A stretch of DNA of 43,460 bases from Bacteroidota bacterium (GTDB lineage: Bacteria; Bacteroidota; Bacteroidia; Chitinophagales; Chitinophagaceae): NCBI GenBank assembly GCA_014190475.1, contig BJGL01000013.1, forward strand, positions 1 to 43,460, in the 5' to 3' direction. The notes beneath the pieces were generated by a model, which had not been told where the DNA came from, did no database searches, and was given only the letters and a program-made list of their open reading frames with translations. The stretch's first letter is position 1, and each line of letters opens with the position of its first letter. Positions 1 to 43,460 of the stretch are shown here, one piece after another. The translations under genes were made by a program, and so were the position numbers.

Positions 1-228
1 GATTCTCTTAAGCATAGTAATTTGGTTTTCGCTTGCAAAGAAAGGAAATATTCGCTTATAAATTTAGGTATTTATCCTGAAACTAGGCCCTGAAAAGTAA
101 TGTGTTAGGATAAGGTGGGGAACTTTTGAGGAATCTGCTTTTTTGGCTTAAAAAAACTGCAGGAAGTTTTTCTTGGAATTCAGGCGAAAAGGGCCAAGAA
201 AAATGTATAAAATACTGGTAATCAGCGT
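1..228. other. Gene-free stretch beyond the tamB 3' end
   Basis: No convincing open reading frame or RNA gene is visible here; the stretch is AT-rich and follows the tamB stop codon on the minus strand. Its one structured element is the perfect inverted repeat listed separately at 167-203. Whatever gene lies to the left starts outside the window. Confidence 0.5.
167..203. repeat. Perfect 10-bp inverted repeat downstream of tamB
   Basis: Arm TTTTTCTTGG (167-176) and its exact complement CCAAGAAAAA (194-203) flank a 17-nt spacer, 26 bp past the tamB stop. The U-run sits on the 5' side of the hairpin on either strand, so this is not a standard intrinsic terminator. It could be an mRNA 3'-end stabiliser, an operator, or chance. 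Confidence 0.45.
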
Positions 229-3200
229 TTAGTTTAGAGTCTTTTTCTTCTTTCTAAATAAATCGCCCAAACGGTCAAAATCTTTTTTGTAAGAAAGGCT
301 TCCGCCAGCCCTCCTGGATCGGACAGCTGCCGCATTGGTGGTTGCCGTTAAAAAATCAGCATTGGTTCGATAAAAGAAGGATACTCGGATGGTGCCACTG
401 GGGTTCACTAACCACTCCATGGTAACATCTGGAAGCAGTAAAATGCTCTGTTGAAGGTTAGAGGTTTGCGCTTGTCCAAGTGGGGCATCCATGCCTAAAC
501 CTGTTGAAATGGTAAAACGGTTATTGAAAAATGAACGTCCAATTGAAAAGTTTACATTGCTACCTAAAGAAAGCGTGTTTCCTGCGCTAGCTAATAAATT
601 ACGATTATAAAGTGAAGTATTTAAGTTGATCCGGTATTTATCACTTTTCAGTAGGTTATTAAAAAGCTTATTAATTTGATCGCTGACTACTGATAATAGG
701 ATGCCAGAGATTGTATTCACATTTACACCAGCGCCTGCCAAGGCTCCCCCTAATTCATTTGGCGCAAAACTGTTGAATACTATCAAGTAGGTCACCTGCC
801 TGTTGAGCTCGTTACTATTTTGTTGCAACTGTTTAAGAAGAAGCCCAAGCTCAGGACTAGTGTTGGCCACACTATTCGGCGGAAAGTCCAGATAAAAACT
901 AATAGTTGGTTTAAAAAGTTTATCACTTAATCTGGCCACCACATAAACATCACTTCTGGCATTACCAATATCGGAGGTAAGATTCAGTACACTGGCCAAG
1001 GGTCCAAAGCTAACACGCTCAGCACGGTACATCGCCTCAAAACGAATGGTGGCATCATAGGGATCTCCAGTCCATTCAATATAGTTGTCACCTCCTTTTC
1101 TGATCTCAAATGGTTTTTTAAAAAATGACTGAAAAGTAAAAAGGTAGTCTCCCTCCTCAATATCAAATCTTCCTCGAAGCGTGAGCGGCTCAGTTGTTCC
1201 TGAGCGAATTTTAAATGTTCCTGCACCATTTCCTTTTATCTCATCACCGGTTAGTTCATCTAGAATTACTTTCACTTCTACTAAGGGGTTGGCAGTTAGC
1301 TCAACATCATAGAGTATGTTGTCCCCGTTGTTTTTTTTCTTTTCCCCCTGCATATCTACTCCATACTTACGCTCTACCAAAAAATCGGCAATACCACTTT
1401 CGCGACTAACTCCGGGTGGTAATGTAAAATGGCTGCTGTCCTTATCTGAAGCAGTCACATTTAAGGTCATTACCATATCAGATTCTGGGCCCCTTAATTG
1501 AAGTAGTGCAGTTCCTTTTATATCTCCATAGAAAAGCGAATTGTCAGCAGCGGTAGTTCGTAACAGCTGTACCGGTTTATTTTCGCTGGTACCTCTTGAG
1601 CCGGGTTTCCTCGTGGAGATATCAAGATCGTAAAATAGATTATAGAAAGATTCGTGATCGATTCCACCGGTGAGGTAGATGGGGTTACCCGTGATTGTAT
1701 CGCGAAGTACTAAACCATCCAGATCGATCCTGGAGGTGGTAAGCTCCAAATCACGATCTTCAATCTTGTAATAACACTGTGTATAGTTGACACGCAATCC
1801 GGCCTGCGTCAACTTTCCTTTTCCAATAACACCAGGGCGATTCAAATCGCCAAGGATGGAAACATCGCCAGTCAAATAGCCGGTAATATCGGAAAACAGA
1901 TCGCCTAAAAATCTCTCTAGAATGGTAATAGGGTAGGAGCGTGCTTGTAGGTCAATTTTATTTTTTGCAAGAAGAGAGTCTTTAAAATAGAGTGAAAGAT
2001 CAAAACCGATAAACTCTTTTTCATTAGTGGTTTTACCCGTTGCTTTCAGCTCCTTCAGCTGATTATTATAGGTGAGCGAAGAACTGAGTTCGCCTATCGA
2101 ATCATTATCAAGTCTTAAAAGTTTGGTGTTGATATTTTCCGCTTTTATCTCTAGCGCATTCAGCGGATCGGTGAATAGAAAATCGCCACTGAGCAATCCT
2201 TCCAGTCGGTTATCGGGTAGAAGAAATGCCGAAAAATCGTTCAAGTTTACATTTTGAATACTCACCAGTAGGTTGTCTTTCCCTGATGGTTTTTTATCAA
2301 GTGTTTTAACGATAATTTCTTGTTCACCCTCCGCCAATTTTAAATATCCGCTCACCGGACGATTTTTTCGTAGTACTAATGTTCCGCCCTCACCCAGTGT
2401 CCATGATTTTCCATTGATGGTGAAATCGGAAGCTGTAAAGTCAATTTCAAATCCGTCGTTGTAATTTCTGATGATACTATTAAGATTAACACGCTGCCCT
2501 CTTTTGTCTGCAGCAGTAAGTATGGATACATTGGTGGCTGCATTTTTGCCATTAATTAGCAAGGTTACCGGGGGTAATTGTATGGTCTCATTTAACTGCA
2601 CGACACCCGCATAGGTACGGATGTAAAGTGAATCGCCGATACCACCCATGTCTACGGTTAAATTATCGGCTCCCATTTGTTGATAACGAAACTGGGGGAT
2701 GTTCATTGTAGCATTAAATCGTGCTGCATTATCATCAAATTCGCCTTGAAGTCTACTGTTGTTAAGCCCTGTCAAACCAGGAAGGAATAAGGGGAAGAAG
2801 GGATCAATTAATTGCGTAGTTATCTCAAAGCGAAATTGATTGTTTTTGCTCATGTAATTCGGACGCGGGAAAAAGGAGGGGTAGTGTCGATGTAAGATGG
2901 ATTGCGCCAATGAAGGAAATTCTTCTACCTTGAAACGCCCATCAATCCAGGCTTGCAGTTCATTTGTGTTCAGTTCAATTCTTTTATTGCCGTTTTGGTT
3001 GCGTGCTACAATTTGTAAGGAGTCAATGGGTAAAAGATCTTCATCATGTAACAGTGTAATTGCACGAAGTGTTACATCTCCTTCGAGATCGGTAAGCGTA
3101 TTGCCACTTAAGTTTGCATCTATACTCCCTCTGAATTGAATGGGTAGATCAGTAATTCGAAGGCTTTTAAAATCTGCTTTCTCTATTTGCCCAGACAGCT

Positions 3201-4995
3201 GATACGTTGGCTTTTTGTTTTCCCAATTGATGCGGGCTACCAGGTTGCCTGTTTTTAAGTTTTCATTGTCTATTGAAGTGCGTAGTTCAATTTGGTCTTG
3301 ATTGAGTTGCGCCAGTAATGCAATATTGTTCAGGGGCTTACCATTGTAAGTCAGTGAACTAATTAAAGCCCTTGCGGTGGCAGTTGTATTTTTTTCTCCG
3401 ATTCCTGTTCCGTTTAGCTGAATGGAAATTGATAAAGTTTCCAAGGCAGGCATGCCCACTAATTTTCCCAAAGAAAACTGATCCAGACTTAAACTCCCCG
3501 CATATTGTAGTGGTGAATTGGGAAGGTAGGTAAGACGGAGTTGACTTTTTAGCTGCCCCAGTCCTGTAGCAGCTACTCCGTTTATTTGCGAGGACGTGTT
3601 AGTGCCTTCTATCGTTCCATTGAAGCGTACGTATTTTAATGATTCCAGGGTGGATTTCAGCGAGGGTTGTGTAATAGACAACCAGCTACTGACATCCTTT
3701 CCCATAATTTGACTGCGTTTGAGCTGTAAGGAGTACCCAAAAGTATTCTTATTTAGTATGCCCTTTGCAGTGAGCGTTCCTTGTAGGTAGGAATCAGCGG
3801 TGGTTTGTAATGCTAGTTGCTGAATAGTCCATTCATTCAACGTGCCTTTCAACATTCCAGCCACTTGCAGCACACCACGCTTGCCCCGAAGTGCTGGAAT
3901 AAAAAATGAAAGATCCTCCGAACTAATGATTGATTGATTGATTTGGGCGTTTATAAAAATACGATTCCCAAAATCTTGCAAGTCGCTAAGTTTCTCAAAG
4001 GAAAGTTCTAGTTGATCTTGAATAGTACTTTGATTAGTGACTAGCTTGAACTGTTTCAGCGATAAATTGCGAGGGGAGAGTAAAAAGTTTCCGCTTAAAC
4101 TCCGTATAGAAAAACCACTTTTTTCAGCAGCACTAATTTTTAGTTTACTCTGAAGGGTATCACCTGTCATTAAAGAATTACTGAGTGTAGCCTGAATACC
4201 CTTGATGTGGATATGGTTTTTATCAAACCCGTTTTTAGCAAGAGGGGCCGTATTGTCGAAACCAAAACTTCCATCTAGAATTTCTAAAGCTTGTACAAAG
4301 AATCGTTTTCCATCTAACTCCCAGCCAGGTTTCATGGAATATCGAGAGAATGGAGTTGGCGGTCTTTTTCCGGGAAACGCACGAATTTTCACAGCAGGAT
4401 GAAGCAGGGATAGTTTATTAACTTCAAAATTTCCATCTTCCAATGAAAAAGGGCTGGCCTCTAGTACTAGATTTTTCACCGAAGCTGTAATGCTTTGTCC
4501 ATTCCAACTATCTGTTTGTAGAAATTCTACTTCTTGCAGCGTGATTGTTTTTAGATGCAGTTGCAAATTTGATTGCGCCGGCTTCTTATTTTTTGAGGAA
4601 CTTGTTTTGAAAAATTGCAAAAGAAAAGCATGCTGCCAATTACTATCGGACCGCTGTAAGTGGATTTTTATTCCAGCGGCTGCAATATTTTCAATTACGG
4701 TACTGTCCTCCCATCCCGGGATGCCCTTCAGCTGCAGCTCAATTTTTTTTACTTGGAGTAAGGAATTGCCCTGCTGGTCCTCCACATATAAGCCCTCCAC
4801 AGAAAATCGGTTAAAGAAGTGGAAGCGCAGCCGCTTGATTTCAACTTTGGTATCCAGCGTGTTGGACAGGTAGGCAGAAACAAATCCTGAGATTTTATCC
4901 TGAACCACAGGCAATTGAAACGTGATGTAAAAGAGGGTCAGGAGAATAAGCACAAAAAGAAGTACCCCTCGTAGTATGGTAAAAGCTTTTTTCAA
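229..4995 (-). CDS. tamB: TamB / DUF490 translocation and assembly module protein
   Basis: A very large (about 1588 aa) inner-membrane-anchored periplasmic protein of the TamB/AsmA-like superfamily. These form a long hydrophobic beta groove spanning the periplasm and move phospholipid or help assemble outer-membrane proteins. One N-terminal membrane anchor (MKK-type start, then a leucine-rich helix) precedes more than 1000 residues of beta-rich repeats; the C-terminal ~450 residues look like the DUF490 domain, ending in a basic tail (RKKKKTLN). No ATG is available: in-frame TTG codons lie at 5055, 5037 and 4995. I prefer 4995 because it gives a typical MKKAF anchor and lies 15 nt after a near-consensus -7 box (TAATTTTA, 5018-5011) with a TTG 16 bp further up. 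Its usual Bacteroidota partner, tamL, is 5.6 kb away rather than adjacent. Confidence 0.9.
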   Translation of the reverse strand: MKKAFTILRGVLLFVLILLTLFYITFQLPVVQDKISGFVSAYLSNTLDTKVEIKRLRFHFFNRFSVEGLYVEDQQGNSLLQVKKIELQLKGIPGWEDSTVIENIAAAGIKIHLQRSDSNWQHAFLLQFFKTSSSKNKKPAQSNLQLHLKTITLQEVEFLQTDSWNGQSITASVKNLVLEASPFSLEDGNFEVNKLSLLHPAVKIRAFPGKRPPTPFSRYSMKPGWELDGKRFFVQALEILDGSFGFDNTAPLAKNGFDKNHIHIKGIQATLSNSLMTGDTLQSKLKISAAEKSGFSIRSLSGNFLLSPRNLSLKQFKLVTNQSTIQDQLELSFEKLSDLQDFGNRIFINAQINQSIISSEDLSFFIPALRGKRGVLQVAGMLKGTLNEWTIQQLALQTTADSYLQGTLTAKGILNKNTFGYSLQLKRSQIMGKDVSSWLSITQPSLKSTLESLKYVRFNGTIEGTNTSSQINGVAATGLGQLKSQLRLTYLPNSPLQYAGSLSLDQFSLGKLVGMPALETLSISIQLNGTGIGEKNTTATARALISSLTYNGKPLNNIALLAQLNQDQIELRTSIDNENLKTGNLVARINWENKKPTYQLSGQIEKADFKSLRITDLPIQFRGSIDANLSGNTLTDLEGDVTLRAITLLHDEDLLPIDSLQIVARNQNGNKRIELNTNELQAWIDGRFKVEEFPSLAQSILHRHYPSFFPRPNYMSKNNQFRFEITTQLIDPFFPLFLPGLTGLNNSRLQGEFDDNAARFNATMNIPQFRYQQMGADNLTVDMGGIGDSLYIRTYAGVVQLNETIQLPPVTLLINGKNAATNVSILTAADKRGQRVNLNSIIRNYNDGFEIDFTASDFTINGKSWTLGEGGTLVLRKNRPVSGYLKLAEGEQEIIVKTLDKKPSGKDNLLVSIQNVNLNDFSAFLLPDNRLEGLLSGDFLFTDPLNALEIKAENINTKLLRLDNDSIGELSSSLTYNNQLKELKATGKTTNEKEFIGFDLSLYFKDSLLAKNKIDLQARSYPITILERFLGDLFSDITGYLTGDVSILGDLNRPGVIGKGKLTQAGLRVNYTQCYYKIEDRDLELTTSRIDLDGLVLRDTITGNPIYLTGGIDHESFYNLFYDLDISTRKPGSRGTSENKPVQLLRTTAADNSLFYGDIKGTALLQLRGPESDMVMTLNVTASDKDSSHFTLPPGVSRESGIADFLVERKYGVDMQGEKKKNNGDNILYDVELTANPLVEVKVILDELTGDEIKGNGAGTFKIRSGTTEPLTLRGRFDIEEGDYLFTFQSFFKKPFEIRKGGDNYIEWTGDPYDATIRFEAMYRAERVSFGPLASVLNLTSDIGNARSDVYVVARLSDKLFKPTISFYLDFPPNSVANTSPELGLLLKQLQQNSNELNRQVTYLIVFNSFAPNELGGALAGAGVNVNTISGILLSVVSDQINKLFNNLLKSDKYRINLNTSLYNRNLLASAGNTLSLGSNVNFSIGRSFFNNRFTISTGLGMDAPLGQAQTSNLQQSILLLPDVTMEWLVNPSGTIRVSFFYRTNADFLTATTNAAAVRSRRAGGSLSYKKDFDRLGDLFRKKKKTLN

Positions 4996-5010
4996 AAAAA
5001 ATCTTGTGTG

Positions 5011-5037
5011 TAAAATTAGGAAAAGGCCTTCGGACAA
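5011..5037 (-). promoter_or_regulatory. Candidate tamB promoter (-33 TTG / -7 TAATTTTA)
   Basis: Reading the minus strand, TTG (5037-5035) is followed after 16 bp by TAATTTTA (5018-5011), which matches 7 of the 8 positions of the Bacteroidota TAnnTTTG box. It lies 15 nt before the preferred TTG start at 4995 and inside the longer possible open frame, which argues against the longer starts. Confidence 0.4.
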
Positions 5038-5064
5038 ATGGTTAATATTGTACAAAACAAAATC

Positions 5065-6111
5065 ATGCGTATTACAGGTTTATTCTTTTTGATTTTCATT
5101 GGCAATTTGATGGGGTCGACTATCACAGCACAAGATCGGTACGTGTTGGTGATTCATGGCGGCGCCGGTACAATCCTGAGGAGCCAAAGTACACCCGAGC
5201 AAGAAAAAAGATATAAAGAGTCATTGGAACAGGCCCTCCTGGCCGGCCAATTGATTTTGCAAAACGGGGGCAAGGCGTTAGATGCCGTGGAAGCAGCTGT
5301 TCGTGTACTGGAAGACAATCCACTCTTCAATGCAGGAAAGGGTGCTGTATTCACTAACCAAGGAAAAAATGAATTAGATGCCGCTATAATGGATGGACGC
5401 AATTTAGCAGCAGGTGCCATTGCTGGAGTAACCACCATTCGTAATCCCATTACCGCTGCCCGTGCCGTGATGGAAAAGAGTGAACATGTTATGTTGAGCG
5501 GTATCGGGGCAGAACAGTTTGCGAAAGAGAAGGGAATTGAGTTGGTGGACCCTTCCTATTTTCATACGCCCCAGCGATGGCGTTCGCTGGAGAGGGCCCG
5601 ACAAAGAGATTCCCTCGAGCGTTTGAAAAAATCAATCGAGCCTGTTGCAATCGAGGAGGCCCTGGAACGTAGAAAAGAAAAGTACGGTACAGTTGGTGCA
5701 GTGGCATTGGATAAACACGGTAATCTTGCAGCTGCGACCAGCACAGGGGGTATGACCAATAAAAAGTGGGGAAGAATCGGAGACGCGCCGCTTATAGGTG
5801 CCGGTACTTATGCAAATAATGCATCGGCTGCCATTAGTTGTACAGGTTGGGGCGAATTTTTTATACGCCTAGTAATGGCAAAGTCAATTTGTGATCAACT
5901 GGAATATGGGGGTAAATCGTTGCAAGAGGCTGCCAACCTAATGGTGCTCAAGAAGCTTCCCGAGTTGGGTGGTGATGGAGGTTTAATAGCCGTGGATAAG
6001 AACGGAAACATTGCAATGCCTTTTTGCACGGAGGGAATGTATAGGGGATATATCCGGCAAGATAGTTCCAATGGACCCGTAAAGAAAGAGGTTGCCTTGT
6101 TTAAGGACTGA
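5065..6111 (+). CDS. iaaA: Isoaspartyl peptidase / L-asparaginase (Ntn hydrolase)
   Basis: Plant-type asparaginase, 348 aa, made as a precursor that cleaves itself in front of a threonine which then becomes the nucleophile. It removes isoaspartyl residues from dipeptides and hydrolyses asparagine. The cleavage motif GTVGAVALD is present (Thr209 catalytic), followed by STGGMTNK and the substrate-loop pattern GDAPLIGAGTYANN. The first ~22 residues form a signal peptide ending near TAQ, so it is probably periplasmic. An upstream TTG-type frame exists, but ATG at 5065 gives the clean signal peptide. It is divergent from tamB and its stop abuts the stop of the opposite OMP gene at 6112. Confidence 0.93.
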   Translation: MRITGLFFLIFIGNLMGSTITAQDRYVLVIHGGAGTILRSQSTPEQEKRYKESLEQALLAGQLILQNGGKALDAVEAAVRVLEDNPLFNAGKGAVFTNQGKNELDAAIMDGRNLAAGAIAGVTTIRNPITAARAVMEKSEHVMLSGIGAEQFAKEKGIELVDPSYFHTPQRWRSLERARQRDSLERLKKSIEPVAIEEALERRKEKYGTVGAVALDKHGNLAAATSTGGMTNKKWGRIGDAPLIGAGTYANNASAAISCTGWGEFFIRLVMAKSICDQLEYGGKSLQEAANLMVLKKLPELGGDGGLIAVDKNGNIAMPFCTEGMYRGYIRQDSSNGPVKKEVALFKD

Positions 6112-7641
6112 TTAGAATTTTACACCCAGCGTCAAAACGATACGAGTGCCTCGCTGTTGCAATTGTGCTAAGTCAAATGCTTGCCTAGAAAGTCGGTAAG
6201 GAGCGTGTATGTCTTTTCCCAAAGTTCTTATATAGGCAAGATCAATGAAGTAGCCTTTATCTCTGTATCCGACACCGCCTGAATATTGGAAACGATTTCC
6301 TTCCTCTCCTCTTAAATTGTGATATGGATTTCCCAGGTAAGCCATTCCTGCTCTGGCCATCCAAGTCGTGAATTTTAGTTCGCCACCCATTCTCACGTTA
6401 AATGCGCCCCGGTAGGCTGCATCAATTACTGTATTCAGATTTTTATAATAAGTTTTTTCGTCTTCTGCATTTAATAAGGATGGATCTGCTTTAAAGGATG
6501 CAGACGGATAATTGACCCACTCAACATCGGCAGTAATAAATCCTTTTTGTTTTGAGACATCCTCTACTTCACGAATCACAAATGATAAACCAGCCATCAT
6601 TCGTAGCGGTGTGAAATGCAGATAACTGTATTCTGCAGGCTCTCCATTCGTGAATTCTTTGGAGGATTGAGTTAGTACTCCTTTATAATTTTCAGTGTCA
6701 GTAGTAATAGTAGCACTATAGCGGTCGGTAAGTCGAAGAAAAGTGGGGCTATGAATACTCAGGCCAAATCGCCATTGGGGTACTGGGCGATAAATAAAAC
6801 CCATTTTTATATTCAATCCACTTCCGCTGGTCTGTAGTGATTCCTGGTAGGTAGCGTAATTGAAATTATTGATGGTGTTTGTTGCATCTGCTTCAGTAAA
6901 CGTAGTAGTTCGCTCAAATTGTAAAAAAGGAATACCTAACGTCAATCCATAAAAAAACTTTTCTTTTCTAGAGCCTGCCACCGCAATAGCTAATTCGGAT
7001 AATCCCCCCTTACTTGTAATTTCATTTTCTTGTAACAATCCGCTTCGAAACGGAGCGCGCGTTTGGTAGTTGAAATTGCCATTGGTACCCCCGCCCACGG
7101 TATCAATCCAATACGTATTGAATGCAAGACTGCTTCCAAATGGGTATTTGCTAGCCACCAAATTGGCATCGCCAATACCTGCAATTTCCTCCAAAAATTT
7201 TTGGGAATAAGAAGTGGTAGTATTTAAACCTCGGTACAAAAGGTTATTTCCAAACCAAGCGGTACGATTCAATGCTATTGCAACTGCAGCAGAGCCTTTT
7301 TTATTATCGGTGGGTGAAGCAGCAACAAACCCAGTTAGTCCAAGCCCAAGTGCAGCGCGCTTGGCGGCGGTACTTGTGTTTTTGTAGATAGCACTATTTC
7401 GAAGTTGACTATACGTGGGGGTAAATACAAAATCACCACTGCGGTAAAACGCAAGTCCCGCCGGGTTGATAAACGTAGCCGTAAGGTCACCACCCAAAGA
7501 AACCATGGCACCACCAATGGCTTGTTGTCGAGCCGTGCCCGTTGGATCTGACCATGCCATACGCAACATATCGGCGGGTTCCTGGGCAATCGATGTCTTC
7601 AGCAAAAGCAGCAATAAAAAAGCAAGCGTTAGTTTTCGCAT
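6112..7641 (-). CDS. FadL/OMPP1-like outer membrane beta-barrel protein
   Basis: A 509-aa exported protein with signal peptide MRKLTLAFLLLLLLKTSIAQ. The start of the mature part (DPTGTARQQAIGGAMVSLGG, then FINPAGLAFY) is typical of the FadL/OMPP1 (PF03349)-like barrels common in Bacteroidota, in which an NPA-type loop lies in the N-terminal hatch. The rest alternates aromatic and polar residues and ends in a C-terminal Phe (TLGVKF), as expected for a strand recognised by the BAM complex. FadL relatives let hydrophobic small molecules across the outer membrane; the substrate here is unknown. It is the second gene of an operon with the lipoprotein gene 8 bp upstream. Confidence 0.75.
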   Translation of the reverse strand: MRKLTLAFLLLLLLKTSIAQEPADMLRMAWSDPTGTARQQAIGGAMVSLGGDLTATFINPAGLAFYRSGDFVFTPTYSQLRNSAIYKNTSTAAKRAALGLGLTGFVAASPTDNKKGSAAVAIALNRTAWFGNNLLYRGLNTTTSYSQKFLEEIAGIGDANLVASKYPFGSSLAFNTYWIDTVGGGTNGNFNYQTRAPFRSGLLQENEITSKGGLSELAIAVAGSRKEKFFYGLTLGIPFLQFERTTTFTEADATNTINNFNYATYQESLQTSGSGLNIKMGFIYRPVPQWRFGLSIHSPTFLRLTDRYSATITTDTENYKGVLTQSSKEFTNGEPAEYSYLHFTPLRMMAGLSFVIREVEDVSKQKGFITADVEWVNYPSASFKADPSLLNAEDEKTYYKNLNTVIDAAYRGAFNVRMGGELKFTTWMARAGMAYLGNPYHNLRGEEGNRFQYSGGVGYRDKGYFIDLAYIRTLGKDIHAPYRLSRQAFDLAQLQQRGTRIVLTLGVKF

Positions 7642-7649
7642 AGCGGCGA

Positions 7650-8315
7650 TTAAAATCTTCTTACAGGGGCACTACTTCCTTGCGAGGAACCAGCAGAACT
7701 GGAAGGGGAAGAGGAGGAGGACGAATTGTTGGATGGAGCGCTAACACCAAATGCCTCTCGGAGTGCATTGCCCCGGTTAGGGACATTGCTGATTTTCCCC
7801 GCATTGATATTGACAAGCGGGCTCACGGCATAGGAACCTGTCTGTGCTCGCACAGTTTTTAGATTAATAGGCAATTGCTGATAGCTTCCAAGATCAAATG
7901 TTCTTGGTTTTGTGTAGAGTTGTTTTACTACAGTGGGTTGGCCCAGTCCAATAAAATAGTAAGGTGTATTGAGATAATAGGGGTTGTAATAATGATTCCA
8001 GGAAATAAACGGGTTGAATGCTGGTGTGTAATAGGAGTTAAAACCAAGCGTCCATCTTTCGTATGCATACCAGGTGTTTAGTTCGTCCCAGCGATACCGG
8101 TCGCGCACCCGCATCCGAAGATACCGGTCTTCATAATCTTCTTCAACCGTGCGATACCGCCGTGTTTCCTGGCGTTGCATAACCAAATATTCGTCCTCGG
8201 GACGCGCAGGGGAATAATACACATCGTCAGGTGTTTGCCCGGTACGGTAAATAGTGGTGCAACCAGCAAGGAGAACCACCGAAACAAGCAAGAGGGTTGG
8301 TAAAGTGGTTTTCAT
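7650..8315 (-). CDS. Tyr/Arg-rich lipoprotein of unknown function
   Basis: A 221-aa protein with a signal peptide and lipobox LLAGC (Cys19), so it is a predicted lipoprotein. The mature part begins with TTIYRTGQTPDDVYYSP, is very rich in Tyr, Arg and Asn (for example YYNPYYLNTPYYF) and ends in a low-complexity Ser/Pro/Gly tail. I recognise the style from other Bacteroidota envelope lipoproteins but no named family. It is first in an operon with the FadL-like porin, which suggests a shared envelope role. An imperfect -7 box (GATCTTTG, 8352-8345) lies upstream, without a well-spaced -33 element. Confidence 0.8.
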   Translation of the reverse strand: MKTTLPTLLLVSVVLLAGCTTIYRTGQTPDDVYYSPARPEDEYLVMQRQETRRYRTVEEDYEDRYLRMRVRDRYRWDELNTWYAYERWTLGFNSYYTPAFNPFISWNHYYNPYYLNTPYYFIGLGQPTVVKQLYTKPRTFDLGSYQQLPINLKTVRAQTGSYAVSPLVNINAGKISNVPNRGNALREAFGVSAPSNNSSSSSSPSSSAGSSQGSSAPVRRF

Positions 8316-8424
8316 AGTTGAAGTCGTTACTTTTGTGACCTACACAAAGATCGGCAATTAGATCCAAGACCTGATTGTCTGCTGTTAAAAAAAAGGTAAA
8401 GACGCATATCTTAATAGAAGTTAC

Positions 8425-9903
8425 ATGAGCAAAGCCATCACCTCCCGGGCACAGGATTATTCGCAGTGGTACAACGACCTTGTTCTAAAGGCAGAGTTAG
8501 CTGATTACTCAGCTGTACGAGGTTGTATGGTTATCAAACCTTATGGTTTTGCCTTGTGGGAAAACATGCGCGATGCACTCGATAAGATGTTTAAGGATAC
8601 CGGGCATGTCAATGCATATTTTCCTCTTTTTGTCCCTAAAAGTTTATTTGAAGCAGAGGAGAAGAATGCCGAAGGTTTTGCAAAAGAATGCGCTATTGTA
8701 ACACACTATCGGTTGAAAGCGGATCCCAATCATAAAGGAAAATTGATGGTGGACCCGGAAGCTAAATTGGAGGAAGAACTGGTGGTTCGTCCAACTAGTG
8801 AGGCTATCATTTGGAATACCTATAAAAACTGGATTCAGTCCTACCGCGATCTTCCCATTTTGGTGAATCAGTGGGCCAATGTGGTACGCTGGGAAATGCG
8901 AACGCGTTTGTTTTTGCGTACTGCAGAATTTTTATGGCAAGAAGGGCACACCGCGCATGCCACACGTGCTGAAGCCATTGAGGAAACCGAACGAATGTTG
9001 AATGTGTATGCTGACTTTGTTGAAAATTGGATGGCCGTTCCTGTGATCAAGGGAATAAAAACTCCCAATGAGCGATTTGCCGGGGCTGAAGAGACTTATT
9101 GTATAGAAGCACTCATGCAGGATGGCAAAGCATTACAGGCGGGCACTTCACATTTTTTGGGTCAAAATTTTGCTAAGGCTTTTGAGGTGAAATTTAGTGA
9201 TCGTGAAAATAAACTGGATTATGTCTGGGCTACAAGTTGGGGTGTGAGTACGCGCCTTATTGGAGCACTGGTTATGGCACACAGTGATGATGATGGATTG
9301 ATATTGCCTCCCCGCATAGCACCATTTCAAGTAGTGATTGTTCCAATCTATAAGGGCGAAGAACAGAAATCTGCAATTGACGAGAAAGTAAATAGCATCG
9401 TGAAAGCTTTAAAAGCTGCGGGCATACGCGTGAAGTATGATGATTCTGATCAGGCAAGACCTGGATGGAAGTTTGCAGAATACGAAATGAAAGGAGTGCC
9501 GCTCCGTATAGCCATTGGTGCCCGCGATCTTGAACAGGGTGTAGTAGAACTGGCGCGACGTGATACGAAGGAAAAACGAACTGTTTCTTTGGAGGGAATT
9601 GTAGATGTAATTCAGCTTGAGTTAACGGCTATACAGCAGCAGCTTCTGGATCGTGCCCGTGCATTTCGTGATGCACATATTACGCCGGTTAATTCTTGGG
9701 AAGAATTTGAAAACGTGTTGGATACTAAAACTGGATTTGTGGCGGCGCATTGGGATGGAACTTCAGAGACCGAGGAAGCGATCAAGGAAAAAACCAAAGC
9801 AACAATTCGTTGTATCCCGTTGAATAATCCCGAAGAAAAGGGGACTTGTGTTTTAACCGGAAAACCCTCTGCACAACGGGTACTTTTTGCAAGGGCTTAT
9901 TGA
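8425..9903 (+). CDS. proS: Prolyl-tRNA synthetase, eukaryote/archaea-like (type 3)
   Basis: Class II aminoacyl-tRNA synthetase (492 aa) that charges tRNA-Pro. Motif 2 ([10 protein letters not shown], then [20 protein letters not shown]) and motif 3 ([20 protein letters not shown]) are intact, followed by an HGTP anticodon-binding domain and the C-terminal domain ending in the conserved RAY. There is no bacterial INS editing domain between motifs 2 and 3, which marks the short eukaryote-like form, known from other Bacteroidota. Only two cysteines remain of the four-Cys zinc site seen in some relatives. truB starts 2 bp after its stop, so the two are probably co-transcribed. TACTTTTG at 8328-8335 is a possible -7 box, but no well-spaced -33 was found. 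Confidence 0.97.
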
Positions 9904-9905
9904 TC

Positions 9906-10589
9906 ATGTCCTATACATCCAAGCAATTTGAAGAGGGAGTTGTTTTGCTCGTGGATAAACCACTCGGGTGGACTTCATTTGATGTGATTCGAAAACTTCG
10001 TCATTTGATTCGGATTCGAAAGATTGGACATGCCGGTACGCTGGATCCGCTGGCTACCGGGTTGCTGATTGTATGTACTGGAAAGTTCACCAAACGAATT
10101 AACCAGTATATGGCACAGCAAAAAGAATATACTGGCACCATCACTATTGGAGCTACAACACCCACGTATGATTTGGAGAGTGAACCCACTAATTTTATAG
10201 CAACCGATCATATTACACTTGAAAAAGTTCGATCCATACTGCCACAGTTCACCGGTCCTATTGAACAGATTCCTCCTGCGCACTCGGCTATCAAAGTTGA
10301 TGGCAAGCGTGTCTATGAACTGGCACGCAAAGGAAAGGAGGTGAAATTAGAGCCTCGCTCCGTTCATATTTATTCCTTTGAGGTACTTTCTTTACAGGAC
10401 GCGCAATTGCAATTTCGGGTGGTATGCTCTACGGGTACCTATATTAGAAGTTTGGCAAATGACCTGGGGCAGGCATTGGGATGCGGAGCATATTTAAGTT
10501 CATTACGAAGAACTCGTATTGGCGAATTTGATGTTAGTACAGCACACACCATGGAGTCGTTTGCTGCTAACTTCTCTGTTCAATCTTGA
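9906..10589 (+). CDS. truB: tRNA pseudouridine-55 synthase TruB
   Basis: Makes pseudouridine 55 in the T-loop of tRNAs. The protein is 227 aa from the ATG at 9906, chosen because MSYTSKQFEEGVVLLVDKP matches the usual TruB N-terminus and begins just after the proS stop; the longer frame reads into proS. Catalytic aspartate: GHAGTLDPLATGLL (Asp47). RIRKIGHAG, the KEYTG strand and CSTGTYIRSLANDLG are also conserved. At 227 aa it lacks the full C-terminal PUA domain found in longer TruBs, as is common in this phylum. Its stop is 3 bp from the convergent tamL stop. Confidence 0.96.
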   Translation: MSYTSKQFEEGVVLLVDKPLGWTSFDVIRKLRHLIRIRKIGHAGTLDPLATGLLIVCTGKFTKRINQYMAQQKEYTGTITIGATTPTYDLESEPTNFIATDHITLEKVRSILPQFTGPIEQIPPAHSAIKVDGKRVYELARKGKEVKLEPRSVHIYSFEVLSLQDAQLQFRVVCSTGTYIRSLANDLGQALGCGAYLSSLRRTRIGEFDVSTAHTMESFAANFSVQS

Positions 10590-10592
10590 TTC

Positions 10593-12932
10593 CTACAAAT
10601 TGAAAGGATAATTTATACCCAGTTGGAACTGGTCCATATCCTGTAACCTTGGATAACCAAACCACTTATTTTGATAATTTCGGTTGGCGGGTGAAGGGCT
10701 GGGGTCTTTGGCTTTGAGCGAATAGTCTAACCTGATTACAAAATAGGTGAAATCCAATCGTAGTCCTGTTCCAACGCCAACGGCAAGATCCTTACCTAGT
10801 CTTTGCAATGAAAAGATTTCCTCAGCAGTTCTTCCAGTCGCTTTTTTTAAGTACCAGATATTGCCTACATCTGCAAATACGGCTCCATTCACCTGCATAC
10901 CGGCTATGTTGAACCAAGGGAATCTAAACTCGATATTTCCTTCCAATTGTAAATCTCCGTAGCGCTCCGGTAATCCTTTATTGCCATATTCCTGGATGGA
11001 AGAACCGGGTCCTAGCTTTCGGAGACCCCAGGCCCGCATACTGTTGGGACCTCCAGCAAAATACTGCCTGTACAGTGGTAAATTAAATCGATTAACGGGA
11101 TTTCTGGTTTGATCAAACGCATAACCCGCTCCTGCAAAAAAGCGAAGCGCCAGAGCAGTTTTTTTAAATGAATATTTTGTTGACAAATCCAAATCAACCT
11201 TTATAAACCGAAACAGATTGCTGTCTAGCAAGGGGCTTCTGATAAAGCCGCTCAGTAATCCTGATTCTTCAATATTCAAACGAACATTGCGGACTTGATT
11301 GGCTTTTTGGCGGGAGTAAAATAACCCTGCACTACCCGAAATAATCAATCCATCCACAAAAATATTTTTTAACAGGGCATTACTATCTATCAGCTCCAGC
11401 AATTTTGCTCTTCGGGCTATGGCGTTGTATTCGATGTTTGGAATCCGAATTGTGTAGAGTGTATTCTTATATCGAAAGTCATATCCCCAGGCGGCACTGT
11501 AAGAGGATAGGTTGAATAATTCCCTGCGTTCCGTATTAGAAATATTAAAGGCCAGAATAGAACGAGCATGTTGCCGCAAATCAGCAGGTAAACCGGAAAA
11601 GCGCGGGAGCAGACCAGGAAAAACTAAATTATGCGTCAGCGCAATTTGTCTTGTTTGTATAAAATTGACGTCAGCAATCGTATCTCTTCCAATCTCCACA
11701 CCCAGCCGCAGATTGGTGGTAGATTGGATGGACCGACGAAATAAATTTCTATTTTGAAATCCAACATTCAACGCCACGCCAAACAAAGTACCCGCCAATA
11801 AGCTTTGATTACTGCTGCCTTCCAGATTAGCGAAGCTGGTGTATTTCCGGGCAGGGGTTAACTTGATAAGAATATCGGTGGTGTCTTCATTTTTTCGGGG
11901 AATGGTTTCCAGGTTCACGAGTCGCCAACCACCCATTGCGTTCAATTGATTGAGTGTTTTAAAGTAGTTGCGTTGATCATACACCTGCCCCCTTTTGAAA
12001 TGAATCTTATCTCGAAAAATATGATCGTTGAAAACTGGACGAAAACGCTGTAGCTGAATTCCATTTTGAAATACCTGTGTAGTTTTAAGTCCAGTCGTAT
12101 CAGAAGTGAAGTCAGGGTAGAGGGTGATGTTCCCCACTTTATATTGTGTAAGTTTTTCCTTTGCTGTTTCAGGACGTAACCGAATTTCAAGATTTGCAGT
12201 AGGAGTGGTGCTACGCTCGCGAACCTGTTGAAATACTTTTAGTTGTTCTAAGGGGTCGGCAATGGGTTTCAGTAAGGCAAGGTCAAGGGTGTCCCAAATG
12301 CCCACCAAGTCGTCTCGGGTTAAGCGCAGGTATCCATTATTTCTGTAGTGATCTATCAATCGGTCTAGTTCGTCCGCAATTATGCCCTTAGCAAACGGGT
12401 CGCCTGTTTTGATTTTTGCCGCAGCCTTATTTTCTAATGTGAGTTGTTGAAGTGTAGCATCCTGGAGATGGTAAGCGATGGAATCCAATAAAAAGGGATT
12501 CCCGGGATGAATGAAAAAATTTACGGTAGTCCGGATTTGATTTTTATTAATCACCGTCAGGGTAGTATCATACCAAACTTTATCTCTAAAATATCCAAGC
12601 GAGCCCAAGAGCGCATGCATATAAGCCACAGACTGGTTCGCATAACTGGTGTCAAATACCGGGGGCTTACGGAGCGTGCTATAAAAAAGTTTGGAAACAG
12701 TTCTGGATCGTAAGCTGTCGTCTAATTGTCCTTTTAAGCGGGTTTGCAATAATTCTCTTTGTTCTTTTGGAACACTCCCATCTACTTTTATAGTAGTTTT
12801 GAAAACAAAGGGTTTTCCAATCGGATAATTCCGAGGGATTGTGCCACAACCATAAAGTAGAAAACTGATTATAAATAGAAGCAATACCGGGTGTTGTATA
12901 GAAACCAATAAATACCGGAACTGTTGCTTCAC
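10593..12932 (-). CDS. tamL: TamL: lipoprotein TamA-like Omp85 protein
   Basis: A 779-aa Omp85/D15-type protein: periplasmic POTRA-like repeats, then a 16-strand-like barrel (roughly the C-terminal 400 residues) ending in QLGINYPFNL. The barrel has the family signature region YFAGGPNSMRAWGLRKLGPG (G-x-S-x-RG-like). Unlike proteobacterial TamA it has a lipoprotein signal, lipobox LLYGC with Cys29, the hallmark of Bacteroidota TamL. It is expected to work with TamB in outer-membrane assembly or lipid traffic. The start is GTG at 12932; no upstream ATG is possible because the divergent methyltransferase gene begins 14 bp away. Confidence 0.88.
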   Translation of the reverse strand: MKQQFRYLLVSIQHPVLLLFIISFLLYGCGTIPRNYPIGKPFVFKTTIKVDGSVPKEQRELLQTRLKGQLDDSLRSRTVSKLFYSTLRKPPVFDTSYANQSVAYMHALLGSLGYFRDKVWYDTTLTVINKNQIRTTVNFFIHPGNPFLLDSIAYHLQDATLQQLTLENKAAAKIKTGDPFAKGIIADELDRLIDHYRNNGYLRLTRDDLVGIWDTLDLALLKPIADPLEQLKVFQQVRERSTTPTANLEIRLRPETAKEKLTQYKVGNITLYPDFTSDTTGLKTTQVFQNGIQLQRFRPVFNDHIFRDKIHFKRGQVYDQRNYFKTLNQLNAMGGWRLVNLETIPRKNEDTTDILIKLTPARKYTSFANLEGSSNQSLLAGTLFGVALNVGFQNRNLFRRSIQSTTNLRLGVEIGRDTIADVNFIQTRQIALTHNLVFPGLLPRFSGLPADLRQHARSILAFNISNTERRELFNLSSYSAAWGYDFRYKNTLYTIRIPNIEYNAIARRAKLLELIDSNALLKNIFVDGLIISGSAGLFYSRQKANQVRNVRLNIEESGLLSGFIRSPLLDSNLFRFIKVDLDLSTKYSFKKTALALRFFAGAGYAFDQTRNPVNRFNLPLYRQYFAGGPNSMRAWGLRKLGPGSSIQEYGNKGLPERYGDLQLEGNIEFRFPWFNIAGMQVNGAVFADVGNIWYLKKATGRTAEEIFSLQRLGKDLAVGVGTGLRLDFTYFVIRLDYSLKAKDPSPSPANRNYQNKWFGYPRLQDMDQFQLGINYPFNL

Positions 12933-12946
12933 AATGTGCTAGAATT

Positions 12947-13675
12947 ATGATTACAAAATCAGTAGTCAAAGATATCCAAAGTTTAGCCGATAAGAAATAC
13001 AGGGATCACACGGGGCTTTTCGTGTCAGAGGGACCTAAATTAGTTCAAGAACTGTTACGGGATTGTCCGCAAGCCATCAAGCATATTTATGCTGTTGAAA
13101 GCTGGATACATCAACATAGAAATATTGATTCCTCCATCCAGGTTACGGCCGTAACTCCACAGGAATTGGAGCGAATTTCCCAGCTAACTAGTTCGCATGA
13201 AGTACTCGCTGTGGTCTCAAAGTTTACTGTCAGGCCCTTACAAGTTGAGCAAGGATTGACTTTAGTTTGTTGTGGCATACAGGACCCTGGAAATTTCGGC
13301 ACAATTTTACGCACGGCTGACTGGTTTGGTGTTCAGCAATTGGTTTGTAGTCCTGATACGGTGGATGTATATAATCCCAAGGTAGTACAGGCTACGATGG
13401 GTAGCATTGCTCGATTACAGATCCATTATCTAGATCTGAAGCCATGGATCTTGCATCAACAAGTCCCCATCTATGCAGCGATGTTGAATGGAAAGTCGGT
13501 GTATGAGTTAAAGCGTCCACAACAGGGGATCTTGCTAATAGGAAATGAGGCAAAGGGAGTTCCCGAATCGTTACTTACGAAAAATGTAATAGGAGTCACA
13601 ATTCCAAAAATCGGAGAGGCGGAGTCATTGAACGCAGCAGTAGCGACCGGAATACTACTTTCCTGGCTTAGTTGA
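12947..13675 (+). CDS. TrmH/SpoU-family RNA 2'-O-methyltransferase
   Basis: SPOUT-class SAM-dependent RNA ribose methyltransferase, 242 aa. An N-terminal SpoU substrate-binding domain (residues ~1-85, KYRDHTGLFVSEGPKLVQEL) is followed by the knotted catalytic domain with all three motifs: QDPGNFGTILRTADWFG, LLIGNEAKGVPE and IPKIGEAESLNAAVATGILL. The arginine and glutamate of motifs 1 and 2 are intact. Whether the target is 23S rRNA (RlmB-like) or tRNA cannot be read from the sequence. It is divergent from tamL with only 14 bp between the starts, and its stop overlaps the LolC/E-like stop by 8 bp. Confidence 0.92.
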   Translation: MITKSVVKDIQSLADKKYRDHTGLFVSEGPKLVQELLRDCPQAIKHIYAVESWIHQHRNIDSSIQVTAVTPQELERISQLTSSHEVLAVVSKFTVRPLQVEQGLTLVCCGIQDPGNFGTILRTADWFGVQQLVCSPDTVDVYNPKVVQATMGSIARLQIHYLDLKPWILHQQVPIYAAMLNGKSVYELKRPQQGILLIGNEAKGVPESLLTKNVIGVTIPKIGEAESLNAAVATGILLSWLS

Positions 13676-14903
13676 AACGAATCGCGCGCAGTGGGCTGAT
13701 TTTTTTTACCAATAATGAAGGTAATAGAAGAACAAGAAAGCTAATTACTAAGGTCCCACCCATTACGCCCAGCACATGCAGTAATTTAATTTTTACGGCT
13801 ACCGTATCTATATAATAGGCACTAGGGTCTAATCGAATAAAGGAAGTGGTTGATTGTAGCCAAAGAAGTCCTAGGGCCAGTAGTGTACCAACGATTATTC
13901 CTCCTGTTGTAAAAAGTAGGCCAAAGCGAATAAAAATTTGTTGAATCAATTGGTTGCTTGATCCCATTGCTTTTAGTATACCAATCATCGGGATACGTTC
14001 TAATACCAATACTAGCAAACAGGTTAATAAATTGACCAGCGCTACAATTGTCATAAATGCCAGTAATACATTTCTGGTAACAACCTGCATATTGAGCCAG
14101 TCAAACAGTTGAGGAGCCACATCCCGGGTGGTGAGTGCATCCCAGGTTGGAGGAAATAAATCGGATTCAAATAGTTGATGCGCAGTTTGAGCAGTCAGAT
14201 TGGGGTTTTTCAAGTAAATCTCATATCCGCCAATCTGATCACTTTCCCAGCCAGTCATTGGAGCTATCATTTTTAGGTCTCCAACCGCAAAAAGTCGATC
14301 ATATTCTTCAATCCCTGTTTGATAGAGGCCTGCAATCATCACTTTGCGGGCACGCGGGGCTTGGCCAACTTGTGTAAAGTATAATACAACGGAATCTCCC
14401 GGCTGAATACTAAGTCGGTTGGCATGATAGGTAGATAGCAAGATCTCCCTGGAAAAAGAAGGGCTCTTGAATTGAGGCAGTCTGCCTTTTTTTACAAACT
14501 GTTGATATGAATTCCAATGGGGGCCTGCATCCATTCCTTTTAGTAGAACCCCCTCCAGCGAGGATCGGGTTTTGAGAAGGGCATATTGGTTTACAAACGG
14601 ATGGATAGATTTTACATTGGGATGATTTTGTATTCTCTCTTCAAAGGCTGCATTCCGCTGTAAGGGGATTTCTCTAACACGCACCGATTTGTCTGCTTGT
14701 TTTTCCTGAATACGAACATGCCCCCAGAACCCAACGATTTTGTTTTCTATGGCATTTTGAAAGCCAGTTGCCAAGGCCAGGGTAATAATCATCACAGCAA
14801 CACTCAAGGCGGTAGCAGTAAAAGAGAGACGAAGAATAAAGCGGGAGAAGCTTTGCTGTTTGCTTTGGGCAATTCGGTTGGCTAAAAATCGAGCTATTTT
14901 CAT
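13668..14903 (-). CDS. LolC/LolE-like ABC transporter permease
   Basis: A 411-aa MacB/FtsX-family permease: one N-terminal transmembrane helix (residues ~25-50), a ~220-residue periplasmic MacB_PCD domain, then three C-terminal helices with the FtsX signature around residues 270-400 (LERIPMIGILKAMGSSNQLI). The start MKIARFLANRIA and the C-terminal KKISPLRAIRFN are typical of the LolC/E lipoprotein-release group, which lifts lipoproteins off the inner membrane with the ATPase LolD. No LolD-like ATPase is in the window, so the exact role is inferred. Overlaps the convergent methyltransferase gene by 8 bp. Confidence 0.85.
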   Translation of the reverse strand: MKIARFLANRIAQSKQQSFSRFILRLSFTATALSVAVMIITLALATGFQNAIENKIVGFWGHVRIQEKQADKSVRVREIPLQRNAAFEERIQNHPNVKSIHPFVNQYALLKTRSSLEGVLLKGMDAGPHWNSYQQFVKKGRLPQFKSPSFSREILLSTYHANRLSIQPGDSVVLYFTQVGQAPRARKVMIAGLYQTGIEEYDRLFAVGDLKMIAPMTGWESDQIGGYEIYLKNPNLTAQTAHQLFESDLFPPTWDALTTRDVAPQLFDWLNMQVVTRNVLLAFMTIVALVNLLTCLLVLVLERIPMIGILKAMGSSNQLIQQIFIRFGLLFTTGGIIVGTLLALGLLWLQSTTSFIRLDPSAYYIDTVAVKIKLLHVLGVMGGTLVISFLVLLLPSLLVKKISPLRAIRFN

Positions 14904-14913
14904 ACTTTGCCCT

Positions 14914-16206
14914 ATGCGGCAACTCGAATTTACAATCTTCCCCCTTATTTATTGCTTGGTAGTTTGGCTCCCGGCCAATGCGCAAACCCCCGATCAGATT
15001 TTTCGAACCTCCATACAGACTGTTAAGTTGCATAAAGCGGGAGACCCGCGCGCTTATCCTTTATTGGTATTAGGTGAGCGAGAGCAATTGGAATTACATT
15101 TTGACGATCTGGATGCTGACATAAAAAATTATTATTACACTTTTCAGCTGTGTAATGCAGACTGGACGCCTGCTTCTTTGCAACCATTTGATTATTTACG
15201 AGGTTTTTTAACCAATCGTATTCGTAATTACCGACCCTCTTCTCTTACTCAAATTCGATATACCCACTATCAAGCCATGCTCCCTGAATCAGGAAGCGGT
15301 CCTACTCGTGCCGGTAATTATCTATTAAAAGTTTTTTTGAATGATGATACCACGCAATTGGTTTTTACACGCCGTGTGTTGGTAGCTTCAAAAAAAGTGT
15401 CCATCTCTGCGCAGGTCAGACAACCATTCGATGGGCAACTTTTACGAACACATCATCAATTGCAAATCGGAGTTACACCGGTACAAGCATCAGGGGGACA
15501 ATTTACACCCACTGAGTTGAATGTCTGGTTATTGCAAAACCGCAATTGGTTAACGGCAAAAGTGCAACGAACACCTACCATTTTTCGCGGGAATTATTTT
15601 GAGTACACGGACCAAAGTTTTTCGCTATTTCCAGCAGGTCAAGAGTGGCGTTGGGTGGACTTGCGTAGTTTTCGATTGCGAAGTGAACGCATAGCCCGCA
15701 TTGAAGATAGTGATAGCGCAGCCCGGGTAGATATTTGGATTAATCCGGATTATCCTCGGGAAGGGAAAATGAGTTTATTGAATCGGGATATAAATGGAAC
15801 GTACGTTGTGGAAAGTCGAGATAATCCAAATGCACAGTGGCAAGGAGAGTATGCGTGGGTACACTTTACTTTTAATCCTAGCGGCGGACGTGCCATACCC
15901 GGAAAGTCTGTTTATTTATTTGGGGAGCTCACTAATTATTTGCTGGATTCTACCAGTAAAATGAAATATGACGCTGTGCGGGGGGTCTATACAAAGTCCT
16001 GTTTATTAAAACAGGGGTATTATAATTATCAGTATGTAACTGCCGATGAGCTGGATATTAAGCCAACACCTGCCACACAATTGACGGAAGGAGATTATTG
16101 GGGTACGGAAAACGAATACCTGGTCTTGGTCTATGTGCGCCCTGTTGGTAGTAGAGCTGACGAATTGGTAGGGTATGCGTGGGTGCGTTCTGCTTTTCAG
16201 CAATGA
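14914..16206 (+). CDS. Type IX secretion system Plug protein (DUF5103)
   Basis: A 430-aa exported protein matching the former DUF5103 family, now the T9SS Plug. This protein closes the periplasmic end of the SprA translocon when it is not engaged with PorV and cargo. Recognisable landmarks: SIQTVKLHKAGDPRAYPLLV, the stretch LELHFDDLDADIKNYYYTFQ, ADWTPASLQPFDYLRGF and a C-terminal EYLVLVYVRP strand. I place the start at ATG 14914 (MRQLEFTIFPLIYCLVVW, signal peptide ending ANAQ); the longer frame would overlap the divergent permease gene. Only 10 bp separate the two starts. Together with the type-B cargo and PorP/SprF genes at 33-37 kb it indicates a T9SS. Confidence 0.88.
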   Translation: MRQLEFTIFPLIYCLVVWLPANAQTPDQIFRTSIQTVKLHKAGDPRAYPLLVLGEREQLELHFDDLDADIKNYYYTFQLCNADWTPASLQPFDYLRGFLTNRIRNYRPSSLTQIRYTHYQAMLPESGSGPTRAGNYLLKVFLNDDTTQLVFTRRVLVASKKVSISAQVRQPFDGQLLRTHHQLQIGVTPVQASGGQFTPTELNVWLLQNRNWLTAKVQRTPTIFRGNYFEYTDQSFSLFPAGQEWRWVDLRSFRLRSERIARIEDSDSAARVDIWINPDYPREGKMSLLNRDINGTYVVESRDNPNAQWQGEYAWVHFTFNPSGGRAIPGKSVYLFGELTNYLLDSTSKMKYDAVRGVYTKSCLLKQGYYNYQYVTADELDIKPTPATQLTEGDYWGTENEYLVLVYVRPVGSRADELVGYAWVRSAFQQ

Positions 16207-16218
16207 GGGAATATTCAT

Positions 16219-16226
16219 TAAATTTG
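16219..16226 (+). promoter_or_regulatory. -7 box of the SRP RNA promoter
   Basis: TAAATTTG matches the Bacteroidota -7 consensus TAnnTTTG exactly and ends 4 nt before the first paired base of the SRP RNA at 16231, so RNA start and promoter agree. No clear TTG is visible at the -33 position. Confidence 0.7.
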
Positions 16227-16230
16227 TACC

Positions 16231-16324
16231 GGCAGGTCTTACACGACCAGCTCCTGCTGAACCCTCCCAGGGCCGGAAGGCAGCAAGAGTAAGTGGTTGA
16301 GCGGTGCGATGTAATAAGCCTGCC
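16231..16324 (+). ncRNA. ffs: Signal recognition particle RNA (4.5S-like, small bacterial type)
   Basis: About 94 nt. The universal SRP domain IV is present: GCCGGAAGGCAGCAAG with a GGAA tetraloop (around 16272-16285) and the opposing asymmetric-loop strand GCTGAACCCTCCCAGG. The outer stem closes GGCAGG (16231-16236) with CCTGCC (16319-16324), and ACCAGCTC pairs with GAGTGGTT-like sequence further in. No Alu domain, so it is the short hairpin type. It binds Ffh and directs ribosomes making membrane proteins to FtsY/SecYEG/YidC. The closing stem is followed by a T run (16326-16331) that probably ends transcription just before the aldolase gene. Confidence 0.93.
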
Positions 16325-16354
16325 ATTTTTTATTTAAAACATTTAACCACCTAT

Positions 16355-17011
16355 ATGAAATTCTTCATTGACACGGCCAACCTCGCACAAATTAAAGAAG
16401 CGTATGAATTAGGTATTCTGGATGGCGTTACCACCAATCCCTCTCTTATGGCTAAGGAGGGTATCAAGGGTGAAAAGGCAATCATGGATCATTACCGTAC
16501 TATTTGTGAAATGGTGGAGGGAGATATCAGCGCTGAAGTGATCAGCACAGACTTTGCCGGCATTGTGGAAGAAGGAAAAAAATTAGCGGCCATTCACCCT
16601 AACATTGTGGTGAAAGTTCCCATGATCAAGGACGGAATTAAAGCAATTAAGTGGTTTACGGATAATGGAATCAGAACTAATTGTACGTTAGTTTTTTCAG
16701 CAGGTCAAGCCATCTTAGCGGCTAAAGCGGGGGCTACCTATTTATCTCCCTTTATTGGACGTTTGGATGATAGTAATTGGGATGGGGTAGAGTTGATTGC
16801 ACAAATTGCACAGATTTATGGTGTACAGGGTTTCAAAACTCAAATTCTTGCAGCTTCTATTCGTACACCCTTGCATATCGTGAAATGTGCAGAAGCGGGA
16901 GCAGATGTTTGCACTTGTCCCTTGGATTCTATTCTAGGTTTGTTAAAGCATCCCCTGACTGATATCGGACTTGCGAAATTCTTAGAGGATGCCAAGAAAA
17001 CTATGGGCTAA
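16355..17011 (+). CDS. Fructose-6-phosphate aldolase-like transaldolase (TalC/FSA family)
   Basis: A 218-aa single-domain TIM-barrel class I aldolase. The Schiff-base lysine is Lys87 in HPNIVVKVPM; other family marks are MKFFIDTANLAQIKEAYELG (Asp6), GVTTNPSLMAKEG, TLVFSAGQAILAAKAGATY and SPFIGRLDD. Members of this short family act either as transaldolase (pentose phosphate pathway) or as fructose-6-phosphate aldolase. In organisms without a long transaldolase the former is usual, and I favour that, but the sequence alone does not decide. ATG 16355 fits the family start; the longer frame runs into the SRP RNA. The dipeptidase ATG overlaps its TAA by one base. Confidence 0.93.
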   Translation: MKFFIDTANLAQIKEAYELGILDGVTTNPSLMAKEGIKGEKAIMDHYRTICEMVEGDISAEVISTDFAGIVEEGKKLAAIHPNIVVKVPMIKDGIKAIKWFTDNGIRTNCTLVFSAGQAILAAKAGATYLSPFIGRLDDSNWDGVELIAQIAQIYGVQGFKTQILAASIRTPLHIVKCAEAGADVCTCPLDSILGLLKHPLTDIGLAKFLEDAKKTMG

Positions 17012-18225
17012 TGTATTCTTTATTAAAAAAGTATAGACAGCAACTATTGCTGTCTTTTTTTCTAGTTCTCATTTCATCGATTGGTTTCAGTCAATCCGTT
17101 AATTCGGTTCATCGTAAAGCCATCTTAGTTGATACACACAACGATTGTCTAAGTGGACAAGTGTTAGAGGGGAGGGATATTAGTGTGTTGCTGACAAAGG
17201 GGCACAGTGATTATGTTCGTTGGAAGCGCGGCGGTGTAGATATTCAATTCTTCTCGGTTTTTACAGGGGAAACTCCTCGAAAAAAAGAAGGGTTCTATCA
17301 AGACGCATTACAGGAAATTGATTCCTTGAATCGGATCATCTTGCGTCATCCAGATAAATTTGATTTTGCTACCGGTTATCAAGAAGCGCGAAAAAAAGTG
17401 CATCGAAATAAATTGGTGGCCATGATTGGTGTAGAAGGAGGGCATATGATAGAATCAGACTTAGCCAAGTTAGATTCACTGATCGCAAAAGGGATGTCTT
17501 ATCTTACATTGACGTGGAATAATAGTCATGATTGGGCTACCAGTGCGATGGACGAGTCAGGGGCGGGCAAGCCGTTGGTCACAAAAGGACTCAATGATTT
17601 TGGTAAACAAGTTGTACGCCGGCTTAATGACGCAGGGGTAATGGTGGATCTTTCACATGTGGGCGAACAAACTTTTTATGATGCCTTGGAAGTAACTACC
17701 AAGCCTGTATTGTTGACCCACAGTTCCGTTTGGAGCATTTGTCCCGTTTTTAGAAATGTAAAAGACCAACAGATCAAGGCCGTTGCTAAAAATGGTGGAG
17801 TTATTTGTATCAACTTCTATCCGGCATTCATTAGTAAGTCTTTCGTGGATGCAAAAAAATATTGGGAAGGTCCTGGAAAAGACTCCATACGTGCAGCCTT
17901 ACAACAATTACCTGAATACCGCGGGGAGACGGAATCGCTCAATCAGCGCCTCAGCTTTTTGGTGCAGCAGCAATTGGATAAAAGCTTGCCAGGAATTAAA
18001 GAAGTGGTTGATCATATTGATTACGTAGCCAAATTGGTAGGGGTGGATCACGTAGGGATCGGTGCCGATTATGATGGAATTGGATTTGTTCCCAAGGGAC
18101 TTGAAGATGTTAGCACCTACCCGCAAATCACTGCAGAATTAAAACGCCGAGGATATTCCAATCAAGCGTTGAAAAAAATCCTCGGCGGTAATGTATTGCG
18201 TGTATTAAAGGCTAATCGTCCTTAA
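17011..18225 (+). CDS. Exported M19-family (renal) dipeptidase
   Basis: Membrane-dipeptidase family zinc enzyme, 404 aa, cleaving dipeptides including those with a C-terminal D-residue. Signal peptide at residues 1-28 ends ...SIGFSQ, so it is periplasmic. Metal ligands follow the family pattern: DTHNDCLSG (His/Asp), IGVEGGHM (bridging Glu), VDLSHVGEQT and LLTHSSVW (His), and VGIGADYDG (Asp). Its ATG shares a base with the preceding aldolase stop (TAATG), implying translational coupling. Its stop overlaps the convergent glnN stop by 4 bp. Confidence 0.93.
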   Translation: MYSLLKKYRQQLLLSFFLVLISSIGFSQSVNSVHRKAILVDTHNDCLSGQVLEGRDISVLLTKGHSDYVRWKRGGVDIQFFSVFTGETPRKKEGFYQDALQEIDSLNRIILRHPDKFDFATGYQEARKKVHRNKLVAMIGVEGGHMIESDLAKLDSLIAKGMSYLTLTWNNSHDWATSAMDESGAGKPLVTKGLNDFGKQVVRRLNDAGVMVDLSHVGEQTFYDALEVTTKPVLLTHSSVWSICPVFRNVKDQQIKAVAKNGGVICINFYPAFISKSFVDAKKYWEGPGKDSIRAALQQLPEYRGETESLNQRLSFLVQQQLDKSLPGIKEVVDHIDYVAKLVGVDHVGIGADYDGIGFVPKGLEDVSTYPQITAELKRRGYSNQALKKILGGNVLRVLKANRP

Positions 18226-20411
18226 CGCAAGAAGAGCATTTCCCGATATTTCGGTAAGCTCCATTCGTTATCATCTACCAACAATTCTAATTTGTCTACG
18301 TGATAACGAATTTCATCAAAGAATGCATCCTTCACGTTGGTTTGATAGCCAATTGCTTTTTCACGCGTGCTTTCCAAATTGTTGCAAGCCTTACGAGCCT
18401 CCGTCATTTTTTCAACTGCATCGCTGACTTTGGCAATATGCGTGGAGATTTTTTCTAAAATTTCTTGTTGCTTTTTATAGCTTTTTTCAGAAAGTCCCGC
18501 CTCTTTTAGTCCCTTCACATTATTAGCTAATGTGTTTTGATAGCGAATGGCTGCCGGTAACACCTGGCTAGTGGCAATCTCCGCCATGATGCGGCTTTCA
18601 ATCTGTACTTTCTTAATGTACTTCTCTAATTCAATTTCATGCCGTGCCTCCAACTCCTGGTGGGAATAGATGCCATTTCCCTCAAATAAGGACATTGCCT
18701 TTTTAGTTACCATGGCATCAAGGGCAAGGGGAGTGGTTTTAACATTGGGTAGACCACGCTTAGCAGCTTCTTTTTCCCATGCCTCACTGTATCCATCACC
18801 TTCAAACAATACCTTTTCGCTCTTAACAATATACTCTCTGATCACTTGCATGATCGCTATCTCTTTCTTTTCTCCTTTTTCAATCAACGCTTCTACTTCA
18901 GATTTGAATTGTTTCAGGGTGGCTGCCATGATTGTATTGAGCACAGTCATGGGGTTAGCGCAATTCGCGGAGGATCCTACAGCACGAAACTCAAACTTAT
19001 TACCAGTAAATGCAAAGGGAGAAGTACGGTTGCGATCCGTGTTATCCATGAGTAGCTCAGGAATGCTCTTATGAATATCGATTTTGAGTAAGCTTTCGTC
19101 TGTTTCATCCATTTTGGAAGTAACGCGCTCTTTAACGTCTGTTAATACTTTGCTCAGGTATTGTCCAATAAACACAGAGATGATAGCAGGAGGAGCTTCA
19201 TTGGCACCTAGACGATGATCGTTTGGTGCAGAGGCGATTGAAGCCCGCAATACATCGGCATAATCATGCACGGCTTTGATGGTGTTTACAAAAAATGTAA
19301 GAAACATCAGATTGGTCTTTGGCGTTTTTCCAGGGGCTAAGAGGTTAACGCCTGTATCAGTGGCCATACTCCAGTTGTTATGCTTTCCACTTCCATTGAT
19401 GCCGGCAAATGGTTTTTCGTGTAACAGCACGCGAAGGTTATGACGACGCGCCACCCGGTCCATTACGTCCATTAAAAGTGAATTATGATCCACGGCCACA
19501 CTTACTTCTTCAAAAATGGGGGCACACTCAAATTGTGCTGGAGCAACTTCATTATGTCGTGTGCGAAGTGGGATTCCTAATTTGTAGGATTCATTTTCAA
19601 AATCACGCATGTATGCGTACACGCGCTCAGGAATAGAACCGAAGTAATGGTCTTCTAGTTGTTGGTTTTTTGCAGAGCCACTTCCAAACACGGTTCGTCC
19701 AGTCATCACGAGGTCTGGACGTGCGTTGTAAAAGGCTTCATCAATCACAAAGTATTCTTGCTCCCAGCCTAGTGTAACATTGACTTTACTTACATTTTTG
19801 TCAAAGTAGTGACAAACTTCTGTAGCGGCTTTACTCAGTGCTTCGGTTGCTTTAAGTAAGGGAGCTTTGTAGTCGAGCGATTCTCCTGTGTACGAAACAA
19901 AAATGGTAGGAACACAAAGTGTTTTTCCATTTCCAATTTCAATAACAAAGGGAGGAGAAGAAGGATCCCAGGCCGTATAGCCACGTGCTTCAAAAGTGGC
20001 GCGTAATCCTCCACTTGGAAATGAGGAAGCGTCTGGTTCCTGCTGTATCAATGCAGCCCCATCAAATTCTTCGATAGCTGTACCATCACTTTTTAATGTA
20101 AAAAAAGAATCATGTTTTTCTGCAGTTGTACCGGTAAGGGGCTGAAACCAGTGGGTGAAGTGTGTTACTCCTTTTGTTTCCGCCCAGGCCCGCATTCCAT
20201 TCGCAATTTGATTGGCCATATTGCGATCAATTTTCATTCCCGCCTTGATGGATGCTTTCAAGCTTTTGTAAGCTTCATCGCTTAAGAATTCTCTGGCAAC
20301 TTGTACGGTAAATACATTTGAGGCAAAGAAGCTGGTAGTTTTATTAGGAGAACCTACCTCTACTTTTTTCTTATTGCTTAGATTTTCTAAAGCTTGAAAT
20401 CTGATTGACAT
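18222..20411 (-). CDS. glnN: Glutamine synthetase type III
   Basis: ATP-dependent glutamate to glutamine conversion, the main ammonia-assimilation step. At 729 aa from ATG 20411 it equals the usual GSIII length (about 725-730 aa; GSI is ~450). The GSIII N-terminal region FASNVFTVQVAREFLSDEAY and the signatures SFPSGGLRATFEARGYTAWD and WEQEYFVIDEAFY (metal-binding glutamates) are clear, as are KHNNWSMATDTGVNLLAPG and the long C-terminal helical tail. In-frame upstream starts exist at 20450 (ATG) and 20459 (TTG). I prefer 20411 because MSIRFQALENL is the normal GSIII beginning. It is divergent from purL across an AT-rich, repeat-containing gap that is the likely nitrogen control region. Confidence 0.96.
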   Translation of the reverse strand: MSIRFQALENLSNKKKVEVGSPNKTTSFFASNVFTVQVAREFLSDEAYKSLKASIKAGMKIDRNMANQIANGMRAWAETKGVTHFTHWFQPLTGTTAEKHDSFFTLKSDGTAIEEFDGAALIQQEPDASSFPSGGLRATFEARGYTAWDPSSPPFVIEIGNGKTLCVPTIFVSYTGESLDYKAPLLKATEALSKAATEVCHYFDKNVSKVNVTLGWEQEYFVIDEAFYNARPDLVMTGRTVFGSGSAKNQQLEDHYFGSIPERVYAYMRDFENESYKLGIPLRTRHNEVAPAQFECAPIFEEVSVAVDHNSLLMDVMDRVARRHNLRVLLHEKPFAGINGSGKHNNWSMATDTGVNLLAPGKTPKTNLMFLTFFVNTIKAVHDYADVLRASIASAPNDHRLGANEAPPAIISVFIGQYLSKVLTDVKERVTSKMDETDESLLKIDIHKSIPELLMDNTDRNRTSPFAFTGNKFEFRAVGSSANCANPMTVLNTIMAATLKQFKSEVEALIEKGEKKEIAIMQVIREYIVKSEKVLFEGDGYSEAWEKEAAKRGLPNVKTTPLALDAMVTKKAMSLFEGNGIYSHQELEARHEIELEKYIKKVQIESRIMAEIATSQVLPAAIRYQNTLANNVKGLKEAGLSEKSYKKQQEILEKISTHIAKVSDAVEKMTEARKACNNLESTREKAIGYQTNVKDAFFDEIRYHVDKLELLVDDNEWSLPKYREMLFLR

Positions 20412-20513
20412 AATTTCTGAATTTTCCGCAAAGCAACTGTTTTTAGTCATTTCTTCCAAAAAAAACGGCTATTGTGTTTATAAAATGTGGTTTATTCTCA
20501 ATATTGGTTCAAT

Positions 20514-20557
20514 AAATGGGTATCAATGGGTATAATTATATATATTAAAAAATATAT
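20514..20557. promoter_or_regulatory. Tandem repeat plus AT-rich palindrome between glnN and purL
   Basis: AATGGGTAT occurs twice in tandem (20515-20523 and 20525-20533), a 10-bp period that puts both copies on the same helix face. Immediately downstream, ATATATT (20540-20546) and AATATAT (20551-20557) form a 7-bp palindrome with an AAAA centre. The position between two divergent nitrogen-related genes fits an operator or AT-rich promoter DNA. No regulator is identified. Confidence 0.35.
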
Positions 20558-20581
20558 TAATGTGAAGACTAAGGGAACAAC

Positions 20582-20617
20582 TTTTGCATGGAAGCTGACT
20601 CTTGTAAAATACCTTTG
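20582..20617 (+). promoter_or_regulatory. purL promoter (TTTTG / TACCTTTG)
   Basis: A perfect -7 box TACCTTTG (20610-20617) with TTTTG (20582-20586) 23 bp upstream. The box lies 21 bp before ATG 20639 and downstream of the ATG at 20588, so a transcript from this promoter cannot use the longer start. Confidence 0.65.
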
Positions 20618-20638
20618 TTACTCAATTTTTTAACCTGC

Positions 20639-22867
20639 ATGGAAGTGACCGTTTCCACGGCGGAACAGCTCCGCCTGACCCCCGAAGAATTTGATCTGAT
20701 TTGTAAAAAACTAGGGCGAACTCCCAACTTTAATGAACTCTGTGCTTTTTCCGGAATGTGGAGTGAGCATTGCAGCTATAAGAACTCAATCAAGTGGTTG
20801 AAAACTTTACCACGCGAAGGGGGGAGGATGCTGGTAAAGGCTGGTGAAGAAAACGCAGGATTGATGGACATCGGAGACGGATTGGGGGTAGTATTTAAAA
20901 TCGAATCGCATAACCATCCTTCGGCTATTGAGCCTTTTCAAGGTGCCGCTACTGGTGTTGGAGGAATTCACCGCGATATTTTTACGATGGGGGCAAGACC
21001 CATTGCTGCTTTAAACTCTCTTCGTTTTGGTTTATTGGAGGATGAGAAAACACAGCATTTGCTGGCAGGGGTGGTGCATGGTATTGGACATTATGGCAAC
21101 TGTTTTGGTGTTCCTACTGTTGGAGGTGAAATCTATTTTGATCGTTGTTATCATACGAACCCGCTTGTAAACGCTATGAGTGTGGGTATTGTAAAAGCGG
21201 GTCAAACAGTTTCTGCTACAGCGGAAGGAATTGGAAATCCAGTTTTGTTTGTGGGCAGTGCAACAGGAAAAGATGGAATAGGGGGTGCATCTTTCGCATC
21301 TGCTGATATTACCGCGGAGAGTGCCAAAGAATTACCTGCTGTGCAAGTAGGAGATCCTTTCCAGGAGAAAAAATTATTAGAAGCTTGTTTGGAAGTAATT
21401 CAAACAGGCGCGGTAGTGGGTATGCAAGACATGGGTGCTGCAGGAATTATTTGCTCCACGGCGGAAATGAGTGCAAAAGGAGGGGTGGGAATGCGTATTG
21501 ATCTGGATAAGGTTCCTACCAGACAGCCCAATATGAAAACATGGGAATTGTTATTGAGTGAAAGTCAGGAAAGGATGTTATTGGTTGCCGAAAAAGGAAA
21601 AGAGGATTTGGTAAAAAAAGTTTTTGAGAAATGGGATCTTCCTTGTGCGGTCATTGGAGAAGTAACGGATGATGGTCTCTTGAATTTTTATATGCATGGG
21701 AAGCTTGATGCTTCCATCCCTGCACAGGAACTGGTCTTGGGCGGAGGTGCACCACAATACGACAGAGCATTTACGGTGCCCGCCTATCTTGAAAAAATTG
21801 CTCAGTTTGAGATCAGCAGTATACCTATGCCCGCTGACCTTAAGAAAACAGCGCTACAACTAATCAAACATCCCACCATTGCCTCCAAGAAATGGATATT
21901 CAGACAGTATGATAGCATGGTGGGAACCAACAATACCAACACCAATGCCCCCTCCGATGCAGCAGTGGTGCTTGTGAAGGGAACAAATAAGGGAATTGCA
22001 ATCACTACAGATTGCAACAGTCGTTACGTGATGGCAGATCCAAAAAAGGGGGCAATGATTGCAGTAAGTGAGGCCGCTCGTAATATTGTTTGTTCCGGTG
22101 GGGAGCCATTAGGAGTTACCAATTGTTTAAATTTTGGAAACCCCTATGATCCGGAAGTGTATTATCAATTCAAAGAAGCCATATTGGGAATGGGTGAAGC
22201 CTGCCGTTTGTTTAATACACCGGTTACCGGAGGAAATGTTAGTTTTTATAACCAAAATCCAGATGGTCCAGTAAATCCTACCCCTACCATAGGGATGGTT
22301 GGACTATTGGAGCATGTAGAAAAAAAGATGACACTGGATTTTAAAAATCCTGGCGATGAAATTTACTTGTTGGGTTGTCTTCAAAATGATTTGGGTTCAT
22401 CCGTTTACTTACACGACATACTTGGCCATACATTATCTCCCGCCCCCTATTTTAATGTGGAGGAAGAACTGGCGCTTCATCAATTGGTAAGTTCATTGAT
22501 CGTGGCAGGTGTTGTTGAAAGTGTACATGATTGCAGTGAGGGGGGGATGTTGGTGGCCTTGATGGAAAAGTCATTTAACCGGTCAATCGGGTTTTCTGTA
22601 AAAGCGCCTGAGCGTGCTTCCGATGGCAAACCACTTCGCGCAGATGCTTGCTGGTTTGGCGAATCGCAAGGCCGAGTGGTGGTATCTGTATCCCCGCAAC
22701 ATCGCGCCGCTTTTTTACAACGCACTGCTACGGGTCGTACCCCTGTTACCCTATTGGGTACTACCACGCAGGGAATAGTGGAGCTGGATAACCAATCTTG
22801 GGGCTCCGTGGAGGAATGGAAAAACAATTATGATTCTGCGATTGGAAGTGTAATGAATAAGGGATAA
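20639..22867 (+). CDS. purL: Phosphoribosylformylglycinamidine synthase, PurL subunit (small form)
   Basis: Fourth step of purine synthesis: FGAR + ATP + ammonia to FGAM. This 742-aa small PurL carries the synthetase only, so separate PurQ (glutaminase) and PurS must exist elsewhere. Family marks: LNFGNPYDP-type region, [51 protein letters not shown], the AIRS-like repeats and [20 protein letters not shown]. The start is ATG 20639 ([20 protein letters not shown]), supported by the consensus -7 box at 20610-20617; the ATG at 20588 would lie upstream of the transcript. Its pairing with glnN is logical because glutamine is the nitrogen donor, but the two are transcribed in opposite directions. 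Confidence 0.96.
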
Positions 22868-22964
22868 TTCCTAACTTTACACGACCTCCCGCACATTCCC
22901 TTTTATCAAGGCTGATAGCTGCCCGAAGGTCACTAAGGGTAAAACAATGGAAAAAGAAACGTCC

Positions 22965-24605
22965 ATGTCTAAATTCATTTTTGTGACTGGAGGAGTTACC
23001 TCCTCACTGGGTAAAGGAATCATCGCTGCCTCACTGGCCAAGTTGTTACAAGCAAGAGGACTTCGCGTAACTATTCAAAAATTTGATCCTTATATAAATG
23101 TTGACCCCGGTACGCTGAACCCTTACGAACATGGTGAGTGTTATGTTACTGAGGATGGAGCAGAAACTGATTTGGATCTAGGACATTATGAACGTTTTTT
23201 AAATATTCACACTACACAGGCTAATAATGTAACTACCGGCCGCATCTATCAAACGGTCATTAACAAAGAAAGAGAAGGGGCCTTTTTGGGAAAAACTGTT
23301 CAGGTGGTACCCCACATTACCGACGAGATCAAGCGAAGAATGAAATTGCTCGGGCAAACCGGAGATTACGACATTGTCATTACAGAAATTGGCGGAACAG
23401 TTGGTGATATAGAAAGTTTGCCATTCGTGGAAGCCCTGCGACAGCTACAGTGGGAGCTACCCGAGGAGGATACTGTGGTTGTACACCTTACCTTGATTCC
23501 TTATCTCAAGGCCGCAAAAGAATTAAAAACAAAACCCACACAGCACAGTGTGCGTATGTTAAGCGAAGAAGGTGTTCATCCGGATATCATTGTTTGCAGA
23601 ACTGAAAAACCGCTAAGTCCCGATCTTAAAAGAAAAATCGCGCTTTTCTGTAACGTAAAACCGGAGGCCGTTGTGGAAGCAGCGGATGCCTCTACTATTT
23701 ATGAGGTTCCCGTGTTAATGATGCGAGAGGGATTGGATACTACGGTATTAAAAAAGTTGAATTTGACTGGAACCCAACAGCCAGATCTGACTCGATGGAA
23801 AATATTTCTGGATAAATTAAAATATCCTAAGGCTAAAGTGAATGTTGGTTTGATTGGGAAATACATTGAGTTGCAAGATGCCTACAAGTCTATTTTGGAA
23901 TCCTTTATACATGCTGGCGCTATCAATGAATGTCAGGTACAGGTAATCAATATTCACAGTGAGTTTATTACACCAGAAAATGTGAATGAAAAATTAGCGG
24001 GTCTTGATGCCTTGTTGGTTGCGCCTGGTTTTGGTCATCGGGGTGTGGAGGGAAAGATTGCCGCTGTTCAATATGCCCGAGAGAAAAAATTACCTTTTTT
24101 CGGGATCTGTTTGGGAATGCAAATGGCAGCGATAGAATTTGCCCGCAACGTACTAGGACTTAAGTCAGCAAATTCTACCGAAATGAATCCAAGCACAACT
24201 GATCCAGTGATAGATTTGATGGACGAGCAAAAGCAGGTTACTGCAAAAGGGGGAACTATGCGTTTGGGAGCCTATCCTTGCACCCTTGAAAAAGATTCCT
24301 TAGCGTTTGGTATTTACGGAAAAGAAAATATCTCTGAACGGCATCGTCATCGTTGGGAGTTTAATAACAAATACCTCGCCGCATTTGAAAATGCAGGAAT
24401 GTTGGCCAGCGGTAAAAATCCTGATACAGGGTTAGTCGAGATCATCGAACTAAAGAACCATCCCTTCTTTATTGGTGTTCAATATCATCCGGAGTTGAAG
24501 AGCACGGTAGAGGAGCCTCAACCCATTTTTGTTCATTTTATAAAAGCAGCGCTGCAACATGCTCAGCAACCATTTTCTAAGTCTGTTCAGCCGCTCCATT
24601 CCTAA
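22965..24605 (+). CDS. pyrG: CTP synthase
   Basis: Converts UTP to CTP with glutamine, 546 aa. The N-terminal amidoligase domain has the P-loop-like GGVTSSLGKGI, FDPYINVDPGTLNPYEHGE and EIGGTVGDIESLPF. The C-terminal class I glutamine amidotransferase has the cysteine nucleophile in FFGICLGMQ and the His/Glu pair in YHPEL. I start at ATG 22965 (MSKFIFVTGGV), the family norm. ATG 22947 adds MEKETS, has an AAGGG about 10 nt upstream and cannot be excluded. A weak -7 box TAACTTTA lies at 22872-22879. Confidence 0.97.
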   Translation: MSKFIFVTGGVTSSLGKGIIAASLAKLLQARGLRVTIQKFDPYINVDPGTLNPYEHGECYVTEDGAETDLDLGHYERFLNIHTTQANNVTTGRIYQTVINKEREGAFLGKTVQVVPHITDEIKRRMKLLGQTGDYDIVITEIGGTVGDIESLPFVEALRQLQWELPEEDTVVVHLTLIPYLKAAKELKTKPTQHSVRMLSEEGVHPDIIVCRTEKPLSPDLKRKIALFCNVKPEAVVEAADASTIYEVPVLMMREGLDTTVLKKLNLTGTQQPDLTRWKIFLDKLKYPKAKVNVGLIGKYIELQDAYKSILESFIHAGAINECQVQVINIHSEFITPENVNEKLAGLDALLVAPGFGHRGVEGKIAAVQYAREKKLPFFGICLGMQMAAIEFARNVLGLKSANSTEMNPSTTDPVIDLMDEQKQVTAKGGTMRLGAYPCTLEKDSLAFGIYGKENISERHRHRWEFNNKYLAAFENAGMLASGKNPDTGLVEIIELKNHPFFIGVQYHPELKSTVEEPQPIFVHFIKAALQHAQQPFSKSVQPLHS

Positions 24606-24627
24606 CCTAGGGCCGGTTCGCTTCCCT

Positions 24628-24635
24628 TATCTTTG
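24628..24635 (+). promoter_or_regulatory. -7 box upstream of yidC
   Basis: TATCTTTG is an exact TAnnTTTG match in the 60-bp pyrG-yidC gap, 30 bp before the yidC ATG. No well-spaced -33 TTG is seen, so yidC may be transcribed both from here and from pyrG. Confidence 0.5.
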
Positions 24636-24665
24636 TCGGCTCTTATCGCCAAACTTGTTTAACGT

Positions 24666-26528
24666 ATGAATTTTGATCGTAATACCGTCCTGGGTTTTGT
24701 ATTGCTTGCCGTATTATTCTTTGGGTATTTCTACTATACCAATATGGAGCAAGCCGCTTACAACAAGGCAAAGGCACGCCAGCAATTTGTACAGGATTCT
24801 ATCGCAAAAGCAAATCGTCCGTTGGTGGACACAGTGGCTGCTGCCAATTCGATCGCTAAAGCGGATAGTACACAGCGTGCAGCAGCTGCCGGCTATTTTG
24901 TTGCTGCAGCCCAGGGTGTTGAAGAATTGCAGACGGTAGAGAATGATAAAATGAGCGTTGTTTTTACGAACAAAGGAGGACAGATTAAATCGGTCACCTT
25001 GAAGGAGCATTCGCAATACGGGGATGACAGTCCAGTAGCGTTATCGGCCACCTCATTTGCACGTTTTGGATATGCTGTAAATACCGGATTGAATCGGACG
25101 GCCCCTAGTGCAGAATTATTTTTTTCATGGCAAGGCATTGAAAAAAAATCCGATGGTACACAAGTTATCTCATTTGAATTAGCTGCTGCCGACTCCAATT
25201 ATGGCGGTCGTATTAAGCATCGATACACGATTTATCCAACAGATTATCGAATTGATCTGCAACTTGACTTTGAGGCCCCTGCACAATTATTTACACAAGG
25301 ACTGGTGCCTTTCTTATGGCAGTATGAAGCGCTCAAGCAGGAATCTGATATTGCCTACGAAAAGCAAAATACGCAAGTGGGATTTGTCGAAGATGGGGCC
25401 TTTGATTACTTCACCATTGGGAATAGAAGCACGGTCGATTTTACAAAACCGGTAGGATGGGTAGGCGTTCGCCAACGGTTCTTCTTTGCCGCCATGGAAG
25501 CACCAGCCAATTTTAATGCTGGTCAATTGAGCTGGGTTTTACCTCCTGATTCAACGGGCTCGGTGATTAAAGCAACTGCGGCACTTAAAATGCAGCTCCC
25601 TGCCTCTGATCGTTCGTCAGTTAACCTCAAATTTTATTTTGGTCCTGCTGATTATTCGGTACTGAAAAAATACGATAACGAATTTGAGAAAATCGTAAAC
25701 CTGGGTCAAGGGGCTTATACTTTTGTTCGTCCGTTAAACAAATACGTGATTGTACCCATTTTTGATTTTCTGAAGAATATTTCAATGGGAAATATTGGTT
25801 TAGCGATTGCCTTACTGACACTCTTTATCCGTGTGTTAACCTCCCCATTGATCTATTCGAGTTATCTCAGTGGTGCCAAAATGAAAGCTTTGCGTCCGGA
25901 AATCGCCAAGTTGAAGGAGAAGTATGGTGAGGATCAGCAAACAATCAGTATGGAGCAGATGAAGTTGTTCCGCGAGGCCGGTGTTAACCCATTGGGGGGA
26001 TGTATTCCCGCCTTGCTTCAAATTCCTATTTTCTTTGCGTTGTTCAGTTTCTTCAATGCCGAAATCGCATTACGAGGTGCTTCATTCCTTTGGGCGAATG
26101 ATCTTTCTGCTTATGATGCACCCATTCGATTTGGGTTCACGATTCCCCTATTTGGAGATCACCTTAGTTTATTCAACTTTTTAGCTACCGCTACCAGCCT
26201 TTTAATTTCTGTGTATAGCATGAGCTTAAGTCCGGATCAGAGTAATCCGATGATGAAGTACATGCCTTATATTTTTCCGGTTTTCATGCTCTTTTTCTTC
26301 AACAGCTTGCCTGCCGCCTTGACTTGGTACTATACGGTGTCTAACTTAATTACCCTTGTGCTTCAGTTTGTGATACAGAACTACATCATCGATCACGATA
26401 AGATTCTATTGCAAATCCAAGAGAATCGGAAAAAACCCAAGCCTAAATCAATGTGGCAGGATAAGCTGGAGCAAATGCAAGCACAGCAGAAAAAGTTAAA
26501 AGACATGCAGGATAAAGCCAAGCGCTGA
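24666..26528 (+). CDS. yidC: Membrane protein insertase YidC
   Basis: Inserts and folds inner-membrane proteins, alone or with SecYEG; it is the downstream partner of the SRP route whose RNA is encoded at 16.2 kb. 620 aa: an N-terminal helix (NTVLGFVLLAVLFFGYFYY), a large periplasmic beta-sandwich (~residues 80-355), then five helices with the conserved core (GNIGLAIALLTLFIRVLTSP, MEQMKLFREAGVNPLGGCIP, LQIPIFFALFSFF), and a lysine-rich C-terminal tail that may contact the ribosome. Confidence 0.97.
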   Translation: MNFDRNTVLGFVLLAVLFFGYFYYTNMEQAAYNKAKARQQFVQDSIAKANRPLVDTVAAANSIAKADSTQRAAAAGYFVAAAQGVEELQTVENDKMSVVFTNKGGQIKSVTLKEHSQYGDDSPVALSATSFARFGYAVNTGLNRTAPSAELFFSWQGIEKKSDGTQVISFELAAADSNYGGRIKHRYTIYPTDYRIDLQLDFEAPAQLFTQGLVPFLWQYEALKQESDIAYEKQNTQVGFVEDGAFDYFTIGNRSTVDFTKPVGWVGVRQRFFFAAMEAPANFNAGQLSWVLPPDSTGSVIKATAALKMQLPASDRSSVNLKFYFGPADYSVLKKYDNEFEKIVNLGQGAYTFVRPLNKYVIVPIFDFLKNISMGNIGLAIALLTLFIRVLTSPLIYSSYLSGAKMKALRPEIAKLKEKYGEDQQTISMEQMKLFREAGVNPLGGCIPALLQIPIFFALFSFFNAEIALRGASFLWANDLSAYDAPIRFGFTIPLFGDHLSLFNFLATATSLLISVYSMSLSPDQSNPMMKYMPYIFPVFMLFFFNSLPAALTWYYTVSNLITLVLQFVIQNYIIDHDKILLQIQENRKKPKPKSMWQDKLEQMQAQQKKLKDMQDKAKR

Positions 26529-26553
26529 GTTATTACTCTGTTGCAGTAACTTC

Positions 26554-27213
26554 ATGGAAATGTTTCGATCAAGTTTCCTTCTTTTAACAATTGTTCTCCT
26601 TTCCCAAGTTTCCTTTGGTCAACGAAGATTGACGGAAGCAACACTTCATTACACAGTAGAAGCCTCGGAGGGGGATAGCGCCCTGCAAGCATTGCTGCAA
26701 GGAGTTCGCTACACATGTTACATCAAAGGTGTCAATAGCCGAATGGAATTAGCCTCTTCGATGGGAAAGGAAAGCACGTTGATCTTGGGAAAAACCGGGC
26801 AGGTCATACTGCTTAAGGAATTTGGCACGCAACATTATCTGACAAAGTTCAATGCCACGCAGTGGCAACAAATGAATCAGGTTTACGAAGACGCACAATT
26901 CCAAATTCTACCGGATACGCTTCGCATCAATAGTTATTTGTGTCATAAAGCCCTTTTTCGATTTAAGGATGGAACATCAAGGGCAGTTTGGTATACCACA
27001 CAAGTAATTCCGGTCTACAGAGAATTTCAGCTTTTTGCAAAAAAACTCCCTGGCTTATTGGTGCAATACGAAGCTACTTTTGGTAAGACGCCTGTACTTT
27101 TCAAATTGAAGGAATTGAACTATAACCCTGTTCAGGTAGCACTGTTTGACGTTCCGGAGGAAGGTTATCGGATTATTGAATGGGAGCCAGCAGTAAAAAC
27201 TAAAAGCAATTAG
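26554..27213 (+). CDS. GLPGLI/DUF4412-like exported protein
   Basis: A 219-aa protein with a signal peptide (MEMFRSSFLLLTIVLLSQVS, cleavage near FGQ). The rest resembles the GLPGLI or DUF4412-type periplasmic proteins common in Bacteroidota: an early beta strand TLHYTVEASE, a central INSYLCHKALFRF strand and a KKLPGLLVQYE motif, where LPGL corresponds to the family name motif. Function unknown; relatives are thought to be beta-sandwich envelope proteins. An ATG at 26560 (MFRSS) is an alternative start. It lies 25 bp after yidC and overlaps the convergent small ORF by 4 bp. Confidence 0.7.
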   Translation: MEMFRSSFLLLTIVLLSQVSFGQRRLTEATLHYTVEASEGDSALQALLQGVRYTCYIKGVNSRMELASSMGKESTLILGKTGQVILLKEFGTQHYLTKFNATQWQQMNQVYEDAQFQILPDTLRINSYLCHKALFRFKDGTSRAVWYTTQVIPVYREFQLFAKKLPGLLVQYEATFGKTPVLFKLKELNYNPVQVALFDVPEEGYRIIEWEPAVKTKSN

Positions 27214-27572
27214 CGCGGACGAAGGGTTTGATTTCCCAGTTGGATTTTTACTTTGTTGACCAACGTAGTTTTTCGCAAAGGAATTGTGAGTTCGTAATTT
27301 CCCTTTTTAGTTACCATATCGGTATTCAACTGAATAACACGTGTAGTTGGGTTATCCAAAACCGTATTTCCTCTAAAGCTGTACCCCGATTTTAGGGAAA
27401 AGGAACCGTTGTAGCTAAGTACTTTATTGGACAATAATTTTTTTCCTGCAGAGGCGGCTTTTTTCTTTCCCAAACCCAACGATGCAAAAGAACTGACCAC
27501 AATCAAGGTAGCTACCCCGAGCAGCATTGTTTTTTGAACAACCTCTTTTGCTATTTGTATAGAATTAAACAT
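27210..27572 (-). CDS. Small basic exported protein, unknown function
   Basis: 120 aa from ATG 27572 (a GTG nine bases upstream would add MKR). A hydrophobic stretch at residues ~16-35 (MLLGVATLIVVSSFASLGLG) looks like a signal peptide or membrane anchor. The mature part is rich in Lys, Thr, Leu and Asn with short beta-strand patterns (SYNGSFSLKSGYSFRG, NYELTIPLRKTTLVNKVKIQ) and no Cys. I do not recognise a family. Support for a real gene comes from a perfect promoter directly upstream (27611-27581) and a clean reading frame without overlap on its 5' side. Confidence 0.65.
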   Translation of the reverse strand: MFNSIQIAKEVVQKTMLLGVATLIVVSSFASLGLGKKKAASAGKKLLSNKVLSYNGSFSLKSGYSFRGNTVLDNPTTRVIQLNTDMVTKKGNYELTIPLRKTTLVNKVKIQLGNQTLRPR

Positions 27573-27580
27573 CCGCTTCA

Positions 27581-27611
27581 CAAAGGTATCATAATTGGCG
27601 AATATTTACAA
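27581..27611 (-). promoter_or_regulatory. Consensus promoter for the small exported protein
   Basis: On the minus strand TTG (27611-27609), 20-bp spacer, then TACCTTTG (27588-27581): a full Bacteroidota housekeeping promoter. The box ends only 8 nt before the ATG at 27572, so the mRNA should be nearly leaderless. Confidence 0.7.
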
Positions 27612-27704
27612 TTATGCAAATTTAATTCCCATGCACAGGTGGGGATAAAATAGCCTGGATTTGGACGGGATATATCTTAAATTGTTGAATACAAATCATT
27701 AACC

Positions 27705-29120
27705 ATGGGTGCCGCCGCCAACGGAAATGACAAAAACGAATTGGAAGAGCTTCTCCAGCAATACGAACAATTGCAGCAGGGAGGGGTTCATTCCTTTTTG
27801 GAGGAAGAGGCTTTTGAACGGGTAATAGAATATTTCCAACAAAACGAATTGCCAGATAAGGCTTTGGAGGCAGCACTGTTGGCAGTAGAACGATACCCTT
27901 ACTCCTCAGCCCTTTTGATCAGAAAAGCGGATGTGCTGGTATTGCATCGCAGGTATAAAGAGGCGCTGAAAATTTTAGATCAAGCTGAAATTCTGGATAG
28001 CCGGGATATCAATATTTTCATCTTAAGAACGGATGCTTTTTTGGCTTTGGATCAACCTGAAAAAGCAGTTGAATTGTTGGAAAAGGCCTTAGGGCAATTT
28101 GAGGGGGAAGAGAAAGTTGAATTATTGTTTGAGTTAGCCGATGTGTATGATGACTATGAGGATTTTGATAAGGTTTTTGATTGCTTAAAAGAGGTGCTTA
28201 CGGTAGATCCTCTAAATGAAGAAGCGCTTTATAAAATTTGTTTTTGGACGGACTTTACCGGAAGAAATGAAGAAGGAATTCGGTTGCATCAAGAAATCAT
28301 TGATGAGCATCCCTTCAGTGAATTAGCGTGGTTTAATTTGGGAGCTGCTTACCAGGGATTAAAGCTTTATGAAAAGTCCATTGATGCCTATAAATATGCC
28401 GTTGCCATAGAGGATAAGTTTGATTATGCCTACCGTAATATGGGGGATGCCTATATAAGGCTCCACCGGTATAAAGATGCAATTGAGGTGTTGGAAAGGG
28501 TACATGAATTGGCAAAGCCCGAGGATGTAATCTATGAGGCCATCGGGTATTGTTATGAAAAACTCAAACAACCAGCGCTGGCTCGTTTACAGTATAGAAA
28601 GGCTTCGCATTTACGCAAAGACGATAGCCGTCTATTTTATAAGATTGCTTGTACCTACTACACAGAGGGGCAATGGAGTGCGGCGTACAAGCAAGTGGAA
28701 GTGGCTTTGCGTATGTTCAGAAATGATTATGACTTTCAACTGCTGGCTGGGCAATGTTGTGAGCAACTCTCTCGAATGCAGGAGGCCGTAGAGCATTATT
28801 TGTTGGCTTTACAGGCTAAGCCTAAAAAAATTGGTGGCTGGGAATCTTTGATTCATTGTCTCTATGCAGAAGAGGCATGGGAGGAGGTTGTACGGCAATC
28901 TAACCTGGCCTTGAAAGCTACCAAGGGTAAAGTTGTTTTTCTCTATTACAAAGCAGCAGCGCTTTTTGGTGCTGAAAAAAATAAAGAAGCCCTGTTGTTG
29001 TTGGAGGAGGCGCTGCAGAAAGATCCACGACAGGTAAAGAAATTACTCTCCCTTCGTCCAGCAGTAATGCAAATTAGCCAGGTGGTGGATTTGATAGCAA
29101 GATTCAAACGCAAGCGATAG
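27705..29120 (+). CDS. Tetratricopeptide repeat protein
   Basis: 471 aa composed almost entirely of TPR helices, about 10-11 repeats from residue ~40 on. Typical units: AWFNLGAAYQGLKLYEKSID, AYRNMGDAYIRLHRYKDAIE, VIYEAIGYCYEKLKQPALAR. The N-terminal 30 residues are acidic and Gln-rich (NELEELLQQYEQLQQ). There is no signal peptide or membrane helix, so it should be a cytoplasmic scaffold; partners are unknown. A weak -7-like TATCTTAA lies about 30 bp upstream. It precedes phosphosulfolactate synthase by 59 bp, which has its own promoter. Confidence 0.9.
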   Translation: MGAAANGNDKNELEELLQQYEQLQQGGVHSFLEEEAFERVIEYFQQNELPDKALEAALLAVERYPYSSALLIRKADVLVLHRRYKEALKILDQAEILDSRDINIFILRTDAFLALDQPEKAVELLEKALGQFEGEEKVELLFELADVYDDYEDFDKVFDCLKEVLTVDPLNEEALYKICFWTDFTGRNEEGIRLHQEIIDEHPFSELAWFNLGAAYQGLKLYEKSIDAYKYAVAIEDKFDYAYRNMGDAYIRLHRYKDAIEVLERVHELAKPEDVIYEAIGYCYEKLKQPALARLQYRKASHLRKDDSRLFYKIACTYYTEGQWSAAYKQVEVALRMFRNDYDFQLLAGQCCEQLSRMQEAVEHYLLALQAKPKKIGGWESLIHCLYAEEAWEEVVRQSNLALKATKGKVVFLYYKAAALFGAEKNKEALLLLEEALQKDPRQVKKLLSLRPAVMQISQVVDLIARFKRKR

Positions 29121-29143
29121 CACGCAAATAGCCCGTTTCCCTG

Positions 29144-29151
29144 TAAATTTG
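29144..29151 (+). promoter_or_regulatory. -7 box upstream of phosphosulfolactate synthase
   Basis: TAAATTTG, an exact TAnnTTTG match, 28 bp before the ATG at 29180, in the short gap after the TPR gene. No clear -33 element. Confidence 0.55.
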
Positions 29152-29179
29152 TGACTCCAATTCCTGTTAATACAACCGT

Positions 29180-29947
29180 ATGAATTACGAATTAAGTCAA
29201 ATGCCCGACCGTTTGGCCAAACCACGCCAATCAGGGTTAACCATGGTAATGGACAAAGGACTCAGTACAGAGGAGGCCCGCAACTTTATGAGCGTATCCT
29301 ATCCACATGTGGATATCGTAAAACTTGGTTTTGGAACCTCTTATGTTTCCCCCAACCTTCGGGAAAAAATTGAACTCTATCAGTCTTATAAAATCCCCGT
29401 CTACTTTGGAGGTACGTTGTTTGAGGCATTTTTGATACGGAATCAATTTGAGGATTATGTACGGATCTGTAAAGATTACGGGATTAGCTACATGGAGGTC
29501 AGTGATGGCTCGATCACAATTCCACACACGGAGAAATGTGGATACATTGAAAAATTAACTCAATACGGAACGGTATTGAGTGAAGTGGGTAGTAAGGACG
29601 CTGCACATATTATTCCACCTTATAAATGGATTGAGCTCATGCGTGCCGAGTTGAGTGCAGGTTCTCGATATGTCATTGCGGAGGCACGGGAGGCCGGTAA
29701 TGTGGGTATTTATCGGGGGAGTGGCGAAGTTCGTGAAGGCTTGGTGCAAGAAATTCTTACTCAAATCCCCGGCGATCAAATTATCTGGGAAGCACCTCAA
29801 AAAGCGCAGCAACTTTATTTTATTGAGTTGTTAGGATGTAATGCCAATCTTGGAAATATTGCACCTACTGAAGTAATTCCGTTAGAAGCCATGCGAATTG
29901 GCTTGCGAGGTGATACTTTTCATTTTTATTTAGATAAAAATAAATAG
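29180..29947 (+). CDS. comA: Phosphosulfolactate synthase (ComA family)
   Basis: 255-aa TIM-barrel enzyme of the ComA family (PF02679) that adds sulfite to phosphoenolpyruvate to give (2R)-phosphosulfolactate, first known from coenzyme M synthesis in methanogens and also found in Bacillus. Family marks: SGLTMVMDKGL, YPHVDIVKLGFGTSYVSPNL, IPVYFGGTLFEAF, YMEVSDGSITIPHTEK, YVIAEAREAGNVGIYRG and the end LLGCNANLGNIAPTEVIPLE. aroE follows 5 bp after the stop, so the two are co-transcribed. No ComB phosphatase or ComC dehydrogenase is in the window. In Bacteroidota the likely destination is sulfolactate or sulfonate chemistry such as sulfonolipid precursors; that is inference. Confidence 0.88.
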   Translation: MNYELSQMPDRLAKPRQSGLTMVMDKGLSTEEARNFMSVSYPHVDIVKLGFGTSYVSPNLREKIELYQSYKIPVYFGGTLFEAFLIRNQFEDYVRICKDYGISYMEVSDGSITIPHTEKCGYIEKLTQYGTVLSEVGSKDAAHIIPPYKWIELMRAELSAGSRYVIAEAREAGNVGIYRGSGEVREGLVQEILTQIPGDQIIWEAPQKAQQLYFIELLGCNANLGNIAPTEVIPLEAMRIGLRGDTFHFYLDKNK

Positions 29948-29952
29948 GGGAT

Positions 29953-30696
29953 ATGCGACTGTTTGGTCTGATTGGCCAGCCGTTGACTCATTCATTCTCT
30001 GCATCCTATTTTGCAGCTAAGTTTGATCGGGAAAAAATATACGATTGCCAATACCAACTCTTCCCCCTGGAGAAAATTGAACTCCTTCCCGATTTGCTTG
30101 AAAAAAATCCCTCGTTGGAAGGGCTAAATATAACCATCCCCTACAAGGAAGCGGTATTGCCCTACTTGTCTACTTCGTTTATACCGGAAGGCCTTGACGC
30201 TTGCAATTGTATTCGTATCAATAAAGGTCGGCTGGAGGGGTATAACACAGACTGTATTGGTTTTGAGCAATCCTTATTGCCGTTGTTACAGCCCCGTATT
30301 CAAGCAGCCATGGTATTTGGAAATGGAGGCGCTGCTAAAGCTGTGTTTCACGTTTTAAAAAAAATTGGCATCCCATATACTGTGGTAGGACGAACGGAGA
30401 AATTGGGAATTGATAAGACATTTGCCAATTTGACGGCAGCAGATATGCAAGCGCATCAATTATTAATCAATACCACTCCCCTTGGAACTTTTCCTGCAAT
30501 AGAAGAACGGCCACGCTTACCTTATGAAGCAGTGGGCCCAGGACATTCCCTTTATGATTTGGTGTATAATCCTGCGATAACGGCTTTTCTAAGAGCAGGC
30601 GAGGAGAGGGGAGCCCGGATTAAAAATGGAGCCGAGCTATTACAAATTCAGGCAGAGGAGAGTTGGAAAATTTGGAATCAAACTGATAGGCGCTGA
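29953..30696 (+). CDS. aroE: Shikimate 5-dehydrogenase
   Basis: NADPH-dependent reduction of 3-dehydroshikimate in aromatic amino acid synthesis. 247 aa, close to the short form usual for the phylum. Substrate domain: LFGLIGQPLTHSFSASYFA and GLNITIPYKEAVLPYL (catalytic Lys). Nucleotide domain: YNTDCIGF (catalytic Asp), VFGNGGAAKAVFHVLKK, INTTPLG, and C-terminal NGAELLQIQAEESWKIW. It sits 5 bp after comA. The last 19 bp overlap the convergent thioesterase gene. The shikimate role is the family default; the pairing with comA leaves open activity on a related 2-hydroxy acid. Confidence 0.93.
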   Translation: MRLFGLIGQPLTHSFSASYFAAKFDREKIYDCQYQLFPLEKIELLPDLLEKNPSLEGLNITIPYKEAVLPYLSTSFIPEGLDACNCIRINKGRLEGYNTDCIGFEQSLLPLLQPRIQAAMVFGNGGAAKAVFHVLKKIGIPYTVVGRTEKLGIDKTFANLTAADMQAHQLLINTTPLGTFPAIEERPRLPYEAVGPGHSLYDLVYNPAITAFLRAGEERGARIKNGAELLQIQAEESWKIWNQTDRR

Positions 30697-31109
30697 AGCA
30701 CCCGTTCAGGAAGTAGGGCTACTTTTTTATTCTTGTAATCATAGCATAGCATGGTGGTTAGCACAATGGCAGCAAGGATGGATTGCTCTTTTTCTGTTTT
30801 TTCTATTTTATAAAGAAGGTCAAATCCTTTACTGGTAAAGTGCAGTGCATGCACAGCAATGGTTAATTGGTCTCCAAAAAAAAGTTCTTTACGAATCTCC
30901 AGGGTAGCTTTAGTAAGCATCAATGAGGTTTGATCCAATTCCATTTCGGTAAACCCATAGTGTTGTAAAAATTGTATACGCGCTTCATGTGCAAAAACTA
31001 ATAAGCGGTCGTTGCCTACATGTCCTCCATAGTTTATATCTGTAATTCGAACCAGTAATTGGCAGGTAAATTGAAAGGTTGCCGGAAATAATTGTTTTAA
31101 TGAAGACAT
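30678..31109 (-). CDS. Hotdog-fold acyl-CoA thioesterase (4HBT/YbgC-like)
   Basis: 143-aa single hotdog domain. The N-terminal signature VRITDINYGGHVGNDRLLVF, with Asp near the start and HEARIQFLQHYG on the central helix, fits the YbgC/FadM-type thioesterases that hydrolyse acyl-CoAs. The usual HVNN is HVGN here. Substrate unknown. It is last in a minus-strand operon with rdgB (3-bp gap) and the HolD-like gene, and overlaps aroE tail-to-tail by 19 bp. Confidence 0.85.
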   Translation of the reverse strand: MSSLKQLFPATFQFTCQLLVRITDINYGGHVGNDRLLVFAHEARIQFLQHYGFTEMELDQTSLMLTKATLEIRKELFFGDQLTIAVHALHFTSKGFDLLYKIEKTEKEQSILAAIVLTTMLCYDYKNKKVALLPERVLQRLSV

Positions 31110-31112
31110 GGG

Positions 31113-31706
31113 TTACTTTTTTTGCTGGAGGTAGGCTATTAATTTTTCTACTGCTTTTTTTCGGTGACTATATTTGTTTTTTTCATCCATCGACATGGTG
31201 GCAAAACTATTGGTTGCGCCTGACGGAATAAATATGGGGTCGTAACCAAAACCTTGCTCGCCATTTTTTTTCCAATCAATAGCGCCTTCACAAATTCCTT
31301 CAAATTGTTTTTCAGTTCCGTTTTCAATCAGCGATATCACCGTTCGAAATCTAGCTTTTCTATTTTCCTGGTTTGCTAATTCCGTTAATAGCTTTTCAAT
31401 ATTATCATCCGTGTTGCAGTGCTCTCCTGCATAGCGCGCACTCTTTACACCGGGTGCTCCACCTAGTGCCTCCACTTCAAGACCCGTATCCTCACTAAAG
31501 CAATCACGTGCGGTTAATCGGTAAATCGTGGAAGATTTTTCCCTGGCATTTTCCTCGAGTGTTGCATGCGGCTCAGGAATATCAATTTCAATTCCAGCCT
31601 CACGGATTGTACAAACTTTAAACGCAGTTCCTAAAATGGCATTGATCTCATTTGCCTTATGTTGGTTATTGGTGGCAAATATCAATTGGCGAGTTGTATT
31701 ATACAT
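31113..31706 (-). CDS. rdgB: dITP/XTP pyrophosphatase (non-canonical purine NTP)
   Basis: Ham1/RdgB enzyme that hydrolyses deaminated purine nucleotides (ITP, dITP, XTP) to monophosphates and keeps them out of DNA and RNA. 197 aa from ATG 31706, giving MYNTTRQLIFATNNQHKANE, the normal N-terminus; the longer frame runs into the upstream gene. Conserved: FATNNQHKANEI, SEDTGLEVEALGGAPGVKSA, GFGYDPIFIPSG, and SMDEKNKYSHRKKAV. The ATG overlaps the end of the upstream HolD-like gene by 8 bp (ATGTATAA), a standard coupling arrangement. Confidence 0.95.
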   Translation of the reverse strand: MYNTTRQLIFATNNQHKANEINAILGTAFKVCTIREAGIEIDIPEPHATLEENAREKSSTIYRLTARDCFSEDTGLEVEALGGAPGVKSARYAGEHCNTDDNIEKLLTELANQENRKARFRTVISLIENGTEKQFEGICEGAIDWKKNGEQGFGYDPIFIPSGATNSFATMSMDEKNKYSHRKKAVEKLIAYLQQKK

Positions 31707-32214
31707 TAAAATACTTTTTGAGCGATTCCCATAGTTTTTCTCTATCCGGTTTGGAATGTTCAACTTGTTGGAGCAAGGGTGCTTGCAAATAGGTTGATTG
31801 TTCTAATTTTTGTAATTGATAGCAAGGAAAGTCTATGGGCAGTTCTAGTTGCGCCGGCGTTACACCAAAAAGTAAAATAAGGTTTGAGGGCAACGCTTGC
31901 AGTAAGGGTTTGTAGTGTTGATTAGTTGCATGGGCAAGGTTGATCAATGCAATGTCCTCCACGGTTCGCTGACAGGCATTTAGGATTTTAGTCAAGTAGG
32001 TCAATTGAGGATCTTGAAGAAACACCGCATTTGGTTCGTTGACCAGTACGAGTATTTTGCTTTTGTGTTTGCCCAGATACTTTAAGGAGGACTGTAGTTC
32101 TGTATTTAAAGTCTTTTCAGTTTCAAAGGTGCTGCTTTCCGTTTTTCCTACTAATCCTTTTTTATATAGTTCAGCAATGATTCCGGGTGTAAGCTGTAAC
32201 TGGTTGATTGACAT
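31699..32214 (-). CDS. Unknown protein with similarity in pattern to DNA Pol III psi (HolD)
   Basis: 171-aa soluble protein, no signal or membrane segment, no family I can name with certainty. Its layout follows the psi subunit HolD. It opens with a short motif MSINQLQLTPGIIAELYKKG. Then come strand KSKILVLVNEP, the stretch QDPQLTYLTKILNACQRTVE (compare DPL..DVLRAL..SPDQVL), a later LPIDFPCYQL strand, and a C-terminal LQAPLLQQVEHSKPDREKLW followed by ESLKKYF. That last part resembles the HolD ending (ASPALxxLxxNPxxRAALWQxIxxY). Psi links the clamp loader to SSB through chi. It is first in the operon with rdgB, overlapping it by 8 bp. Functional assignment is a hypothesis only. Confidence 0.6.
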   Translation of the reverse strand: MSINQLQLTPGIIAELYKKGLVGKTESSTFETEKTLNTELQSSLKYLGKHKSKILVLVNEPNAVFLQDPQLTYLTKILNACQRTVEDIALINLAHATNQHYKPLLQALPSNLILLFGVTPAQLELPIDFPCYQLQKLEQSTYLQAPLLQQVEHSKPDREKLWESLKKYFNV

Positions 32215-32283
32215 AGCGGGGTAAAATATACTAATGAGTGTTAGTTTTTTTCATTTTCTTTGCCCCGTAAATTTATGTGAAAT

Positions 32284-33351
32284 ATGACTGCTGCGTTGGA
32301 TATTCCTATTGTGCCGATTGCACAAAGCAAGTTAAAAGGATTGTCTTTGGAGAACCTGCCGTTCGGTAAGCACTTTACTGACCATATGTTGGAGGCAGAT
32401 TTTGTGGATGGGAAGTGGGTCTCTGCTACAATTCGTCCCTATGCCTCTTTAACATTGGCACCTTCTGTGGCTGCATTACACTACGGACAGGCCATTTTTG
32501 AAGGAATAAAAGCGTACAAAGACCAGCAGTCCAAGCCTTACATCTTTCGCCCGTACGACAATTTTGAGAGATTTAATTCTTCTGCAGAACGTATGCAGAT
32601 GCCAGTGGTACCTGCCGAACTTTTCATGGATGGAATGATGCAGTTGGTAAAATTGGATCAGGATTGGATACCTGCCTATCCAGATCACTCACTTTATATT
32701 CGCCCCTTTATGTTTTCTACGGACGAAATGATTGGCGTTCGTCCCTCTGATACTTATAAGTTCATGATTATTTTAAGTCCAACGGGTCCTTACTATAGTG
32801 CTCCCATGCGAATTTGGGTAGAAGAAAAATATGTACGTGCTGTCAGTGGCGGGGTGGGATATGCAAAGGCTGCTGGAAATTATGGGGGCGCTATGTATGC
32901 CACTGCGCAAGCTAAATTGAAAGGGTATGATCAAGTGCTTTGGACAGATCCCTACGAGCATAAATATGTGCAAGAATGTGGTACGATGAACGTTTTCTTC
33001 ATTATTGGCAATAAAGCAATTACTCCAGGTTTGGAGGAAGGAACAATATTGGGTGGGGTTACCCGGATGAGTGTCATGACGCTACTCCAGGAAATGGGGC
33101 TAACCGTGGAAGAAAGAAAATTGGGCATGGATGAGGTGCTTGCTGCACATAAAGCGGGAGAACTCCGTGAAGTATTTGGAACGGGTACAGCAGCAACGGT
33201 TTCTTTAATCAAAGAATTATGTTACAAGGAGCACGCTCTTCAATTTGACATCCATAAATGGGAGGTAGCCCCAGCAATAAAAGATAAGCTAGCTGCCATC
33301 AGAGAGAGCAGAATACCAGACACGCATGGCTGGATGGTTCCGGTTGTATAA
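32284..33351 (+). CDS. ilvE: Branched-chain amino acid aminotransferase
   Basis: PLP-dependent transaminase (fold type IV) for the last step of Val, Leu and Ile synthesis and the first of their breakdown. 355 aa, the longer type II BCAT. PLP lysine Lys195 lies in GVGYAKAAGNYGGAM; also ALHYGQAIFEGIKAY, SLYIRPFMFSTDEMIGV, VQECGTMNVFFI and EVFGTGTAATVSLI (phosphate-binding turn). Upstream, TTTCTTTG at 32254-32261 (7 of 8 matches, 22 nt before the ATG) or TAAATTTA at 32268-32275 could serve as -7 box. Divergent from the HolD-like operon. Confidence 0.96.
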   Translation: MTAALDIPIVPIAQSKLKGLSLENLPFGKHFTDHMLEADFVDGKWVSATIRPYASLTLAPSVAALHYGQAIFEGIKAYKDQQSKPYIFRPYDNFERFNSSAERMQMPVVPAELFMDGMMQLVKLDQDWIPAYPDHSLYIRPFMFSTDEMIGVRPSDTYKFMIILSPTGPYYSAPMRIWVEEKYVRAVSGGVGYAKAAGNYGGAMYATAQAKLKGYDQVLWTDPYEHKYVQECGTMNVFFIIGNKAITPGLEEGTILGGVTRMSVMTLLQEMGLTVEERKLGMDEVLAAHKAGELREVFGTGTAATVSLIKELCYKEHALQFDIHKWEVAPAIKDKLAAIRESRIPDTHGWMVPVV

Positions 33352-33375
33352 GTTCAAATTGAATAAGTATATTCG
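33344..33375 (+). promoter_or_regulatory. Possible promoter of the T9SS cargo-porP pair
   Basis: TTG (33344-33346, inside the ilvE 3' end), 21-bp spacer, then TATATTCG (33368-33375), one mismatch from TAnnTTTG. It lies 24 bp before the TTG start at 33400. Confidence 0.4.
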
Positions 33376-33399
33376 GTGTTTAAACCCTAACACCAACAC

Positions 33400-35622
33400 T
33401 TGGCTTCACGTATTTATTTGCTTTCACTCCTACTGCTGGTGCAAACATTTGGAGCCACCGCTCAGTTTACACCCATTCCATTGTCTGGCTTCTCGCAGGA
33501 TGTAGTTGCAGAAAATGGTCCAAGTCCATTGGCCACCACTACTATGGAAATTGATGCGCTCTCTACTTCTAACAAAGTAATGTACAGCGCAGCGTTTGCA
33601 GGTTTTGCCTCCATAGCAGGAGGGCTCCCTGATAATGGTACCATCAATAGCACAGGAGATATTTATCAGTTAGCTACTTACACTGGGAATAATGCACTTT
33701 TTGTTAAACGAAATCAAACATTTGAACTAACGGCTACAACGCCGGCCTCATACGCCAAAATTCGTTTGTTGGCTTTTTCTGCCGAGCAAGCCAGTACCAT
33801 CAATGTGGGATTAGGTTTTTCTGATGGATCCTTTTCTCCTTACTTGACAAACTATGTTTTAGCAGATTGGTTCAATGGTTCTACTAACATTGTTTCGCAG
33901 GGATTTGGTCGAGTAACCAGAACGGCCACCGGTCCATTTGTAGCCGATGGAGTAACCGCAAACAATCCACGCTTTTATTATATTGAAATTGTGCTCAATT
34001 GCGTAGATCGTGCTAAGCAACTACAAAAAATAAGAATCAGCAATGTATCAACAGGAGCTAACGCACCTTTTCCAAACGCTGTAATTATGGGCGCATCGGG
34101 TATTGTATTTTCGCAGTCAATTTCTCCCACCATAACGGCCTCTGATTGCAATGGCCCTAATGGAAGCATTGCGCTGAATGTAACTGGTTCAACAGGACCC
34201 TATAATTTTTCCTGGAACACAGCACCCACGCAGAGTACGTCTACTGCTTCCAACTTGCCACCGGGTAATTATACCTGCACGGTTACAGATTTGGCAGGTT
34301 GTACAACTTCTTTTAATGGAACAATTGCGTTGAATAACAACGCAACAATTACAGCTACTGCAACACCTGCTTCAATTTGTGCTGGTGGCTCCACTCAGTT
34401 AGGTATCAATGCCGGAGCGGGTGTGTTAACTGATTTTACATGGACACCCGGAAATCTAACAGGGTCAAGCCAAACTGTTTCGCCTGCCGCCACTACTACC
34501 TATATAGTTTCCGGAACCAATGCGCTAGGTTGTAGTGCGGCTTCTCAAATTACAGTGCAAGTGCAAACAAAGCCTGCTCCTCCAGTGGTGAACCCCGTAT
34601 CTGTTTGTAGTGGAACTACTGCTGTGTTGGCTGTCAATGCTCCCTCTCCTGCATTGACGTATAATTGGTTTGCTGCGGCAACTGGCGGTACGGCATTGCA
34701 GGCAGGTAATTCCTACACACTGACTGCCGTAACTGCACCTGCTACTTATTACGTAGAAGCCGTTAGCTCCGCGGGATGTATTAGTGATACACGTGCAACA
34801 GCAAACTTGACGGTTAATCCAATTCCCCCAGATGCACAATTAAGTAATGTGAGCGTTTGTCCAGGTGCTGATGTGACGTTGCAAGTCCAAAACGTAAATA
34901 CGGCTACTGTTACTTACCGTTGGTATCCTACTCCAACAGGTGGCGCACCCGTTGCAACTGGCTACAGTTTTTCATTGGTGGGTGTATCTGCACCCTCCAC
35001 ATGGTATGTAGAAGGATTTAGTACCGCCGGTTGTATTTCAGCTGCTCGACCTTCCATACAAGTAACCCTCATTCCGCGATTGGCAGCTCCGGTGGTTACA
35101 GTGACTGCAATTTCTTTTTCGTCCCTAACTTTTTCTTGGCCTGCTGTTACAGGCGCTACGGGCTATCAGATCAGTACAAACGGCGGCAGCACATTTAGTG
35201 CGCCTAGCAGTGGCGCAGCAGGGTTGAGTCATACTATTGATGGATTACCAGGGAATACCACCGTGGCTATATTAGTTCGAGCGATCGGTGCAAAAATCTG
35301 TGAAACTAGTTTACCTGGAGGTCCTGTATCGGGTACCACATTGAGTACGCGTGAAATTTTTGTGCCCAATGCTTTTACTCCTAATAATGATGGGAAAAAC
35401 GATATACTCAAAGTATTTGGAAACTATATTAGTACCATCGACCTCCGAATTTTTAATCAATGGGGGCAGTTAATTTTTCAAACTACCGATCCTACACAAG
35501 GGTGGGATGGGAAGCACAAGGGAAAATTGCAACCGGTGGGCGTCTACGCTTACATTTTAAAAGTAGTGCGTCAGGATGGAACGGTTGTTAACAAAAAAGG
35601 TTCAATCAATTTAATTCACTAA
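33400..35622 (+). CDS. Secreted multi-domain adhesin-like protein with T9SS type-B sorting domain
   Basis: 740 aa. A signal peptide (SRIYLLSLLLLVQTFGATAQ) starts from TTG 33400; no ATG is available before residue 49. Order: a ~230-residue N-terminal beta domain; an SprB-like repeat (ISPTITASDCNGPNGSIALN ... CTVTDLAGC); a PKD/Ig-like domain (TITATATPASICAGGSTQLG); two similar Ig-like units (PVSVCSGTTAVL ... TYYVEAVSSAGCIS and NVSVCPGADVTL ... TWYVEGFSTAGCIS); an FN3-like domain; and the C-terminal gliding-motility/CHU_C type-B sorting domain from ~residue 651 (FVPNAFTPNNDGKNDILKVF ... GWDGKHKGKLQPVGVYAYIL). It should be exported by T9SS and kept at the cell surface. porP follows 1 bp after the stop and is the probable partner. 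Confidence 0.88.
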   Translation: MASRIYLLSLLLLVQTFGATAQFTPIPLSGFSQDVVAENGPSPLATTTMEIDALSTSNKVMYSAAFAGFASIAGGLPDNGTINSTGDIYQLATYTGNNALFVKRNQTFELTATTPASYAKIRLLAFSAEQASTINVGLGFSDGSFSPYLTNYVLADWFNGSTNIVSQGFGRVTRTATGPFVADGVTANNPRFYYIEIVLNCVDRAKQLQKIRISNVSTGANAPFPNAVIMGASGIVFSQSISPTITASDCNGPNGSIALNVTGSTGPYNFSWNTAPTQSTSTASNLPPGNYTCTVTDLAGCTTSFNGTIALNNNATITATATPASICAGGSTQLGINAGAGVLTDFTWTPGNLTGSSQTVSPAATTTYIVSGTNALGCSAASQITVQVQTKPAPPVVNPVSVCSGTTAVLAVNAPSPALTYNWFAAATGGTALQAGNSYTLTAVTAPATYYVEAVSSAGCISDTRATANLTVNPIPPDAQLSNVSVCPGADVTLQVQNVNTATVTYRWYPTPTGGAPVATGYSFSLVGVSAPSTWYVEGFSTAGCISAARPSIQVTLIPRLAAPVVTVTAISFSSLTFSWPAVTGATGYQISTNGGSTFSAPSSGAAGLSHTIDGLPGNTTVAILVRAIGAKICETSLPGGPVSGTTLSTREIFVPNAFTPNNDGKNDILKVFGNYISTIDLRIFNQWGQLIFQTTDPTQGWDGKHKGKLQPVGVYAYILKVVRQDGTVVNKKGSINLIH

Positions 35623-35623
35623 C

Positions 35624-36625
35624 ATGAAAAGAACGATCATCCTGTTTTTTCTTTTGTTCAGTGGATTGGGCTGGAGCGTCAACGCGCAAACGGATCCGCA
35701 TTTTTCGCAGTTCTATGCTTATCCCCTTGGAATTAATCCAGGCCTAGCGGGAGTGAATGAAGGAGATTTTCGCGCGAATGCTGTTTTCAGAACACAATGG
35801 AGTCAAGTAATGACGCCCTATGTTACAAAGGGATTATCGGCAGATATTGTTACGCCTAAGAATTTGAATTTTGGGATGAACGTACTAGATCAGTCAGCAG
35901 GAAATGGGGGCTACCATTACCAGCATGGATACCTCACCATCGCGTACAGTGGGGTTCGTTTTGGAGAAGATGATAATCAGCAAATCACTTTTGGCATACA
36001 GGTGGGGGCACTGGCCAGAAAATTTGATCCCAGTAATTTTCAATTTGGTGATCAATGGAATTCAATTAGTGGATATGATCCCGGAGTGTCCAGCGCAGAT
36101 CAACTCCAACGAACTTCTTCCAGTGACTTAGATATTGGAGCGGGAGTATCTTATGCGGATGCCCGAGAACTTCGCCCCGTACGTTTTTTTGGGGGCGTGG
36201 CCGCCTTTCATCTGAATCGCCCACAAGACCCTTTTGTTACGCAATCAATTGCTCAATCCTTGCCAATGCGATTTGTTGCCCATGGTGGATTCCAATGGGT
36301 ACTCTCCGAACGACTTTCAATTACGCCGCAGTTTCTACTTGCCAAGCAGGGTACTGCCATGGAGCAGATGGCGGGCTTTTCAATCAGAACGCCATTTGCC
36401 TCTGCTGCTGATTTAGTGGCCGGAGTTAATTATCGTATTAATGATGCACTAGTCCCTTACCTTGGGTTGGGGTACCAGCAGTGGATCTTTGGAATTGCAT
36501 ATGATGTGGCAGCGGGACAAATTGGTAAAGCACTCCCTGGCACTAGTAGTTTGGAGGTTTCTGTTTCTTACACAGGAAGAAAATCTGGCAGGCCGATTCG
36601 GTATCTCTCTTGCCCCCGCTTTTAA
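35624..36625 (+). CDS. PorP/SprF-family T9SS outer membrane protein
   Basis: 333 aa with a signal peptide (MKRTIILFFLLFSGLGWSVN, cleavage near AQT). The mature start DPHFSQFYAYPLGINPGLAG is the family hallmark, followed by FRTQWSQV, FGMNVLDQSAGNGGYH and a beta-barrel body. PorP/SprF proteins are needed, usually one per cargo, for secretion or surface attachment of proteins with type-B C-terminal domains. Location one base downstream of such a cargo supports a dedicated pair. A 7-bp inverted repeat (TTTAAGC 36621-36627, GCTTAAA 36648-36654) brackets its stop codon and may be a weak hairpin. Confidence 0.93.
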   Translation: MKRTIILFFLLFSGLGWSVNAQTDPHFSQFYAYPLGINPGLAGVNEGDFRANAVFRTQWSQVMTPYVTKGLSADIVTPKNLNFGMNVLDQSAGNGGYHYQHGYLTIAYSGVRFGEDDNQQITFGIQVGALARKFDPSNFQFGDQWNSISGYDPGVSSADQLQRTSSSDLDIGAGVSYADARELRPVRFFGGVAAFHLNRPQDPFVTQSIAQSLPMRFVAHGGFQWVLSERLSITPQFLLAKQGTAMEQMAGFSIRTPFASAADLVAGVNYRINDALVPYLGLGYQQWIFGIAYDVAAGQIGKALPGTSSLEVSVSYTGRKSGRPIRYLSCPRF

Positions 36626-36673
36626 GCCTTGTAAATCAGTTTTTTGCGCTTAAATCCCCTAGTCTGCTGCTTG

Positions 36674-36698
36674 CCAAAAAACAGTTTTCATTTTTTGG
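36674..36698. repeat. 8-bp inverted repeat overlapping the rpsL -33 box
   Basis: CCAAAAAA (36674-36681) and TTTTTTGG (36691-36698) with a 9-nt centre. The right arm contains the TTG of the -33 element. It could be a protein-binding palindrome at the promoter or a leftover weak hairpin ending the porP transcript. Confidence 0.4.
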
Positions 36699-36725
36699 TA
36701 GTTCAACGCCTCATCTTTACCTTTG
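36695..36725 (+). promoter_or_regulatory. Strong rpsL-rpsG promoter (TTG / TACCTTTG)
   Basis: TTG (36695-36697) within a T-rich run, 20-bp spacer, and a perfect -7 box TACCTTTG (36718-36725), 24 bp before the rpsL ATG. This is the best-matching housekeeping promoter in the window, as expected for ribosomal protein genes. Confidence 0.8.
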
Positions 36726-36749
36726 CTCTCCCAAAAATAAGGGTCTAGA

Positions 36750-37130
36750 ATGCCTACTATTCAACAGTTAGTAAGAAAAGGACGCGAGATTATCAAGGCG
36801 AAGAGTAAATCAAGAGCGCTTGATCAATGTCCACAGCGCCGTGGTGTTTGCACCAGGGTTTATACCACCACTCCAAAAAAACCAAACTCGGCCCTGCGTA
36901 AAGTGGCTAAAGTTCGTCTCACCAACAAGGTAGAGGTGATTGCCTATATCCCAGGTGAAGGTCATAACCTACAAGAGCACTCCATCGTGTTGATTCGTGG
37001 CGGTCGTGTTAAGGATTTACCGGGTGTTCGTTATCATATTGTTCGTGGTTCACTGGATACTGCCGGTGTAAAGGATCGTAAGAAGAGCCGTTCTAAATAC
37101 GGTACCAAGAAAGAAAAAGCCAAAAAGTAA
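36750..37130 (+). CDS. rpsL: 30S ribosomal protein S12
   Basis: 126 aa, full length; part of the decoding centre. Conserved regions: [69 protein letters not shown] and [12 protein letters not shown]. Both lysines whose change gives streptomycin resistance (in TPKKPN and GGRVKDLPG) are wild type. The aspartate of KDLPG, the site modified by RimO where present, is kept. Basic C-terminal tail. Operon with rpsG 28 bp downstream. Confidence 0.99.
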
Positions 37131-37158
37131 TTCAAGAATTTTCTAATAGTACAATACC

Positions 37159-37626
37159 ATGCGTAAAGCACAAGCCAAAAAACTTCCCTTAGCTCCCGAT
37201 CCTCGTTTCAACGATAAACTCGTTACCCGTTTTGTGAACAACTTAATGTGGGAAGGAAAAAAGAGTGGCGCGTTCACTATTTTCTATGCAGCCTTGGAGA
37301 AAGTGGCCAAGCAAACTAGTGAAGATGGATATGAAGTTTGGAAAAAAGCCCTTGCGAACGTAGCTCCCTCCGTAGAGGTGCGTAGCCGTCGTATCGGAGG
37401 TGCAACTTTTCAGATTCCTTCAGAAGTTCGTCCTGATCGTCGTATTTCTCTTAGCATGAAATGGTTGATTCGTTACAGCCGCGAACGTAATGGTCGCAGC
37501 ATGGCGGACAAATTAGCAAATGAAATTGTTGCTGCTAGCAAAGGAGAAGGTGCCGCATTCAAGAAAAAAGAAGATACACATCGTATGGCTGAAGCCAACA
37601 AGGCTTTTGCACACTTCCGTGTTTAA
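37159..37626 (+). CDS. rpsG: 30S ribosomal protein S7
   Basis: 155 aa; binds the 3' major domain of 16S rRNA and starts head assembly. Start [20 protein letters not shown], then [40 protein letters not shown] and the C-terminal [13 protein letters not shown]. Normally fusA follows in this operon; here a strong terminator and convergent genes follow. Confidence 0.99.
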
Positions 37627-37648
37627 TGCTTAATCAAATAGTTCAATG

Positions 37649-37674
37649 AAGCCCCGCTTTGGCGGGGTTTTTTT
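37649..37674 (+). terminator. Intrinsic terminator after rpsG
   Basis: Stem CCCCGC (37652-37657) / GCGGGG (37662-37667) with a TTTG loop, extended by AAG...TTT pairs and followed by a run of seven T (37668-37674). Canonical rho-independent terminator ending the rpsL-rpsG transcript; it touches the stop of the convergent dCMP deaminase gene. Confidence 0.92.
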
Positions 37675-38176
37675 ATACATCTTCCTCTGCAAAGGAGAGC
37701 GTCAGTGAGGATAGGGTAGTGGTAACTTTTCTACAATGTATGCCGGCCGTCTCCAACATTTTTCTGGAAGCTATGGCACTTTCTTGTCCATTGTATTTAT
37801 CGGACAAATAAATCACTTCTTTGATGCCAGCTTGTATGATGGCTTTTGCACATTCATTGCAAGGGAAAAGGGCTGTGTAAATTCTGCAGTCTTGTAAAGA
37901 CATGCCGATATTATTGAGAATTGCATTTAGCTCTGCATGACAGACGTAGGCGTACTTGGTATCCAGAAAACCACCTTGTTTTTCCCAGGGAAATTCATCA
38001 TCGTTACAGCCTGCCGGTAAGCCATTATATCCGGCCCCGACAATTTTATTTTGTGCATTTACGATACAAGCACCAACTTGAGTTCCGGGGTCCTTACTCC
38101 GACAAGCAGACAAGAGGGCAACACCCATAAAATACTCGTCCCAGCTGATGTAAGCTTCTCTTTTTTTAGTGGCCAA
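37673..38176 (-). CDS. dCMP deaminase (ComEB/cytidine deaminase-like zinc enzyme)
   Basis: 167 aa. Deaminates dCMP to dUMP, supplying thymidylate synthesis. Zinc site: CHAELNAIL (His80, catalytic Glu82) and PCNECAKAI (Cys106, Cys109). [22 protein letters not shown] and the lid [15 protein letters not shown] also fit dCMP deaminases. The only start that keeps the [10 protein letters not shown] helix is TTG 38176, which lies inside the last codons of the upstream icd gene (11-bp overlap), so translation is probably coupled to icd. The next ATG (residue 17) would remove conserved sequence. Confidence 0.92.
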
Positions 38177-39401
38177 GTTTTTGTTGCAGGTTTTGGTTAA
38201 TCGCTTCTAAAAACTCTTCTGTATAGAGATAATGCTCGCCATGTTTCACTTTGTTACCGTGAATACAAACTGCAAGATCTTTGGTCATTTTGCCGGACTC
38301 TACCGTTTCAATACACACCTTCTCCAATACTTCACAAAAATTGATCAAATCAACGTTATTGTCCAATTTACCTCGAAAGGCTAATCCTCTTGTCCAAGCA
38401 AAAATGCTCGCAATTGGGTTAGTACTGGTGGGTTTTCCAGCCTGATGATCGCGATAATGGCGCGTAACTGTACCATGTGCGGCTTCCGCTTCCATGGTTT
38501 TACCATCGGGGGTTATCAACACGGATGTCATTAAGCCAAGTGATCCAAATCCTTGTGCAACGGTGTCGCTTTGTACGTCACCGTCGTAGTTTTTACAGGC
38601 CCATACAAAATTGCCATTCCATTTTAGAGCGCTGGCAACCATATCGTCAATCAATCGATGCTCGTATACGATCCCGGCTGCATCAAATGAGGATTTGAAT
38701 TCCTGTTCAAAGATCTCCTGAAAAATATCTTTGAATCGTCCGTCATATTTTTTCAGGATCGTATTTTTTGTCGATAGATAAAGTGGCCACTTTTTACTTA
38801 GCGCCATATTGAAACAGGAACGTGCAAACCCGCGAATACTTTCTTCGGTATTGTACATCGTCATGGCTACACCATCTCCTTTGAAATTGTAAACTTCCAA
38901 AACTTGTGGTGCGCTTCCATCCTCAGGGGTAAAAGTCATTGTTAACTTTCCTTTTCCCTTGATGACTGTATCAGTGGCGCGGTATTGATCACCGAAGGCG
39001 TGTCTTCCTACTATAATGGGTGCGGTCCAGTTAGTGACCAGCCGCGGAACATTACTGATCACAATGGGTTCTCTGAATACAGTGCCATCCAAAATATTTC
39101 GAATAGTACCGTTGGGGCTCTTCCACATTTGTTTCAGCGAAAATTCTTTTACACGAGCTTCATCGGGAGTAATGGTGGCACATTTGATACCAACACCGTA
39201 TTTTTTAATGGCCTCTGCAGCATCTATGGTAACCTGATCGTTTGTTTGATCTCTATACTCAATACCAAGGTCAAAGTATTTGATGTCTACATCCAGGTAG
39301 GGGGTAATTAATTTGTCTTTGATAAATTTCCAGATGATTCGAGTCATTTCATCGCCATCTAATTCTACTACCGGGTTTTGAACTTTGATTTTTGTTGCCA
39401 T
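38166..39401 (-). CDS. icd: NADP-dependent isocitrate dehydrogenase (eukaryote-like homodimeric type)
   Basis: TCA cycle oxidation of isocitrate to 2-oxoglutarate, 411 aa. It is of the subfamily that includes eukaryotic IDH1/IDH2, not the E. coli Icd type: [79 protein letters not shown] and [12 protein letters not shown]. Start ATG 39401 ([11 protein letters not shown]); the longer frame starts with a TTG. It supplies 2-oxoglutarate and NADPH. It is first in an operon with dCMP deaminase; the ZIP gene lies 44 bp upstream on the same strand. Confidence 0.96.
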
Positions 39402-39445
39402 ATTTATCAATTATTACTTTAAAATGGAGGCGCAATATACCAACA

Positions 39446-40270
39446 TTAGCCCAACGCTACATCCAGAATCATCATGACTAAAAATCCGAAAATAAAGGCC
39501 AATACTGAGCGGTCGGTGTAGCGGTCCCGCTGGGTCTCGGGTATCACTTCTTCCACCACCACAAAAATCATGGCGCCAGCGGCAAAGGCCAGGGCAAAGG
39601 GAAGGATCGGTTGAACATAGACCACAGCCAATGCGCCAATAACTCCAGCCACGGGTTCAACAATCGCGGAAAGCTGACCATACCAAAAACTCTTGAATCG
39701 GCTCACTCCATTGCGTCGAAGCGGCATGGAAACAGCAATTCCCTCGGGAAAATTTTGGATGCCAATTCCAATGGCTAAAGTAATGGCTCCAATCAGGGAG
39801 GCATTCTCCATGCCCAGCGAGGCTGCACCAAAAAGCACGCCTACGGCAAGTCCTTCCGGGATATTGTGTAGCGTGATAGCCAGAATAAGTAGCGTGGTTT
39901 TATGAAGCTTTGTTTGTACGCCCTCTGTTTCCTCCACGCCAAAATTGATATGTAAGTGAGGGGTGAATTTGTCCAATGTGAAAATAAATAAGGCTCCTGC
40001 TAAAAAACCAACGGCAGCTGGCATCCATTTTAAACCCGGGTACATGGATTCAGACATTTCAATAGCAGGATTTAAAAGCGACCAGAAGCTTGCTGCCACC
40101 ATCACGCCTCCAGTAAATCCCAGCATGGGGTCAAGCAAAGAACGACTCATCGATTTGAAAAAGAATACGAGTGATGCGCCCAGGGCTGTCACTAACCAGG
40201 TAAAAGTGGTAGCTATTAAGGCTGCCCAAATTGGTCCAATCGATGAAAAAAAATGTTGTAATTGTTCCAT
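39446..40270 (-). CDS. ZIP-family metal transporter (GufA-like)
   Basis: 274 aa, about eight transmembrane helices, imports divalent metal such as zinc. Metal-site helices IV and V: TLHNIPEGLAVGVLFGAASL and IGIGIQNFPEGIAVSMPLRR, both typical of the GufA subfamily. A His-containing loop (FTPHLHINFGVEE) lies between helices III and IV. ATG 40270 is the likely start: the longer frame begins with a non-hydrophobic stretch overlapping the divergent lipoprotein gene, and a consensus -7 box (40302-40295) lies just upstream of 40270. Confidence 0.92.
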   Translation of the reverse strand: MEQLQHFFSSIGPIWAALIATTFTWLVTALGASLVFFFKSMSRSLLDPMLGFTGGVMVAASFWSLLNPAIEMSESMYPGLKWMPAAVGFLAGALFIFTLDKFTPHLHINFGVEETEGVQTKLHKTTLLILAITLHNIPEGLAVGVLFGAASLGMENASLIGAITLAIGIGIQNFPEGIAVSMPLRRNGVSRFKSFWYGQLSAIVEPVAGVIGALAVVYVQPILPFALAFAAGAMIFVVVEEVIPETQRDRYTDRSVLAFIFGFLVMMILDVALG

Positions 40271-40294
40271 AGCACCATTCTTCTTACTGCAATG

Positions 40295-40302
40295 CAAAAT
40301 TA
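40295..40302 (-). promoter_or_regulatory. -7 box of the ZIP transporter promoter
   Basis: TAATTTTG on the minus strand is an exact TAnnTTTG match 24 bp before the ATG at 40270. TTTA about 19 bp upstream may serve as a degenerate -33 box. Its position inside the longer open frame supports the shorter start. Confidence 0.6.
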
Positions 40303-40362
40303 CTGATTTGTGTCTAGAGCGTAAAGACTTCCATATCCAAATAAAGGGGTAAATTGAGTCCA

Positions 40363-41325
40363 ATGTTCCAAAGGCAAATTCAACTATTCACCTTCTTTGT
40401 TCTACTACTGATCCTGGGATGTACGGAGAAGAAAAAAATTCTGCTTTCCGGCCAAGAGCCCGTTGCCCTTGCTGATTTCATTTCTTTTTTTACTCCCCTT
40501 CCAAGGCCCGTGACACTTGCAGATTCAATCTTAACAAAAAAGTTTCCTGATTCTCTCGCTATCAGCATTCCCATATTGCAGGGTATTTTACCCGACTCTG
40601 TATTGAAGCCATTCACCAGTAAAAAAGAAAAACCACAGTTTCATGCCATTGGTAAAATTGAAGTGCCCGATGCGGAAACGTATGTTTTAATTCATCATAG
40701 TAGCCGCTCTAAGCGGCTGGTCTGGGTTTTGGTATTTGATAAAGAGTCGGTTTTTCAATCTGCTACCTCATTTTTTTATCCCGTGCCGAAAAAGGGAATT
40801 CAACAATCATTACTCATTGATCGGAAATTCTTATTCTCGCTGTTGCAGCTAAGGAAAAATGCGGATGCTACGATGAGTGAGGGAAAAGCGGTTTACGTGT
40901 ACAATGAAGCCGCTAAGCAGTTTACATTAATTATGACGGAGGCGTTGGAGGACAAAGTGGAGGAATTGATTAATCCTATCGATACACTTCCTGCTACCCG
41001 TAAGTATGCTGCCGATTACACGCAAGGAAAAATGAATCTTGTTTCAATTCGAGACGGACGAAAGCAAGATCGATTTACTTTTTTTATTCATTTTGAAAAA
41101 AGAAATGGGGAGTGCACTGGCGAGTTGAAGGGGGAGGCCTTTTGGAAGTCCCCCACAAAGGCTGAATACAGACAGGCCGGCGACCCCTGTGTACTACAGT
41201 TTATTTTTTCCAGCAATGGGGTTCGCTTGCAGGAACAGAATTGTGGATCTCGACGTAATACAGGATGTTTATTTGATGGTTCATTTGTTCGTAAAAAATC
41301 TTCCCGAGTAAAAAAGAAGAGCTAA
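40363..41325 (+). CDS. Lipoprotein of unknown function
   Basis: 320 aa from ATG 40363, giving signal peptide MFQRQIQLFTFFVLLLILGC with lipobox LILGC (Cys20). A TTG three codons upstream is also in frame. The mature part is mixed alpha/beta with no named motif I recognise; a central VDAETYVLIHH-like strand and a C-terminal pair of cysteine-containing segments (GECTGELKGEAFW, then DPCVLQFIF, EQNCGSRRNTGCLFDGSF) stand out. The latter resembles small beta-barrel lipoproteins but the match is not specific. It ends in a lysine-rich tail. The GT35 gene follows after 29 bp. Confidence 0.8.
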   Translation: MFQRQIQLFTFFVLLLILGCTEKKKILLSGQEPVALADFISFFTPLPRPVTLADSILTKKFPDSLAISIPILQGILPDSVLKPFTSKKEKPQFHAIGKIEVPDAETYVLIHHSSRSKRLVWVLVFDKESVFQSATSFFYPVPKKGIQQSLLIDRKFLFSLLQLRKNADATMSEGKAVYVYNEAAKQFTLIMTEALEDKVEELINPIDTLPATRKYAADYTQGKMNLVSIRDGRKQDRFTFFIHFEKRNGECTGELKGEAFWKSPTKAEYRQAGDPCVLQFIFSSNGVRLQEQNCGSRRNTGCLFDGSFVRKKSSRVKKKS

Positions 41326-41354
41326 ATTGCAGCTTCGTGTAAAAAAGACACATT

Positions 41355-43010
41355 ATGAGTTTTTCTCCTTATAAAGTTCCTTATACCCTTCAAGATCGTT
41401 TCAGTAAAAGCGTGGCCTATTTTTCAATGGAGTTTGCGGTGCATCAGCCATTGAAAATATATAGCGGGGGCTTAGGATTCTTGGCGGGTTCTCACTTGCG
41501 TAGTGCCTATGAATTACAGCAAAACATGATTGGAATTGGCATCCTCTGGAAGTATGGCTACTACGATCAGGCGCGTAATCAGGATCAAACATTAAACGTA
41601 ACCTGGCATGAGAAGGAGTACAGTTTTTTAGAGGATACGGGTATTAAATTTCAGGTCACCATTCATGAACATCCTGTTTGGGTAAAAGCTTTATACCTGA
41701 ATCCAGAAACATTTAAGACGGCTCCTTTATTTCTGTTGACAACTGACCTACCGGAGAATGATTATGTTTCGCAAACTATTACTCACCGGCTTTATGATGC
41801 AAATGTGGCCACCAAGGTTGCCCAATTCATTTTGTTGGGCGTAGGAGGAGCTAAATTAATTGATCTCTTAGGAATGCAGCCGGAGCGCTATCATTTTAAT
41901 GAGGCACATGCAATTTCTGCTGCTTTTTATTTGTATCGAAAATTTGATCAAAATCTGGAAGAAGTAAAAAAGCGTGTTGTATTTACAACGCACACGCCAG
42001 AAGAAGCAGGCAATGAAAAACATGATATTTATCTCTGTTTTCGAATGAGCTATTTCTGCGGCTTATCAGTAGAGGAGGTCAAGTTGTTGATTGGAGACAA
42101 TAGTGACCAATTTAATCACTCATTGGCAGCGCTTCGATTGGCCCGTCTTTCCAATGGGGTTTCAAAATTACACGGCGAAGTATCAAGAAATATGTGGGGG
42201 AAGCAAGAGGGGATTTGTCCTATTATTTCAATTACCAATGCACAGAATTGGCGATACTGGGCGGACAAGCAATTGTATCGCTTTATGGAAGCTGGCGATA
42301 ATTATGGGATGGATGATCGAAAGCACTATTTGAAAAAAAGAGCTTTTGAGATTGTAGCTGATCAAACCGGAAAACTTTTTAATCCTGCTGTATTTACTAT
42401 AGTTTGGGCTCGTCGTTTTGCTGGATACAAACGCGCTGGTTTAATTACCACACACGAGGAGCGGTTTGCCAAATTGATGTCAAATAAGCGTTATCCTGTT
42501 CAATTGATTTGGGCGGGCAAACCTTACCCAATGGATCATCCAGCCATCAGTGAATTCAATCAATTGGTCCATCTTAGTAAGCAACATAAAAACATGGCTG
42601 TATTGATAGGGTACGAACTTACCTTATCCAAACGATTAAAACAGGCGGCTGATTGTTGGCTCAATAATCCTCGCGTTCCCCGGGAAGCGTCAGGAACCAG
42701 TGGAATGACAGCGGCGATGAGTGGAGCCATTAATTTTTCTACTGACGATGGTTGGATCCCAGAGTTTATCAACCACGGGCATAATGGGTTTGTAGTTCCT
42801 AAAGCCGATTATGAAAACATGGCTGTACATGAGCAGGACGAATATGATTTGAATAAACTCTACGATATACTGGAGAACGAAATTCTTCCGCTGTATTACG
42901 ATAATTACGACACCTGGCGGCAGGTAATGAAAAATGGAATGCAAGACGTTCGTTTTGCATTTGACAGCAATCGCATGGCGGAGGAGTATTACAAGCTACT
43001 TTACGCTTGA
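41355..43010 (+). CDS. GT35 alpha-glucan phosphorylase-like protein lacking the PLP lysine
   Basis: 551-aa GT-B protein of the short glycogen/maltodextrin phosphorylase group. N-terminal YFSMEFAVHQPLKIYSGGLG and LAGSHLRSAYEL, HFNEAHA (His180, Glu183), FTTHTPEEAGNEKHD, WARRFAGYKRAG (Arg354, Lys359), WAGKPYPMD (Lys389) and WLNNPRVPREASGTSGM all match. The residue after GTSGM, which in phosphorylases is the lysine that binds pyridoxal phosphate (GTSGMKAALNG), is Thr452 (codon ACA, 42708-42710). The protein is otherwise intact, so it may be a conserved variant: a non-phosphorolytic glycosyltransferase, a regulatory pseudo-enzyme, or an enzyme that holds PLP without a Schiff base. The stop overlaps the ispH stop by 10 bp. 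Confidence 0.85.
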   Translation: MSFSPYKVPYTLQDRFSKSVAYFSMEFAVHQPLKIYSGGLGFLAGSHLRSAYELQQNMIGIGILWKYGYYDQARNQDQTLNVTWHEKEYSFLEDTGIKFQVTIHEHPVWVKALYLNPETFKTAPLFLLTTDLPENDYVSQTITHRLYDANVATKVAQFILLGVGGAKLIDLLGMQPERYHFNEAHAISAAFYLYRKFDQNLEEVKKRVVFTTHTPEEAGNEKHDIYLCFRMSYFCGLSVEEVKLLIGDNSDQFNHSLAALRLARLSNGVSKLHGEVSRNMWGKQEGICPIISITNAQNWRYWADKQLYRFMEAGDNYGMDDRKHYLKKRAFEIVADQTGKLFNPAVFTIVWARRFAGYKRAGLITTHEERFAKLMSNKRYPVQLIWAGKPYPMDHPAISEFNQLVHLSKQHKNMAVLIGYELTLSKRLKQAADCWLNNPRVPREASGTSGMTAAMSGAINFSTDDGWIPEFINHGHNGFVVPKADYENMAVHEQDEYDLNKLYDILENEILPLYYDNYDTWRQVMKNGMQDVRFAFDSNRMAEEYYKLLYA

Positions 43011-43460
43011 TAGTCCGCTAATACGGATTCAAGAGAGGCTGTTCCAGGTACTATAGTTAGTAATCGTTCAATCACTCCCTCTACTAATGCATCCGGGCAG
43101 GAGGCGCCGCTAGTTAATAAAATGCGGAGTGGTCTTTTGCTAGGCAAGAAGTCAGTTGTAACTTTTTCAGCATGTTGATGAAGATCAAAATGCTGAATCG
43201 AAGTATCGTTAAGAATCTTTTGTGCTGTTTCTATATAATACGTGGGTAGCGTAAGCTCGCACAGCTCAACCAAGTGTGAAGTGTTGGAGGAATTGTATCC
43301 GCCCACCACGATTGCCAAGTCTGCTTCATGTTGCAACATTCCTTGCACAGCCGTTTGATTATCTAAGGTGGCATAACAAAGTGTATCACGAGTATCAGCC
43401 ACTTGTTCCTCGCTACCTTCCTTGTCTACAATTGTTTTTTTCAAAAAGTCGGCGATTGCT
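43001..43460 (-). CDS. ispH: 4-hydroxy-3-methylbut-2-enyl diphosphate reductase, C-terminal part (cut by the window edge)
   Basis: Final enzyme of the MEP isoprenoid pathway, a [4Fe-4S] protein. Only the last ~152 residues are in the window; the frame stays open to 43460, so the true start lies beyond it. Visible: DTLCYATLDNQTAV (second cluster cysteine), IVVGGYNSSNTSHLVELCEL (phosphate-binding Ser/Asn), LLTSGASCPDALVEGVIERL (third cluster cysteine, in SGASCP) and VPGTASLESVLADYQA. The NSSNTSHL form points to the longer cyanobacterial/plant-style IspH rather than the ~310-aa E. coli style. Confidence 0.9.
   Translation of the reverse strand, partial: AIADFLKKTIVDKEGSEEQVADTRDTLCYATLDNQTAVQGMLQHEADLAIVVGGYNSSNTSHLVELCELTLPTYYIETAQKILNDTSIQHFDLHQHAEKVTTDFLPSKRPLRILLTSGASCPDALVEGVIERLLTIVPGTASLESVLADYQA

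Follow-up and report, generated by a model that had tools for sequence, protein, structure and literature searches.

In glycogen phosphorylase, the standard example of an enzyme that uses only the phosphate of its PLP, the cofactor is bound to a lysine; a homologue that lacks this lysine raises the question of what such a protein does and whether it does it with PLP at all. The question arises from a stretch of 43,460 nucleotides (hereafter the window; positions 1 to 43,460 of contig BJGL01000013.1, assembly GCA_014190475.1) from a member of the Chitinophagaceae within the Bacteroidota. An open reading frame with an ATG start and 551 open codons encodes a GT35 homologue with threonine at the position of the Schiff-base lysine. 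We call this lysine-less form the T-type, and homologues that have the lysine the lysine-type. The mapped features are as follows.

40354 to 41325, + strand: upstream open reading frame, probable lipoprotein (sequence reading; without Pfam match)
41355 to 43010, + strand: T-type (lysine-less) GT35/TIGR02094 alpha-glucan phosphorylase homologue, 551 aa (open reading frame, TIGR02094, model)
42411 to 42434, + strand: RRFAGYKR, with Arg354 and Lys359 aligned with MalP R535 and K540 (family alignment)
42627 to 42629, + strand: TCC, Ser425 (Ser in 44/44 family rows; Ala in 37/37 lysine-type rows and in MalP and GlgP)
42639 to 42641, + strand: AAA, Lys429 (Lys in 44/44 family rows and in 0/39 others, which have Val, Ile, Thr or Phe there)
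42684 to 42755, + strand: signature EASGTSGMTAAMSGAINFSTDDGW, from Glu444 onward (sequence, family alignment)
42708 to 42710, + strand: ACA, Thr452, at the PLP Schiff-base lysine position (E. coli MalP K646; alignment)
43001 to 43459, - strand: ispH (LYTB), C-terminal part; convergent and truncated where the window ends (open reading frame)

That Thr452 occupies the place of the PLP lysine had been claimed from the sequence alone, and the alignments agree: the residue pairs with the lysine of EASGTSGEKA in the Segatella copri phosphorylase 9l6i (phmmer) and falls on Lys646 of E. coli MalP in the family alignment. PMC11046441 identifies K646 as the lysine that carries PLP in MalP. As judged from the aligned sequence, with Thr452 in place of the Schiff-base lysine of PLP-dependent glucan phosphorylases, the usual PLP Schiff base is impossible in the T-type. 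A search of the open-access literature found no report of a GT35 subfamily without this lysine.

Family and predicted fold

By its sequence and its predicted fold, the T-type protein is a member of TIGR02094 and of GT35. The window protein scores 429.4 bits with TIGR02094 (cut-off 191.7), and three further members (L080, L231 and L244) score 405-424 bits. It also exceeds the cut-off of the Pfam Phosphorylase model (49 bits, cut-off 27) and reaches about 41 bits with TIGR02093, for which the cut-off is 553. An AlphaFold2 model computed on 29 family sequences (pLDDT 89.1, pTM 0.89) has the GT-B fold of glycogen phosphorylase. To judge from their titles, the 50 PDB entries that Foldseek listed are glucan phosphorylases without exception, and the best of those listed is 9l6i (E 4.9e-42, TM 0.86 by query length). 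The Pfam scan of the window protein gave no match to PF05693, the model for GT3 synthase, a search of its genome with the same model at E 0.001 gave none either, and GT4 models stay under their cut-offs (Glyco_trans_1_4 at 21 bits, cut-off 27; Glycos_transf_1 at 20.2, cut-off 26.4).

Conservation of residue 452

To place the threonine in its family, we compared relatives at the level of loci, of aligned proteins and of whole genomes. Among 96 relative loci (L072-L167, a few of which hold the same gene twice), L087 has no gene across the site and was left out; at the other 95, position 452 is Thr in 94 and Ser in 1. The family alignment comprises 44 T-type rows, 30 long and 7 short lysine-type rows and 2 from E. 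coli. It was thinned by removal of T-type rows with at least 82% identity and lysine-type rows with at least 90%; the partial L123 and T-type rows outside 530-660 aa were left out, and the 44 T-type rows include two plasmid members and one identical pair (the window and L001). Scored in this alignment, a check proposed in the sequence-only reading, the residue after GTSGM is Thr in 41 and Ser in 3 of the T-type rows and Lys in all 39 others, namely 37 lysine-type TIGR02094 proteins and E. coli MalP and GlgP. A wider count comes to 166 loci with Thr or Ser and 45 with Lys, in which the same gene is repeated and loci are not independent.

An exact DNA pattern for EASGTSGMTA occurs in 40 of 395 genomes of the phylum, all in the window's class by the tool's grouping, and the reversed pattern, used as a control, has 0 matches in the same 395 genomes. 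G118 and G202, which read GMS and GVT, respectively, both carry the T-type gene as well.

The T-type gene is under strongly purifying selection: between the window gene and three close copies, dN/dS is 0.011-0.016 at a dS of 1.5-1.9, synonymous sites being saturated for the other seven T-type copies compared. With this low ratio and the constancy of Thr or Ser, we therefore conclude that a hydroxyl residue at position 452 is kept under selection. The early view that decay is unlikely, which had been drawn from the 551 uninterrupted codons, is thereby strengthened. A sequencing error or a pseudogene of one genome can be dismissed as the source of Thr452, given Thr or Ser at 95 of 95 relative loci and the exact threonine motif in 40 genomes.

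Two further genomes of the window's genus hold altered copies. In G498 (contig C1, about 319994-320163), two short gene pieces were matched over 34 and 25 residues, and the T-type gene seems to have been lost from this one small genome of the genus. In G506, a 92%-identical copy (L064, C4:19260-20912) carries one in-frame TAG, which marks either a recently formed pseudogene or a mistake in the assembly.

Distribution and origin of the T-type clade

The T-type forms one clade, with a support of 100 and a stem of 1.9-2.0 changes per column, and it was found only in Bacteroidota, other phyla being sampled through plasmid records and E. coli. Together with the motif matches in 40 phylum genomes, this bears out the suggestion, made from the sequence alone, of a subfamily in Bacteroidota. 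Plasmid records with a match number 31, and the 12 that were read divide into 2 Thr-type and 10 lysine-type; plasmid L240 has Lys by alignment, though its motif search gave no match. Of the 594 related stretches from named genomes, the 80 best were retained. When viral contigs were scanned with this alignment of the family, 4 stretches matched, of which 0 were relatives.

In the best tree, the T-type clade branches from within the lysine-type TIGR02094 proteins, a nesting with supports of 86 and 88, and MalP and GlgP form the far group. In a smaller tree of 40 rows it is one of three branches, the other two being groups of long lysine types (support 92), and trees that hold all lysine types together (p-AU 0.107) or the long lysine types together (p-AU 0.189) are not rejected. 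Because lysine is present on both sides of the split between canonical and TIGR02094 proteins, its loss in the T-type is the simplest reading of these sequences, though not a proven one, and a relict origin is possible.

Genomic context

In the window, 29 bases separate the lipoprotein-like frame from the start of the GT35 gene, and a homologue of this frame lies near upstream in 76 of the 96 relative loci; it is likely to be an uncharacterised operon partner. Beyond ispH, many relatives have a GH13 gene; one cluster of such genes is present at 32 of 96 loci, and the one member checked is PF00128. At 21 of 117 loci a GlgX- or GlgB-like match lies no more than about 7 kb away. Scans for promoters and terminators gave fewer sites than shuffles. 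The neighborhood of the gene in the window, made up of the lipoprotein-like frame and ispH, says little on function.

Neighbors from energy metabolism are more telling. Of 117 loci, 3, all from relatives of one family (f3), have phosphoketolase near the T-type gene, and 1 has type II GAPDH; many of these loci have short flanks and some repeat a gene. At L244 (G261), an apparent operon runs on a single strand from acetate kinase through phosphoketolase and the T-type gene to a universal stress protein, the successive gaps being 4, 33 and 137 bases; the acetate kinase scores 371 bits with TIGR00016 (cut-off 293) and the phosphoketolase 1438 bits (cut-off 962). In L245 (G379) the order is phosphoketolase, a 145-codon open reading frame, the T-type gene, then genes for a universal stress protein and for a P-ATPase of the magnesium type. 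In L080 (G080) it is P-ATPase, universal stress protein, phosphoketolase, a BON-like frame and the T-type gene, so that in both a single frame separates phosphoketolase from the T-type gene, all L080 neighbor names except phosphoketolase coming from sequence reading.

Some short lysine-type genes have neighbors of the same kinds. In Criblamydia the order is P-ATPase, phosphoketolase and glgP, and in Indioceanicola the arrangement is type II GAPDH, CBS, glgP and phosphoglucomutase. DUF1622 stands beside lysine-type glgP in Methylophaga and is also a neighbor in Stanieria, and the Thr-type copy of Pontibacter lies behind type II GAPDH and DUF1622. Phosphoketolase is present in 1 of 10 lysine-type plasmid regions, within the stretch read. 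The surroundings of the two types thus appear to be alike and to form a module for stress or fermentation. On a plasmid of Runella rosea (L232, 8944-11079), a gene of the pyridoxamine 5'-phosphate oxidase family begins 30 bases after the Thr-type gene; it possibly encodes only a flavin protein.

At the level of genomes, TIGR02094 is over its cut-off in 262 of the 395 from the phylum. A split two-match signature of the T-type (best E 4e-61 to 3e-71) marks 42 of the 262. A second copy is present in four of these 42 genomes, and a stronger lysine-type match in 0. About 220 other genomes (262 minus 42) pass TIGR02094, and lysine was read at 45 of 45 other-type loci examined, some of them repeated. 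With G395, G467 and G495 added, the T-type genomes number 45, with Thr or Ser confirmed in 45 of 45; profile searches with TIGR02094 and TIGR02093 found a lysine-type GT35 beside the T-type in 0 of the 45.

We set these 45 genomes in a panel of 70 with 5 that have a lysine-type GT35 and 20 listed genomes with no GT35, 41 further ones being left out. Full GlgA is over cut-off in 29/45 T-type, 0/5 lysine-type and 10/20 no-GT35 genomes; the corresponding counts are 12/45, 4/5 and 0/20 for GT3 synthase and 36/45, 1/5 and 13/20 for glgB. A branching-enzyme match at E 1.1e-62 or better is present in all 45 T-type genomes. Other enzymes usually take care of synthesis, since 41 of the 45 have a separate glycogen synthase (GlgA in 29 or GT3 in 12). 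Canonical TIGR02093 is over cut-off in 0 of the 70 panel genomes, and the TIGR02093 matches listed in the 45 T-type genomes all lie in frames of 537-659 aa, the size of the T-type gene. This distribution suggests that the T-type gene goes with glycogen genes and fills the phosphorylase slot.

The window's genome conforms to this arrangement. Next to a full glgA lie glgC and genes for a sugar transporter and a ROK glucokinase, and on another contig a GH13 amylase gene adjoins glgB (names other than glgA and glgB come from sequence reading); a profile search found no other TIGR02094 or TIGR02093 gene there. In one genome of the same genus, glgA, glgB and their neighbors all lie within 11 kb.

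G076, G111, G118 and G194 have a branching-enzyme match, with full GlgA and GT3 both below cut-offs, and the T-type gene may be their sole GT-type glucan-chain enzyme. A GT5 N-terminal fragment, in frames of 258-397 aa, occurs in 70 of 70 panel genomes, beside full GlgA or replacing it, which agrees with a statement in the review PMC11046441 that Bacteroidetes keep a GlgA-GT5 fragment. In G395, G371, G190 and G320, the GT3 synthase matches contain one internal stop.

The cofactor pocket

The T-type shares much of its active site with canonical phosphorylases. In at least 97% of rows, 40 positions are common to the T-type and both E. coli phosphorylases, among them R354, K359, H213, N295, Y420, E444, S446, G447 and T448, several of which in phosphorylases bind phosphate or the terminal glucose. 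The Arg and Lys of RRFAGYKR (R354 and K359, the MalP R535 and K540 counterparts), which we take to be the phosphate site, are thus kept, as are E444, H213 and N295, which we take to be the glucose site.

A further 42 positions are near-fixed in the T-type and rare in lysine-type TIGR02094 rows. Gly419 is invariant in the T-type; 35 of 37 lysine-type rows have Asn, Asp or Glu there, and 2 have Gly. The next residue, Tyr420, just before the EASGT loop, is common to both types and kept in nearly all rows. Ser425 and Lys429, four residues apart, lie inside a predicted helix (422-431) just upstream of the same loop. We assume that residues 420 and 425 have their counterparts in Tyr648 and Ala653 of rabbit phosphorylase, both of which presumably line the PLP ring. 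If Thr or Ser452, Ser425 and Lys429 share a pocket, as their positions suggest, the vacated cofactor site may have been rebuilt around them. The claim in the sequence-only reading that all other active-site landmarks are kept is therefore right for RRFAGYKR but fails for the surroundings of the cofactor, where Ser425 and Lys429 are type-specific. AGKPYP, which it had counted among those landmarks, is typical of the T-type itself, lysine types having mostly AGKAHP.

Neither Ser425 nor Lys429 figured in that first reading, and both bear on its proviso that PLP might be bound through another lysine. Lys429 is a candidate substitute lysine or anion-binding residue. Because it is invariant in the T-type (44 of 44 rows, and never Lys in the 39 others), a serious alternative is that PLP is still used, with the anchoring lysine migrated to position 429 or with PLP held without a Schiff base, and that phosphorolysis is normal. 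The position of Ser425, Ala in every other row, four residues before Lys429 in the predicted helix is consistent with this, as is the retention of Tyr420, and the evidence for the functional slot applies equally. However, a lysine at 429 could equally bind phosphate or nucleotide, and the sample contains no intermediates between lysine loss and gain, only one long stem. On balance we hold a migrated or dispensable anchor to be unlikely, though well worth keeping in view.

Phosphorolysis or glucosyl transfer

We favor the reading that the T-type is a working alpha-1,4-glucan phosphorylase without PLP held by the usual lysine, to which we would assign, from sequence and genome comparisons, a probability of roughly 0.45. 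That it is a phosphorylase of some kind is probable; that it is one which dispenses with PLP entirely is a tentative proposal. Phosphorolysis is favored because of the exclusive occupancy of the slot, the accompanying branching enzyme, the separate synthase, the apparent operon, the conserved sites and the purifying selection. Slot exclusivity is confounded with shared ancestry, and a genome with glycogen genes need not have a GT35, since 13 of the 20 no-GT35 genomes pass the glgB cut-off. The rarity of phosphoketolase and GAPDH neighbors, the single phosphoketolase among 10 lysine-type regions and a profile nearer to GT5 also count against a phosphorylase.

In the mechanism that we propose, glucan and phosphate would bind as in other GT35/TIGR02094 members, whose residues for this are conserved, and glucose 1-phosphate would be released from an alpha-1,4-glucan (glycogen). 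PLP would be absent, and a bound phosphate or the substrate phosphate would carry out proton transfer in a front-face retaining mechanism of the kind proposed for GT4 trehalose phosphorylase. The fungal GT4 trehalose phosphorylase is not known to use PLP. A review considers it likely that the phosphorylases of GT4 and those of GT35 both act by the front-face route, in which inorganic phosphate donates the proton (PMC8950772). Taken together, the proposal for both families and the PLP-free precedent make such a route chemically reasonable. In the proposed stress or fermentation module, stored glucan would be converted by way of glucose 1-phosphate to acetyl phosphate, acetate and ATP.

The sequence-only reading had offered three functions: a different glycosyl transfer, a glycogen-binding regulator, or use of free phosphate in place of PLP. 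The last, as phosphorolysis without lysine-bound PLP, has gained from the absence of lysine-type GT35 in the 45 T-type genomes and from the three phosphoketolase loci; a regulator has become less likely. Transfer from NDP-glucose retains some likelihood, with the genome evidence favoring phosphorolysis.

As an NDP-glucose-dependent alpha-glucan glucosyltransferase, the T-type would build glucan, and its PLP pocket would be (again) a nucleotide pocket. Gly419 and Ser425 match the GT5 pattern GY....LS, and the T-type profile is nearer to GT5 than are those of the lysine types: HHalign against GT5 gives E 1.6e-5 for the T-type and 1.6e-4, 1.6e-3 and 0.01 for lysine-type sets, although the sets differ in depth and part of this closeness may be technical. 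With TIGR02095 (GT5 glycogen synthase), 3 of 4 T-type members scanned score 34-42 bits and three lysine types 29, none and none; yet the window protein, at 40.9 bits, is far below the cut-off of 328.45. EX7E is a pattern of GT4 enzymes, and at its second Glu the T-type has Thr or Ser, not Glu. The four genomes with a branching enzyme and neither full GlgA nor GT3 over cut-offs accord with glucan synthesis, but the other 41 of the 45 are already supplied with GlgA or GT3, and the operon context, where present, is catabolic (acetate kinase, phosphoketolase). A synthetic role would also echo a proposal, set out in PMC11046441, that GT35 arose from an NDP-sugar enzyme, with PLP replacing a nucleoside monophosphate in a proto-GT35. 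We judge such a role to be improbable.

It is a still more doubtful possibility that the T-type clade is a missing link from nucleotide-sugar glycosyltransferases to PLP phosphorylases, its cofactor pocket binding nucleotide either by reversal to, or as a relict of, the proposed proto-GT35. If it were so, one residue set would show PLP replacing nucleoside monophosphate.

A catalytically dead protein that binds glycogen or regulates its metabolism is quite improbable. The loss of a lysine found in every other row could point that way, as could the small gene pieces in G498 and the copy with an in-frame stop in G506, both in the window's genus. However, the gene is under purifying selection, stands in one relative in an apparent operon with energy-yielding enzymes, and has no other GT35 found in its genome to regulate; a pure regulator is less likely also because the phosphate- and sugar-site residues are conserved.

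If the T-type is a phosphorylase without lysine-anchored PLP, as we prefer to think, it would represent an old, widespread natural subfamily without the PLP lysine in what is apparently the same metabolic slot. It offers a direct test of the need for PLP and of a PLP-free GT-B glucan phosphorylase, and it bears on the relation of GT35 to nucleotide-sugar enzymes. The two plasmid-borne Thr-type members are annotated glgP, alpha-glucan family phosphorylase, and metabolic models built on the glgP name would assume PLP dependence.

Comparison with known systems

Among characterized relatives, the E. coli enzymes MalP and GlgP, canonical members of GT35, share with the T-type the 40 near-invariant positions, but the PLP lysine is theirs only. 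Fungal GT4 trehalose phosphorylase is likewise a retaining phosphorylase of a glycosyltransferase family, although of another family and with another substrate. GlgA of GT5, which has the GT-B fold, shares with the T-type the GY....LS pattern before the active-site loop; the T-type nevertheless falls far below the GT5 family cut-off, and the window's genome has a separate full GlgA.

The best match by both sequence and fold is the Segatella copri glycogen phosphorylase 9l6i, a TIGR02094-like lysine type that is 28% identical to the window protein, longer (852 aa) and equipped with Lys at the PLP position. Short lysine-type TIGR02094 proteins of 560-564 aa, from Indioceanicola, Criblamydia, Simkania and Microvirga plasmids, match the same model at a similar length. 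They read EASGTSGMKA, whereas the T-type has Thr or Ser in place of that lysine, together with its changed residues at 425 and 429.
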